Below, piece after piece: positions 1 to 49,380 of a DNA stretch of 49,380 nt; position 1 is the stretch's first letter, and every line of letters starts with the position of its first letter. The position numbers and the translations under genes are program-made. The DNA comes from Gemmatimonadota bacterium (lineage in GTDB: Bacteria; Gemmatimonadota; Gemmatimonadetes; Gemmatimonadales; Gemmatimonadaceae): assembly GCA_021324775.1 (NCBI GenBank), contig JAJPIM010000017.1, positions 1-49,380 of the forward strand, read 5' to 3'. The notes below the pieces were generated by a model. It did not search any database. It saw only the letters and a list, made by a program, of their open reading frames with translations, and had not been told where the DNA came from.

Positions 1-493
1 CGTCACCAACCCGAACGGGTTGATGCGCCGCCCTCGTACGTGTGTCAGACGTCGCATGGTCTCATCCCTCGCGTCCTCCAATGGGTGAATGACAACATGG
101 GCGCCGCGCTCGCGGCGCCCGCTCCGATGGCGCGAGATCCTGTCCGGAATCCTGTCCGGAAGCCTGTCCGCGCCATCCCAGTCCCGAGCCCACCCCGGCC
201 ACGCAGAATGACAGCCCCGCTATGAGCGGCCGCTGAGTTCATGACCGTTCTCCGCCGCGGCGCATACGCGCGGCCGAAATGGGCAGTCTGGACAAATCCC
301 TGCACTTGCGGGCGACGATCTCATCGCCAGCGCCACCCAAATGTGGGTTTTCCCACTATTTGTCAAGACATTTGGTACAAACGGTATAACGAGGCGGCCG
401 GACGCATGCGCGCCCGGCCGCCTGTCTTAAGCAAACTCAGCCTTATCTGCTACATTATTGTAGAGTTCGCAGAGTCGTCTGCGACTGGGGACG
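1..493. other. Intergenic stretch downstream of the atp operon
   Basis: No convincing gene lies here. The short open frames on both strands are rich in Arg, Pro and Gly and match no family I know. Positions 139-174 hold three 12-bp tandem units (cctgtccggaat, cctgtccggaag, and a decayed third). A GC-rich hairpin at 392-423 is listed separately. The left edge may contain the tail of something outside the window. Confidence 0.5.
392..423 (-). terminator. Hairpin, possible atp operon terminator
   Basis: The 10-bp arms aggcggccgg (392-401) and ccggccgcct (414-423) pair perfectly around a 12-base loop. It lies about 70 bases beyond the atpC stop, which suits the end of the atp transcript. There is no T run on the minus-strand 3' side, so classic intrinsic termination is uncertain. 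Confidence 0.4.
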
Positions 494-3158
<2,665 letters not shown>

Positions 3159-3179
3159 GCCCTCTATCCCGGCCGGAGC

Positions 3180-4781
<1,602 letters not shown>

Positions 4782-4874
4782 AGTCAATCAGGGGGATCGG
4801 AGCAGCGGGGTGCGCACACGCCGCCGGCGCGGGGACGGTGCCGAGAGCCGGGCCCGTAAAAATCCCGGTACAGA

Positions 4875-4892
4875 TTGTGAAAAATATCACAA
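4875..4892 (-). promoter_or_regulatory. Perfect CRP-type dyad upstream of atpA
   Basis: Arms TTGTGA (4875-4880) and TCACAA (4887-4892) around six A/T bases form an exact TGTGA-N6-TCACA site as bound by CRP-family regulators. It is centred about 102 bases before the atpA start, in an AT-rich island within GC-rich spacer. On the minus strand its downstream arm contains TTCACA, a possible -35 element overlapping the site, but no clear -10 follows. Whether it activates or represses cannot be told. Confidence 0.65.
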
Positions 4893-4904
4893 GCTGCGGC
4901 GGCT

Positions 4905-4933
4905 TGGTAGGGGCCGGTCATGACCGGCCCGCC
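4905..4933. repeat. Palindromic intergenic repeat, copy 1
   Basis: The word tggtag is followed by a perfect 20-bp palindrome at 4911-4930 (gggccggtca and its complement). The same tggtag-gggccggtc unit recurs at 21705-21729 and, degraded, at 36211-36236, and a partial copy lies at 36072-36090. All are intergenic, like REP elements. Confidence 0.7.
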
Positions 4934-4993
4934 GCTCTTCGCCTTCCAAGGGTCATCTCCGCAGACGAACCCGTGCTTCACCCAAAACACCAA

Positions 4994-5019
4994 GGGCCAG
5001 CCCCGCCCGGGACTGGCCC
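4994..5019 (-). terminator. Probable intrinsic terminator of susC-susD
   Basis: Arms gggccag (4994-5000) and ctggccc (5013-5019) flank a GC-rich loop just beyond the SusD stop. On the minus strand the stem is followed by a T-rich stretch (ttggtgttttgg), as expected of an intrinsic terminator. Confidence 0.6.
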
Positions 5020-5043
5020 CCAGTGCTGGTTCACCCTGCCCTA

Positions 5044-6480
5044 TTATGCCTTCCGGTCCGTGCACCCGTGGAAGTTGGGATTGTTCTGCTCATCCTCGGA
5101 GACCGGGAAGTCCACGTCCGAACTGTACGACAACCCGATCGCGGTCGGATTGACCGACGGGAACACGGTCGCCTGATCCCGCCCGTACTGCCGCACGAGC
5201 CGGCGCATGTCCTCCATGCGATGGCCCGTGAGAAACAGCCAGAACGCGCGCTCGCGGAACATGACGTCGATCCGCATGTCCGCTGGCGCCAACGTCGTGG
5301 AATCCGCTGTGAGCGGCGGTATGCCAGCGCCGCCACGGAGACCGTTGAGGATGCCGGCCCAACCGCCGACATTCCCCGCCTTGAGATCTGCCTCGGCGAT
5401 GATGAGTTGTGCTTCCAGCCCGCTCGCCAGAACCGTGTTCGAGCCGGGCTGAAAATAGATCTCTTGCTCGACCCAATCGGGGCCGAAGCCGATCGCGCCC
5501 GGCTGGCCGGTGTCGATCGTCAGCACGCGTGGATCATTCCCGGACACGAAGTCGAGACCCGTCCCGCCGTCGAAATCTCCGACACCGAAGAAGTTGCCGG
5601 CGACGTTGTAGTTCCAGATCCCGTTGAACTGGATCGGATTGTTCGTCGAGTTCTCGACTATGTACTGGAAACCCGGCGGTACGCCCGCCGCCACCGCGGC
5701 AGCCGACGCGTAGTCGTTGGAATCCATAAGCGCCCGGGCCTGGCCGACCCGAGCGAGATAGATCACCTCGCTGTCGATGGCCGTCGAATTGCCCGCCGCG
5801 TTGTCCGCCGCCACGGCCGCCGCACCCAGCGTCTCCGCCGAGTCGAACTTGGCGAGCGCGATACGGCGAATGTCGGGACGCGACAGCGGCAATCCGTACG
5901 TGATTTTGCCGTTCGTGGTGTTGATGGTGCTGAACGGCACGCCGTCGCAGTAGTACTCCGCGAACATCAGATAGCTGTACCCAGCGTAGTCGAGCACCCG
6001 CGGCCAGATCGGGTTGGTCGGGTCGAACTTCGCATAGCCGGCCGACGCCTGATCCGCCGCGGCCCGCGCCGATGACAGGTCGGCGAACGTCCCCTTGAGC
6101 GAGACGTTGCTCGGCAGCGTGTTCCGGGCGTCGACCTGCTGCCGCGTGGGGAAGGACTCGATGTCGATCAACTCGTCGGTCAGCAGCCCCGTCATGTTGA
6201 TCTGCCCTTCGTGGCCGTTGTTGGCCTCGTCCCCGGCGCCGCTGTAAGCCACCTGGAACGTTTGCACCGCGCCCGCGAACAGGAACGGCAATCCGGCCTT
6301 CGAGTTGACGTCCGAAGGCGGTACCGAATCCGGGTCGTGGACGGTCGTGAGATTGTTCGGGTCGCACGCCGCTACCACGGCTGTGGCCACCACGAGCACG
6401 GCGGTGGACACGCGGAGCCAGGGCGCCCGCGATGCGCTGGGCTTAAGCATCGATGAGTACCGGTGTGTGTGTAGGCGCAT
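5044..6480 (-). CDS. SusD/RagB-family outer-membrane lipoprotein
   Basis: Surface-exposed nutrient-binding partner of the SusC channel encoded just upstream. It has 478 residues, within the family range. The N-terminus carries a lipoprotein signal (STAVLVVATAVVAAC) with the lipid-modified Cys at 39. An internal ATG at 6450 would give a more usual 28-residue signal, so the true start may be there. The body is rich in Ala, Asp and Asn with TPR-like helical character, and the C-terminal FREREFWLF-like motif is seen as FRERAFWLFLTGHRMEDMRR, which is typical of SusD. It begins 3 bases after the SusC stop, so they are co-transcribed. The substrate cannot be read from the sequence. Confidence 0.9.
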   Translation of the reverse strand: MRLHTHRYSSMLKPSASRAPWLRVSTAVLVVATAVVAACDPNNLTTVHDPDSVPPSDVNSKAGLPFLFAGAVQTFQVAYSGAGDEANNGHEGQINMTGLLTDELIDIESFPTRQQVDARNTLPSNVSLKGTFADLSSARAAADQASAGYAKFDPTNPIWPRVLDYAGYSYLMFAEYYCDGVPFSTINTTNGKITYGLPLSRPDIRRIALAKFDSAETLGAAAVAADNAAGNSTAIDSEVIYLARVGQARALMDSNDYASAAAVAAGVPPGFQYIVENSTNNPIQFNGIWNYNVAGNFFGVGDFDGGTGLDFVSGNDPRVLTIDTGQPGAIGFGPDWVEQEIYFQPGSNTVLASGLEAQLIIAEADLKAGNVGGWAGILNGLRGGAGIPPLTADSTTLAPADMRIDVMFRERAFWLFLTGHRMEDMRRLVRQYGRDQATVFPSVNPTAIGLSYSSDVDFPVSEDEQNNPNFHGCTDRKA

Positions 6481-6483
6481 GGC

Positions 6484-9400
6484 TCAGAACGTGATGTCGA
6501 CGCGCCCGGTCCAGTAGCGGACCGGTGGCTGGGAAAAGAACTCGGAATCGGTGAAATCCGTGTCCGACGTATTGATCTCCGGATCGATGCCCTTGTAGGG
6601 CGTCCAGACATGCAGGTTGCGCCCGGACACGCTGACACGGAGCGCGGCAATGCGCAGCCGCTGCAAGACGACGTTCGGTGCGTCGAGCGCGAACGTCAGC
6701 TCGCGAAATTTCCAGAACTCGGCGTCCTGAATGAAGTAGGCATCGCTCAGGCCGTCGACCGCGGCCAAACTCCCGGCCTGCTGCGCCAGCGGGGCATGCT
6801 TGTCGTACAGCCCCTGGCAGAGCAGGAACGAGCACCGGAACTCCTCGGTCTCGTCGAAAATGTTGTTGCCGTCACGATGGTCGAATTGCGCGGTTACGTG
6901 AAACAGCCGGAAGAACGTGGCGGTCGGCGTGATCGTGACTTCGGTGGGCGGCATCACTGCACCCACGTATGACTGCGTGCTGCTGGCGTTGATTTCGTCG
7001 GACGTGATGATGCCGTCGTGGTTCGCGTCCGAGTACGTGTAATGCTGGGCGAAGTAGCCGCCCATCGGCAATCCCGGCTGGAACCGCTGGATCTCGCCAG
7101 CCAATCCCGCGTCGAAGGGGATGAATCCGAGCGGCACGGCGCTGCCGAGTGTCACCAGCTTGTTGTTGTTGATCGAACCGGTCGCTGCCAGGTCGAGGGT
7201 GAACGGCCGCGACTTCACGATCGTTCCACTGACGCCGGCCTCGAAGCCCTTGTTGGTCGTCTCACCGATATTCACGAACCGGGTCGGCGACAGGCCGCCC
7301 GGAAGCCCGCTGATCGACGGCGCCAGCGTGGCCTGCACGAGCGCACTGTGCGTCGTCTTGTTGTAGTAGGTGGCCGTGACGTTGATCCGGTCGCTGAACA
7401 GCCCGGCATCGAATCCGCCTTCCGCCTCGACCGAACGCTCAGGCACGAGCGGCGCACCCGTGCCGGCGAGCACCGCACCGCCGCCGTCCTGCCCATCGAT
7501 GCGCACCGGACGGGCATCGAAGAAGACCGCGGCCTGGCGAAAATCCGGTATCTGGCCGGCAACACCGACCGCCGTCCGCAACCGGAGTGAGCTCAGCACC
7601 GACGTCTTCGGAAACCACGGCTCTTCGCCGATGACCCATGACAGGCTGCCCGACGGGTACGTCGTCGTGGGGGTTGGCTCATCGAGGATCCCCGTGGCCT
7701 CGTGCCGGAGGGTCCCGGTCAGGAAGATCCGATCGTTGAGGGAGAACTCCTGCTGGCCATACACCGCGACCGTCGGTTGGTCGGTGTTCGCCTCCGTCGT
7801 GGTGAATTGCGACGACAGCCCCGCCAGGCTCGTAGTCGTACCGACGAGCCCTACACCCGACGCCGGAAAGGCCTTGGTGGCTTGGTCGGTGTACTGCGCG
7901 CCGACGGTAGACTTGGCCGCGATCTGTCTCGAAAGAGGGTAACTCGCGGTCGCGGTCGCGCTCGTCGAGTAGGTCCACACCTGCGCGGGGTCGGCCGTTA
8001 TGAACCCGAGCGCCGTCAGCGGACCGTTGTTCACCAGCACGTTGGCCGGCAGAATGCTGTTGTCGAGGCGGTTCAGGAAATCGACTCCGCCCTGTACTGT
8101 CCCCGTGAGCCACGGCAGCACGCGCCATGTGCCGGTCGCGCCCGTCGTATACCGCTCGGTGTTCTGGAGTGTCTGATACTGCGCGATAATGTTCGGTGTG
8201 ATGCCTTCGAAATATCCGTGCTGCGAATCGTTGTAGGCCGAGCCCAGCAGCCCGAGCCCGAGCACCCCGAAGAACGAGTTGTCGTTCTGCGGCAAGCTGA
8301 GGCGTCCCTGCAGGTATGTCGCGTTCAGGCTGACGTCGATCGTGGACGTCGGATGAGCTGTCACAGTGGCGTGCGCGGTGCCCCGCCGATTCACGTTGTT
8401 CGCGTAGACGCCCTGCTCGCGGTAATAGTCGCCGCTCAGGAAATATTGCGCGGCATCCGTTCCGCCGGACACCGACCCGCCGTACGAATCGCGATAGCCG
8501 TTCACGAACGGCGTGATCGCCTGCAGCGGATTGAAGGTGTTGACACCCGAGGTTGCAGTGCACAGTCCGGTGTGCTGGTCATCCAGCGTGCACCCGGTGC
8601 CGATCGACGGCGGTCCCCCGGGGTTGAAGTTGCCCATGATGTCATAGTTGGGCTGAAACGTCGTGTAGTCTCTCACCGAGCCGTACTCGGCGTGCGACGT
8701 CCACCGCGTGTGTCCGGCGACACCGTGCTTTGTCGTGACGTAGATCACGCCGTTCGCCCCCGCCGCGCCGTACAGCGCCGCGCCGGCCGGCCCCTTCACG
8801 ACTTCGATCGTCTCGATGTCGTTGGGGTCGATGTCGTCGAACCGGCTCGGGCCCTGCCCGCCGGTGTTGTTCGCAGCGTCGCCACCGGCCCCGCCAAGTG
8901 CAGCCAGGACCGACGACTCCGTGTTGTCGGCCCGAACCCCGTCGATGATCAGGAGTGGCGCGTTGGCGAGTGAGATGCTGTTGGCACCGCGGATGCGGAT
9001 TTGTGAGCCGCCGCCCGTCGTGCCGGTCGCCTGCTGGACCTGCACCCCCGGCGCGCGCCCAGAAAGAGCGTCCGAGAAATTCGCGATCGCGGCGGGCGGC
9101 ACCGAGTCCGCGGCGATGTTGTTGACGAGGTTGCCGGACTCGCGGGAGCGCTCTGTCTCTCCGGTCGCTTCGACGACCACTTCGCTCAACGTCGTCGCCG
9201 CGGCCGCCAGTGCGAAGTCGGCGGTCGCCGTGCCGCCGTCCGTGACGGTCACGATCAGCGCAGCGGATTCCTTGTAGCCGACCCGCTGTGCCACCAGCGA
9301 GACCGTTCCCACGCGCACGCCGCCGATCCGGTACGTCCCGTTGTCGCGGGACAGCGTCCCCTGGGTCGAACCGAGTATTCGGATCTGCACATCGGAAATC

Positions 9401-9561
9401 GGCGTGTGCGTCGCCGCATCGGTGATCGTGCCGGTGATCGCACCCTGCCCGTTCCCCTGTGCCCGGGCGAACACCGCCACGACCGGAAGCAGAGCGGTCG
9501 CGAACGCGACCACTCTGAGCGTTGGTCGTGGCGGGCCCAGCCATAGACGAAAATCATGCAT
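6484..9561 (-). CDS. SusC/RagA-family TonB-dependent outer-membrane receptor
   Basis: Energised importer of glycans, peptides or chelates across the outer membrane, working with the downstream SusD lipoprotein. From the ATG at 9561 (MHDFRLWLGPP) it has 1025 residues. A GGGGGG stretch lies about 8 bases before this codon, and the reading frame upstream of it looks like untranslated leader. Order of parts: signal peptide (VVAFATALLPVVAVFARAQG), carboxypeptidase-regulatory-like domain (ITGTITDAATHTPISDV, then GTYRIGGV), plug domain (IRIRGANSISLANAPLLIID, IETIEVVKGPAGAALYG) and a beta-barrel ending in WTGRVDITF, with the terminal Phe wanted for outer-membrane assembly. Substrate unknown. Confidence 0.93.
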   Translation of the reverse strand: MHDFRLWLGPPRPTLRVVAFATALLPVVAVFARAQGNGQGAITGTITDAATHTPISDVQIRILGSTQGTLSRDNGTYRIGGVRVGTVSLVAQRVGYKESAALIVTVTDGGTATADFALAAAATTLSEVVVEATGETERSRESGNLVNNIAADSVPPAAIANFSDALSGRAPGVQVQQATGTTGGGSQIRIRGANSISLANAPLLIIDGVRADNTESSVLAALGGAGGDAANNTGGQGPSRFDDIDPNDIETIEVVKGPAGAALYGAAGANGVIYVTTKHGVAGHTRWTSHAEYGSVRDYTTFQPNYDIMGNFNPGGPPSIGTGCTLDDQHTGLCTATSGVNTFNPLQAITPFVNGYRDSYGGSVSGGTDAAQYFLSGDYYREQGVYANNVNRRGTAHATVTAHPTSTIDVSLNATYLQGRLSLPQNDNSFFGVLGLGLLGSAYNDSQHGYFEGITPNIIAQYQTLQNTERYTTGATGTWRVLPWLTGTVQGGVDFLNRLDNSILPANVLVNNGPLTALGFITADPAQVWTYSTSATATASYPLSRQIAAKSTVGAQYTDQATKAFPASGVGLVGTTTSLAGLSSQFTTTEANTDQPTVAVYGQQEFSLNDRIFLTGTLRHEATGILDEPTPTTTYPSGSLSWVIGEEPWFPKTSVLSSLRLRTAVGVAGQIPDFRQAAVFFDARPVRIDGQDGGGAVLAGTGAPLVPERSVEAEGGFDAGLFSDRINVTATYYNKTTHSALVQATLAPSISGLPGGLSPTRFVNIGETTNKGFEAGVSGTIVKSRPFTLDLAATGSINNNKLVTLGSAVPLGFIPFDAGLAGEIQRFQPGLPMGGYFAQHYTYSDANHDGIITSDEINASSTQSYVGAVMPPTEVTITPTATFFRLFHVTAQFDHRDGNNIFDETEEFRCSFLLCQGLYDKHAPLAQQAGSLAAVDGLSDAYFIQDAEFWKFRELTFALDAPNVVLQRLRIAALRVSVSGRNLHVWTPYKGIDPEINTSDTDFTDSEFFSQPPVRYWTGRVDITF

Positions 9562-9760
9562 ATGCTGCCCCCCGCGTTGTCTGTTCGGCGGCGCCGCCAT
9601 GGCCGGTGTGGCCCGATGGCCAGCGCTCCGCCAGATCACGTGACGAGTCGGCCGGTGGCTCGAACGATTCGCATTGCCCGGTCGTTCCCGGCAATTCCCG
9701 CGTCGTCCTCCGTCCGCTACGCGACGCCACAACGGTAGCGTCGTCGTCACGCCCACACCA

Positions 9761-9787
9761 TATGCCAAAGAGAGCCGCGCACGTCAA
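9761..9787 (-). promoter_or_regulatory. Weak candidate promoter for susC
   Basis: On the minus strand TTGACG (9782-9787) stands 18-19 bases before an ATATGG/TATGGT hexamer. It lies between the AraC-type gene and susC, at a sensible distance from the susC start. The spacing is long and the -10 match is modest. Confidence 0.3.
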
Positions 9788-9828
9788 GCGAAAAACGCAC
9801 GCCGCACCGACTTCGCACATACGGATCT

Positions 9829-10722
9829 CTATGATGCCCCGCGCGGGGGACGATTCGCCGGCCGGCCGTGGGCTCGGCTCGATAGACGAGCAGTGCCCCG
9901 AGGTACAGTTCGCCCCACAGCCCGGCTCCGTCCCCTGCTGCCCGCAAAACGGCCGATGAGATCCACGGCACGCAGCCGGGCCAGTGATGCGGGCCGCAGG
10001 CCCAACACACGCTGTGTCGTGCTCGACAGGTGCGACGGGGACGCGAAGCACAGCACTTTCGCGACGTCGCGCATGTCGTACCCGGGGTTCTTCGCCAGCT
10101 CCGCCGCGGCCACCAGCCGCACGAGATCGATCACGCGCTTGAGGTTGGGCGCATGGGTCGTCGAAAACGCACGGCTGAGGTGCTCCCGCGTGACACCCAC
10201 GACGCGCGCCACCGCGTTCGTCCTGACCGGAAGTCCCGCGTGAGAGATGACGCAGTTCCACGTCGTGCGCTGCAACGCGGTCGCCAGCGCGAGACCCGCC
10301 GGCGGCTCACGGAGCGCCGCGACGAACCGCGCGTGAAAGGTGAGCGGCAGCACCAACCCGCGTACCGCCTCGTCATCCACCGTCTCGACGAGTACGTCGG
10401 CGAAGTCGAGGGCCGCACACCGCGCGAGGGTCGCCCCGTCCGCCGATCGCAGCGGCGTCACGCCGAAGAATGGCGCGCTCGGAAACTCGCGCGCGCAAGC
10501 GGCCGCCGACCACGCATCATCGGAAGGCGAGCCGAGGTCGATCAGCGCCGCGTCAATGAGCCCCGCGTGAAATGTCTGCGCCAGCTCGGCGGCCGTGCGC
10601 ACGATCACCACCCGCGCGCGTCGTCGCGGAAATGCCGCCCGCGCCAACGCTCGCACCCGCTCCCGCGGCGCGTATACCGCGATGCAGGGAAGCGCCGCCG
10701 CTGTGCCGGCTGGTCCGGGCAT
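9829..10722 (-). CDS. AraC-type transcriptional regulator with receiver-like N-terminus
   Basis: DNA-binding regulator of 297 residues. The C-terminal half has two helix-turn-helix units of AraC type: VARVVGVTREHLSRAF and, after a linker, MRDVAKVLCFASPSHLSS with the family signature ending in VLGLRPASL. The N-terminal 130 residues have alternating hydrophobic strands (IAVYAPRERV, ARVVIVRTAAEL, DAALIDL) like a degenerate response-regulator fold without an obvious phosphorylation triad. About 40 Arg/Ser/Gly-rich residues follow the DNA-binding domain. It starts 3 bases after the Nudix stop, so it belongs to the ATPase-Nudix-regulator operon. Its position just upstream of susC allows control of that locus, but this is inference. 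Confidence 0.75.
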   Translation of the reverse strand: MPGPAGTAAALPCIAVYAPRERVRALARAAFPRRRARVVIVRTAAELAQTFHAGLIDAALIDLGSPSDDAWSAAACAREFPSAPFFGVTPLRSADGATLARCAALDFADVLVETVDDEAVRGLVLPLTFHARFVAALREPPAGLALATALQRTTWNCVISHAGLPVRTNAVARVVGVTREHLSRAFSTTHAPNLKRVIDLVRLVAAAELAKNPGYDMRDVAKVLCFASPSHLSSTTQRVLGLRPASLARLRAVDLIGRFAGSRGRSRAVGRTVPRGTARLSSRAHGRPANRPPRGAS

Positions 10723-10725
10723 ACG

Positions 10726-11295
10726 TCACGCCGCGGGCTCGGAGACCATCGCCCTGGCGCGTGTCAGCACGCGGCGGGCGTTCTCATACGAGATGCGCTT
10801 GGCGGCGTCGCCGAACGTCGCCCACACACACGCGGTGATCCCCTCGGCACGTTGCGGCACGGTGTCGGTGGGCGCACCCGGCTCCAGCTCCATCAAATAG
10901 AAGTCGCAGACTTTGTGGATCAGACGCCCCCGGAACCGGAAATACCAATCGATGGTGTCGATCGCCGCCCGGACTTCGAGACCCCGCAACCCGGTCTCCT
11001 CCTCCACCTCGCGACGCGCCGCCGCCACCGGCCGCTCACCACGTTCGACGTGGCCCTTCGGAAATCCCCAGTTCTCGTAGCTGTCGCAGATGAGCAGGAA
11101 GAGCGGTACGTGCGTGTCCGCGTCCCGGCGAACGACTACCCCCCCGGCCGAACGCTCCTGGCGGACGCGGGCCTTCGGACGCGTCGCCGCAGATGCCGCC
11201 GCCGTCGTGCCGGCACGCGCGTCTGCGCTCACCCCTGGCGTCGCGCGATCGGGCCGGCCCGGTCGCGAGGATTTTCTCGATGGCCGTTTGCTCAC
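10726..11295 (-). CDS. Nudix hydrolase
   Basis: Cytoplasmic pyrophosphohydrolase of 189 residues. The Nudix box GHVERGERPVAAARR-EVEEETGL fits G-x5-E-x7-RE-x2-EE-x-G exactly, so metal-dependent catalysis should be intact. It is preceded by a strand GGVVVRRD and followed by WYFRFRGRLIHKVCDFYLME, a layout common in bis-nucleoside tetraphosphatase-like members. About 45 N-terminal residues are Arg/Ala/Ser-rich and probably disordered, and a later start is possible. The gene overlaps the upstream ABC ATPase by 4 bases and is followed 3 bases later by the AraC-type gene. The exact substrate cannot be assigned. Confidence 0.88.
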   Translation of the reverse strand: MSKRPSRKSSRPGRPDRATPGVSADARAGTTAAASAATRPKARVRQERSAGGVVVRRDADTHVPLFLLICDSYENWGFPKGHVERGERPVAAARREVEEETGLRGLEVRAAIDTIDWYFRFRGRLIHKVCDFYLMELEPGAPTDTVPQRAEGITACVWATFGDAAKRISYENARRVLTRARAMVSEPAA

Positions 11296-12044
11296 GAGGG
11301 CGACGATGCCGCGGCGAGCGACGCGCGCCCCTCGATGAACTGCGTGACGACAGGGTCGGCGCTGTGCTTGATCTCCGCGACCGTGCCCACCTGCCGGATG
11401 CGCCCTTCGTACAGCATACCGATGCGGTTCGCGACGGTATACGCACTACGCATGTCGTGCGTGATGACGATGCCGGTCACGCCGAGCTGGCGCTGCATGC
11501 GCAGCATGAGATCGTCGATCACGGCGCTCGTCACGGGATCGAGACCCGTGGTGGGCTCGTCGTAGAGGATGTACTTGGGGCGGAGCGCGATCGCCCGCGC
11601 GATGCCCACCCGCTTGCGCATGCCGCCCGACAGCTCTGCCGGGAATACCGGCGCCACGTCCGGCAGATCGACGAGATCGAGCGCCTCGTGTACACGCTCG
11701 GCGATCGCGGACTCCGAGAGGTCCGTCTGCTTGCGAAGTCCCATGGCGACGTTCGCGCCGATGGAGAGCGAATCGAAGAGCGCGGCGAATTGGAAGACGT
11801 ACGCGATTCGCGCCCTCAGTTTGTACAGTTCCCGCCGCGCCAGCGTCGGAACGTTGATCCCATCGACGATCACGTCACCGGAATCAGGCTCGAGCAACCC
11901 GACGATGTGCTTGATGGCCACGGACTTGCCGCTGCCGGAAAAGCCGATGATCGCCATGGTCTCCCCTTCCATGACGTCGAGGGAGAACCCCTTGAGCACG
12001 TGCTTGTTGCCGAAGGACTTGTAGACGTCGCGCAGGGAGATCAT
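11292..12044 (-). CDS. ABC transporter ATPase, MlaF/Mkl type
   Basis: Nucleotide-binding subunit that powers a membrane lipid transporter of the Mla type. It has 250 residues from the ATG at 12044 (MISLRDVYKSFG); 16 more in-frame codons upstream look like leader. Walker A is GFSGSGKS, the signature LSGGMRKRVGIARA carries the MRKR variant typical of MlaF, Walker B is YILYDEPTTGLDP, and the switch His is in VITHD. No MlaE permease, MlaD substrate-binding protein or MlaC lies beside it; they must be elsewhere if the system is complete. The gene overlaps the Nudix start by 4 bases. Confidence 0.88.
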   Translation of the reverse strand: MISLRDVYKSFGNKHVLKGFSLDVMEGETMAIIGFSGSGKSVAIKHIVGLLEPDSGDVIVDGINVPTLARRELYKLRARIAYVFQFAALFDSLSIGANVAMGLRKQTDLSESAIAERVHEALDLVDLPDVAPVFPAELSGGMRKRVGIARAIALRPKYILYDEPTTGLDPVTSAVIDDLMLRMQRQLGVTGIVITHDMRSAYTVANRIGMLYEGRIRQVGTVAEIKHSADPVVTQFIEGRASLAAASSPS

Positions 12045-12129
12045 GGAAACGGGCGAGTGGCGATAACGGCTGGCGACAGGCAACGTGGCCAAAGGGCCGG
12101 TCGCAGTGTAGTGCAGCCGGCCCCGGGAG

Positions 12130-12149
12130 ACAAACCTCTGGCGGTTTGT
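12130..12149 (-). terminator. Hairpin between sigma factor and ABC ATPase genes
   Basis: Arms acaaacc (12130-12136) and ggtttgt (12143-12149) pair around six bases, 90 bases downstream of the sigma factor stop. No T run follows on the minus strand. The surrounding 12095-12195 also has a gggccggtcgc/gcgacc-ggcccc pair that resembles the palindromic repeat family. Confidence 0.35.
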
Positions 12150-12237
12150 GCGTGGTTAGTGCGCGCCGGGACGGCCTCGCGACCGACCGGCCCCGTACCG
12201 CCGCGCGAGCGCGGACTATTAAATGAATGTGCCGTCG

Positions 12238-13248
12238 TTACGCGGCGAAGCTGCCGAGCGCGCGGCCCACATCGCCTTCACGCAGCCGCTTGAGCGCGCG
12301 GTCGCGGAGCTGGCGCACGCGTTCACGCGTGACGCCGAGCATCGAGCCGATCTCTTCGAGCGTGTGTTCCCGGCCGCCTTCGAGTCCGAAGTACAGACGC
12401 AACACCTTGGCATCGCGCGCGGGGAGCGTGCCGAGAGCCTGCTCGATCTCGTCGTTGAGGAAGCGGTTCATCGCCTCCTCTTCCGCGTCGGGCATCTCGT
12501 CAGCCACGAAGCGCTCGATCAGCGACCGATCGCCCTCGGGATCCATCGGCGCATCGAGCCGGACATCACCGGTGTTGAGCGCGGCGAGCGATTGCACGAC
12601 ATCGACCGACAGACCGGTCAGGTGCGCGAGCTCGTGCGGATTGGGTTCGCGCCGCAGCTTCTGGCGCAGGATCTCGGACGCCTTGATGATGCGTGAGAGA
12701 TCGGCGGTGCGGTTGAGCGGAACGCGGACGGTCCGTCCCTGGCGGGCCAGCGACGAGAGAATCGCCTGCCGGATCCACCATACGGCGTACGAGATGAACT
12801 TGACGCCCTGATCGGGATCGAACTTCCGGGCCGCGGTGAGGAGGCCGACGTTGCCTTCTCCGATCAGGTCGATCAGGGGTAGACCGCGGTTCTGGTATTT
12901 CTTCGCGACCGAGATCACGAATCGCAGGTTGCGCTTGACCAGCTCCTGCAGCGCATCCTGGTCGCCACTCCGGATCTTGCGAGCGAGGTCCAGCTCCTCG
13001 GTGCCCTTGAGCAGCGGGTACGTGCTGACCTCATAGAGGTATTGATCGAGAATGTCGCGTTCCGGCTCGCTGGGGGCGATGCCCGAGGGAGCGGCGGGAC
13101 CACGCCTGCGGCGGACGGTCGTCTTGGGCGGAGCGGGGGTCTTGATCGGCAGCGGGGGTGGCGGCGCTGCAGTTGCCTTGGCGGCCGCGCCCTTGGCGGA
13201 CCGGCTGGCCGAGGCACCTGCCTTGGCGACCTGCTGGAGATCGGGCAT
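12238..13248 (-). CDS. RNA polymerase sigma factor, sigma-70 group 1/2
   Basis: Promoter-recognition subunit of RNA polymerase, 336 residues. Region 1.2 (ILDQYLYEVSTYPLL), region 2 (LVKRNLRFVISVAKKYQNRG, FDPDQGVKFISYAVWWIRQA), region 3 (PNPHELAHLTGLSVDVVQSL) and region 4 (HTLEEIGSMLGVTRERVRQL) are all present and well conserved. Region 1.1 is replaced by about 55 Ala/Pro/Lys-rich residues with no acidic character. This is the build of a compact primary or primary-like factor (SigA/HrdB style). I cannot tell from this window whether it is the main housekeeping factor. It is followed by the MlaF operon but separated from it by a hairpin. Confidence 0.93.
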   Translation of the reverse strand: MPDLQQVAKAGASASRSAKGAAAKATAAPPPPLPIKTPAPPKTTVRRRRGPAAPSGIAPSEPERDILDQYLYEVSTYPLLKGTEELDLARKIRSGDQDALQELVKRNLRFVISVAKKYQNRGLPLIDLIGEGNVGLLTAARKFDPDQGVKFISYAVWWIRQAILSSLARQGRTVRVPLNRTADLSRIIKASEILRQKLRREPNPHELAHLTGLSVDVVQSLAALNTGDVRLDAPMDPEGDRSLIERFVADEMPDAEEEAMNRFLNDEIEQALGTLPARDAKVLRLYFGLEGGREHTLEEIGSMLGVTRERVRQLRDRALKRLREGDVGRALGSFAA

Positions 13249-13744
13249 GATGGATGGTCCTGACTATGCGTTCAAAGGATGGCCGCGGCGGGGGCATCCC
13301 GAGCGGCTACCGAAACGACGAGACCGGCGCCTGCGCGAACAAATGTGTGGACGGTCGTGCAAGATACCGGCCGAGCAAAAATCCGCCAGTAGCAGTGAAT
13401 TGACACCCGAGATACGCACCAATAGGTTCAAAGGTTCCTTAAGATTTTTTTGATCCGCCGCGCCAAGAGTCGTGCCGCTGGTGCTGAGATTGGTGCCCCG
13501 ATGGACGGCGCGACACGTCCGGCGATCGGTCCGGAGTGGGCTGCGGGAGTCGGTTTGGCCAATTCTGAGTGTTGGTCAGCTCGCGTCGAGATGTGGGTGG
13601 TATGAGGGGCTGTTAATCGGTGTGGGCGGCATCGCTGGCGGTACTGCACGTGGTACTCTGGAGGCTCGCTCCTGAGAGAGCGATGTGCTGGCCGTGGACG
13701 TGCCGGTCGTAGTGTGCGGGTGATGTGAGTGAAGCCGGAGAGTG
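13249..13744. other. Intergenic region between sigma factor and tRNA genes
   Basis: Nearly 500 bases without a gene. It should hold the sigma factor promoter (minus) and a tRNA promoter (plus). A plus-strand TTGACA at 13400-13405 is followed after 17 bases by TAGGTT, a weak promoter candidate. An A/T-rich block with seven T residues lies at about 13441-13451. Nothing else is recognised. Confidence 0.4.
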
Positions 13745-13817
13745 GGGGGCGTAGCTCAGTTGGGAGAGCGCGTGAATGGCATTCACGAGGTCAGGGGTTC
13801 GATCCCCCTCGCCTCCA
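13745..13817 (+). tRNA. tRNA-Ala (anticodon GGC)
   Basis: The cloverleaf is complete. Acceptor GGGGGCG pairs with CGCCTCC (one G-T pair), the D arm is GCTCAGTTGGGAGAGC, the anticodon stem CGTGA/TCACG holds loop ATGGCAT, and the T arm reads GGGGTTCGATCCCC. The discriminator is A; the CCA end is not encoded. Confidence 0.96.
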
Positions 13818-13873
13818 CTCCCTACTTTTGGGACGCGGTGCCGGTTGCGTGGGTGGACGAGCGGTTCAGGAGC

Positions 13874-13918
13874 AGCGGGCATTGGGCCAGCAGGCATTTG
13901 GCAAGCGGGCATTTCGCG
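13874..13918. repeat. Three 15-bp imperfect tandem repeats
   Basis: Units agcgggcattgggcc, agcaggcatttggca and agcgggcatttcgcg stand head to tail between tRNA-Ala and tRNA-Val. No gene covers them. Confidence 0.7.
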
Positions 13919-13929
13919 TCGAAGGGCTC

Positions 13930-14003
13930 GGGCGGTTAGCTCAGTTGGTTAGAGCGCCACGTTGACATCGTGGAGGTCACAAGTTCGAGTCTTGTACCGC
14001 CCA
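13930..14003 (+). tRNA. tRNA-Val (anticodon GAC)
   Basis: Acceptor GGGCGGT pairs with ACCGCCC. The anticodon stem CCACG/CGTGG holds loop TTGACAT, and the T arm contains GTTCGAGTC. CCA is not encoded directly after the discriminator A. Confidence 0.96.
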
Positions 14004-14152
14004 TCCACGGTTGCCTCTGATTTCGTGTTTCTGGTTTTACCTGAGGTTGCCTGAAGCCTGTCCGCGATCGGCGGAAAAAAGATATCGGCCGGGTTGGCAA
14101 TCCGCACGTGATAGCAGATTTGTGATCTCGTAGTCCGGTACAAACGTTGTAA

Positions 14153-14226
14153 GCGCCCGTAGCTCAACTGGATAGAGCATTCGGCTACGGACCGAAAGGC
14201 TGGCGGTTCGACTCCGTCCGGGCGCG
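14153..14226 (+). tRNA. tRNA-Arg (anticodon ACG)
   Basis: Acceptor GCGCCCG pairs with CGGGCGC. The anticodon stem TTCGG/CCGAA holds loop CTACGGA, whose first base would be inosine in the mature tRNA. The T arm is GGTTCGACTCC. CCA is not encoded. Confidence 0.96.
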
Positions 14227-14385
14227 TTGGCTTTGGTGAGTTGGGCGGTGTTGTGCGGCCGCCGGGTGCAAGGATTTACGCGCACCTCGGCGGCCTTCCA
14301 TTGCTACTGCTACGCGTGCGTTCGAATGTCTGACCGGGCGCAAAGGGATGCAGCGATCCCGGGCTCGCGGGTTCAACGTGGCAGC

Positions 14386-14982
14386 ATGACTGCGCCGGCA
14401 ACAGAGAAGCGGTGTCCCACGTGCTGTGAACCCGGCGACCTGCTGTTTGCGGCCGCGTTCTACCAGCACCCTTCGAGAGCGGATGGACTGAGCTCGCAGT
14501 GCCGCGCCTGTCACCACGAGGTGCAGCGACGGTATTACGACCGAAACTCGGAATCGGAACGGGCCCGGACACGCCGCCGCGTGAGAAGCACCAGGCGCCG
14601 GACACGCCTACTCGTGCTGCGGTATCTGGAGTCGCATCCGTGTGTCGATTGTGGCGAGCGTGATCCGGTGGTACTGCAGTTTCATCACGTACGAGGAACG
14701 AAACGCGACAACGTCGGATCGTTGGTTGCCGACTCGTATGAATGGCACATCGTCGAGACCGAGATCGCGAAATGTGTCGTACTATGCGCCAACTGTCATA
14801 CGCGACGAACAGCGTTGAGTCGCGGCCACTATCGTGCCTGCCGCGCTAGGAGGTGGGTCAATCCGGATGTCAGGACGGGCCGGCCTGATTTGGCGACCCC
14901 GACCCGCGAGGCCGACACGTTGGGATTGAAGCGCTCTGGCACGACGTCCGCGACCGCCATCGATGATCCCACTGTTGTGTAA
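14386..14982 (+). CDS. HNH endonuclease domain protein
   Basis: Probable metal-dependent nuclease of 198 residues from the ATG at 14386 (MTAPATEKRCPTC). The frame is open back to 14227, but that part overlaps plain spacer after tRNA-Arg. An N-terminal zinc knuckle (CPTCCEPGD, later CRACHHE) is followed by a basic linker (RARTRRRVRSTRRRTR). The HNH core then has CVDCGERDP, FHHVRGTKRDNV and CVVLCANCHTRRT, so the paired CxxC and His-His elements are complete. The last 45 residues have no recognisable domain. It sits alone between tRNA-Arg and tRNA-Pro. Phage-like and intron-like HNH proteins favour such sites, but no intron or phage gene is seen, so its DNA target and role are unknown. Confidence 0.8.
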   Translation: MTAPATEKRCPTCCEPGDLLFAAAFYQHPSRADGLSSQCRACHHEVQRRYYDRNSESERARTRRRVRSTRRRTRLLVLRYLESHPCVDCGERDPVVLQFHHVRGTKRDNVGSLVADSYEWHIVETEIAKCVVLCANCHTRRTALSRGHYRACRARRWVNPDVRTGRPDLATPTREADTLGLKRSGTTSATAIDDPTVV

Positions 14983-15046
14983 CCGCCAGCCATGTAGCTT
15001 TGTGTCACGCGCCCGGGATCGGGCGCCGAGAGCACGACCGATGTTT

Positions 15047-15120
15047 CGGGGCGTAGCGTAGCCCGGTAGCGCGCCTGCTTCGGGAGCAGGAGGTCGCTGG
15101 TTCAAATCCAGTCGCCCCGA
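15047..15120 (+). tRNA. tRNA-Pro (anticodon CGG)
   Basis: Acceptor CGGGGCG pairs with CGCCCCG. The anticodon stem CCTGC/GCAGG holds loop TTCGGGA, and the T arm is CTGGTTCAAATCCAG. The discriminator is A; CCA is not encoded. Confidence 0.96.
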
Positions 15121-15142
15121 CTCACACAAATGCCGGCGTCAC

Positions 15143-16183
15143 TTAGCGTTGCTGAGTGGCGCCGGTTTCGCTTATGGCGGAGGTGTGGACGTTCGTGTGT
15201 ACGTCTCTCCCAGATGGCTTGAGTTCTACGACCGCGCGCATCGTGTCACTGCCGGGATGCTGGTAGCGCCTGCGAGCGCTGACTAGGCGGTGATCCGCCT
15301 CGGCATAGGACCAACGACCGTGGGACTCGAGCTTCGTCCCGCTGGCTAGACATCGCCATCGCCCAGGGGACATCCCGTAGGCATTGCGGAAGTGACGCGT
15401 GAAATGCGCCTGATCCGCAAAGCCGCATTCGAGTGCAGCGTCGGAGAGCCGCGCGCCGGCCGCCATGCGCCGGCGTGCCTGCTCGAGGCGGCGCAGGATA
15501 TGAAACCGATAGGGGCTGACACCGAACGCCCGGCGAAATTGCCGGGCCAGTTCCCACCGGCTCAAGTTCGCGATTCTCTCCAGCTCGGCCATGGATATTC
15601 GTTCGCCGTTGCATGCGAGCAATGCGTCGCGCACCGCATGCAGGCTGGCCAGTCGAAGACGCACCGAGGACGGGACACTCGAACCCGCGAGCCGCCAGAG
15701 TGCGTCGGTTAGCGCGGCGATGGCACACGTCGCTGCGACGTCATCGCTCAGGTCGTCCGCAAGCGACAGGATGGCCTCGACCGTCTGCACAAATCGAGGG
15801 TCGTCGACGATCGGCGTGCGGACGAACGGGAGGCAGCGCCCATGGCTCGCCGCGAGAATCAGCGAAGGCTCGATATACGCGATCCCGTACCCGAACCCGC
15901 GCTCGTCTCCTGCGCGACCATCGTGCGCCTCATCGGGATGAATCACGAAGGCGCATCCGCCGATACTGTGCCTCGCCGCGCCGCGATACCTGAAGATCTG
16001 AACCCCTAGCGCGGTGGCGCCAATGCCATACGTGTCGTGCCGGTGGGATGAGAAGGCCTGTCCGAAGAGCATCGCTCGCATCGTCTCAATGCCCGGCGCG
16101 GCACGCGTGGTGACGACGAAGCTCGACCCTTGCGATTGAAGCGCACGATCGTTCAAGACATCACCTCCGCAGTCGCGCATCAT
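15143..16183 (-). CDS. AraC-family transcriptional regulator with cupin sensor domain
   Basis: Regulator of about 346 residues. An N-terminal cupin-like sensing domain (FSSHRHDTYGIGATALGVQI, RGAARHSIGGCAFVIHPDE) is followed by the two AraC helix-turn-helix units (MAELERIANLSRWELARQFR and SDAALECGFADQAHFTRHFR) with the closing signature YGMSPGRW. A 70-residue tail without domain follows. The start is uncertain: ATGs at 16183/16180 and 16081 are possible, and the frame continues to 16294. I prefer 16183 because homologous sensors have some 20 residues before APGIE. That start leaves only 6 bases to the divergent FAH relic. Confidence 0.82.
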   Translation of the reverse strand: MMRDCGGDVLNDRALQSQGSSFVVTTRAAPGIETMRAMLFGQAFSSHRHDTYGIGATALGVQIFRYRGAARHSIGGCAFVIHPDEAHDGRAGDERGFGYGIAYIEPSLILAASHGRCLPFVRTPIVDDPRFVQTVEAILSLADDLSDDVAATCAIAALTDALWRLAGSSVPSSVRLRLASLHAVRDALLACNGERISMAELERIANLSRWELARQFRRAFGVSPYRFHILRRLEQARRRMAAGARLSDAALECGFADQAHFTRHFRNAYGMSPGRWRCLASGTKLESHGRWSYAEADHRLVSARRRYQHPGSDTMRAVVELKPSGRDVHTNVHTSAISETGATQQR

Positions 16184-16189
16184 GGGGCC

Positions 16190-16417
16190 ATGCGCGAGAT
16201 CAGGCGATTCATCCGGTTCGCCTATAATGGTAGCCCGGCGTTTGGGCTCCTGACCAGCGATGCCGTCGAGGAGCTGAAAGGGCCACCGTTTCAATCAGTC
16301 GAGCCAACGGGCCGTTCGGTCCCACTCGCCGCGGTCAAGCTGCTCACGCCGTGCGAACCCTCCAAGGTGCTGGCAGTAGAGCACGCCCGCACGGTATGCA
16401 ATCGCGTTGCCGGCTGA
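16190..16417 (+). pseudogene. Truncated fumarylacetoacetate hydrolase-family gene (N-terminal domain only)
   Basis: The 75 residues match the small N-terminal domain that precedes the FAH catalytic fold: FIRFAYNGSPAFGLL, a VEELKGPPF segment, PTGRSVPLAAVKLLTPCEPS and KVLAV. In intact proteins the next residues are a GLNYRDHA-like motif that opens the catalytic domain. Here the sequence turns into EHARTVCNRVAG and stops. All metal-binding and catalytic residues are therefore lost. The break falls 3 bases before the YbaK-type gene, as if a deletion joined the two. A small surviving protein cannot be excluded but would not be an FAH enzyme. Confidence 0.75.
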
Positions 16418-16420
16418 GAC

Positions 16421-16894
16421 ATGAGTATCGAGAGCGTTCGGGCATTCCTGGCTCAACACGCGCCTGATGTGGTCGTGATGGTCCTTGATCGCCCGAGTGA
16501 GACGAGCTGGCTCTCCGCAGCATTTCGGGTCGAGCCGGCGCAGATTGCCAAGTGCCTCGTCTTGCGGATCGCCGATCGAGAGGATGTCATCTTGATGGCC
16601 TGCGGTGACGCCAGGGTCGACAACGCCAAGGCCAAGGTCGTCTTCGGTGGCAAGGCGCGCTTCGTGGCGGCCGAGGAGGCCGCCGTTCTCACGGGTCACG
16701 TGCCTGGTGGCATGTGTCCCTTCGGGCTGATATCGTCGTTGCCGATCTATTGCGATCTGCAGTTGAAGCGCTTCGATGTCGTGGTGACCGGTGGTGGCGC
16801 GACGCACGGCGCCGTCATCATCGATCCGCTGCGCATGGCGGCAATCACTGGCGCCGAGTGGGTCGACGTGTGCGACCAGCGTGTGAGCGGATGA
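16421..16894 (+). CDS. YbaK/EbsC-family aminoacyl-tRNA deacylase
   Basis: Probable trans-editing protein that removes wrong amino acids from tRNA; 157 residues, the family norm. Conserved points are QIAKCLVLRI near residue 43, a Lys-rich VDNAKAKVVFGGKARFV stretch, and GHVPGGMCPFGL, the active-site loop of the fold. The ATG at 16421 follows the FAH relic stop by 3 bases. A short gap leads to the thioesterase gene, so the two intact genes are likely co-transcribed. Which aminoacyl-tRNA it edits cannot be told. Confidence 0.88.
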   Translation: MSIESVRAFLAQHAPDVVVMVLDRPSETSWLSAAFRVEPAQIAKCLVLRIADREDVILMACGDARVDNAKAKVVFGGKARFVAAEEAAVLTGHVPGGMCPFGLISSLPIYCDLQLKRFDVVVTGGGATHGAVIIDPLRMAAITGAEWVDVCDQRVSG

Positions 16895-16907
16895 CCGAGG
16901 GAATACC

Positions 16908-17330
16908 ATGTCTGATGTCGTCACATACCGCGGCGCGATCCTCCCCTGGCACTGCGACCACATGGGTCACATGAACGTCATGTGGTACGTTGGAAAATTC
17001 GATGAAGCGACCTGGAATCTCTTCGCGTACATCGGGCTGCCCCCGTCGTATTTCCGCGACGAGCCGTTCGGGATAGCTGGTGTCCAGCAGAATATCACGT
17101 ATCAGCACGAGCTCATGGCTGGGGATGTCATCGAGATTCGGAGCCACCTGGTCGACGCACGTGAGCGCCGTATTCAGTTCATTCATACGATGCGCAACGC
17201 CGAGACTGATCAGATCGCCTCGACGTGCGATTTGACGACGGTGCACTTTGATCGGCGTGTGCGGAAGGCGTGCCCGTTCCCGGAAGCTGTGCGAGTGGCT
17301 GCCGAGCGACTTATTCTCTCAAACCCCTGA
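16908..17330 (+). CDS. Hot-dog fold acyl-CoA thioesterase (4HBT/YbgC type)
   Basis: Hydrolyses an acyl-CoA thioester in the cytoplasm. The 140 residues form a single hot-dog domain. The motif WHCDHMGHMNVMWYVGKFDE carries the conserved Asp near the N-terminus, followed by a VQQNITYQHELMAGDVIEI strand pair typical of 4-hydroxybenzoyl-CoA thioesterase relatives. It lies 13 bases after the YbaK-type gene. The acyl substrate is not evident. Confidence 0.85.
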   Translation: MSDVVTYRGAILPWHCDHMGHMNVMWYVGKFDEATWNLFAYIGLPPSYFRDEPFGIAGVQQNITYQHELMAGDVIEIRSHLVDARERRIQFIHTMRNAETDQIASTCDLTTVHFDRRVRKACPFPEAVRVAAERLILSNP

Positions 17331-17502
17331 CCATTTCGACGAATCGGCACGAGGCGGTGCCTTCTGGTACGGCCAGGCTGAGGAGGGCAGTCAAGAAGAG
17401 CACTGCGGCGTGCACACGGAACGAGGACGACAGCACCCACAGGCCGGGAGCTGCCAAACTCTCGGCCCGTGCGATGGCGAGGAAAGCGTCGCTCATGCCC
17501 CG

Positions 17503-19635
17503 TTACGCGACCGATGTGAGCGCGGGTTGCAACGGTAGCTGTCGAATGCGCTTGCCGGTAACCGCGAATACCGCGTTGGCGATTGCTGGGGCGATGCATG
17601 CGGTCGCCGGCTCCCCCATTCCGCCGGGCTTCTCGTGGTTCACGACCAGGTGCGTTTCGATCACCGGACTCTCGTTCATACGCACCACGCGGTAGTCCGT
17701 GAAATTCGACTGCTGCACCCGGCCGCTCTTCAGTGTCACCTCTCCCCAGAGCGCACCGCTGATCCCGTAGACGATGCCGCCCTCGATCTGGGCGGTGACG
17801 ATGTCGGGATTGACCATCTGGCCGCAGTCGCAGGCGCACACGACCCGAGACACGCGGATCTCGTGCGACGGCGACACTTCAACCTCGGCGATTTGCACCA
17901 TGTACGTGTTCCACAAACAGTAGAGGAGCGCCACGCCGCGCCCGTGGCCGGGCGGCAGCGGCTGGCCCCACCCGGCTTTCTCGGCAGCGAGATCGAGCAC
18001 GGCCTGCGCGCGTGGTGATTTGGCGAGGAGCGCTCTCCGGTACGCGACGGGGTCGGCCTTCGCGGCGGCGGCGAGCTCGTCCATGAAGCTCTCCATCACG
18101 AAGTCGTTGTGGGTGTTTCCCACGCCACGCCAGAAGCCCGTATTGAGCGCCGGTTCCTCGTGCCGGAGGTACTCGATCTGCACCGCGGGGATCTCGTAGA
18201 GTATTTGCATCGCGCTGTCCACCGCGTCGTCATCGATCCCGTTCTTGAACGCGGGCGGCGCCCAGCGCGCGAGGATCGATGGGCCGACGATCCGATGCGT
18301 CCATGCCACCGGCCTTCCGCGTGCGTCCAGCCCCGCGGCGATTCGGTCGTAGTAGCACGGGCGATAGAAGTCCTGCTGCATGTCCTCTTCGCGCGTCCAG
18401 ACGACCTTGACCGGCCCGTCGACCTGCTTGGCGATGCGAACCGCCCGCGTCACGTAGTCGAGTTCCAGCCGCCGGCCAAATGCACCGCCGATCAATTGGT
18501 TGTGAACGATCACTTTCTCCAGCGGCAGTCCCGTCACCTGGGCCGCGGCCGCTCGAGCGCGCGCGACGACTTGCGAGCCGGTCCACACTTCGCAGGCGTC
18601 CGGGCGCACGTGCACCGTGACCGCTAGCGGCTCCATCGCCGCGTGCGCGAGAAACGGCACGTGGTACACGGCATCGATCCGTTTCGCCGCGCGGTGGAGA
18701 GCGGCGGCTCCATCGCCGTCCTTCCTCGCGATCACACCGCTCGCTTCCGACGCGGCCGCGATATCCTTCAACACATCGGCGGTCCCGATGTGTGCATTCG
18801 GGCCATCATCCCACGTGACGTTAAGCGCCGCCAATCCCTGCTTCGCCGCCCACATATGGTCGGCGACGACCGCCACGACATCGTCGAGCCGCACGACCTG
18901 ATGCACGCCCTTGATGCGCAGCGCTTTCGCCTCGTCGAGCGATGCGACTTTGCCGCCGAGGACGGGGCTCGCGGCGAGCGTGGCGATCTTCATTCCCGGC
19001 ATCCGCACGTCGATACTGTACTGCGCCGACCCGTTCACCTTGCTCGCTGTATCGAGGCGTTTGGCGCGCGTGCCGATCAACGTGAACTCGTTCGGGGCCT
19101 TGAGGGTGATCTCCGTGGGCACTGGCTGCTCGGCCGCTCGGTCGGCCAACTGGCCATACGTGAGTGTGCGGCCGGTCGGCCCATGGGTCACGGTGGCCCG
19201 CTGCGCCCGGCAGGTGCCCGGATCGACCCGCCACCTGGCGGCGGCCGCGGATACCATCATGATGCGAGCCGCGGCGCCGGCTTTGCGGAGCGGCTCGAAG
19301 AACGCCTGGACCGAAGTCGAGCCCCCGGTCGCCTGGAACCGGAACGCCGGATTCACATAGAGCTTGTCATTGGGCGGAGCGTGCTCGAGCGTGATCTGGT
19401 CGAGGCCCACCTCCAGCTCCTCCGCAATGAGCATGGGCAGCGCCGTGTAGATGCCCTGCCCCATTTCCACCTGCGGCATGATCAGCGTCACCCGGCCATC
19501 GGTGCCGATCCGCACGAACGCGTTCGGAATGAAGGTGGCCGGATTCGATCGGTCATCCACGCGGCAGCCCAAAAGCAGCCCGCCGCCCGCGGCCGCCATG
19601 ATGACCACGAAATCGCGACGCGAGATCGTCTGCAT
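17503..19635 (-). CDS. Molybdenum hydroxylase large subunit (IorB-like, xanthine dehydrogenase family)
   Basis: Molybdopterin-binding catalytic subunit of an aldehyde or N-heterocycle oxidoreductase, 710 residues from the ATG at 19635. The N-terminus SRRDFVVIMAAAGGGLLLGC is a twin-arginine signal ending in a lipobox-like Cys, so the enzyme is exported folded and possibly anchored. Key segments are VEMGQGIYTALPMLIAEELE, the molybdopterin loop GGAFGRRLELDY, and GGMGEPATACIAPA with the catalytic Glu. The frame extends 155 codons further upstream, but there it runs out of frame over the iron-sulfur gene. The small subunit ends 2 bases upstream. No FAD-binding subunit is present, as in isoquinoline 1-oxidoreductase-type enzymes that pass electrons to a cytochrome. 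Confidence 0.9.
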   Translation of the reverse strand: MQTISRRDFVVIMAAAGGGLLLGCRVDDRSNPATFIPNAFVRIGTDGRVTLIMPQVEMGQGIYTALPMLIAEELEVGLDQITLEHAPPNDKLYVNPAFRFQATGGSTSVQAFFEPLRKAGAAARIMMVSAAAARWRVDPGTCRAQRATVTHGPTGRTLTYGQLADRAAEQPVPTEITLKAPNEFTLIGTRAKRLDTASKVNGSAQYSIDVRMPGMKIATLAASPVLGGKVASLDEAKALRIKGVHQVVRLDDVVAVVADHMWAAKQGLAALNVTWDDGPNAHIGTADVLKDIAAASEASGVIARKDGDGAAALHRAAKRIDAVYHVPFLAHAAMEPLAVTVHVRPDACEVWTGSQVVARARAAAAQVTGLPLEKVIVHNQLIGGAFGRRLELDYVTRAVRIAKQVDGPVKVVWTREEDMQQDFYRPCYYDRIAAGLDARGRPVAWTHRIVGPSILARWAPPAFKNGIDDDAVDSAMQILYEIPAVQIEYLRHEEPALNTGFWRGVGNTHNDFVMESFMDELAAAAKADPVAYRRALLAKSPRAQAVLDLAAEKAGWGQPLPPGHGRGVALLYCLWNTYMVQIAEVEVSPSHEIRVSRVVCACDCGQMVNPDIVTAQIEGGIVYGISGALWGEVTLKSGRVQQSNFTDYRVVRMNESPVIETHLVVNHEKPGGMGEPATACIAPAIANAVFAVTGKRIRQLPLQPALTSVA

Positions 19636-19637
19636 CG

Positions 19638-20138
19638 TCAGGCCACCTCTCCCGCCGCGCGCTTGATCCCCGCCCGAATGCGGCTGTACGTCCCGCAGCG
19701 GCAGATGTTGCCGGCCATCGCCGCATCGATATCCGCGTCCGTGGGGTTGGGCTTGGAGGCGATCAGCGCCGACGCCGACATGATTTGGCCGGACTGGCAG
19801 TATCCACACTGCGGGACATCGATCGCGATCCACGCCTCCTGAATCTTCCGCCCGGCGGGGGTCTGGCCGATCGCCTCGATCGTGGTGATGCTCTTTCCAG
19901 CGATAGCGCTCACCGGTGTCACGCAGGAGCGGATCGGTTGGCCGTCCAGATGGATCGTGCAGGCGCCGCAGGCGGCGATTCCGCAGCCGAACTTCGTCCC
20001 CGTCAGGCCGATGACGTCGCGCAGCACCCAGAGCACCGGCATGTCCGGCGGCACGTCTACGTCGTATGCCTGTCCGTTGACCCTGACCGTGATCACGCAA
20101 TCAAGATGGAGAGGCGACGCTGTCGCGCAATAGGCCAT
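19638..20138 (-). CDS. (2Fe-2S) subunit of molybdenum hydroxylase (IorA-like)
   Basis: Electron-transfer subunit of 166 residues. The plant-ferredoxin-type cluster ligands are in [13 protein letters not shown] plus the later RSC. The second cluster uses [10 protein letters not shown] and [12 protein letters not shown]. The domain begins at [13 protein letters not shown], so a GTG at 20096 could be the real start, and the first 14 residues ([14 protein letters not shown]) would then be leader. It precedes and nearly touches the large subunit gene, forming a two-gene operon. Confidence 0.9.
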
Positions 20139-20299
20139 TGATCATATCACGCTCTCGCAGCACCTCGTCGAGATCGTGCTGTCCGATGATGTTGCGCAGG
20201 CTGGTCCGAGCGAGTTGATAGACGGCGTCGCCACCCGCTGTCAAGCTGAGAACCGCGCTGCCGCCGTCTCACCGACGCGTGCTGATTGCCTCGCGCCGC

Positions 20300-21346
20300 C
20301 TAGTCTGTAGGAGCAGCGTACTGCGGATCCAGATCGTGCGCGCGCTGAAGCTCGGCGCGCGCACGGACGCTGTTGCCGAGGGTCCGGTACGCCCGCCCGA
20401 GCCCGAACGCGGCGGATCCGGCGTTCGGATAATCGGTTGCATTGAGCGTGAGCAACGCCACGGCGCTCGGTATGTCTCCCATCTTGAGCATCTGGTACCC
20501 AATGAACTCGACACCGTGATGGGTGTCGGCGTCAGGATACGCGCGGCGGAAGTCGCGGTACGACCAGCGGACCGCGTTGGTGTCCGCACGCTCGGCGTAC
20601 AGATCTTCGAGGAAGGCCTGAAGCGGAGTGCGAACGAAGGGCGGCGGTGAGAATACCGCTGGGTCAAGCGCATGGTTGACGGTGATCGAGGTCCAGTGAT
20701 TTTCGTTCAGCACCCGGCCCGTCGCGAGTTCCACCTCCCGATGCGTAAACGCGAAGAGCACGCCGCCCACCGGCCGATAATCGCTCAAGCGTTCCTCCGA
20801 CGCCACGGCCGTCCCGAAGGCGTGTATCGGCGCGACCTTGCGCTCGGCGACAAGCAACGACGAGGCCATGTCGACGAACTCGAGCTGCTCGAATCCATCG
20901 AGCATGCGCACGCGAATCCGATAGGCTGGCTGGCCTGCGATGGTATCGATGCCCTCGAGCGTAATCGTCCAACCACGCTCCGCATAATCCACGAGCGGCC
21001 CGTCGATTGCCGTGGCGTGACGGCCCGCTGACGACGCGGCCCCCACCGTCCGGACGACAACGCCGGGGTCCCCGTAGAACTCCCATGCACTGCCGTCGTA
21101 GCCCTCTGCAAATGTGTGGGAGGGATTTTCGGGATCGCCGACCAACTTGTAGTAGGGACGCAAGAGGCCCATCACCGCGCGGTGGAACTGGCTCGCGCCC
21201 TCATGGTACTCGCCGCGGTAGATGATGCTGTGGATCGCGTGCAACCGCGCGAGGCCGCCGCGCGCCGCGATATAGCGCTGCACGATGCTGTCCGCGCTTG
21301 GGAGCTGCGCCTGCGCTGCTATCAGCGCTGCCAGAAGGAGCCGCAT
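20300..21346 (-). CDS. Secreted protein with LolA-like domain and C-terminal TPR
   Basis: Predicted periplasmic protein of 348 residues. The ATG at 21346 gives a signal peptide (MRLLLAALIAAQAQ). The frame runs on upstream to 21520 through unlike sequence, so that part is excluded. After the signal comes SIVQRYIAARGGLARLHAIH-SIIYRGEY, a start seen in many secreted proteins of the outer-membrane lipoprotein-sorting fold. The last 70 residues form TPR-like helices (AGSAAFGLGRAYRTLGNSVR, ARAELQRAHDLDP). No enzymatic motif is seen and I cannot name a function. Confidence 0.7.
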   Translation of the reverse strand: MRLLLAALIAAQAQLPSADSIVQRYIAARGGLARLHAIHSIIYRGEYHEGASQFHRAVMGLLRPYYKLVGDPENPSHTFAEGYDGSAWEFYGDPGVVVRTVGAASSAGRHATAIDGPLVDYAERGWTITLEGIDTIAGQPAYRIRVRMLDGFEQLEFVDMASSLLVAERKVAPIHAFGTAVASEERLSDYRPVGGVLFAFTHREVELATGRVLNENHWTSITVNHALDPAVFSPPPFVRTPLQAFLEDLYAERADTNAVRWSYRDFRRAYPDADTHHGVEFIGYQMLKMGDIPSAVALLTLNATDYPNAGSAAFGLGRAYRTLGNSVRARAELQRAHDLDPQYAAPTD

Positions 21347-21456
21347 ATGCCAGGTAGAGTGTCGAACGTCGTTTTTGCGTTCGACATCGGTACCCGAATA
21401 ATGGTTGCGCAATTCGCGGATCGCCCTGGTGACTACCCACGCCAGCCACGCATCCG

Positions 21457-21513
21457 CGACTCGGCACAGCGGCGAGCCAGGGCAAGCATGTCGTCCATTA
21501 TGTCCAGGCCGTA
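21457..21513 (-). pseudogene. Fragment of an arsM-like methyltransferase gene
   Basis: Minus-strand translation gives YGLDIMDDMLALARRCAES, matching YGLDMTDDMLALARRNAES in the intact arsM of this window at 16 of 19 positions. The DNA is also closely similar. An in-frame stop lies three codons upstream of the Tyr, and homology ends after the Ser. Only this SAM-binding helix segment remains. Confidence 0.7.
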
Positions 21514-21704
21514 CGATCAATGCAGGGGCCGCCGTCGCGCCCGTGACGGTCGTGGTGAAGACCCAGGCTAACTAATTCGGCCGAAGCACCGTTCGACAGC
21601 GCCCTCGACGGCCCGTCTCGCACTGAAGGCGGCGGCATCCATTCCTGCGATGTATTGACGAATCCGATCGACTAACTGTCCCCAGCCGCGCGACTAACTG
21701 TCCT

Positions 21705-21729
21705 GGTAGGGGCCGGTCGCGACCGGCCC
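21705..21729. repeat. Palindromic intergenic repeat, copy 2
   Basis: After ggta comes a perfect 20-bp palindrome at 21710-21729 (gggccggtcg and its complement). It is the same element as at 4905-4933 except for the two central base pairs. Confidence 0.7.
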
Positions 21730-21776
21730 AGTAATGCCGTGGTTGCCGTCCCACCCAAGCCAGTGGCCTACGCAGC

Positions 21777-21820
21777 GGGGGCCGTTCGAGAACCGCAGGT
21801 TGTCCTGTCGGGCAACGGCC
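21777..21820. repeat. Structured repeat element GGCCGTT...AACGGCC, copy A
   Basis: Arms GGCCGTT (21780-21786) and AACGGCC (21814-21820) enclose 27 bases with a small inner aacc/ggtt hairpin. A second copy with the same arms and nearly the same interior is at 36122-36163. Confidence 0.65.
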
Positions 21821-21900
21821 CACACCTCACTCGTCCCGACTTAAGGGTTCCTGGCGTATCTTGCGGGGTCTCCCGTGACGCCGGTTAATTTTCGTGTTCC

Positions 21901-22221
21901 ATGGACTCCCCGCCCCCGATCGAAGAGATCACGAGACTCATCGCCGACGCATTCCATCCGCGGCGCATTGTGCTGTTTGGGAGCCGCGCGCGCGGCGACG
22001 CCACTCCCGACAGTGATGTCGACCTCATGATCGAGATGGACACGACGGCGAGTCCGATCGAACGTGCCATCGCTGTACGAACGCTGTTCGGCCTCCGTAC
22101 TTGGTCACTAGATGTCGTCGTGTACACGCCCGACGAGATTGACCGGCTGCGACGGATCAACGGTACGCTTGCGTCTATGATCGACGCGGAGGGCCGAGTT
22201 GTGTATGAGCGGGCCGCCTAG
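21901..22221 (+). CDS. MNT-type nucleotidyltransferase (antitoxin of an MNT/HEPN pair)
   Basis: Minimal nucleotidyltransferase of 106 residues. The active-site motif is LFGSRARGDATPDSDVDLMI, with GS, the two metal-binding Asp and the following hydrophobic strand; a third acidic residue is expected in SLDVVVYTPDE. In known MNT/HEPN systems such proteins modify the HEPN partner and neutralise it. The downstream HEPN gene overlaps its 3' end by 17 bases. It is preceded by spacer full of palindromic repeats, and no ribosome-binding site is clear. Confidence 0.87.
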   Translation: MDSPPPIEEITRLIADAFHPRRIVLFGSRARGDATPDSDVDLMIEMDTTASPIERAIAVRTLFGLRTWSLDVVVYTPDEIDRLRRINGTLASMIDAEGRVVYERAA

Positions 22222-22603
22222 CCCGCCGTTGCACAATGCGGCCGCTTGGATCGCGAAAGCGGACAACGACCTCCTGGCGGCCGACAACAACGTATCGGCC
22301 GCGCGAACTCCGTGGGATGCCGTCTGCTTTCACGCGCAGCAGGCAGCCGAAAAATCGCTCAAGGCCCTGTTGGTGGCGCGCGGGATACTGCCGCCCCACA
22401 AGCACGACCTCACCGATTTATTGACGCGGGCGCTTGCCTTTGAGCCGACGCTCCGGTCACTGGCTGCAGACGCGACAATGCTGACGAGCTATGCCGTCGA
22501 AGTGCGATACCCGGACAGTCTCGTCACCTGCACGGCTGCCGACGGCCACGCCGCCCTGGCCGCAGGGCGCCGAATCAGGGAGGCGGTGGTGGCCGTCCTC
22601 TAG
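22205..22603 (+). CDS. HEPN-domain protein (partner of MNT nucleotidyltransferase)
   Basis: All-helical HEPN protein of 132 residues from the ATG at 22205 (MSGPPSPPLHNAAAWIAKAD). Typical features are WDAVCFHAQQAAEKSLKALL, the PHKHDLTDLL segment and VRYPD near the end. The RX4HXY RNase motif of HepT-type toxins is not present in that form, so toxicity cannot be taken for granted. It overlaps the MNT gene, which supports a functional pair, either a toxin-antitoxin module or a nucleotide-modifying complex. It ends convergent to the aquaporin gene. Confidence 0.85.
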   Translation: MSGPPSPPLHNAAAWIAKADNDLLAADNNVSAARTPWDAVCFHAQQAAEKSLKALLVARGILPPHKHDLTDLLTRALAFEPTLRSLAADATMLTSYAVEVRYPDSLVTCTAADGHAALAAGRRIREAVVAVL

Positions 22604-22787
22604 GCAAATGTCGGCTCGCATCGAAGCCGCGCGTAGGGTGGCCCCGGTGCGTCAGAGTTTGTCGGCCGGTCTCATCGGTTGAAATCCGAATTGGACGGTA
22701 TCGTAATCCGCAGCAGCCGCTGGTGGCGCCGATCTCGCGTCTCTGGAACAGAACGCCGTGCCCAAGCCCGTAGCACGCGGTGCGCCG

Positions 22788-23504
22788 TTACACCGATCCT
22801 TGAACGCCAAAAATACGGCTCGCCACTGGGGCCTTCGCATCCCGCAGCCAATCATACAGACGCGCCGCGGCGATCATCCCCGTGATCGGCGCCAACCAGT
22901 AGATCCAATGCGCAGTCCAGAGTCCGCCGACGACCGCAGGACCGAAGGAGCGCGCCGGGTTCATCGACGCACCGGTCAACGGCCCGCCGGTCAGCGCGCA
23001 GAATCCCACGGTCAGGCCGACCGCCAGCGGGGCGAATCCCGGCGCGACGCGGTCGTCCGTCGCCACGGCCATGATCACGAGCATCAGCGCGAATGACAGC
23101 AACCACTCGATCGCAAACGCGGCACCGATTGGGATCGCCGGCAGCGTCGCGCCGAGATGCCCGACCGGACCGAGAACGGCCCGCAGCGTCGCGGCGGCGG
23201 CGGCCGCGCCAACACATTGGGCGACGACGTAGGGGATCACCTCACGCGCCGGAAATCGGCGGGCGGACCAGAAGGCGACCGTCACAGCCGGGTTGATGTG
23301 CGCGCCCGAGACGTGCCCCAGCGCGTACACCATCGCGATCACCACAAAGGCGAACGCGAGCGCGATGCCCGACACGCCGAGCACTCCCCCGCCCCAGGCA
23401 TTCACCATCGCCGCGCCCGGACCGATCAGTACGAGGAAGAATGTCCCGACGGCCTCCGCAGTCAGACGGCGCAGATCGAGGCGTTCGGGACGCTCGTGTG
23501 TCAC
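22788..23504 (-). CDS. MIP-family aquaporin in the arsenic operon (AqpS-like)
   Basis: Channel protein of 238 residues with six membrane segments and both half-helix motifs intact: HINPAVT and MNPARS. The residue after the second NPAR is Ser, as in water-type aquaporins, rather than the Asp of glycerol facilitators. In Sinorhizobium a MIP channel in an ars operon lets arsenite leave the cell; here the same role for arsenite or a methylated product is inferred from context. The GTG start overlaps the metallophosphoesterase stop, so it is the last gene of arsR-arsM-phosphoesterase-aquaporin. Confidence 0.85.
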   Translation of the reverse strand: MTHERPERLDLRRLTAEAVGTFFLVLIGPGAAMVNAWGGGVLGVSGIALAFAFVVIAMVYALGHVSGAHINPAVTVAFWSARRFPAREVIPYVVAQCVGAAAAAATLRAVLGPVGHLGATLPAIPIGAAFAIEWLLSFALMLVIMAVATDDRVAPGFAPLAVGLTVGFCALTGGPLTGASMNPARSFGPAVVGGLWTAHWIYWLAPITGMIAAARLYDWLRDAKAPVASRIFGVQGSV

Positions 23505-24283
23505 GACGCCGACCCGGCTTCTGTCGTGGCGGACAACGACCGCCCGCCGGTACGGAGAAACATCGCGAACTCGTGCGGCAGCTCACTCGCGAGTATCGCC
23601 CGCGCAGCACGCTCGACATCGTACTCGACCCGGATGACCCGCACGCCGACGCGGCCAGGTTCCACATCGAGCATCACGTACCCGGCCCGCCAATCGCCAT
23701 CTTTGGGCCGCCCGACACTCCCCGTGTTGACGAAGTGCACCCCCTCCACCTCCGCGTGCCACGGCACGTGCGTGTGGCCGAACGCGAGCACATCACCGGG
23801 ACGGGCGCCAGCAAGTTCCGCCATCTTCATGCGAAAGCTGTCGGGACGATCTTCGGTCCAGTACAGCGTATTGAGTGTGGGGGCGCCGTGAACCAGGATC
23901 ACCGTGGGCCCGCCGATATGGCCGCCCATGGGGCGGACGTCAATCCGGAACGGAAGGGCCGCGAGGGCCGCACGCGTCGCAGGCTGGACGTGTGCCTTGG
24001 TCCAGACGAAGCTCTCGTGCGACAGTTGTTCCTGTCGCGGATCCTCGTAGCGGCAGCCACAATGCTTGTAGTCAGAGGCGACGGTGGAATCGTAGTTGCC
24101 GCTCACCCCCGGAATCGATCGCGCCCCGATCAGATCGACGACCTCGTTTGGCCACGGAGCATACCCCACGAGATCACCGAGGTGATACGTGGCGGCGACG
24201 TCGGGCCGCCGGCCGATGTCCGCCAGCACGGCTTCGAGCGCTGGCAGATTGCCGTGAATATCTGAGATCAGAGCGTATCGCAT
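23501..24283 (-). CDS. Calcineurin-like metallophosphoesterase in the arsenic operon
   Basis: Two-metal phosphoesterase of 260 residues. Metal and catalytic motifs in order: DIHGN near residue 8, GDLVGYAP, GNYD (family usual GNHD), VHGAP and GHTHVP. The ATG at 24283 (MRYALISDIHGN) is the natural start; the open frame upstream of it only shadows arsM. It lies 38 bases after arsM and overlaps the aquaporin start by 4 bases. Phosphatases of this class do occur in ars operons, but the substrate is unknown. A housekeeping phosphodiesterase captured by the operon is the alternative. Confidence 0.87.
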   Translation of the reverse strand: MRYALISDIHGNLPALEAVLADIGRRPDVAATYHLGDLVGYAPWPNEVVDLIGARSIPGVSGNYDSTVASDYKHCGCRYEDPRQEQLSHESFVWTKAHVQPATRAALAALPFRIDVRPMGGHIGGPTVILVHGAPTLNTLYWTEDRPDSFRMKMAELAGARPGDVLAFGHTHVPWHAEVEGVHFVNTGSVGRPKDGDWRAGYVMLDVEPGRVGVRVIRVEYDVERAARAILASELPHEFAMFLRTGGRSLSATTEAGSAS

Positions 24284-24321
24284 CGCGAGCCTCGGCCCGG
24301 CGTCGACCCTCGCAGTATGGG

Positions 24322-25206
24322 TTAGGCCGGCTGTGCCGGCTTGGTCGCCCGCACGAAAGCACTCATGATGCGCCCCGAGACCTCTTGGGCGATTCGGCCG
24401 GCGTCCAGGCCGCTGCCGGACAGAAACGCGCGGGCATCCTCGAACTCGTAAACCCGCGTCGGCTCGATCGACGCATCGACAAAACCCGCCTCGCTCAAGA
24501 GTGCCAGGAACTCCCGGTCCTCGAGGGCGCCGGCGATGCACCCGACCCAAAGCTCCATGCTTCTGCGGACTGCCAGGGGCACGGGCCCCTGGATCACGAC
24601 ATCCGAGACGGCGAACCGTCCGCCGGGCTTGAGCACGCGGAAGGCTTCGGTCAGCACCCGCCGCTTATCCGCCGACAGGTTCACGACGCAGTTCGAGATG
24701 ATCACATCTACGGACTGGTCGGGAAGAGGCACCGTTTCGATCTGGCCTTTCAGGAATTCGACATTGGTCGCGCCGGCGCTCTCTGCGTTGCGGCGAGCGA
24801 GGGCGAGCATGTCGTCCGTCATGTCCAGACCATACGCTTTGCCCGTTGGGCCCACGCGCCGCGCCGACAGCAGCACATCGATGCCACCCCCGGACCCCAG
24901 GTCCAGCACTGTCTCGCCGGCGCGCAGCTCGGCGAGCGCCGTTGGGTTGCCGCACCCGAGGGAAGCCAGCACGGCCGTCTCGGGCAGGTCGCTGGTTTGA
25001 TCCACACTATAGAGGTTCGAGGAAATGGGATCGTCCGCACCCCCGCAGCACGTCGGGCCGCAGCACGACGCGGTCGTTCCGGCCGCGACGCGCCGGGCGA
25101 CTTCGCCGTATCTCGCCTTCACGGTCTCCGTAACCGTGGCGGTGTCATCGCAGCATGTTGGCTCGCAGCAGCCGGCGGCACTTGGATCGCGATTCTCTGC
25201 AGGCAT
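24322..25206 (-). CDS. arsM: Arsenite S-adenosylmethionine methyltransferase
   Basis: Methylates As(III) stepwise to less retained methyl and volatile forms in the cytoplasm. It has 294 residues from the ATG at 25206, which has a GAGG site 5 bases upstream. The SAM-binding motif is VLDLGSGGGIDVLLSA. The three cysteines that coordinate arsenic in ArsM proteins are at about 85 (SLGCGNP), 173 (ISNCVVN) and 223 (VGCIAGA). The N-terminus carries two CC-x-P-T-CC motifs, at residues 13-19 and 48-54. It follows arsR by 78 bases and is followed by the phosphoesterase. A small relic of a second arsM lies at 21457-21513. Confidence 0.94.
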   Translation of the reverse strand: MPAENRDPSAAGCCEPTCCDDTATVTETVKARYGEVARRVAAGTTASCCGPTCCGGADDPISSNLYSVDQTSDLPETAVLASLGCGNPTALAELRAGETVLDLGSGGGIDVLLSARRVGPTGKAYGLDMTDDMLALARRNAESAGATNVEFLKGQIETVPLPDQSVDVIISNCVVNLSADKRRVLTEAFRVLKPGGRFAVSDVVIQGPVPLAVRRSMELWVGCIAGALEDREFLALLSEAGFVDASIEPTRVYEFEDARAFLSGSGLDAGRIAQEVSGRIMSAFVRATKPAQPA

Positions 25207-25284
25207 AAGGCCTCGTCGTATGATCAATGTTCGTTTATGTATTACGCCGAAAAGCGGCGCCGGCTACCGGCGCCACGGCGACCT

Positions 25285-25608
25285 TCACCCGCAGCAGCGA
25301 GCGACGTTCAGTGACAGTTTGGTGGACGGGAGCGCGCCGACGAACTCCTCGAGCTGCGCGAAGGCCTCCGGATTGAGCGCGTAGTACGCCCAACGCCCCT
25401 GTCGGCGATCGACGACGAGCCCGGCATCCTTCATGGTCTTCAAATGGAAGGACAGGAGCGGCTGGCTGAGATCCAACGCATCGGTGAGTTCGCAAACGCA
25501 CCGCTCCCCGCCTCGCAGCAGGTCGACGATCCGCAGGCGATTCTCGTCCGACAACGCACGAAACTGCCTCGTGATGCCGGTCAGGTCCGGCGCGGCGACT
25601 GGTGACAT
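25285..25608 (-). CDS. arsR: ArsR-family arsenic-responsive repressor
   Basis: Winged-helix metalloregulator of 107 residues that should repress its own operon and release DNA on binding As(III). The sensing motif ERCVCELTDAL contains the Cys-x-Cys pair of the classical ArsR site. The recognition helix follows in LSQPLLSFHLKTMKDAGLV, then the wing DRRQGRWAYYAL. A further Cys pair stands at the extreme C-terminus (ARCCG). A GAGGAAG ribosome-binding site is placed 2 bases before the ATG. It is the first gene of the arsenic operon, behind a consensus promoter. Confidence 0.94.
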   Translation of the reverse strand: MSPVAAPDLTGITRQFRALSDENRLRIVDLLRGGERCVCELTDALDLSQPLLSFHLKTMKDAGLVVDRRQGRWAYYALNPEAFAQLEEFVGALPSTKLSLNVARCCG

Positions 25609-25620
25609 GGCTTCCTCGTC

Positions 25621-25658
25621 AACTCTCTGCGCTTTCTACTTTCTACTTTCTGCCGTTT
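25621..25658. repeat. Polypyrimidine tract A
   Basis: The + strand is almost pure C/T with the repeated word tctacttt, ending ctttctgcc. It forms the leader region of arsR (purine-rich in the RNA). Related tracts are at 33086-33161, 38670-38712, 42503-42570 and 43815-43858. Confidence 0.6.
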
Positions 25659-25667
25659 GATGGCTGC

Positions 25668-25697
25668 ATTATACATCAATAGCCATTTATGTGTCAA
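25668..25697 (-). promoter_or_regulatory. Consensus sigma-70 promoter of the arsenic operon with operator-like spacer
   Basis: On the minus strand a perfect TTGACA (25692-25697) and a perfect TATAAT (25668-25673) are separated by exactly 18 bases. That spacer (25674-25691) is itself an imperfect dyad, CATAAATGG facing CTATTGATG, of the size and AT-rich type bound by ArsR/SmtB repressors. The -10 is 60 bases before the arsR ATG. A bound repressor would cover both promoter elements. Confidence 0.85.
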
Positions 25698-25939
25698 GCC
25701 TCGCCTTCCGCGCCGCCCGCCAGGTTCAGCGCCGCCCGCGCATCCTCGAGCGCGGCTGCCGGCACCAGCACCGTCACGCCGCGAGACGTCGCCCCCTGAA
25801 AACCGGGCCCGAATATCCCCGCGATATCGTTGTTGCTGCGCACCGCGGGAATCTCGGCCGCCTCGAGCTGCGCAATCGCAAAGTCCGCCTCGAACCCCGA
25901 GGCGTACGTGGCCAATGCGCGCCATTCTGTCCCACTCAT
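25694..25939 (-). CDS. DUF2007 small protein
   Basis: 81 residues from the ATG at 25939 (MSGTEWRALATYASGFEAD). The pattern LATYASGFEADFAIAQLEAA-EIPAVRSNND followed by a hydrophobic strand VTVLVPAAALEDARAAL is that of DUF2007 (PII-like, putative signal-transducing). Function is not established. The open frame continues upstream to 26047 but overlaps the next gene and is Trp/Arg-rich, so it is not counted. Its stop codon lies inside the -35 box of the ars promoter. It follows the aldolase-like gene by 10 bases and may be co-transcribed. Confidence 0.7.
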   Translation of the reverse strand: MSGTEWRALATYASGFEADFAIAQLEAAEIPAVRSNNDIAGIFGPGFQGATSRGVTVLVPAAALEDARAALNLAGGAEGEA

Positions 25940-25949
25940 GCGCTCCTCC

Positions 25950-27077
25950 TCATCGCCCCACGCCCCGCGCCACCACCGGCCACACCGCCTCCACCCGATC
26001 GCCCCGCACCGCCACCAGCCACTCGTGCAGGTTGACCGTCGGATCACAGTGCCCCGGCACTAATCGCAGCTTCGCCCCCAACCGCAGTACTCCCGGATTC
26101 GACCGCACGTCGAGCATCCCATGCTCGTCCGACGGGCGCACGTACGGAATCCCGGCCAACCCATCAACCACCGGCATCCCCTCGTCCACCCCCACCGCCT
26201 TGAGCCCCGCATCCACAATCACATAGTGCCGGCCCGGCGCACTCATCACCTGCGTGTAGATGAAAAGACTCTGCCGGAACTCGCTGTAATCCCCGCCGTC
26301 CGCCGTCCGGTTCGCACGGTAGTCCGCATCCATGAAGATGTACGACCCGGCCTGCAGCTCCGTGTATACACCGCTCGCCGCATCTTGCGGCCACGTTCCC
26401 GTCCCACCACCCGTGATGACCCCGCACGCGATCCCGTGGCGCGCAAGCAGATCCCGCGTACGCCCCGCCGCACCCGCCGCCGCGCGCGCCGCCCCCGCTC
26501 GCTCCGACGCCACCCGGATGTGCTGCGCCCGGCCCTGATACGCCTGCAGCCCGCGAAACCGGAGATGCGACTTCGACGCGATATGCCCCGCGAGGCGTAG
26601 CGCAGGCTCACCGGGATCCACGCCACACCGGTCGCCACCCGCATCGATCTCCACCAACACATCGATCGTTACCGCGTGCTCCCCCGCCGCGGCATTCAGC
26701 GCATCGACAACGCCGGCATCGTCGGCACACACGCTCAGCGTGGCGCGCGTCGCCAGCCTGGCGAGCCGCGACAGCTTGGGTGGGTCCACGATCTCGTTGC
26801 TCACGAGCACGTCGCGCACCCCGCCTTCCACCATCGCCTCAGCCTCGCTCACTTTCTGGCAGCAGATGCCAACCGCGCCGAGCGCCACCTGGCGGCGCGC
26901 GACCTCGGCGCACTTGTGAGTCTTTGCGTGTGGCCGTAACCGCACGTGAGCGGCAGCCGCCGCGCCCGCCAGGCGACTGAGATTGTGCTCGAACGCGTCG
27001 AGATCGACGAGCAAGGCCGGTGTGTCCACCGCCTCGATCGCCATCCCCACGGCCGCCGGTGGGCCCTCGCGAGTCAT
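25950..27077 (-). CDS. PLP-dependent D-threonine aldolase / D-serine dehydratase-like enzyme (DSD1 family)
   Basis: Fold-type III PLP enzyme of 375 residues acting on a D- or beta-hydroxy amino acid. The PLP lysine is in RPHAKTHKC near residue 52. The strand-loop VITGGGTGTWP binds phosphate, and the metal site of the C-terminal domain is in VPGHCDPTVNLHEW. The chosen ATG (27077) gives MTREGPPAAVGMAIEAVDTP; a GTG at 27098 and an ATG at 27044 are alternatives. It starts 30 bases beyond the M14 peptidase stop on the same strand. Whether it cleaves D-threonine, D-hydroxyaspartate or dehydrates D-serine cannot be settled by eye. Confidence 0.85.
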   Translation of the reverse strand: MTREGPPAAVGMAIEAVDTPALLVDLDAFEHNLSRLAGAAAAAHVRLRPHAKTHKCAEVARRQVALGAVGICCQKVSEAEAMVEGGVRDVLVSNEIVDPPKLSRLARLATRATLSVCADDAGVVDALNAAAGEHAVTIDVLVEIDAGGDRCGVDPGEPALRLAGHIASKSHLRFRGLQAYQGRAQHIRVASERAGAARAAAGAAGRTRDLLARHGIACGVITGGGTGTWPQDAASGVYTELQAGSYIFMDADYRANRTADGGDYSEFRQSLFIYTQVMSAPGRHYVIVDAGLKAVGVDEGMPVVDGLAGIPYVRPSDEHGMLDVRSNPGVLRLGAKLRLVPGHCDPTVNLHEWLVAVRGDRVEAVWPVVARGVGR

Positions 27078-27107
27078 GACCGCTTCAACTCTGCTCACCG
27101 GAGCAGC

Positions 27108-30032
27108 TCAGTGAACCGCCCCCTCCGGCACCGGCACATCGAGATGATTCCAGTTGGCCATCGCGTTGAGCACGAGCGCGAATGTCCCCTGCGATTCCCA
27201 CCGCCACAACGGCCGGATCCCGAACAGCACGAGATGCCCCTTCCCCGCCGGCGCCTCGATCACCGCCGCCTTGCCCGCCAGCTCCCCTCCGCCCACCAGC
27301 AGACCTGACAGGAGCAGCGAATCCGGCCGCGTGTGATATTTGAGGATCACCTGCGCGCGCCGTGCCTCGGCCTCTTTCAGAAATGCCGAGTCGACGTCGG
27401 CGTTGATCGCCAGCGTATCTCGCGGCTGGACGTTCATGATCGGATCTCCAGGGAAATACACCGCGAACCCCGGCGCATCGTCGTAGCCGTAAACGATCGG
27501 ACTCGCCGGCGACGCGATCTGCGCACGCAAGATCGACCCGTTCGCACGAAGCGCTTTGCGCTCGACGATCTGCACCGTCGGATTGAAGCCCAGCGATACC
27601 GGGATCGCGTTCGTGGACCCCTCGGTGATCAGTAGTCCGCCCCGCTCGACGAACGCCCGCAACGCCGCCGCCCCCGCCAACCCCATCCCCGGACGCAGGT
27701 CGTCCGTCTCGTCCCACTTGTCCAGGTTGGGTGTCAACGCGCTCTTCTTCCATGGAATAGGCGGCCCGATCATCGGACGCCCGTTGAGCAGCACGGTGGT
27801 GTTCGGCACCCCGACGTGCGGGAACACGACGACGTCGAACCGGTCGAGCGCCGCTGGCCTGCGCAGCGACTGGTCCGAGATCGACGTGTACGGAATCCCC
27901 ATCTGGTCGAAGGCGTAGCGCACCCACCCCTCGTTCTGCGTCTCCAGCCACGTGTGCAGGATGGCGATGCGCGGAACCGTGATCGCGTGGGACCGGACGG
28001 TGACGGCAGCCGGAGCAAACACACCGGCCAGCCCCAGACCACTCGCGATTTTCGCGTCCGCGGCGTTGGCGCCCTCGACGAGGAACGTCCCGGCCGGAAA
28101 CGTGTCGCGGCCCACCGTGAACGCGGTGTCCGCCACCGACACGTGTGCCGTACCAAGCTTCCACGGTAGCGCCGCCGCCCGCCAGTCGCCGCTGTGACGG
28201 ATCACGAGTACTCGTTTTGCCACCGGTCCCGCAGAATCACCGCCCATCGCGCCCGTCACCACCGCATCATGGTCGAGCCGGTCCATCGGCTTCGCCAGCA
28301 CGGCGGAATCACCCGCCGGCTGCGCGATCACGTGGCGAAGCAGGTCGAGCGTCCACCCCGTGTCGTCGTACGGTGTCGGCTCGTTCGCGCCGAACTTCTG
28401 CCGTGCCAGCAGCGTGCGCACCGTCGCCGTGTACGGCTGGTCCATCCGCACGATCCAGTCTCCGCGGTGCACGTCGATGGTCTTGGCGCTGTCGGCGGCT
28501 GCCGGCTTGGCTCCAGCGCCGCCCGCCCCGCCCGCGCCACCGCCCGATGAATCGCGTGGCGCGAGATTGCTGCCGGTTTCCACCGGCCGCGGCGCTTCCT
28601 TCGCCGAGAAATCACCGGAGGCGACGTGGATCTCCACGCCCTGCGCGCGGAACAGATTGACGAGCGCCGCCGCTTCCGCGGCGTGGCGCTGCGCGTGCGG
28701 GATGACGTAGGCGTACGGTGCCGATGTCCGGCCCCGGTGGACGATGCGATCGACCTTGGCGACGTAGTTCGCCATGAACACCGGCCGGTGGTCGGCGACG
28801 TATCGCAGCGCGATCAGAACGCCCGACTCCTGATAGTTGATGTTTGTCCGGATGCACCACCGCACGCCGTTGACGGGCGGGTTCTCCCGATCCCACCGGC
28901 GATCGATCTCGTCGGTGCCCAGGTGCACCTGATGGCAGCCCGCCCCCAGCGACGTGTACGTCTCGTAGAACCGCCCGATCGCGTTGTGCAGGCTGGCGAC
29001 CGACAGGATTGTGTAGTTCGGCGCCCACCCGTCGTAGAACCCGTGCGTCCATACGCCCGGAAGCCCGCGCCGCGTCAGCTCCGTGATCTCCTGGTACGCC
29101 AGCGTGTGCAATTCGTCCGTCAGAATCGGATCGAACTCGTCGTTGTACGGGCCCGTCCCGGTGCTGGTATAGAGGAATGGCACCGACTCGTGCAGATCGT
29201 GCGCGACGATGGGGTGCCAGTCCAGGAAGATCTTCATGACGTTCTGCGTCAGCTTCTGCGACAACACCATGGCGTCACGGTTGTTGTCGTGGGCCGTGTA
29301 CTTCCCCCAGTACACGAGCGGCATGCCCCGCTCGCCGACTTTGAGCGCCCGGCTCTCCTTCATCACGTCGACCATGCGGTCCCGCCCATCCTGCTCCAGC
29401 ACCGGCGTGATCAGCGTGATGATGCCGGCGCGGATCGCCTTGACGTGCGGCGACTCGTCCACCGCCAGCCGATACGCCAGCTCCATCAGCATCTCGGGAC
29501 TCCCGGTCTCCGGGGAGTGGATCGACCCGGTAAGCCAGTAGACGGGCTTGGCCTCGTCGAGAAGCCGGGTCCGCTCGTCCGCGCTCAGCTCACGCGTGTC
29601 GGAGAGCCGCGCCATCGTCTGCTTGAACTGATCGATCGACGCGATCGTCTGCTCGTCGCTGATCGCGACCGCCAGCATCTCCCGCCCCTCGTCGCTCAGG
29701 CCAGCCGAATAGACCTTGACCCGTGGACTCGCGGCCGCCAGCGCGCGGAAATACCGATTGATGTCGGCCACGTACGAGAGTCTGCCGACCGTGCCCGGCA
29801 CGTACCCCAGGAACTTGAGCGGCGACGGCACCGTCGCCGACGCGGGGAGGTAGTCAACCAGCTCGGTCGAGAACTTCCATTTGGGATCGGTCGGCGTCAG
29901 CTCCTGGATCGCGCGCGTGTACGCCGAATCGATCGGCTGCTGCGCGGCAGCAGTGCGGGCACCGAAGACGGTCGCGGCGGAACCGGTCGCGGCACACAGC
30001 ACCGCGACGGCGAATACGGAGAGTCGAGTCAT
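27108..30032 (-). CDS. Secreted M14-family metallocarboxypeptidase-like protein, two-domain
   Basis: Large exported zinc peptidase of 974 residues from the ATG at 30032 with a signal peptide (SVFAVAVLCAATGSAATVFG, then ARTAAAQQ). The zinc motif of M14 is read as IHSPETG, with His 172 and Glu 175; a further His ligand is likely in VAHDLHES. A low-complexity linker (SSGGGAGGAGGAGAKPAAAD) separates the peptidase from the second half. That half has Rossmann-like strands (VLVIRHSGD, RIAILHTWL, RFDVVVFPHVG, GGLLITEG), suggesting a class I glutamine amidotransferase-like fold. Such two-domain M14 proteins are common in this type of bacterium. The natural substrate is unknown. Confidence 0.88.
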   Translation of the reverse strand: MTRLSVFAVAVLCAATGSAATVFGARTAAAQQPIDSAYTRAIQELTPTDPKWKFSTELVDYLPASATVPSPLKFLGYVPGTVGRLSYVADINRYFRALAAASPRVKVYSAGLSDEGREMLAVAISDEQTIASIDQFKQTMARLSDTRELSADERTRLLDEAKPVYWLTGSIHSPETGSPEMLMELAYRLAVDESPHVKAIRAGIITLITPVLEQDGRDRMVDVMKESRALKVGERGMPLVYWGKYTAHDNNRDAMVLSQKLTQNVMKIFLDWHPIVAHDLHESVPFLYTSTGTGPYNDEFDPILTDELHTLAYQEITELTRRGLPGVWTHGFYDGWAPNYTILSVASLHNAIGRFYETYTSLGAGCHQVHLGTDEIDRRWDRENPPVNGVRWCIRTNINYQESGVLIALRYVADHRPVFMANYVAKVDRIVHRGRTSAPYAYVIPHAQRHAAEAAALVNLFRAQGVEIHVASGDFSAKEAPRPVETGSNLAPRDSSGGGAGGAGGAGAKPAAADSAKTIDVHRGDWIVRMDQPYTATVRTLLARQKFGANEPTPYDDTGWTLDLLRHVIAQPAGDSAVLAKPMDRLDHDAVVTGAMGGDSAGPVAKRVLVIRHSGDWRAAALPWKLGTAHVSVADTAFTVGRDTFPAGTFLVEGANAADAKIASGLGLAGVFAPAAVTVRSHAITVPRIAILHTWLETQNEGWVRYAFDQMGIPYTSISDQSLRRPAALDRFDVVVFPHVGVPNTTVLLNGRPMIGPPIPWKKSALTPNLDKWDETDDLRPGMGLAGAAALRAFVERGGLLITEGSTNAIPVSLGFNPTVQIVERKALRANGSILRAQIASPASPIVYGYDDAPGFAVYFPGDPIMNVQPRDTLAINADVDSAFLKEAEARRAQVILKYHTRPDSLLLSGLLVGGGELAGKAAVIEAPAGKGHLVLFGIRPLWRWESQGTFALVLNAMANWNHLDVPVPEGAVH

Positions 30033-30298
30033 GCCACCCACACGGTAGGTTGGGGAAGAACGCTCAGGGCCGGCTGAAAATGCCGGTCGGTACCGGTGGT
30101 CGCAACGTCGACGGCGGCACGCTATGGCCTGGCGCCGAATGCCGCCACTATGGTCATCAATCAACGCGTCCGGAGTTTTCCCTGAGTCCGTGGTGGAGGT
30201 CTCGCTCGCGAAATGCTAAGATTGACGCTGGCCCGGAGTCACCTGGTCCTCCGTTCCAGGGCTCTCCTATCGCGCAGTTACCGTCCTCATCGCACGAA

Positions 30299-31432
30299 GT
30301 GCCCGAGCTGCCGCGGCGATCCGGAGGCCGATCGCGCCTGTCACGCGCGGCCGGACTCCTGGTGGTCGCCGTGGGGGCCACCGGCTGTGCGAGCAACGTG
30401 GGACCGCGCACGATCCCCGCCGCGCGGTTCGACTACAACCAGCGCCTGGCGCAGTCGACCGACGACCAGATTCTGCTGAACCTGGTCCGGCTCCGGTATC
30501 GGGACACGCCGTTCTTCCTCGACGTCGGGTCGGTGCTCGTCCAGTATCAGGTCACGGGCCGCGTCGCGGTGACCGGCGTCACGTCGGCCGCTGTCGCCAC
30601 CCCGCGCCCGACCGCTGGTCTGGAGGTCGACGGGGAGGTCGACGAGCGTCCCACGATCACCTACCAACCGCTCACCGGCGAGGCGTTCGCTCGGCGCTTT
30701 CTGACGCCGATATCCGCATCGACGTTGGCGCTGCTGGCCGGGTCGGGCTGGAGTATCGAACGAGTCTTCAACTGCTGTGTCGACGCGGTGAACGACCTCG
30801 TAAACGTTCCCGCGGCCGCGGGTCCGACCCCCGCGATCGTGACGGTCGACCCGCGTTTTCACGAAATGGCCAATTTGTTTCGCACGCTGCAGCAGACCGG
30901 TCGATTGGAGATCATCCGCTACGCGGATGGCGATTCCGTCAGCGCGGTGCGCTTCCTTGCCGTCCCAGGCGACACGGCCACGGCCGTCCCCAAGGCGTCG
31001 GCCCGCCTTCGGGAGCTCCTCAGCATCACGGGGGAACACGATGTCTTCTACTTCGGGCCATCGGGCGCGAGGACGAACGCGATGGTTCGGGTTCGGCAAC
31101 GCTCGCTCCTGGGCACGATGTTCTTCCTGTCACAGACGGTCGACGTCCCAGATGCCGATCTCAAGGCGGGCCTGGTCCCGCGGTCCGTGATGAGCGACGG
31201 GTCACCGGCCGACTGGGAACAGCTCACGGGCGGGATCTTTCACGTCCGCGTGAGGGAGATCAAGCCTGAACGAGCATTTGTGTCCGTGCACTACCGCGGG
31301 CATTGGTTCTACATCGATGACGCCGACCTCGAGTCGAAGACGACCTTCGACCTGTTGACGCACCTCGTCTCGCTCCAGTCAGTGACGCCACGAGGGAGCG
31401 GCCCCATCGTCACCGTCCCGGTCGGGCCATAG
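30299..31432 (+). CDS. Conserved lipoprotein of unknown function
   Basis: Outer-membrane or periplasmic lipoprotein of about 377 residues. The signal RAAGLLVVAVGATGC ends in a good lipobox. The mature part opens with the conserved block FDYNQRLAQSTDDQILLNLV-RLRYRDTPFFLDVGSV, seen in unnamed lipoproteins of several phyla. The start is uncertain: a GTG at 30299 gives a proper length signal, while the frame stays open to 30050 through leader-like sequence. It is divergent from the M14 gene. No catalytic motif is evident. Confidence 0.7.
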   Translation: MPELPRRSGGRSRLSRAAGLLVVAVGATGCASNVGPRTIPAARFDYNQRLAQSTDDQILLNLVRLRYRDTPFFLDVGSVLVQYQVTGRVAVTGVTSAAVATPRPTAGLEVDGEVDERPTITYQPLTGEAFARRFLTPISASTLALLAGSGWSIERVFNCCVDAVNDLVNVPAAAGPTPAIVTVDPRFHEMANLFRTLQQTGRLEIIRYADGDSVSAVRFLAVPGDTATAVPKASARLRELLSITGEHDVFYFGPSGARTNAMVRVRQRSLLGTMFFLSQTVDVPDADLKAGLVPRSVMSDGSPADWEQLTGGIFHVRVREIKPERAFVSVHYRGHWFYIDDADLESKTTFDLLTHLVSLQSVTPRGSGPIVTVPVGP

Positions 31433-31546
31433 GGTGAGCCCGATAGTGGGTCAGCGGGAATCCGTCCGCAGCGATGAAGCGTTGCGCCAGCGTCGGTATT
31501 GCCCGCAACCTGCCCGGAATCGCCGGCGCACGTCCGGCTTCATGCA

Positions 31547-31981
31547 CTACACGTCGAGGCGTTTTTCGTAGGGCACGATCTCGCCGTGCTCGAGGTAGCG
31601 TCGCAGCAGTCGCAGGTACATCGCCCAGCAGTAGCACGAAATTCGCCAGTGCGCGTTGTCTTCTGGCCATCCTGTGTGAAAGAAGCGAACCCGCGTCGCT
31701 CCGTCGCTCTGTGGGTCGAGATGAAAGCCCACCCGCGTACCCATCCAGTCGGGATCCGCTTGGGTGATCTGAAGCTCGAACGCTGATCCCGAAGCGTAGC
31801 GTGTGACTTTTCCCCGCCACTCGTGGCCCGGACCGAAGGAGAGCCCGTATTCGGCGTTCTGCTTCGCCTCGCCTGTTGCCGACTTGGTCCACCAGCGATC
31901 CAGCCCCATTGGAGTGGCAATTGCTTCAAACACGCGCTCTCGTGGCGCCTTGATTGCAAATTCTTGAAGAATGTCGGCCAT
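31547..31981 (-). CDS. SRPBCC (AHSA1-like) domain protein
   Basis: Single START-like ligand-binding domain of 144 residues. The N-terminal IKAPRERVFEAIATPMGLDRWW and the central ATRVRFFHTGWPEDN strand are typical of the AHSA1/CalC group. The C-terminal helix ISCYCWAMYLRLLRRYLEHG closes the cavity. It lies 62 bases downstream of a second SRPBCC gene on the same strand, and the ArsR-type regulator stands before both, a frequent arrangement. Ligand unknown. Confidence 0.83.
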   Translation of the reverse strand: MADILQEFAIKAPRERVFEAIATPMGLDRWWTKSATGEAKQNAEYGLSFGPGHEWRGKVTRYASGSAFELQITQADPDWMGTRVGFHLDPQSDGATRVRFFHTGWPEDNAHWRISCYCWAMYLRLLRRYLEHGEIVPYEKRLDV

Positions 31982-32043
31982 CGTCAGGCTCCTGTCAGGA
32001 TAGTCGGCTGATCGGAAACAGGCTCGCTACGTGGTTGCAGGCG

Positions 32044-32658
32044 TCACCCCGCCAGCGTCACATCGTGGGTCCTCGGGCCGGGCGGGATTCGCTGCGCATA
32101 ATCGTGTTCCCAGCTCGTATACGCGACCCAAAAACCGGATGGCGCCCGGCCATTGAGACGATCGGCGAGCACGCCGAGATGTGCGTGCCAGCCGCTGGCA
32201 ACGCCGACCATGCTGTCGCGATTGGCCAGCTTGCTGTGCGTGAGCACGAGCTGCACGTCCTTCCCGACGGTGGTTAGCTCGAATCGGACTTCGGAGCCGG
32301 CATCCGCATGCTCGCCGGTGGTCTCGCCCCACGAATAGGCGAGCAGGCGCGGCGGCTCACAGGCGAGTATGTGCCCGTGCATCCGGCTTTCTTTCGAATT
32401 CGCCGCGTGCTTGGCCGGCGGCGGATCGTCGTGCGTGGTCAGTTCGGAGTTGCGGAAGATGTGCTCGACCTGGCCGCCGGGCCGTAGATCCATTTCGCCG
32501 GCCGCGAGCCATGTGCGGCGCTTCTTCGAATCCGTCAGATAGCTCCACACTCGCTCGATCGGTCCGGGCAGCATCCGCTCGAAGCGGACGGTCCCGGGGC
32601 CGATGATGACACCGTAGGCAGGATCCTGCTGCACTCGGTTCGCGGGCTGGTCCGTCAT
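32044..32658 (-). CDS. SRPBCC domain protein coupled to an ArsR regulator
   Basis: START-like protein of 204 residues from the ATG at 32658. The pattern FERMLPGPIERVWSYLTD-SKKRRTWLAAGEMDLRPGG is characteristic of the polyketide-cyclase/AHSA1 group, as is the later YSWGETTGE and VLTHSKL. The ATG overlaps the stop of the ArsR-type gene by 4 bases, a coupling seen in many regulator-SRPBCC pairs whose inducers and substrates are mostly unknown. The frame upstream of the ATG shadows the regulator. Confidence 0.85.
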   Translation of the reverse strand: MTDQPANRVQQDPAYGVIIGPGTVRFERMLPGPIERVWSYLTDSKKRRTWLAAGEMDLRPGGQVEHIFRNSELTTHDDPPPAKHAANSKESRMHGHILACEPPRLLAYSWGETTGEHADAGSEVRFELTTVGKDVQLVLTHSKLANRDSMVGVASGWHAHLGVLADRLNGRAPSGFWVAYTSWEHDYAQRIPPGPRTHDVTLAG

Positions 32659-33020
32659 GACTGATCTCCGGAAGTGGGCGGTTGGCCAGCCGCATCTTCG
32701 GCTTTGAGCACCGATTCGAGCGCGTCGAGACGGCTGCCCCAGAAAGCGCGAGTCCTGGCGATCCACTGCGCGGCTTCGTCGAGCGATGCGGGATTGAAGG
32801 ACACGAGATGCTCTCGCCACGCGCGCCGGCGGCGCACGAGATGGGCCCGCTCCAGCACGCGGATATGCTTCGATACCGCGTTGAGCGATATGTCGAACGG
32901 CGCGGCCAGGTCGGTCACCCGCGACTCCCGCCGCATGACGCGTTCGAGAATCCCACGACGCACCGGATGCGCCAGCGCTGTCATCGTAAGATCAAGGGCC
33001 GTATTGTCATTCAATCGCAT
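32655..33020 (-). CDS. ArsR-family winged-helix regulator (SRPBCC-associated)
   Basis: Small repressor of 121 residues. The domain begins LDLTMTALAHPVRRGILERV, and the recognition helix lies in FDISLNAVSKHIRVLERAHL-VRRRRAWREHLVSF. No Cys-x-Cys metal site is present, so it does not sense arsenic; this subfamily usually controls its adjacent SRPBCC gene. ATG 33020 (MRLNDNTALDL) is preferred, with ATG 33044 as alternative. The long Arg/Glu-rich frame further upstream is the translation of the polypyrimidine tract and not protein. Confidence 0.87.
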   Translation of the reverse strand: MRLNDNTALDLTMTALAHPVRRGILERVMRRESRVTDLAAPFDISLNAVSKHIRVLERAHLVRRRRAWREHLVSFNPASLDEAAQWIARTRAFWGSRLDALESVLKAEDAAGQPPTSGDQS

Positions 33021-33029
33021 GGTTGAATG
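33008..33029 (-). promoter_or_regulatory. Dyad spanning the start codon of the ArsR-type gene
   Basis: Arms CATTCAA (33008-33014) and TTGAATG (33023-33029) are perfect inverse complements around eight bases. The preferred ATG (33018-33020) lies in the centre. It could be the autoregulatory operator. If so, either the ATG at 33044 is used, or the mRNA is nearly leaderless. Confidence 0.45.
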
Positions 33030-33085
33030 ATAGAACCCATTCATTGATTCGTCAACCCGGGCCGCCGCGCCAAGGGCCGCCGACA

Positions 33086-33161
33086 CTCTCCTTTCTCCTC
33101 TCTCTCCTTTCCGCTCTCTCCTCTCTCCTCTCTCCTCTCTCCTCTCTCGTCTCTCCTTTCC
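33086..33161. repeat. Polypyrimidine tract B
   Basis: 76 bases of C/T on the + strand, interrupted by only two G residues, built from repeats of ctctcct. It fills the divergent spacer between the ArsR-type gene and the TAP-type hydrolase. Confidence 0.75.
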
Positions 33162-33204
33162 GACGGGCACCACCGCCCGCCGCACGAGTACTACGTCTCA
33201 CCCT

Positions 33205-34650
33205 ATGCCGGCCCTCCGCCGCCCATCGCCGATCCAACGAGCCGCATCCTCCGGCGCTCCGCTCCGCGTCACTTGCTCCGCCACGCTCGGCCTCGCCGCC
33301 CTGCTCGCGACAGACTGCCGCCAAACCCGCCCACCCCTCGCGCCATGCCTTCTCTTCGGCGTCCACGAGATCGCGCTCTGCGGCACGGTCCTCGTTTACG
33401 AGAACCGCACGACACGCTCGGGGCGGCGGATACCGCTCCGCGTCGTCGTCCTCCCGGCACGCGAGAATCCTGCGACCCGCGATCCGGTTGTCTTCCTCAC
33501 CGGCGGCCCCGGTCTGGCCGCGACCGAGGACGCGGATTTCGCCGCCCGCATCTTCGCGCCCCTCCACGACCGGCGTGACATCGTCCTCGTCGACCAGCGC
33601 GGCACCGGCCATTCGAGGCCGCTCGCATGCCATCTGTACGACGGCGGCTCGCTCCAGCCCTACCTCTCCCCGATGTTCCCGCTGGAACAGGTCCGCGCGT
33701 GCCGCCGCACTCTCGACACGGTCGCCGACCTCACGCAATACACGACCGCCCGCGCCGCCGATGATCTCGCCGATGTCCTCGCCACACTCGGCTACGACAA
33801 GGCCAACGTCGTCGGCATTTCCTACGGAAGCCGAGCCGGCCTCGTGTTCCTTCGCCGTCATCCGGAGCACACCCGCACGCTGGTCGCGCAGGCCGTGCTC
33901 CCACCGGACAAGGTCACCATGCTCGCCGCAGGCCGCGGCGGTACCGTGGCGCTGGACGCTGCGATCGCGGCGTGCGCCTCGCTCCCCGCCTGCCATCGCG
34001 CCGCGCCCGACCCGCGTCGCGACATCGATACGGTACTCGCACGGCTCCGCGTCGCGCCCGCGCATGTGACACTCTGGAACTGGAGCCGCCTGCGCCACGA
34101 GACCGCGACGATCTCGGCGCGCGGATTCGCCGAACGCGTCTTCTTCATGCTCTATACGCCGGGCGCGGGTCGCACGGTGCTGCCCCTCATCCACGAGGCC
34201 GCCCAGGGCGACTGGGCACCATTCGCTCGCACGGTCATCCGCCAGAGTCGCGGACAAAAGGCGGGACGCAGCGTCGGGATGATGCTGTCGGTGCTCTGCA
34301 CGGATGACGCGCCTCGCATCGCGAACGCGGACACGGCTCGCCTCGCCGCCGGCAATCCGCTGGGCATTCCGGTCGCCCTCGAGCTGCTTGCCGCCTGCGC
34401 CGAATGGCCGCGAGGCTCACCGGGCGACACGACCCCCGTCGCGTCGGCCGTTCCCGTGCTCCTCCTGTCGGGCGCGCGCGATCCGGTGACGCCGCCCGAT
34501 TGGGCCGACTCCGCGGCCGTCACGCTGCCCAACAGCGTGCGGTTCGTCGACTCTTCCGCCGGGCATGGCATGATGACCGCTGCCCTGGACACCATGGTGG
34601 CGAACTTCATTATCTATCAGCATGGCGCTGCCGAAAACGCTGCGAGATGA
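33205..34650 (+). CDS. Secreted alpha/beta hydrolase, tripeptidyl aminopeptidase (S33/TAP) type
   Basis: Exported serine hydrolase of 481 residues. An N-terminal hydrophobic stretch ending LLATDC looks like a lipoprotein signal. The hydrolase fold shows FLTGGPG and VDQRGTGHSRPL, the nucleophile elbow VVGISYGSRAG (Ser), the acid in LSGARDPVTPP and the His in SSAGHGMM, so the triad is complete. The C-terminal TAP-type segment is present. It likely releases N-terminal residues or small peptides outside the cytoplasm. The next gene overlaps its 3' end by 29 bases. Confidence 0.9.
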   Translation: MPALRRPSPIQRAASSGAPLRVTCSATLGLAALLATDCRQTRPPLAPCLLFGVHEIALCGTVLVYENRTTRSGRRIPLRVVVLPARENPATRDPVVFLTGGPGLAATEDADFAARIFAPLHDRRDIVLVDQRGTGHSRPLACHLYDGGSLQPYLSPMFPLEQVRACRRTLDTVADLTQYTTARAADDLADVLATLGYDKANVVGISYGSRAGLVFLRRHPEHTRTLVAQAVLPPDKVTMLAAGRGGTVALDAAIAACASLPACHRAAPDPRRDIDTVLARLRVAPAHVTLWNWSRLRHETATISARGFAERVFFMLYTPGAGRTVLPLIHEAAQGDWAPFARTVIRQSRGQKAGRSVGMMLSVLCTDDAPRIANADTARLAAGNPLGIPVALELLAACAEWPRGSPGDTTPVASAVPVLLLSGARDPVTPPDWADSAAVTLPNSVRFVDSSAGHGMMTAALDTMVANFIIYQHGAAENAAR

Positions 34651-34900
34651 GCTCGCCGCCAAACGGCGCGATGAACAGGTGCTCGCCGAGCGCGACAAAC
34701 GTCGCGGCCTCGCACTGTGGATCCTGGCCTGCTGCGGCTGGTCGTGGCTCGGGATCTTCTGCCTCGCCTGGTCGATGCACACGACCAGCCAGACGCTTGG
34801 CGAAATGGCGTTCTGGGGTGGGCTCGGTATAGGAAACGGCGGGGTCCTCTTCACCGGACTCGCTGCCTACCGATGGGGCGAGCGGCACGGGTACTGGTAG
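34622..34900 (+). CDS. Small two-segment membrane protein
   Basis: 92 residues: a charged N-terminus (LRDELAAKRRDEQVLAERDK), then hydrophobic segments GLALWILACCGWSWLGIFCL and MAFWGGLGIGNGGVLFTGLA. No family is recognised. The 29-base overlap with the hydrolase gene and the well-formed membrane segments support a real gene, probably translated from the same mRNA. Function unknown. Confidence 0.6.
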   Translation: MALPKTLRDELAAKRRDEQVLAERDKRRGLALWILACCGWSWLGIFCLAWSMHTTSQTLGEMAFWGGLGIGNGGVLFTGLAAYRWGERHGYW

Positions 34901-35045
34901 CCGCCGACGGGCAGGCGGCCGGCCACAATGTGGCCGCCGCCGGCACCAGGAAATGCGGCCCGCTTGACTCCCCAGATACGGCTTGCTAGGTTCTCCTCGA
35001 TGACAAAGCCGACAATTCTACTCCTGTTTCTACACCCTCCTCACG

Positions 35046-36079
35046 ATGGCACGCGCGACTCGGCAACTGAATTCCGATAAAATTACTCTTATTTCTTCCG
35101 GAACCGTTTCGGTGCCACGGGCCGAGTCGCGGCCATTCGCCATCCGCTGCGCCACCCGCTGCACCATCCGCTGCACCATCCGTTGCACCATCCGTTGCGC
35201 GGCCTGTCTGTCTCTCCTGCTGTGCGCCGCCACACCCGGCCTCGCCGCCCAGCAGACGCCACCAACTGACAGCGCCCGCGCGAACACGCCCCCCACGGCG
35301 AACGGTGCCGAGACCTTGCCGGCGGTGAAGATCGAAGGACAGCGGGCAGCAGCCGCTCGATACGGCCCGGGCATCTCGGCGGCGGACAGAACGCCTTCAG
35401 TTCCGCGACGCCCGGTCCGAACCCCATCCACGACCGCGCGGCGCAGGGCCAGGGATTCGCGACGCTGTCCTACCCCGTGAGCGCCACGACGAAGGTCAAC
35501 GTCGTCCCCTCCGCCGCCGGCAGCAACAACCAGCTCCCCAATGTGCCGAATCTCGATGCGGCGTTTTCGCTCTCCGGCGTCAACGACTTCAATTCGGCCG
35601 CGATCAATTCGTATCTGAACTTCCGGGACTACCTGGGGATCGTCTCCCTGCGCGGTACCCCAGACTCAAATCTGAGTTACCAGATCACCTACGCTGCGCA
35701 CTCGATCACACAGAGTTTCCGGCCCGACAACGACGGTGAGTTGATTTTTCAGGGCGTGGCATCGAACGCATCACACGCCGATGCCGACAACACACTGCAG
35801 GGAGATCTCACCTATCGCAACGGACACCACACGCTCGGCACCGGATTCTACCTTGGCGAGTACCACGTCCGCGCCGGCGATACGTCGCTGGTCTTTCCGG
35901 TAGACACGAGCGGGAATCAGACGAGCGGCACGCCCGAACCGCCTCACGGTACTCAACCTGCTCGACCGCGTGAACCTGATCCGCCCGTCCGAAGGAATCG
36001 GCATCTTCCAGTCCTCCTACGGCCCCCGCTTCACCGTCCTGAACACCCTGCGCTTCTTTTCGGCGAGGATCGGTAGGGG
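35046..36079 (+). pseudogene. Degraded TonB-dependent receptor gene
   Basis: Three pieces of one outer-membrane receptor lie in two frames. Piece one (35046 to about 35375) has a signal-peptide region and LPAVKIEGQ, an early receptor motif. Piece two (about 35396-35942, other frame) has NPIHDRAAQGQGF, GVNDFNSAAINSYL, GELIFQGVASN, ADNTLQGDLTY and VFPVDTSGNQTSGTPE, typical of the middle barrel. Piece three (35950-36077, first frame again) ends LLDRVNLIRPSEGIGIFQS and YGPRFTVLNTLRFF, the usual C-terminus. The plug domain and most of the barrel are missing. Total coding content is some 340 residues against 650 or more in intact relatives. At least two deletions with frameshifts are needed. Confidence 0.75.
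35142..35201. repeat. Five 12-bp tandem repeats inside the TonB-receptor relic
   Basis: Units atccgctgcgcc, acccgctgcacc, atccgctgcacc, atccgttgcacc and atccgttgcgcg are contiguous and translate as repeated Ile-Arg-Cys-Thr. They lie in the signal-peptide region. Confidence 0.8.
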
Positions 36080-36240
36080 CTGCCGGCCGATCATACCAAC
36101 GTCAGAGGATCACGGAGCGGCGGCCGTTCGCGAACCGAAGGTCGCCCTGTTTTGGCAACGGCCGCACCTGCCGCACACCGCCCGCCGGTGGCCGGACACA
36201 TTTCCGTCCCTGGTAGGGGCCGGTCGCGCACGGCCCTGCT
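36072..36240. repeat. Cluster of palindromic repeats with structured element, copy B
   Basis: A partial ggtaggggc...ggcc unit (36072-36090), the GGCCGTT/AACGGCC element (36122-36163) and a degraded tggtag-gggccggtc palindrome (36211-36236) follow one another directly after the TonB relic. The element shares its arms and most of its 28-base interior with the copy at 21780-21820. The word ggatcacg occurs twice nearby (36107, 36262). Confidence 0.65.
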
Positions 36241-36309
36241 AGTCGACCACACGAGGGCCAGGGGATCACGCGAGACCGTCCCCGCATTTCCGCTGTAGAT
36301 TCTCCGCCA

Positions 36310-36705
36310 ATGTCCCGGACCGCCGAGACCCTCCTGGCGAAATACCCCGCCGAGGTTCGCGCACTCGCGACGGCGGCCCGCGCTGCGCTGGCGAAATGGC
36401 TCCCGAAGAGCGAGCAAGAAGTCGACAGCTCCGCGCCCGTCATCGGATTCGGATACGGCCCGGGCTACAAGGGGCTCGTCTGCACGTTGATCATCAGCAA
36501 GACGGGCGTGAAGATCGGGCTGGGCCGCGGCAGCGAGCTTGCGGACCCGGCAGGATTGCTCGCCGGGAGCGGCAAGGTGCACAAGCATATCCAACTGCGC
36601 TCGCCATCGGATTTGCGGAACCCCGCGGTGCGCGCGCTCGTCAAGGCAGCGCACGCTGGCTGGAAGCAACGCACCGCCGCAGCGAGAACCACTCACAAGA
36701 ACTAG
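36310..36705 (+). CDS. DUF1801-like domain protein
   Basis: 131 residues. The N-terminal TLLAKYPAEVRALATAARAA helix and the following strand-rich part (GFGYGPGYKGLVCTLIISKT) resemble DUF1801/YdhG-type domains, whose members bind unknown ligands. The ending has a Lys-rich helix (ALVKAAHAGWKQRT). It stands alone, 70 bases after the repeat cluster, and is convergent with the DUF2252 gene. Function not known. Confidence 0.65.
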   Translation: MSRTAETLLAKYPAEVRALATAARAALAKWLPKSEQEVDSSAPVIGFGYGPGYKGLVCTLIISKTGVKIGLGRGSELADPAGLLAGSGKVHKHIQLRSPSDLRNPAVRALVKAAHAGWKQRTAAARTTHKN

Positions 36706-36986
36706 CGGATTCGCGCAGCCGTCGCACGGCCCGCGCGTGGACGTCCACACGGTGACCTGGTCCGCGACCGCGGCAGCTGGCCTGAGTCGCGCGCCGAGGG
36801 CCGTGGGACGTATCGCGCTGATATGACGAGCACTGGTGCTGTCTCTTCGGGTGGTGACATCACCCGTGATCAGCAGTGACGTCACCGATATGTGAGCAAC
36901 GCCGCGCCACGTTCGTGGCTCACCGCCAGGTGCAGCGTGAGCACATGACAACGCAAACGGTGTGCCGAGCCGCAAGTCGAGCGCGG
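36706..36986. other. Convergent spacer with two TGAC-type dyads
   Basis: No gene is visible. Two close palindromes lie here: GGTGA-CA-TCACC (36853-36864) and GTGACGTCAC (36876-36885). They share half-sites but lie between gene ends, so a regulatory role is doubtful. Confidence 0.4.
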
Positions 36987-38063
36987 TCACGCATTTCGAT
37001 ACTGCTTCCACTCGCGCTCGACGATCTTCGCCATTGCCTTGGCCGACCGGCGGAGCCAGTTGGACGGCCGGCGGCGCAGGTCGGCCAGGATCGGCCGGCG
37101 CTGCCGCGGACTTCCCAGATGGACATTGGCCGTTTCGGCGCCCATCGCGCCCAGGAGCACGCTCTCGTCGCGCTTCTTTGGAAGATCCGCGATCAGGATC
37201 GGGTTGGAGTCCGGCGACAGCCGTCGCACCAGCCACGCTCCAGCCACACAGTGAAATGGGTCCCGGGACCGCACGGCCGAATCCAGCGCTCGCGCATAAT
37301 ACGGCTGGCCGCGCCGCCGGACGCCCGCGACCCAGTCGCAGGCCGGCGGCACCAGCGCTTTCGCTTCTCGAGCGACACATCCGCCGTCCCATTCCGCGAT
37401 CGCGACGTACCGCACCTGTCCCAAGCTCCCGGTCCCTGCCTCTCGTCGCACCACGCGATACCCGATCCGTGGACTAGGAAGCGTTTCCCGGAACGCGCGC
37501 GCCACCGCCGCCGGTACCGGATGACGCACGGCCGGCAAACCCTTCAGTTTGCGCCAGAAATCATCCGGCGGCTTGAGCTCGGAGATCCCCAGCTTGTCCA
37601 TATGCTCCTTGCCTTCGGCCAGCACGAACGGATCGCCACCCCGCCGCAGCGTCGCGGCGTACCGCTCGAGAAACGCATCACACCCATCCCGGAGCGAGAT
37701 CGTGGTCGTGCCATGATCGATCGCGATCTTGAGACTCGCGGCCCACCGCACGAGGTCGTTGGTGTACGGCAGCGGGCCGGCGTCGTCAAAATCGTCGACC
37801 CCCCAACACATCCGGCCTTCTACATCGCGCCACGTCCCGAAGCTGTCGATGTGCAGGTCGCCAACGGCCAGAACCTTGGGCGCCCGAGCGAGTTCGCCGG
37901 CCTCCGAGGCCCAGAGTTGTGTCCACCGGTAGAACGTGCCCCGGAGAAACACGAACGGATCCTCGCGCATCTGCTCGTGCTTGTCGCTGAGTTGCGAGGC
38001 CACGATCGGCGCGCACTGCCGGAGCCACGCCTCGTAGCTGCGGGTCGCGGATTGGATGTCCAT
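36987..38063 (-). CDS. DUF2252 family protein
   Basis: 358 residues from the ATG at 38063 (MDIQSATRSYEAWL). The blocks FVFLRGTFYRWTQ, VGDLHIDSFGTW and WGVDDFDDAGPLPYTNDLVR are diagnostic of DUF2252, whose fold resembles aminoglycoside phosphotransferases. The Asp-rich VDDFDDA could be the metal-binding loop. Activity has not been assigned with confidence in the family. The start overlaps the divergent DUF421 start by 8 bases, so one of the two genes probably begins further in. Confidence 0.85.
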   Translation of the reverse strand: MDIQSATRSYEAWLRQCAPIVASQLSDKHEQMREDPFVFLRGTFYRWTQLWASEAGELARAPKVLAVGDLHIDSFGTWRDVEGRMCWGVDDFDDAGPLPYTNDLVRWAASLKIAIDHGTTTISLRDGCDAFLERYAATLRRGGDPFVLAEGKEHMDKLGISELKPPDDFWRKLKGLPAVRHPVPAAVARAFRETLPSPRIGYRVVRREAGTGSLGQVRYVAIAEWDGGCVAREAKALVPPACDWVAGVRRRGQPYYARALDSAVRSRDPFHCVAGAWLVRRLSPDSNPILIADLPKKRDESVLLGAMGAETANVHLGSPRQRRPILADLRRRPSNWLRRSAKAMAKIVEREWKQYRNA

Positions 38064-38667
38064 TGCCACTGGGCCTGCCAACGCAATCCCTGCGCCCGCG
38101 GTATGGCGATTGCTTGGGCGAACGACTGTGCAGCGCGTGGTCCTGCTCACCGGCAAGCAGTGGCTAGGGGTGCCGCTATTGGCGGCGCCGCCCATTCTCG
38201 CGCTGTGCGGGGTCCTGGGCCCCGGCCGCGCGGGGATCGTCGGGCGCGTCGCGCTCGTCTACGGTTTGATGCTCGCCAGCCTCCGCGTGCTGGGGAAACG
38301 CGACCTGTCGCAGATGACCGCGTTCGACGCAGTGCTGCTCTTTCTCATCCCCCAGATTTTCCGCAACTATCTGATCGGGGCCGACGACTCGCTGCTGACG
38401 GCCCTCGTCGGCGCGACGACGCTCCTCGTGCTGGTCTTTGTCACGTCATTGCTCGGGTTTCGGAGCATCACATTCGGCCGCCTGGTTCGTGCGGCACCCA
38501 CTGTATTGGTGGAAGACGGCGTGCTCGTCGAGCGCGCACTGAACCGCGAGCACATCACCCCGGAAGAAATCGATGCCGCCGCACGCCTCGCGGGCGTCGA
38601 TCGGCTTGCATCCGTCCACCTGGCAACGCTCGAAGCCGACGGCAAGATCTCGATTATCCGGCGCTAA
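38056..38667 (+). CDS. DUF421 (YetF-like) membrane protein
   Basis: 203 residues with three hydrophobic segments (LGVPLLAAPPILALCGVL, RVALVYGLMLASLRVL, ALVGATTLLVLVFVTSLLGF) followed by a cytoplasmic domain. The conserved LGKRDLSQMTAFD, IGADDSLLTALV, APTVLVEDGVLVERAL and ATLEADGKISII stretches match YetF proteins. Some relatives influence spore or stress physiology, but the activity is unclear. The first 40 residues are atypical, and the true start may lie downstream of 38056. Confidence 0.83.
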   Translation: MSIATGPANAIPAPAVWRLLGRTTVQRVVLLTGKQWLGVPLLAAPPILALCGVLGPGRAGIVGRVALVYGLMLASLRVLGKRDLSQMTAFDAVLLFLIPQIFRNYLIGADDSLLTALVGATTLLVLVFVTSLLGFRSITFGRLVRAAPTVLVEDGVLVERALNREHITPEEIDAAARLAGVDRLASVHLATLEADGKISIIRR

Positions 38668-38669
38668 GC

Positions 38670-38712
38670 ACTTCCTCCTTTCTCTTTTCTCCTCTCTCCT
38701 CTCTCGTCTTTA
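38670..38712. repeat. Polypyrimidine tract C
   Basis: C/T-rich + strand with cctttctc and ctctctcgtct words shared with tract B. It lies between convergent gene ends. Confidence 0.65.
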
Positions 38713-39168
38713 CGCCGCCGGCGCGTGTCGCTGCAGGCTCGCGATGAATGCCGCTGGATCCGAGACGCTCAGGAGCACCGAATACCCGTCGGCCGTCGGG
38801 AGATACACCACACGCGCCGGATCGGTGACGTAGAGCAGCGCCCGCTCCCCGTCGCGCAGCCGGAACCACCCCGCGCGGTAGCCGGAGATCGACGTCCCGA
38901 GTGTCCGGATCACCGGCTTGAGCTCGGGATCGCTGCGCAGATCGACGACACGCGCCTGGTCCAGCCGCAGCGACCGCGCCGGGATCAGCCTCCCGTAGAA
39001 ATCACCGCGCAGCCGGAGTCCGTCCGGCGAGATCTCGAAGCGCGCCGTTCTCGACGCGGAGAGTGAATACATCGCGACTGCGATCCCCGCCACGGCGATC
39101 GTCAGGATCGGAAGCGCGAGCCAGAGGATCCGGACCTGGCCCGGAGCAATCGGGAACGAGTCGGTCAT
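38710..39168 (-). CDS. Membrane-anchored PH-like domain protein
   Basis: 152 residues. One or two hydrophobic N-terminal segments (ILWLALPILTIAVAGIAVAM) are followed by a beta-rich domain (ARFEISPDGLRLRGDFYGRL, ARSLRLDQARVVDL, ALLYVTDPARVVYLP). This resembles bacterial PH (bPH) domains found in small membrane proteins. No specific family role is known. It ends convergent to the DUF421 gene. Confidence 0.7.
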   Translation of the reverse strand: MTDSFPIAPGQVRILWLALPILTIAVAGIAVAMYSLSASRTARFEISPDGLRLRGDFYGRLIPARSLRLDQARVVDLRSDPELKPVIRTLGTSISGYRAGWFRLRDGERALLYVTDPARVVYLPTADGYSVLLSVSDPAAFIASLQRHAPAA

Positions 39169-39405
39169 GGCAGGGGCGGCAGGCGTGCTGCCGCGGGAGG
39201 GCGGTGACGGAACCAGGGAGCGAGCCGGACAGCGCTGCCTAGAATCTAAACAGTTGGGGTCGATTGCGCGCCTGCGAGGCCAACAGGCGTTGAAGGGCGC
39301 TGGACGGGGTGGAGTCCGCAGCTGTGACGATTGCGGTCAGGCCACGGTTTCTGGCTCCGCGACACGTCGTCATCGAGGGAGAATCACCCTCCACCATCCC
39401 CGGCC

Positions 39406-39651
39406 ATGACTCGAATCGAATTCACTCACAGCTATAACGGTCGCGACACGTGGGTCTTTCAGATGGACCCGGCCGTCGCCTTGAACGGTACCTGCGGCTA
39501 TCGCGTGCGCTACGACTCCGGCAAGCAGTGGACCGAGTGCCTGCTGCGCAAGGCGCCGCACGGTGCATCGTCCGATGAGATCAAGCAGCTCATCATCGAT
39601 TGGGAAGGACGCATTCTGCGCCCAGTCGGCGGGCTCGGCACCGCCGCGTAA
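39406..39651 (+). CDS. Small hypothetical protein
   Basis: 81 residues from ATG 39406 (MTRIEFTHSYNGRDTWVFQM). It is compact and moderately charged, with two Cys (GTCGYRV, TECLLRK) and a short C-terminal helix (DEIKQLIIDWEGRIL). No family is recognised. The codon choice and lack of a simple shadow explanation make it plausible. Upstream spacer 39169-39405 shows nothing else. Confidence 0.5.
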   Translation: MTRIEFTHSYNGRDTWVFQMDPAVALNGTCGYRVRYDSGKQWTECLLRKAPHGASSDEIKQLIIDWEGRILRPVGGLGTAA

Positions 39652-39663
39652 CCGCTCGGATCT

Positions 39664-39871
39664 GCCGGCCGGCATGCTCAGCGTGAATACCGGCCTCGAT
39701 CCGGCCGTACTCGGCCGATAGCTTCCCGCCCATCCCCCGGCCCAGGTCTCGGCTGATCGGCAAGCCGAGACCTGGGCCTGTTTGATCGCGGTTCCGCGGC
39801 TGATCGGCCTGCACAAGGGGGCGGAAGATCGCCTCCCGCCTCTCCGGGGGAATCCCACGCCCTCGGCATCG
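39664..39871 (-). pseudogene. Histidine kinase fragment (HATPase end)
   Basis: Minus-strand translation gives GIPPERREAIFRPLVQADQP followed by PGLGLPISRDLGRGMGGKLS, the G1, F and G2 boxes of a sensor kinase ATPase domain. The closing VFTLSMPAG is in another frame, so one frameshift lies between. Nothing upstream of the G1 box remains: no dimerisation domain, N box or sensor. It is a relic in the spacer before the YfhO gene. Confidence 0.7.
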
Positions 39872-40006
39872 TGGCCACCCCCTCTGGACACCCCACCGGC
39901 GATCCGGGTACCGTTGCGCACCCCGATGCGTCTCTTTCCTCGTCCTTCGTGACTGTCGCCACCGCACCGAAGCCACTCTCCACGCCGCTCGTCGAGGTCC
40001 CCGGCA

Positions 40007-42469
40007 ATGGCTTCTGAGGCACCGCGAGCGACGCCGGATATCGCGCCGAAGGCGAGCTCGGCCGACGACGATGGTGGCGACAGTTGGACCCCGCGCGGCG
40101 CCGCGATCTGGGCACTCGCTGCCTATTCGCTCGCGGCGTGCGCTCTCGGATATCCGGTCTTTCACGGCGGATTCCTCGTCTCCCCGCACAGCGACCAGTA
40201 CATCGGCGGCTACGCCGTGCGCGAGTTCGGGACCGCGATGATCCGGAGCGGCCACCTCCCGCTCTGGAATCCGTACCTGTTCGGGGGTATGCCGTTCGTC
40301 GGCGCATTCGATGGCGACATCTTCTACCCGCCCACTCTCCTCCTGCGACTTCTGCTCCGGACGGACCTGGCGGTGACCTGGGCGTTCATCCTCCACGTCA
40401 TGCTCGCCGGCTGGTTCACGTATCTCTGGCTCCGCGCGAGCGGACTCGGATTCGCGGCGGCGGGAGTCGCGGGCCTCGCGTACGAGCTCGGCGGCCCCAT
40501 CGCGTCGTTCGTCTCGCCCGGACACGACGGCAAGCTCTACGTCAGTGCCCTCCTCCCCCTCGCCCTCTGCCTCATCCTCCTTGGCATCCGCGACGGTAAG
40601 CGCTGGTGCTGGCCCGCGCTCGCACTCACCGTGGGATGCGCCGCCCTCGCGCCACACCCGCAGATCTTCCAGTACTTCCTCCTCACCGCGGGCGCGTACG
40701 CGCTCTTCGTCGCCGCACCACTGCGATCGCCCGCGCCATCGGGTGCGGGGTCGTCACGCACATCGCGCATCGTTCGCAGCGTCCGCAGTGTCCCCGGCCG
40801 GCGGCTCGGCGCGGCCCTCGGGGCGGTCATCCTCGGACTCGTGATGTCGGCCGTGCAGTTCCTGCCGGTCGCGCAATTCGTGGCCTGGTCGCCGCGCGGC
40901 AGCCGCTCGACCGGCGCGGGGACGTATTCCTACGCGACGCAGTTCTCGATGCCCTTCGAGGACCTCCCCAACATCTACCTTCCGCAATTCACAGGCATGC
41001 TGGATCGCTACTGGGGCGGACTCGGATCGCACTGGTTCAGCGAGTATCTCGGCGCCTCGGTCCTCGTGCTCGCCGGTGCAGGACTGATCGCGGCCACTGC
41101 CGGACGCCGCCGGATCGTGCGCTTCTGGCTCGCGGTCGCGGTCGTCGCAACGCTCTGGTCACTGGGCCGCTACACGCCGTTCTATCATCTCGTGTACGCG
41201 ATCGTTCCAGGAACGCCGTTCTTCCGCGTCCCCGCCGCCGCGTTCGTGATCGTCGGCCTCGCCGTCGCCGCGCTGGCCGGCGAAGGCGTCGCCTGCGTGC
41301 TGCGCCGCGGCGTCCGTGTCCGCTACGTCCTCGGGTGGCTCGGTGTCGCAGGCGTGCTCGCTATCCCAGCGGTGATTCATGCCGCCGCCCACGCGGCCGC
41401 GCAGATCTTCGGCGCACCGTGGACGCCAGGCGCCGCTGACGCGAACGCCGGGCCCGTCGCCGCGGGTGCGCTTCGCTGTCTCGTGGTCGTCGTGCTGATG
41501 GGGGCCATTCTGGCGATTCGCCGCGACGACAAGCTGAGCGCACGGGCCGCCGCCGCTGCGATCGCACTCGTGGTGGCCACCGATCTCTGGAGCATCGCGC
41601 GCGCGTATTGGTTCTTCTCGCCGCCCGCCGCCAAGCTGTACGCATCGGACGCGGGGATCGATACACTGCGCGCGCAGACAGAGCCGGTCCGCGTCCTCGC
41701 GTGGCCACTCGGACATCCACACATCCGCGCCGATCCGGAGATCGCGGGCGATGGGCTCATGATCCACCGGATCCGCCAAGTCCTCGGCTACCACGGCAAC
41801 GGGATCAAACGATACGATGACCTGAGTTGGACGACGGACGGCACGCAGCCCCTGTTCACACCGCACTTCTGGCAGTTGCTCAATGTCGGCTTCCTTCTCA
41901 CCGACACGGCGAAACTGTCGTTCCCAGGCGCCACCCGGATCGTGGGTCCGGTCCCGGACGCTGCCGGTGATACGCTCTATCTCTACCGGCTGGCCGGCGA
42001 TCACCCCGCCGCATGGCTCACCGCGGCCGCACGGTCGCTCCCGGACACGTTCGCGCGCCTCGGCGTGATCGACCAGCACTTCGACCTGCGCCGGCTCGCG
42101 CTGCTCGAGATGGCCGCGCACGCGACGGCGCCTGAATCCATCGGACCGGCGCCTGCCGAACAGGTCATCGCGGACCTGTACGAGCCCGGCAAACTGCGCT
42201 TTCACCTCTCGGCACCGGCACCGCCAGGGACCACACTCATCGTGTCGGAGAACTTCTATCCGGGATGGCGCGCGACGGCCGATCACGTGCCGGTTCCCGT
42301 CTGGCGCGCGGACTACGCGCTGATCGGTGTGCCGCTTCCCACCGGCACGCGGACGGTGGAGCTGGCGTTCACCAGTCGCGCGGTCACGACCGGATTCCTG
42401 CTCAGTATCCTCGCGGCGCTGTTCGCAATCGCATGGTTAATTTGGCCGGCACGGCCAAATAGAGAGTAG
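40007..42469 (+). CDS. YfhO-family large membrane protein
   Basis: Polytopic membrane protein of 820 residues. About a dozen hydrophobic segments occupy the first 530 residues. Conserved YfhO features are the extracytoplasmic HSDQYIGGYAVREFG, LPLWNPYLFGGMPFVG and FYPPTLLL. The C-terminal third is a soluble beta-rich domain (LFTPHFWQLLNVGFLLTD, SENFYPGWRATADHVPVPVW). Relatives with glycosyltransferase-C-like topology modify cell-surface polymers; YfhO itself has been linked to lipoteichoic acid glycosylation in Bacillus. The substrate here is unknown. It is monocistronic and ends in a strong hairpin. Confidence 0.88.
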   Translation: MASEAPRATPDIAPKASSADDDGGDSWTPRGAAIWALAAYSLAACALGYPVFHGGFLVSPHSDQYIGGYAVREFGTAMIRSGHLPLWNPYLFGGMPFVGAFDGDIFYPPTLLLRLLLRTDLAVTWAFILHVMLAGWFTYLWLRASGLGFAAAGVAGLAYELGGPIASFVSPGHDGKLYVSALLPLALCLILLGIRDGKRWCWPALALTVGCAALAPHPQIFQYFLLTAGAYALFVAAPLRSPAPSGAGSSRTSRIVRSVRSVPGRRLGAALGAVILGLVMSAVQFLPVAQFVAWSPRGSRSTGAGTYSYATQFSMPFEDLPNIYLPQFTGMLDRYWGGLGSHWFSEYLGASVLVLAGAGLIAATAGRRRIVRFWLAVAVVATLWSLGRYTPFYHLVYAIVPGTPFFRVPAAAFVIVGLAVAALAGEGVACVLRRGVRVRYVLGWLGVAGVLAIPAVIHAAAHAAAQIFGAPWTPGAADANAGPVAAGALRCLVVVVLMGAILAIRRDDKLSARAAAAAIALVVATDLWSIARAYWFFSPPAAKLYASDAGIDTLRAQTEPVRVLAWPLGHPHIRADPEIAGDGLMIHRIRQVLGYHGNGIKRYDDLSWTTDGTQPLFTPHFWQLLNVGFLLTDTAKLSFPGATRIVGPVPDAAGDTLYLYRLAGDHPAAWLTAAARSLPDTFARLGVIDQHFDLRRLALLEMAAHATAPESIGPAPAEQVIADLYEPGKLRFHLSAPAPPGTTLIVSENFYPGWRATADHVPVPVWRADYALIGVPLPTGTRTVELAFTSRAVTTGFLLSILAALFAIAWLIWPARPNRE

Positions 42470-42475
42470 CGACAC

Positions 42476-42550
42476 AGAGAGTAGAAAGTAGTACAAGCGC
42501 TTCTTGTCTACTCTCTACTTTCTGCCCTTCTACTTTCTGCCATTTTTTTT
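42476..42550 (+). terminator. Long hairpin terminator after the YfhO gene
   Basis: The purine arm 42476-42497 and pyrimidine arm 42503-42521 pair over about 20 bp with one bulge and one mismatch around loop cgctt. A run of eight T residues follows at 42543-42550. The second arm is part of a polypyrimidine tract. A smaller TTTGGCC/GGCCAAA hairpin lies at 42441-42459 inside the end of the gene. Confidence 0.75.
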
Positions 42551-42570
42551 GCTCTCCTTTCTCCTTTCTC
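42503..42570. repeat. Polypyrimidine tract D
   Basis: C/T-rich + strand with the word tctactttctgcc repeated (also found in tract A) and ctcctttctcc (also in tracts B and E). It lies in the convergent spacer between the YfhO and ComF-like genes. Confidence 0.65.
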
Positions 42571-42573
42571 CGT

Positions 42574-43734
42574 TCACCACCTGTTAGGTCCCTGCTGAAC
42601 GCCCACCAGCAACTCCACCGGACGCCTCTCGCCCACCCTGACAGCCAGGCACTCCCGTACCGCGACGCGCCACTCCCGTTGCGCGCGGATCACGTGCGTG
42701 GCGCCGCAGCGGCACACCCATCGGTGGTAGCCGGCGGCATCGAGCGCCGGCAGCGGGAACGGCCCTGCGACCGCGATCACCGGACATCGCACCGAACAGG
42801 CGAATTGGACCCAGAACGTCCCGGGCTCCGGCGTCACCGGCGTGCGCGCCCGGCTGTCGAGCTCGCGCAGTTGGACTCGCACCTGGCGCGCACCGAGAGT
42901 GAGCATCCGCTCGGGCGGCGCACGGATGGCTCGTACGATGACCGCTCCGTCGACCGCCACGGCACCCGCGTCCAGCAGCGCTCGCGCACACACGTCGAGC
43001 GTCGTCCCGGTGGTGATGAGATCGTCCGCCACGATCACGTGCCGCCCACGCACCGTTGAACGCCACCGCCGGCGCACTGCGTACGCACCTGCGCTCTCGC
43101 CGCGTCGTTCGTCGTGCGCGAGTCCCTTCTGAGTGAAGTCGCGCAGCTTTTCGAGGACGCCCAACCGGACCGCGATGCCCGGTAAGCGAACCGCCGCGAG
43201 CGCCGTGAGCAACGCGACATGCGGCCGGCGGCCACGGTAGGATGGCACCGGCACGAGGAGAAAGGACTTCGCTGGGCCCGCGCCGGCCGCGCCGGCCTGT
43301 ACCTCGGCGACACTCGCCGCGAGGGCCCGCGCCAGCGGCTCGGCCCCCGCGAGCCAATCACCCCGCCGCTCTTTGAACGCGACCACCGCCTGATACAGTT
43401 CGCCGAAACTGCGCCGGGGTGATCCGGCCCGGCCCCGATACGCGGCGACGACGCGCCCATACGCGAGGCCTTCGGCGAGCACGGCGCGGCTGCAATCGGC
43501 GCACACCACGCCATTGGTGGTGGCAGACCATCCCTCGAGCGCGATGTCGTCGGTCGCGCAGACGAGACATCGGCGCTCGGCGATCAGTTCGCCGAACGAT
43601 GGCCGGAAGCCCCGCTCACTCGCGCCGCGGGCGCCCCGGTACGCGATGTCCCACGCCGCTATCCGGAACGCCGGCGGAAAACCCCACGCCGCACGCACTG
43701 CACGCCACCATGACCGGACGGGAACGCCGCGCAC
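42574..43734 (-). CDS. ComF-like phosphoribosyltransferase-fold protein with C-terminal extension
   Basis: 386 residues, against about 230 for usual ComF proteins. An N-terminal zinc-finger-like part (CLVCATDD, VVCADCSR) is followed by the phosphoribosyltransferase domain, whose PRPP-binding loop is VIVADDLITTGTTLDVCARA. ComF proteins act in DNA uptake or related ATPase/helicase complexes, but their chemistry is unclear. After the normal end come about 120 residues with CSVRCPVIAV and WVCRCGATHVIRA, a possible second zinc site. The GTG at 43734 is uncertain; about 50 residues precede the first Cys pair. The LLM gene ends 119 bases upstream on the same strand. Confidence 0.72.
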   Translation of the reverse strand: MRGVPVRSWWRAVRAAWGFPPAFRIAAWDIAYRGARGASERGFRPSFGELIAERRCLVCATDDIALEGWSATTNGVVCADCSRAVLAEGLAYGRVVAAYRGRAGSPRRSFGELYQAVVAFKERRGDWLAGAEPLARALAASVAEVQAGAAGAGPAKSFLLVPVPSYRGRRPHVALLTALAAVRLPGIAVRLGVLEKLRDFTQKGLAHDERRGESAGAYAVRRRWRSTVRGRHVIVADDLITTGTTLDVCARALLDAGAVAVDGAVIVRAIRAPPERMLTLGARQVRVQLRELDSRARTPVTPEPGTFWVQFACSVRCPVIAVAGPFPLPALDAAGYHRWVCRCGATHVIRAQREWRVAVRECLAVRVGERRPVELLVGVQQGPNRW

Positions 43735-43814
43735 GACCCGAACATCGGCGGCGGATTCCGGGATGCCACATCATCCGAACGCCGCCACCGCCCCCCGACG
43801 CGGCCGGTACAGCA

Positions 43815-43858
43815 GTTTCTCCTTTCTCCCTTCTCCGTTCTCCCCTCTCGCTTCTATC
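43815..43858. repeat. Polypyrimidine tract E
   Basis: C/T-rich + strand with tttctcctttctccc, lying upstream of the ComF-like gene and running into the stop codon of the LLM gene. Confidence 0.65.
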
Positions 43859-44909
43859 CGACCAGCGGCATGACCTCGGATGCGAACCGCTCCATCTCCT
43901 CGAGCTGTGGGCTCGACTGCAGCAGCAGAAGATCCACGCCCGCATCCGCGAACGCACGCACTCGCTCGGCCACCTGTTCCGGCGTGCCGACCAGGCCCGC
44001 GCGTAATCCGCGGTTCGACACCGAGTAATCCTCGAGGCTCACCCGCTGTTCGAGTTTGGTGTGCGAGATCCAGTCCTGATAGTTCCCGTATCCGGGCGAG
44101 CCTGGCGCCACGTTGGTGATCCGCTCGACCTCGCGTTTGGCCTCCGCTTCCGTCGGCCGCACGATCTCGTACGCCGCCATGCCAAATGTCATCGGAGGCA
44201 GTCCGAGCGCGGCGCGGCGCGCACGCATGTCGGCGATCTTGGGGGCAATGCGCTCCGGTGGGTCGCCGTGCATCACGTACGCATCACACTGGCTGGAGAT
44301 CAGGGTCTTGGCGGCTTCGGATTCACCACCCGCATAGATCGTCGGCAACTTCTTCGGCTTGGGCACCAGGACCGTTTCATCGACCGAATAGTACTTGCCC
44401 GCGTGCGAATACCCCGACGTCGTCCACGCGCCGTGCACGACGCTCAGCCACTCGTTGGTCCGGGCGTAGCGATCGTCGTGCTCCTCGAAATGAACGCCAT
44501 AGCGCCGCGCCTCATCCGCCCACCAGCTCGACACCACGTTGAGCGAGATCCGGCCGGGTGCGATCAGATCCATGTTCGCAGCCTGCTTGGCGAGGATCGC
44601 AGGCTGGTGAAATGTCGGCCGGACTGCGACCATCATCTCCAGACGTTCCGTGACCGCCGCCAGTGCAGCCGCGGTCGACCATGCGTCGAGCGCCGGGGCA
44701 TTGATGCCCTTGATGTCATTGAGAAACAGCTCGGCGACGAGCGTCAGATCGTATCCGATCTGTTCGCTGCGGCACGCGAGCTTCTTGGCGTAGCTCCAGG
44801 ATACTTCCATGCCCTCGTCGCCCGCGTTGCGGAGCCAGCCGCCAAAGACGGGAAGCCAGTATCCGTAGCGGATGCGCCCGCGGGATGTCGTTCCGGTCGT
44901 TCCAGGCAT
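43854..44909 (-). CDS. LLM-class flavin-dependent monooxygenase
   Basis: Bacterial-luciferase-fold enzyme of 351 residues using reduced FMN and oxygen. Its N-terminus RIRYGYWLPVFGGWLRN and the blocks LTLVAELFLNDIKGI, VRPTFHQPAILAKQAANMD, GRISLNVVSSWWADEARRYG and PTIYAGGESEAAKTL are like SsuD/SfnG-type alkanesulfonate or dimethylsulfone monooxygenases. Its ATG follows the ATP-grasp stop codon with no bases between, so the two are surely co-translated. No flavin reductase or sulfonate transporter is near, which speaks against a plain sulfur-scavenging role. The natural substrate is unknown. Confidence 0.88.
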   Translation of the reverse strand: MPGTTGTTSRGRIRYGYWLPVFGGWLRNAGDEGMEVSWSYAKKLACRSEQIGYDLTLVAELFLNDIKGINAPALDAWSTAAALAAVTERLEMMVAVRPTFHQPAILAKQAANMDLIAPGRISLNVVSSWWADEARRYGVHFEEHDDRYARTNEWLSVVHGAWTTSGYSHAGKYYSVDETVLVPKPKKLPTIYAGGESEAAKTLISSQCDAYVMHGDPPERIAPKIADMRARRAALGLPPMTFGMAAYEIVRPTEAEAKREVERITNVAPGSPGYGNYQDWISHTKLEQRVSLEDYSVSNRGLRAGLVGTPEQVAERVRAFADAGVDLLLLQSSPQLEEMERFASEVMPLVG

Positions 44910-45998
44910 CTACCGGGCCCCCGCGCGCGGCTTCGTGCGCGTGTTGCCGTTCGCGCTGCTGCTCGCCTTGCTGCGGGCCGGTGTCGCCGGCCGCGGCGCG
45001 TCGCCAGTCTCGGGCGCCGACCCGTCGGCCTGGCCGGCCGGCATCTCATCGCCCACCCGTGTCAGCAGATAATCGACGAGCCGCTCGTGCGGGTCGAACC
45101 CGATGACGTTGCGAGCATCGGCGACGAAGTTCGACAGCGCGTTGACATCGTAGAAGTACGGCTTCCCGTCGCGGTCGTCGATCAGCAACTCGATCCCGCC
45201 GACATCCAGATGCGTCCGGCGCGCGATCCGCTCGGCGATCGCAATGATGTCGCGCGGCGGATCGGCGCGTTCGACGCGCATGCCCGTCTTCGGTGCATCG
45301 AGTGCGCAAGCCGACCGCGAGAGCGCACGGCCGTCAGTCGTCTGGCACACGTCGGCCGGGCACAGGTTGAACATCGAATCCGGTCCCGGAAAGACGTTGA
45401 TGCCGTACAGGAATTGCCCGCCGAGGACTTCCAGCCGCGTGATGTGGCCAGCACGCATCGGCGCCATCTCCTGCACGAGGGCGACGCCGTCCACGCCGAA
45501 GTCGAATGTCCCGCGCTCCCCGGCTGCCGCGAGGGCTTCCGCATTCTCGAACCGCTCGATCCCAGCGCCACTCCCGCCGATGTTGGCCTTCACCAGGATC
45601 GGAAACCGCAGGCCGGCGGCCGCCGCTACGACCGACTGCGGGCTGTTCGCGAGCCGCGTCTTGGGGTACGGCACAGCGAGTTCCTCGAACACGTCGAGTT
45701 GGAGCGCCTTCGACGTATCCATCTGGTATGCGGACGCGCCATTCACGACCGGGACGCCGATTCGGTCCAGGTACCGCAGCCACTGCAGCGTGTAGAACGT
45801 CGATTGGCCGTGTCCGCGCAGGTAGGCGGACGGGCTCGCACGGTTGAACACCAGCGAGTACGGCACGCTGCGCTCTGATGGGTCGTACGAGTGCGAGGCG
45901 GCATCGAGCCGGACGTATGGCACGCCCCGCCGATCCAGCTCGGCGAAGAGGGGGCGGAACCAATCGGGGTGCTCGTGGAAGATGGCGATCGGGTTCAC
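44910..45998 (-). CDS. ATP-grasp ligase, RimK-like
   Basis: ATP-dependent carboxylate-amine ligase of 362 residues. The grasp-fold shows FPILVKANIGGSGAGIERF (Lys and glycine-rich loop), ALVQEMAP, and the metal-binding end DVGGIELLIDDRDGKPYFYD followed by VNALSNFV. The N-terminal PreATP-grasp part begins MNPIAIFHEHPDWFRPLFAE. About 40 Pro/Ala/Lys-rich residues form a tail. The start is a GTG without clear ribosome-binding site. Upstream lie three GGTACC words (46030-46049). Relatives add glutamate or other amino acids to a protein, peptide or small acid. Pairing with an LLM monooxygenase suggests a two-step modification, but product and substrate are unknown. Confidence 0.86.
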   Translation of the reverse strand: MNPIAIFHEHPDWFRPLFAELDRRGVPYVRLDAASHSYDPSERSVPYSLVFNRASPSAYLRGHGQSTFYTLQWLRYLDRIGVPVVNGASAYQMDTSKALQLDVFEELAVPYPKTRLANSPQSVVAAAAGLRFPILVKANIGGSGAGIERFENAEALAAAGERGTFDFGVDGVALVQEMAPMRAGHITRLEVLGGQFLYGINVFPGPDSMFNLCPADVCQTTDGRALSRSACALDAPKTGMRVERADPPRDIIAIAERIARRTHLDVGGIELLIDDRDGKPYFYDVNALSNFVADARNVIGFDPHERLVDYLLTRVGDEMPAGQADGSAPETGDAPRPATPARSKASSSANGNTRTKPRAGAR

Positions 45999-46127
45999 TG
46001 GGACTCGCGAATGAAGGAGTGCGACGGGAGGTACCGGTACCGTGGTACCCCGTAAGATAGCGATTTGGCGATTCGGCTCATGGACCTGGCCCGCAGATCC
46101 ACTGTCACAATTGGAGCCAGGTGCATG

Positions 46128-47066
46128 TCACTCCACGTCGTCGATGGACCGCGGCCAATCCTCCTTCAGCAGCCGGGACATGGCACGGTCCGCCAGCCGG
46201 CGCCCGCCGGTTTGGCACCGGGCACAATAGTTCGTCTCGTTCGACGCGTAACGGATGCGCTGCACCGGCGCCCCGCAGTCGGGACACGGTTGCCCGTACC
46301 GGCCGTGGACGGCCATCTCATCGTGGAATGCCGTCACCTTCTCCGGAAACTCGTGGGCCGTGGCCGCGCGCAGACGGCTGGTCCATTCCGTCAGTACATC
46401 CTGCGTCGCATCGTAGAGCCGGCCGATGTCGGCGTCGGACATCTTGGTGGACAGCGCCATCGGCGACAGCCTCGCCCGATGCAGGATCTCATCCGAGTAA
46501 GCGTTCCCGATGCCGCTGAACAGCCGCGGATCGGTCAGCGTCCGTTTGAGGGTATGGCGCTCCAAAGCCAATCGCGCGGCGAACGCAGACCGGTCTGCAC
46601 CCAGTACTTCGAGTCCCCCGCGGTCGAATGCCGCCAGCGCGGCCTCTCCCTGGACGTAGTGGAGCGACGCCCGGCGAGTAGTCCCCGCCTCGGTGAAATA
46701 GAGAGTGCCCGGCGGAACAGTGAACGTCGCGAGGATCAGGCGCGCAGCGATGGCCGGCGGTTTCCGCCCCCGGCCTCGCGCCTCTCCGGCCCCCGCCGCG
46801 GCCCCGGCGGCCACCGTATCGCGCCACCGGAGGCGTCCCGCAATCATGAGATGGATGACCAGGAACCGATCGGTGTCGAGAACCAGCACGATCCGCTTCC
46901 CCGAGCGCCGGATACCCGTGAACCGCCGGCCGACGGCGTCGGCGATCGGTGGTTCGACGCTCCGTAAAACGAATGGTTTGGCGATCGTCACCGCCGTCAG
47001 CGGCTGCCCCATGAGCCGTTCGGCCAGTTGCTCCACGTACACCTGGATGTCGGGTAACTCAGGCAT
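46128..47066 (-). CDS. Fpg/Nei-family DNA glycosylase
   Basis: Base-excision repair enzyme of 312 residues. From the ATG at 47066 it begins MPELPDIQVYVEQL, with catalytic Pro2 and Glu3 after Met removal. Lys57 is in RRSGKRIVLVLD. The helix-two-turn-helix is around RLFSGIGNAYSDEILHRARL. The zinc finger CPDCGAPVQRIRY...CARC is complete. Between residues 85 and 110 there is an Ala/Gly/Arg-rich insertion (GAAAGAGEARGRGRK). The 19 codons before the ATG are leader. Whether it prefers oxidised purines (Fpg) or pyrimidines (Nei) is not clear, so no symbol is given. Confidence 0.93.
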   Translation of the reverse strand: MPELPDIQVYVEQLAERLMGQPLTAVTIAKPFVLRSVEPPIADAVGRRFTGIRRSGKRIVLVLDTDRFLVIHLMIAGRLRWRDTVAAGAAAGAGEARGRGRKPPAIAARLILATFTVPPGTLYFTEAGTTRRASLHYVQGEAALAAFDRGGLEVLGADRSAFAARLALERHTLKRTLTDPRLFSGIGNAYSDEILHRARLSPMALSTKMSDADIGRLYDATQDVLTEWTSRLRAATAHEFPEKVTAFHDEMAVHGRYGQPCPDCGAPVQRIRYASNETNYCARCQTGGRRLADRAMSRLLKEDWPRSIDDVE

Positions 47067-47157
47067 TTGCTTGATCATGCCTCCGCGCGCCGGTACATTG
47101 CCAGTCCGGGTTTGCCCCGCCACATGTATCGTGCTGTACGTGCCGCGTCTCCATGTC

Positions 47158-47231
47158 GCGCGAGTAGCTCAGTTGGATAGAGCGTCGGCCTCCGGAGCCG
47201 AAGGTCGCAGGTTCGAATCCTGTCTCGCGCA
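47158..47231 (+). tRNA. tRNA-Arg (anticodon CCG)
   Basis: Acceptor GCGCGAG pairs with CTCGCGC. The anticodon stem TCGGC/GCCGA holds loop CTCCGGA, and the T arm is CAGGTTCGAATCCTG. The discriminator is A; CCA is not encoded. An integrase relic lies 62 bases downstream. Confidence 0.96.
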
Positions 47232-47293
47232 TGCTCCCGCAACAACTTACGGCTTCACTCCGCTGGCACGGCTGTCACACGTGTCACACGGGC

Positions 47294-47519
47294 TCACCTC
47301 TCATCGAAGCCGGGCATGTCGCGGTGTGGCTCGATGGAGAAGTCGAGCTGCTCGCCGCGATTTGGATTCCAGTCGCCATCGAGCGCCCGCGCGTAGAGGT
47401 CCGTGGTGAGCTCCGTGGTGAGCTCCGTGGTGGAGTGACCGGCCCACTTCGCGACCACCGTTCGCCGGGATCTGCACGCCATTCCGCGTCAACAGCAGCG
47501 CGTGGGCGGCTTGCATCGC
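47294..47519 (-). pseudogene. Tyrosine recombinase (integrase) C-terminal relic
   Basis: Minus-strand pieces in two frames read AAHALLLTRNGVQI and then RRTVVAKWAGHSTTELTT followed by TDLYARALDGDWNP. These match the region of the conserved H-x-x-R/GH and the catalytic-Tyr helix of phage-type integrases (AKWAGHS..., TDLY). A one-base frameshift lies near 47470, and a 12-bp duplication adds an extra TTEL before the Tyr. The core domain and N-terminus are gone. Its place next to tRNA-Arg is the usual site of such integrases. Confidence 0.62.
47399..47434. repeat. Three 12-bp tandem repeats in the integrase relic
   Basis: Units gtccgtggtgag, ctccgtggtgag and ctccgtggtgga are contiguous. In the relic they encode a repeated Thr-Glu-Leu-Thr. 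Confidence 0.8.
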
Positions 47520-47543
47520 AAAGACAACATATGTAGAGTATGT
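47511..47543 (+). promoter_or_regulatory. PadR gene promoter with operator-like dyad
   Basis: TTGCAT (47511-47516), 17 bases, then TAGAGT (47534-47539) would place the transcription start at or next to the padR ATG (47545). The dyad ACATA-N7-TATGT (47527-47543) overlaps the -10 and is like known PadR operators. No ribosome-binding site precedes the ATG, which agrees with a leaderless mRNA. Confidence 0.5.
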
Positions 47544-47544
47544 C

Positions 47545-47865
47545 ATGCCTCGGCTGCCAAACACGTCACCTCAGACCCTCAGCGTTCTCGAACTGTTGCT
47601 CGAGTCGCCGCGCTCATGGCACTACGGCTATGCGCTCAGCCAACTCACAGGTCTCCAGTCCGGAACGCTCTATCCGATTCTCCTGCGTCTCGCGGATCAG
47701 GGCTGGCTCGAGACCCGCTGGGCCGAACCAGAACAACCCGGCCGGCCGCCACGCCATACCTATCGCCTCACGGGAGAAGGCGCGAAGGCGGCGCGAACGA
47801 AGCTCGCTGAGGCGGCACCTTTGAGAAAGATTCGTCGCCTCGCCTCTGTGCCAGGGAGCTGTTAA
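47545..47865 (+). CDS. PadR-family transcriptional regulator
   Basis: Winged-helix repressor of 106 residues. The helix-turn-helix and wing are in LSVLELLLESPRSWHYGYAL, LTGLQSGTLYPILLRLADQG and WLETRWAEPEQPGRPPRHTY. The last match the PadR wing with RPPR-x-TYRLT. It is a short member without a long C-terminal dimerisation helix (PadR-s2 type). The stop overlaps the next start (TAATG), so the membrane protein gene is translationally coupled, a common PadR-operon design. Confidence 0.92.
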   Translation: MPRLPNTSPQTLSVLELLLESPRSWHYGYALSQLTGLQSGTLYPILLRLADQGWLETRWAEPEQPGRPPRHTYRLTGEGAKAARTKLAEAAPLRKIRRLASVPGSC

Positions 47866-48803
47866 TGCAGATGCGCGGGTTCCTCGGACGTCTCGCCGAT
47901 GACTTGGCTCGACAACTGCTCAGCTGGCTGCACCGACGAGTTGAGCCCGGGTCACGCGAGTGGCTCGACGCGTTGACAGCAGAATCGGAATGCGCCGATG
48001 ACGGGTGGCAACGACTACGCTGGGCTTTGGGCGGAGTGCCACTCGTGTGGACGATCAACAAGCGCCGTCAGATGAACGAACCTGCCCGCGGCACCATGCG
48101 CGCACTGATCGCTCCCGGCGTCGCAAATATCGTGGCCATCGCGGGCTGGCATGCAGTGACAATCCAGGCGATTTACGTCGCGACTCGGTTCTTTCGCTGT
48201 CACCTCTTCTTCGGAAATCAACCGGGAGGATGCCAGGAACATCCTTTCGTCTTCGCCTCAATCGCCATCGGCGGCGGAGTTCTCGGCATGATCATCGCAC
48301 TTGCGTTGCGCGCAAGATTCGCGGCGTATTGGTGGGCCGTGATTGCCGGGTTCAACACGGTGGGATCTGTTTGGTATCTCCGCTCCGGCATCGTCGACTT
48401 GCCTCGGTATGGCGCGACGCAGTCGGCGATGCTGATGGCGGCAACCTTCGGCGTAGTTCTGGCCGCGATCGTGCGAGAAACTCCGTGGACGGAGACTGAC
48501 CACGGTCCCGTGCACCACGTCGGCGACAGCGCCTGGGCTCCTGCATCCCTTCTGAGCCGGCACCGTATCACGGCGCACGTCATCGCGGGTACGATCAGCT
48601 TCGCCATGGCGGATTCTCTTATTCGCATGCGCGACCGTCATCTCCTTGCGGATAACGTGAACCATTATGCGGTCCTCGGGTCCGCCATGTTCGCGGCGAT
48701 CCTCGCCGGACTGATCGGCCGGCACGCCTGCCGGGTACCGGTCGCCCGAGCCGCTCACGTCGATCCCGCGATCACGCTGCGCACGGAGCAGAAGCGCCGG
48801 TAG
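47865..48803 (+). CDS. PadR-associated multi-pass membrane protein
   Basis: 312 residues. A soluble N-terminal segment (PGSREWLDALTAESECADD, WQRLRWALGGVPLVW) is of the kind found in membrane proteins next to PadR regulators. Hydrophobic segments follow, for instance IAPGVANIVAIAGWHAVTI, FASIAIGGGVLGMIIALALR, AMLMAATFGVVLAAIV and YAVLGSAMFAAILAGLIG. No enzymatic motif is seen. It is co-expressed with the upstream regulator and probably the target of its control. Confidence 0.75.
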   Translation: MQMRGFLGRLADDLARQLLSWLHRRVEPGSREWLDALTAESECADDGWQRLRWALGGVPLVWTINKRRQMNEPARGTMRALIAPGVANIVAIAGWHAVTIQAIYVATRFFRCHLFFGNQPGGCQEHPFVFASIAIGGGVLGMIIALALRARFAAYWWAVIAGFNTVGSVWYLRSGIVDLPRYGATQSAMLMAATFGVVLAAIVRETPWTETDHGPVHHVGDSAWAPASLLSRHRITAHVIAGTISFAMADSLIRMRDRHLLADNVNHYAVLGSAMFAAILAGLIGRHACRVPVARAAHVDPAITLRTEQKRR

Positions 48804-48819
48804 AAGCTTACTTCCCGAA

Positions 48820-49263
48820 ATGGAGACCCGTATGAAGCGTGAGCGCGCGTTGCAGGTCGTCCTGGTCTTGGCGGGTTTGTATTATCTCACCTGGGCCTTG
48901 ATCACGTTCGATCTCCTGTGGCATTCCAGTTGGCTTCAGGGCCATCAGGATGCCTTGCCGATGTTCACGAGCGTTAACGGCGTGCTCGGGGTCTTTCTGT
49001 TGCTGGCTGTCAAGCAGCCGGCAAGGCATCGCTCCCTGATCGCTTACGGGGCTTGGTCAAGCCTTGCCCACGCGTTCACGATGACAATCCAAACAGCCGA
49101 GGCCTGGGCGCATGGGATTCACAGAGCCGACAGTCCCCAGGACATCGTGATCAATGGCGCTGTTGGAGTCTTGCTCCTTGTAGTCCTTTTAGGCCTTCAA
49201 GCAAAAGAACAAGCACCGGCGCACCCTGCCCCCGTGAGTGGGCCGCGCATTGCCGAAGCGTAA
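48820..49263 (+). CDS. Small four-segment membrane protein (DUF6632-like)
   Basis: 147 residues (or 143 from the second ATG at 48832). Four hydrophobic segments: LQVVLVLAGLYYLTWALITF, FTSVNGVLGVFLLLAV, LIAYGAWSSLAHAFTMTI and IVINGAVGVLLLVVLLG. The general plan fits DUF6632 membrane proteins, though the assignment is by eye. It starts 16 bases after the previous gene and is probably the third gene of the PadR operon. Function unknown. Confidence 0.65.
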   Translation: METRMKRERALQVVLVLAGLYYLTWALITFDLLWHSSWLQGHQDALPMFTSVNGVLGVFLLLAVKQPARHRSLIAYGAWSSLAHAFTMTIQTAEAWAHGIHRADSPQDIVINGAVGVLLLVVLLGLQAKEQAPAHPAPVSGPRIAEA

Positions 49264-49380
49264 AGCACCTGGTCTGCCGAGCGATCGCCGACCGGGCGGC
49301 GTTAACCGCGCGACTGGGATGTGCGCGCATGGTTCCGCGAAGTATTGGTCGATCGTCGTCGGGCGGCCACGATGATTGGC
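49264..49380. other. Right edge of the window
   Basis: Only 117 bases remain after the last gene. No complete feature is visible. A GC-rich stretch at about 49278-49302 could form a weak hairpin. Confidence 0.4.

Follow-up and report, generated by a model that had tools for sequence, protein, structure and literature searches.

A probable promoter-spacer ArsR operator and a candidate second operator at the arsR–arsM junction of a Gemmatimonadota arsenic operon

The ars locus and its repressor

We analyzed a 49,380-nucleotide stretch of Gemmatimonadota DNA (hereafter the window), in which the genes for ArsR, ArsM, a metallophosphoesterase and a MIP-family channel follow one another in that order on one strand, closely spaced and downstream of a promoter with two consensus hexamers (Table 1). 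Methylarsenite, a product of ArsM, is a candidate signal for ArsR besides arsenite. The genome yielded no ACR3 pump; hence, judging from the gene set, arsenite may leave the cell through the MIP-family channel. Adjoining the end of the operon, on the opposite strand, are genes for a nucleotidyltransferase (MNT) and a HEPN protein (21901-22603, plus strand), a pairing typical of toxin–antitoxin-like arrangements.

Table 1. Features of the ars locus, in window coordinates
Feature	Position	Strand	Basis or remark
DUF2007 gene, upstream	25694..25939	minus	ORF and profile match
-35 hexamer TTGACA	25697-25692	minus	perfect consensus; overlaps DUF2007 stop codon
Spacer dyad CATAAATGG/CTATTGATG, 18 bp (CATAAATGGCTATTGATG)	25691-25674	minus	dyad scoring and relatives
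Operator 1 core ATAAATGGCTATTGAT, inside spacer (putative)	25675-25690	minus	motif match
-10 hexamer TATAAT	25673-25668	minus	perfect consensus
ATC in the slot of the relatives' arsR start codon	25659..25661	minus	alignment with relatives
Predicted 53-nt 5′ leader	25609..25661	minus	absent from nearly all relatives
7-bp tandem repeat, 2.9 copies, in leader	25632-25651	minus	
GAGG Shine–Dalgarno site in leader	25614-25617	minus	
arsR, 107 aa, ArsR/SmtB repressor	25285..25608	minus	ORF and profile match
GC-rich hairpin GGCGCCGGTAGCCGGCGCC, arsR–arsM gap	25256..25274	minus	TTTT close behind; hairpin and TTTT span 25250-25275
Operator 2 ATAAACGAACATTGAT, arsR–arsM gap (putative)	25238-25223	minus	box match; without promoter hexamers of its own
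arsM, arsenite methyltransferase	24322..25206	minus	NF008823, 361 bits, cut-off 263
Metallophosphoesterase gene, same operon	23501..24283	minus	ORF and profile match
MIP-family channel (aquaporin) gene	22788..23504	minus	4-nt overlap with metallophosphoesterase gene

The identity of the gene next to the promoter, which an earlier sequence-only reading of this DNA had taken to be arsR, is confirmed by profile matches to the ArsR family (PF01022, 65 bits; NF033788, 101.8 bits against a cut-off of 55), and SmtB, CzrA and ArsR are among the sequence relatives of its product with solved structures. The protein displays a cysteine metal-binding box of the ELCV(C/G)D type in the form RCVCEL (Cys37-Val-Cys39), whose CVC signature is present in all 75 of 75 relatives, and a C-terminal Cys105-Cys106, with a CC pair likewise found in 54/75 relatives. 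It does not belong to type 1, as the third cysteine of that type (Cys32-Cys34-Cys37 in R773, a triad described in PMC11868830) is absent from its CVCELTD segment; unlike the Arsenicibacter type, it is also devoid of the Cys80/Cys82 pair (PMC11868830). This ArsR combines an N-terminal CVC with a C-terminal CC but lacks the third cysteine that completes the known arsenite triads.

The promoter and its probable spacer operator

The arsR promoter combines perfect -35 and -10 hexamers at 18-bp spacing, as the sequence-only reading had stated; that reading gave the feature in plus-strand coordinates, and the feature, though real, lies on the minus strand. The stop codon of the DUF2007 gene (TGA, 25696-25694) falls inside the -35 hexamer, an overlap that had also been correctly seen. 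This is the sole perfect TTGACA/TATAAT pair of the window, with 0 expected from 100 dinucleotide shuffles of the window, and perfect pairs at 15-19-bp spacing occur only twice in the whole 4.19-Mb genome, in agreement with the claim that such hexamers are rare here. The other pair of the genome, at G000:C5:361939-361969 (locus L001), has a 19-bp spacer.

The spacer is indeed a single dyad, albeit an imperfect one, with 7 of its 9 positions paired, a qualification missing from the original claim. Shuffling the same 18 bases gives a dyad at least as good in 0.34% of cases, and 0.31% of the 18-mers of the window reach this score. Operator 1, which reads ATAAA-N6-TTGAT, is one mismatch away from ATCAA-N6-TTGAT, a core motif published for ArsR (PMC9137774, which cites Wang et al. 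2009 for Campylobacter jejuni). Such sites are bound in vitro by the ArsR of Paracoccus with a Kd of 9-140 nM, and arsenite releases the protein (PMC9137774). As ATAAA replaces ATCAA in one half-site of both operators of the window, the affinity of ArsR for them may be lower. By pattern matching, the only approach used in our genome-wide regulon searches, the extended operator motif with at most one mismatch is found at four places in the genome, two of which are operators 1 and 2.

For comparison, ArsR homologues were taken from named genomes and 60 relatives, and those whose recognition region contains S[FW]HL, which come from Gemmatimonadota, Nitrospirota and Rokubacteria, were treated as the same ArsR type. 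Within this type the box lies upstream of arsR in 72 loci, with the recurrent pattern TTGAC-nn-ATCAA-N6-TTGAT-ATAT, and 92% of these 72 sites have at least 4/6 matches in both flanking hexamers, as against 0.8% of random places. Over all ArsR types fetched, ATCAA-N6-TTGAT is perfect in 35/107 upstream regions and present with at most one mismatch in 74/107; the other types (from Actinobacteria and others) are mostly without the box and serve as an internal negative control. A search for half-site variants that track a recognition-helix residue (SQP versus SQS) yielded no consistent pattern.

The dyad, whose conservation in relatives had been named as a check on its function, is thus conserved together with its hexamers, and the site, which had been treated as unusual, has the layout that is standard in this ArsR clade, an ordinary conserved mode of ArsR action. 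The imperfect pairing of the dyad might be read as a sign that an AT-rich stretch has given rise to promoter and dyad by chance and is no ArsR operator at all; in view of the 72-locus conservation, the genome-wide rarity of the promoter and the single mismatch to the published core, this is barely credible. Conversely, the earlier proposal that a repressor in the spacer excludes the polymerase is strongly supported by the 72 homologous arsR promoters and the published core. Steric occlusion of the polymerase by ArsR at operator 1 can accordingly be regarded as a well-supported prediction, and the locus very probably has an autoregulated ars operon promoter of this kind.

The conservation also fits the suggestion that this control DNA is strongly selected. 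The companion suggestion that it is imported was not borne out: GC content gives no signal of import, with the ars genes at 0.645-0.683 against 0.66 for the genome, and the AT-rich part of the ars region is the promoter–leader alone. In the one congener examined, neither DUF2007 nor ars genes lie beside the alr-like ortholog, which allows mobility without proving it. Plasmid origin was considered and dropped, as there is no near plasmid match and only 60-80% matches to arsM and neighboring genes; these include Rubrobacter plasmids that carry arsM along with metallophosphoesterase and MIP genes.

A predicted arsR leader, probably acquired

In most relatives the arsR start codon lies about 3-7 nt after the -10 hexamer, a spread that may reflect two spacer sub-types of 16 and 18 bp; with a start codon so close behind the promoter, transcription should start at this codon or beside it, and their arsR mRNAs should be leaderless. 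The window does not share this layout and is an outlier of the ArsR clade, with 59 nt between the -10 hexamer and the true arsR ATG at 25608. Here, GCAGCC-ATC (25667-25659) stands opposite GGAGCC-ATG of locus L004, and transcription would, by our reading, start at about 25661. Since the first ArsR residues align with those of the relatives, the predicted leader was probably gained between the promoter and arsR.

A putative second operator at the repressor–effector junction

The sequence-only reading, whose case for an operator in the arsR promoter is well supported, had missed both this unusual leader and a second operator-like box after arsR. The latter, with at most one mismatch, is found no further than 150 nt after arsR in 63/75 loci and is perfect in 53, whereas the remainder of the loci contains it in only 0.27% of 150-bp stretches. 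It is present in most members of 47/55 ArsR clusters defined at 90% identity and of 5/7 defined at 70%. In those 63 of 75 loci it has the layout of an auxiliary operator, namely a promoterless site in the transcribed gap between repressor and effector. The gene that follows is arsM in most loci and acr3, coding for the ACR3 pump, in one Nitrospirota group; thus, operator 2 is tied to the repressor/effector junction rather than to one gene. On balance, we favor the view that operator 2 is a natural auxiliary operator acting as a putative roadblock. Second boxes after arsR were seen, for example, in the window and in loci L005, L084, L096 and L014 from Gemmatimonadota and Nitrospirota. Loci L116 (3243-3291) and L117 (3220-3268), from the relatives G047 and G037, instead have two tandem boxes upstream of arsR, 33 bp apart, and no box was found after arsR in these two loci.

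Three other roles for operator 2 need to be weighed. It could be a separate ArsR-controlled promoter of arsM, or the relic of a duplicated promoter–operator, as hinted by -35-like bases before some copies: TTGACAC in L098, TTGATAC in L084, and TTGATTC, with TACAAT, in L113. We consider this quite improbable, as both hexamers reach 4/6 matches or better in just 3% of operator-2 copies, compared with 92% for operator 1, and the window copy scores 3/6 and 3/6; moreover, in Nitrospirota a Shine–Dalgarno site follows directly after the box, leaving no room for a normal -10 hexamer and leader. The box is also an inverted repeat that in many relatives lies near the ribosome site of the next gene, and could on that account be an RNA hairpin before the arsM Shine–Dalgarno site, acting on translation or mRNA decay. 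However, the folding energy of its five-pair stems is no better than -0.6 to -0.9 kcal/mol, two of the five tested, the window included, do not fold, and the second box matches the DNA operator of the promoter spacer. An RNA role was rejected because the fold is too weak, and we regard it as highly unlikely.

The main rival is looping, in which ArsR dimers on operators 1 and 2 would interact and shut the promoter more tightly, with no roadblock at operator 2. Two conserved sites at a fairly constant spacing speak for it, namely 361-410 bp in the relatives and 452 bp in the window, although the latter distance is outside the common range. The spacing of the two operators also looks helically phased (R = 0.48 over 61 loci), but this is dominated by related Nitrospirota that share the same arsR length (365-368 bp) and is therefore not independent evidence; being confounded by relatedness, it was dropped as an argument. 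We know of no ArsR-type dimers that tetramerise across long loops. Looping hence seems unlikely to us, and we retain the roadblock as the favored role of operator 2.

Comparison with known ArsR systems

In Paracoccus denitrificans, arsR1 and arsR2 share with the window the core dyad and autoregulation of arsR; the Paracoccus sites lie just before the ATG, as two putative upstream sites with an 8-bp overlap, whereas in the window the dyad fills the promoter spacer and a second copy follows arsR (PMC9137774). The ArsR1 and ArsR2 promoters of Pseudomonas putida resemble the window in the placement of the operator: it overlaps the core promoter, with footprints from about -39 to +14, which points to repression by occlusion (PMC7994332). 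They differ from the window in belonging to other ArsRs, with transcripts that have a marked ribosome-binding site, and in the passages drawn on here no operator is described after arsR and before the gene that follows.

Escherichia coli resembles the window in having arsR as the first gene, a feedback loop and a repressor released by arsenite. Its ArsR operator differs in sequence from that of the window. It also differs in position, lying at -64 to -40, upstream of the core promoter (PMC12607644), whereas the window operator is within the spacer. The known roadblock proteins include E. coli ArsR (PMC10310618), and the background of a bioreporter falls when another ArsR site is placed downstream of arsR (Stocker 2003, described in PMC3918153 and PMC10310618). 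Like operator 2, the engineered site is an additional ArsR operator that separates arsR from the output gene; it is, however, man-made and of the E. coli type, whereas operator 2 occurs naturally, is conserved in two phyla and is a putative roadblock. In the open literature we found no account of a natural ArsR operator that separates arsR from arsM or acr3, though one may have been described elsewhere.

A proposed two-operator circuit and its implications

From the promoter, the two operator-like boxes, the gene order and their conservation, we infer ArsR binding, occlusion, release by arsenic and roadblocking, in the following scheme. A dimer of ArsR on operator 1 would fill the spacer between the -35 and -10 hexamers and bar RNA polymerase, until trivalent arsenic frees the repressor and the strong consensus promoter fires. 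ArsR on operator 2 would halt those polymerases that have escaped operator 1, once arsR has been copied, such that basal transcription could top up the repressor without producing the methyltransferase and the channel. That such a circuit, with operator 1 governing initiation and operator 2 blocking read-through, is native to Gemmatimonadota and Nitrospirota appears to us somewhat better than an even proposition. Operator 2 could also contribute little. The strong GC-rich hairpin directly upstream of it is possibly a weak terminator or a processing hairpin and, with its TTTT, may by itself reduce read-through in this genome.

An operator in the promoter spacer is known ArsR biology; what is new is to see it as the standard layout across a whole ArsR clade. 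The indifference of the junction operator to the effector gene suggests that bacteria evolved an internal roadblock against the leak of an autoregulated repressor, predating the version of the biosensor engineers. If so, evolution would have produced a counterpart of the low-background ArsR biosensor that engineers built, with the leak going to the repressor and not to the effectors. The arsR mRNAs of this circuit would mostly have no leader, the present genome being one that has changed to a leadered arsR. As a start codon follows the -10 hexamer so closely in almost all loci, leaderless arsR mRNAs are to be expected in these phyla, for which genetic tools are scarce. The layout also offers compact, probably tightly controlled arsenic-sensor parts. 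For the laboratory, the features of most interest are the junction operator, with its conservation, and the change of leader.
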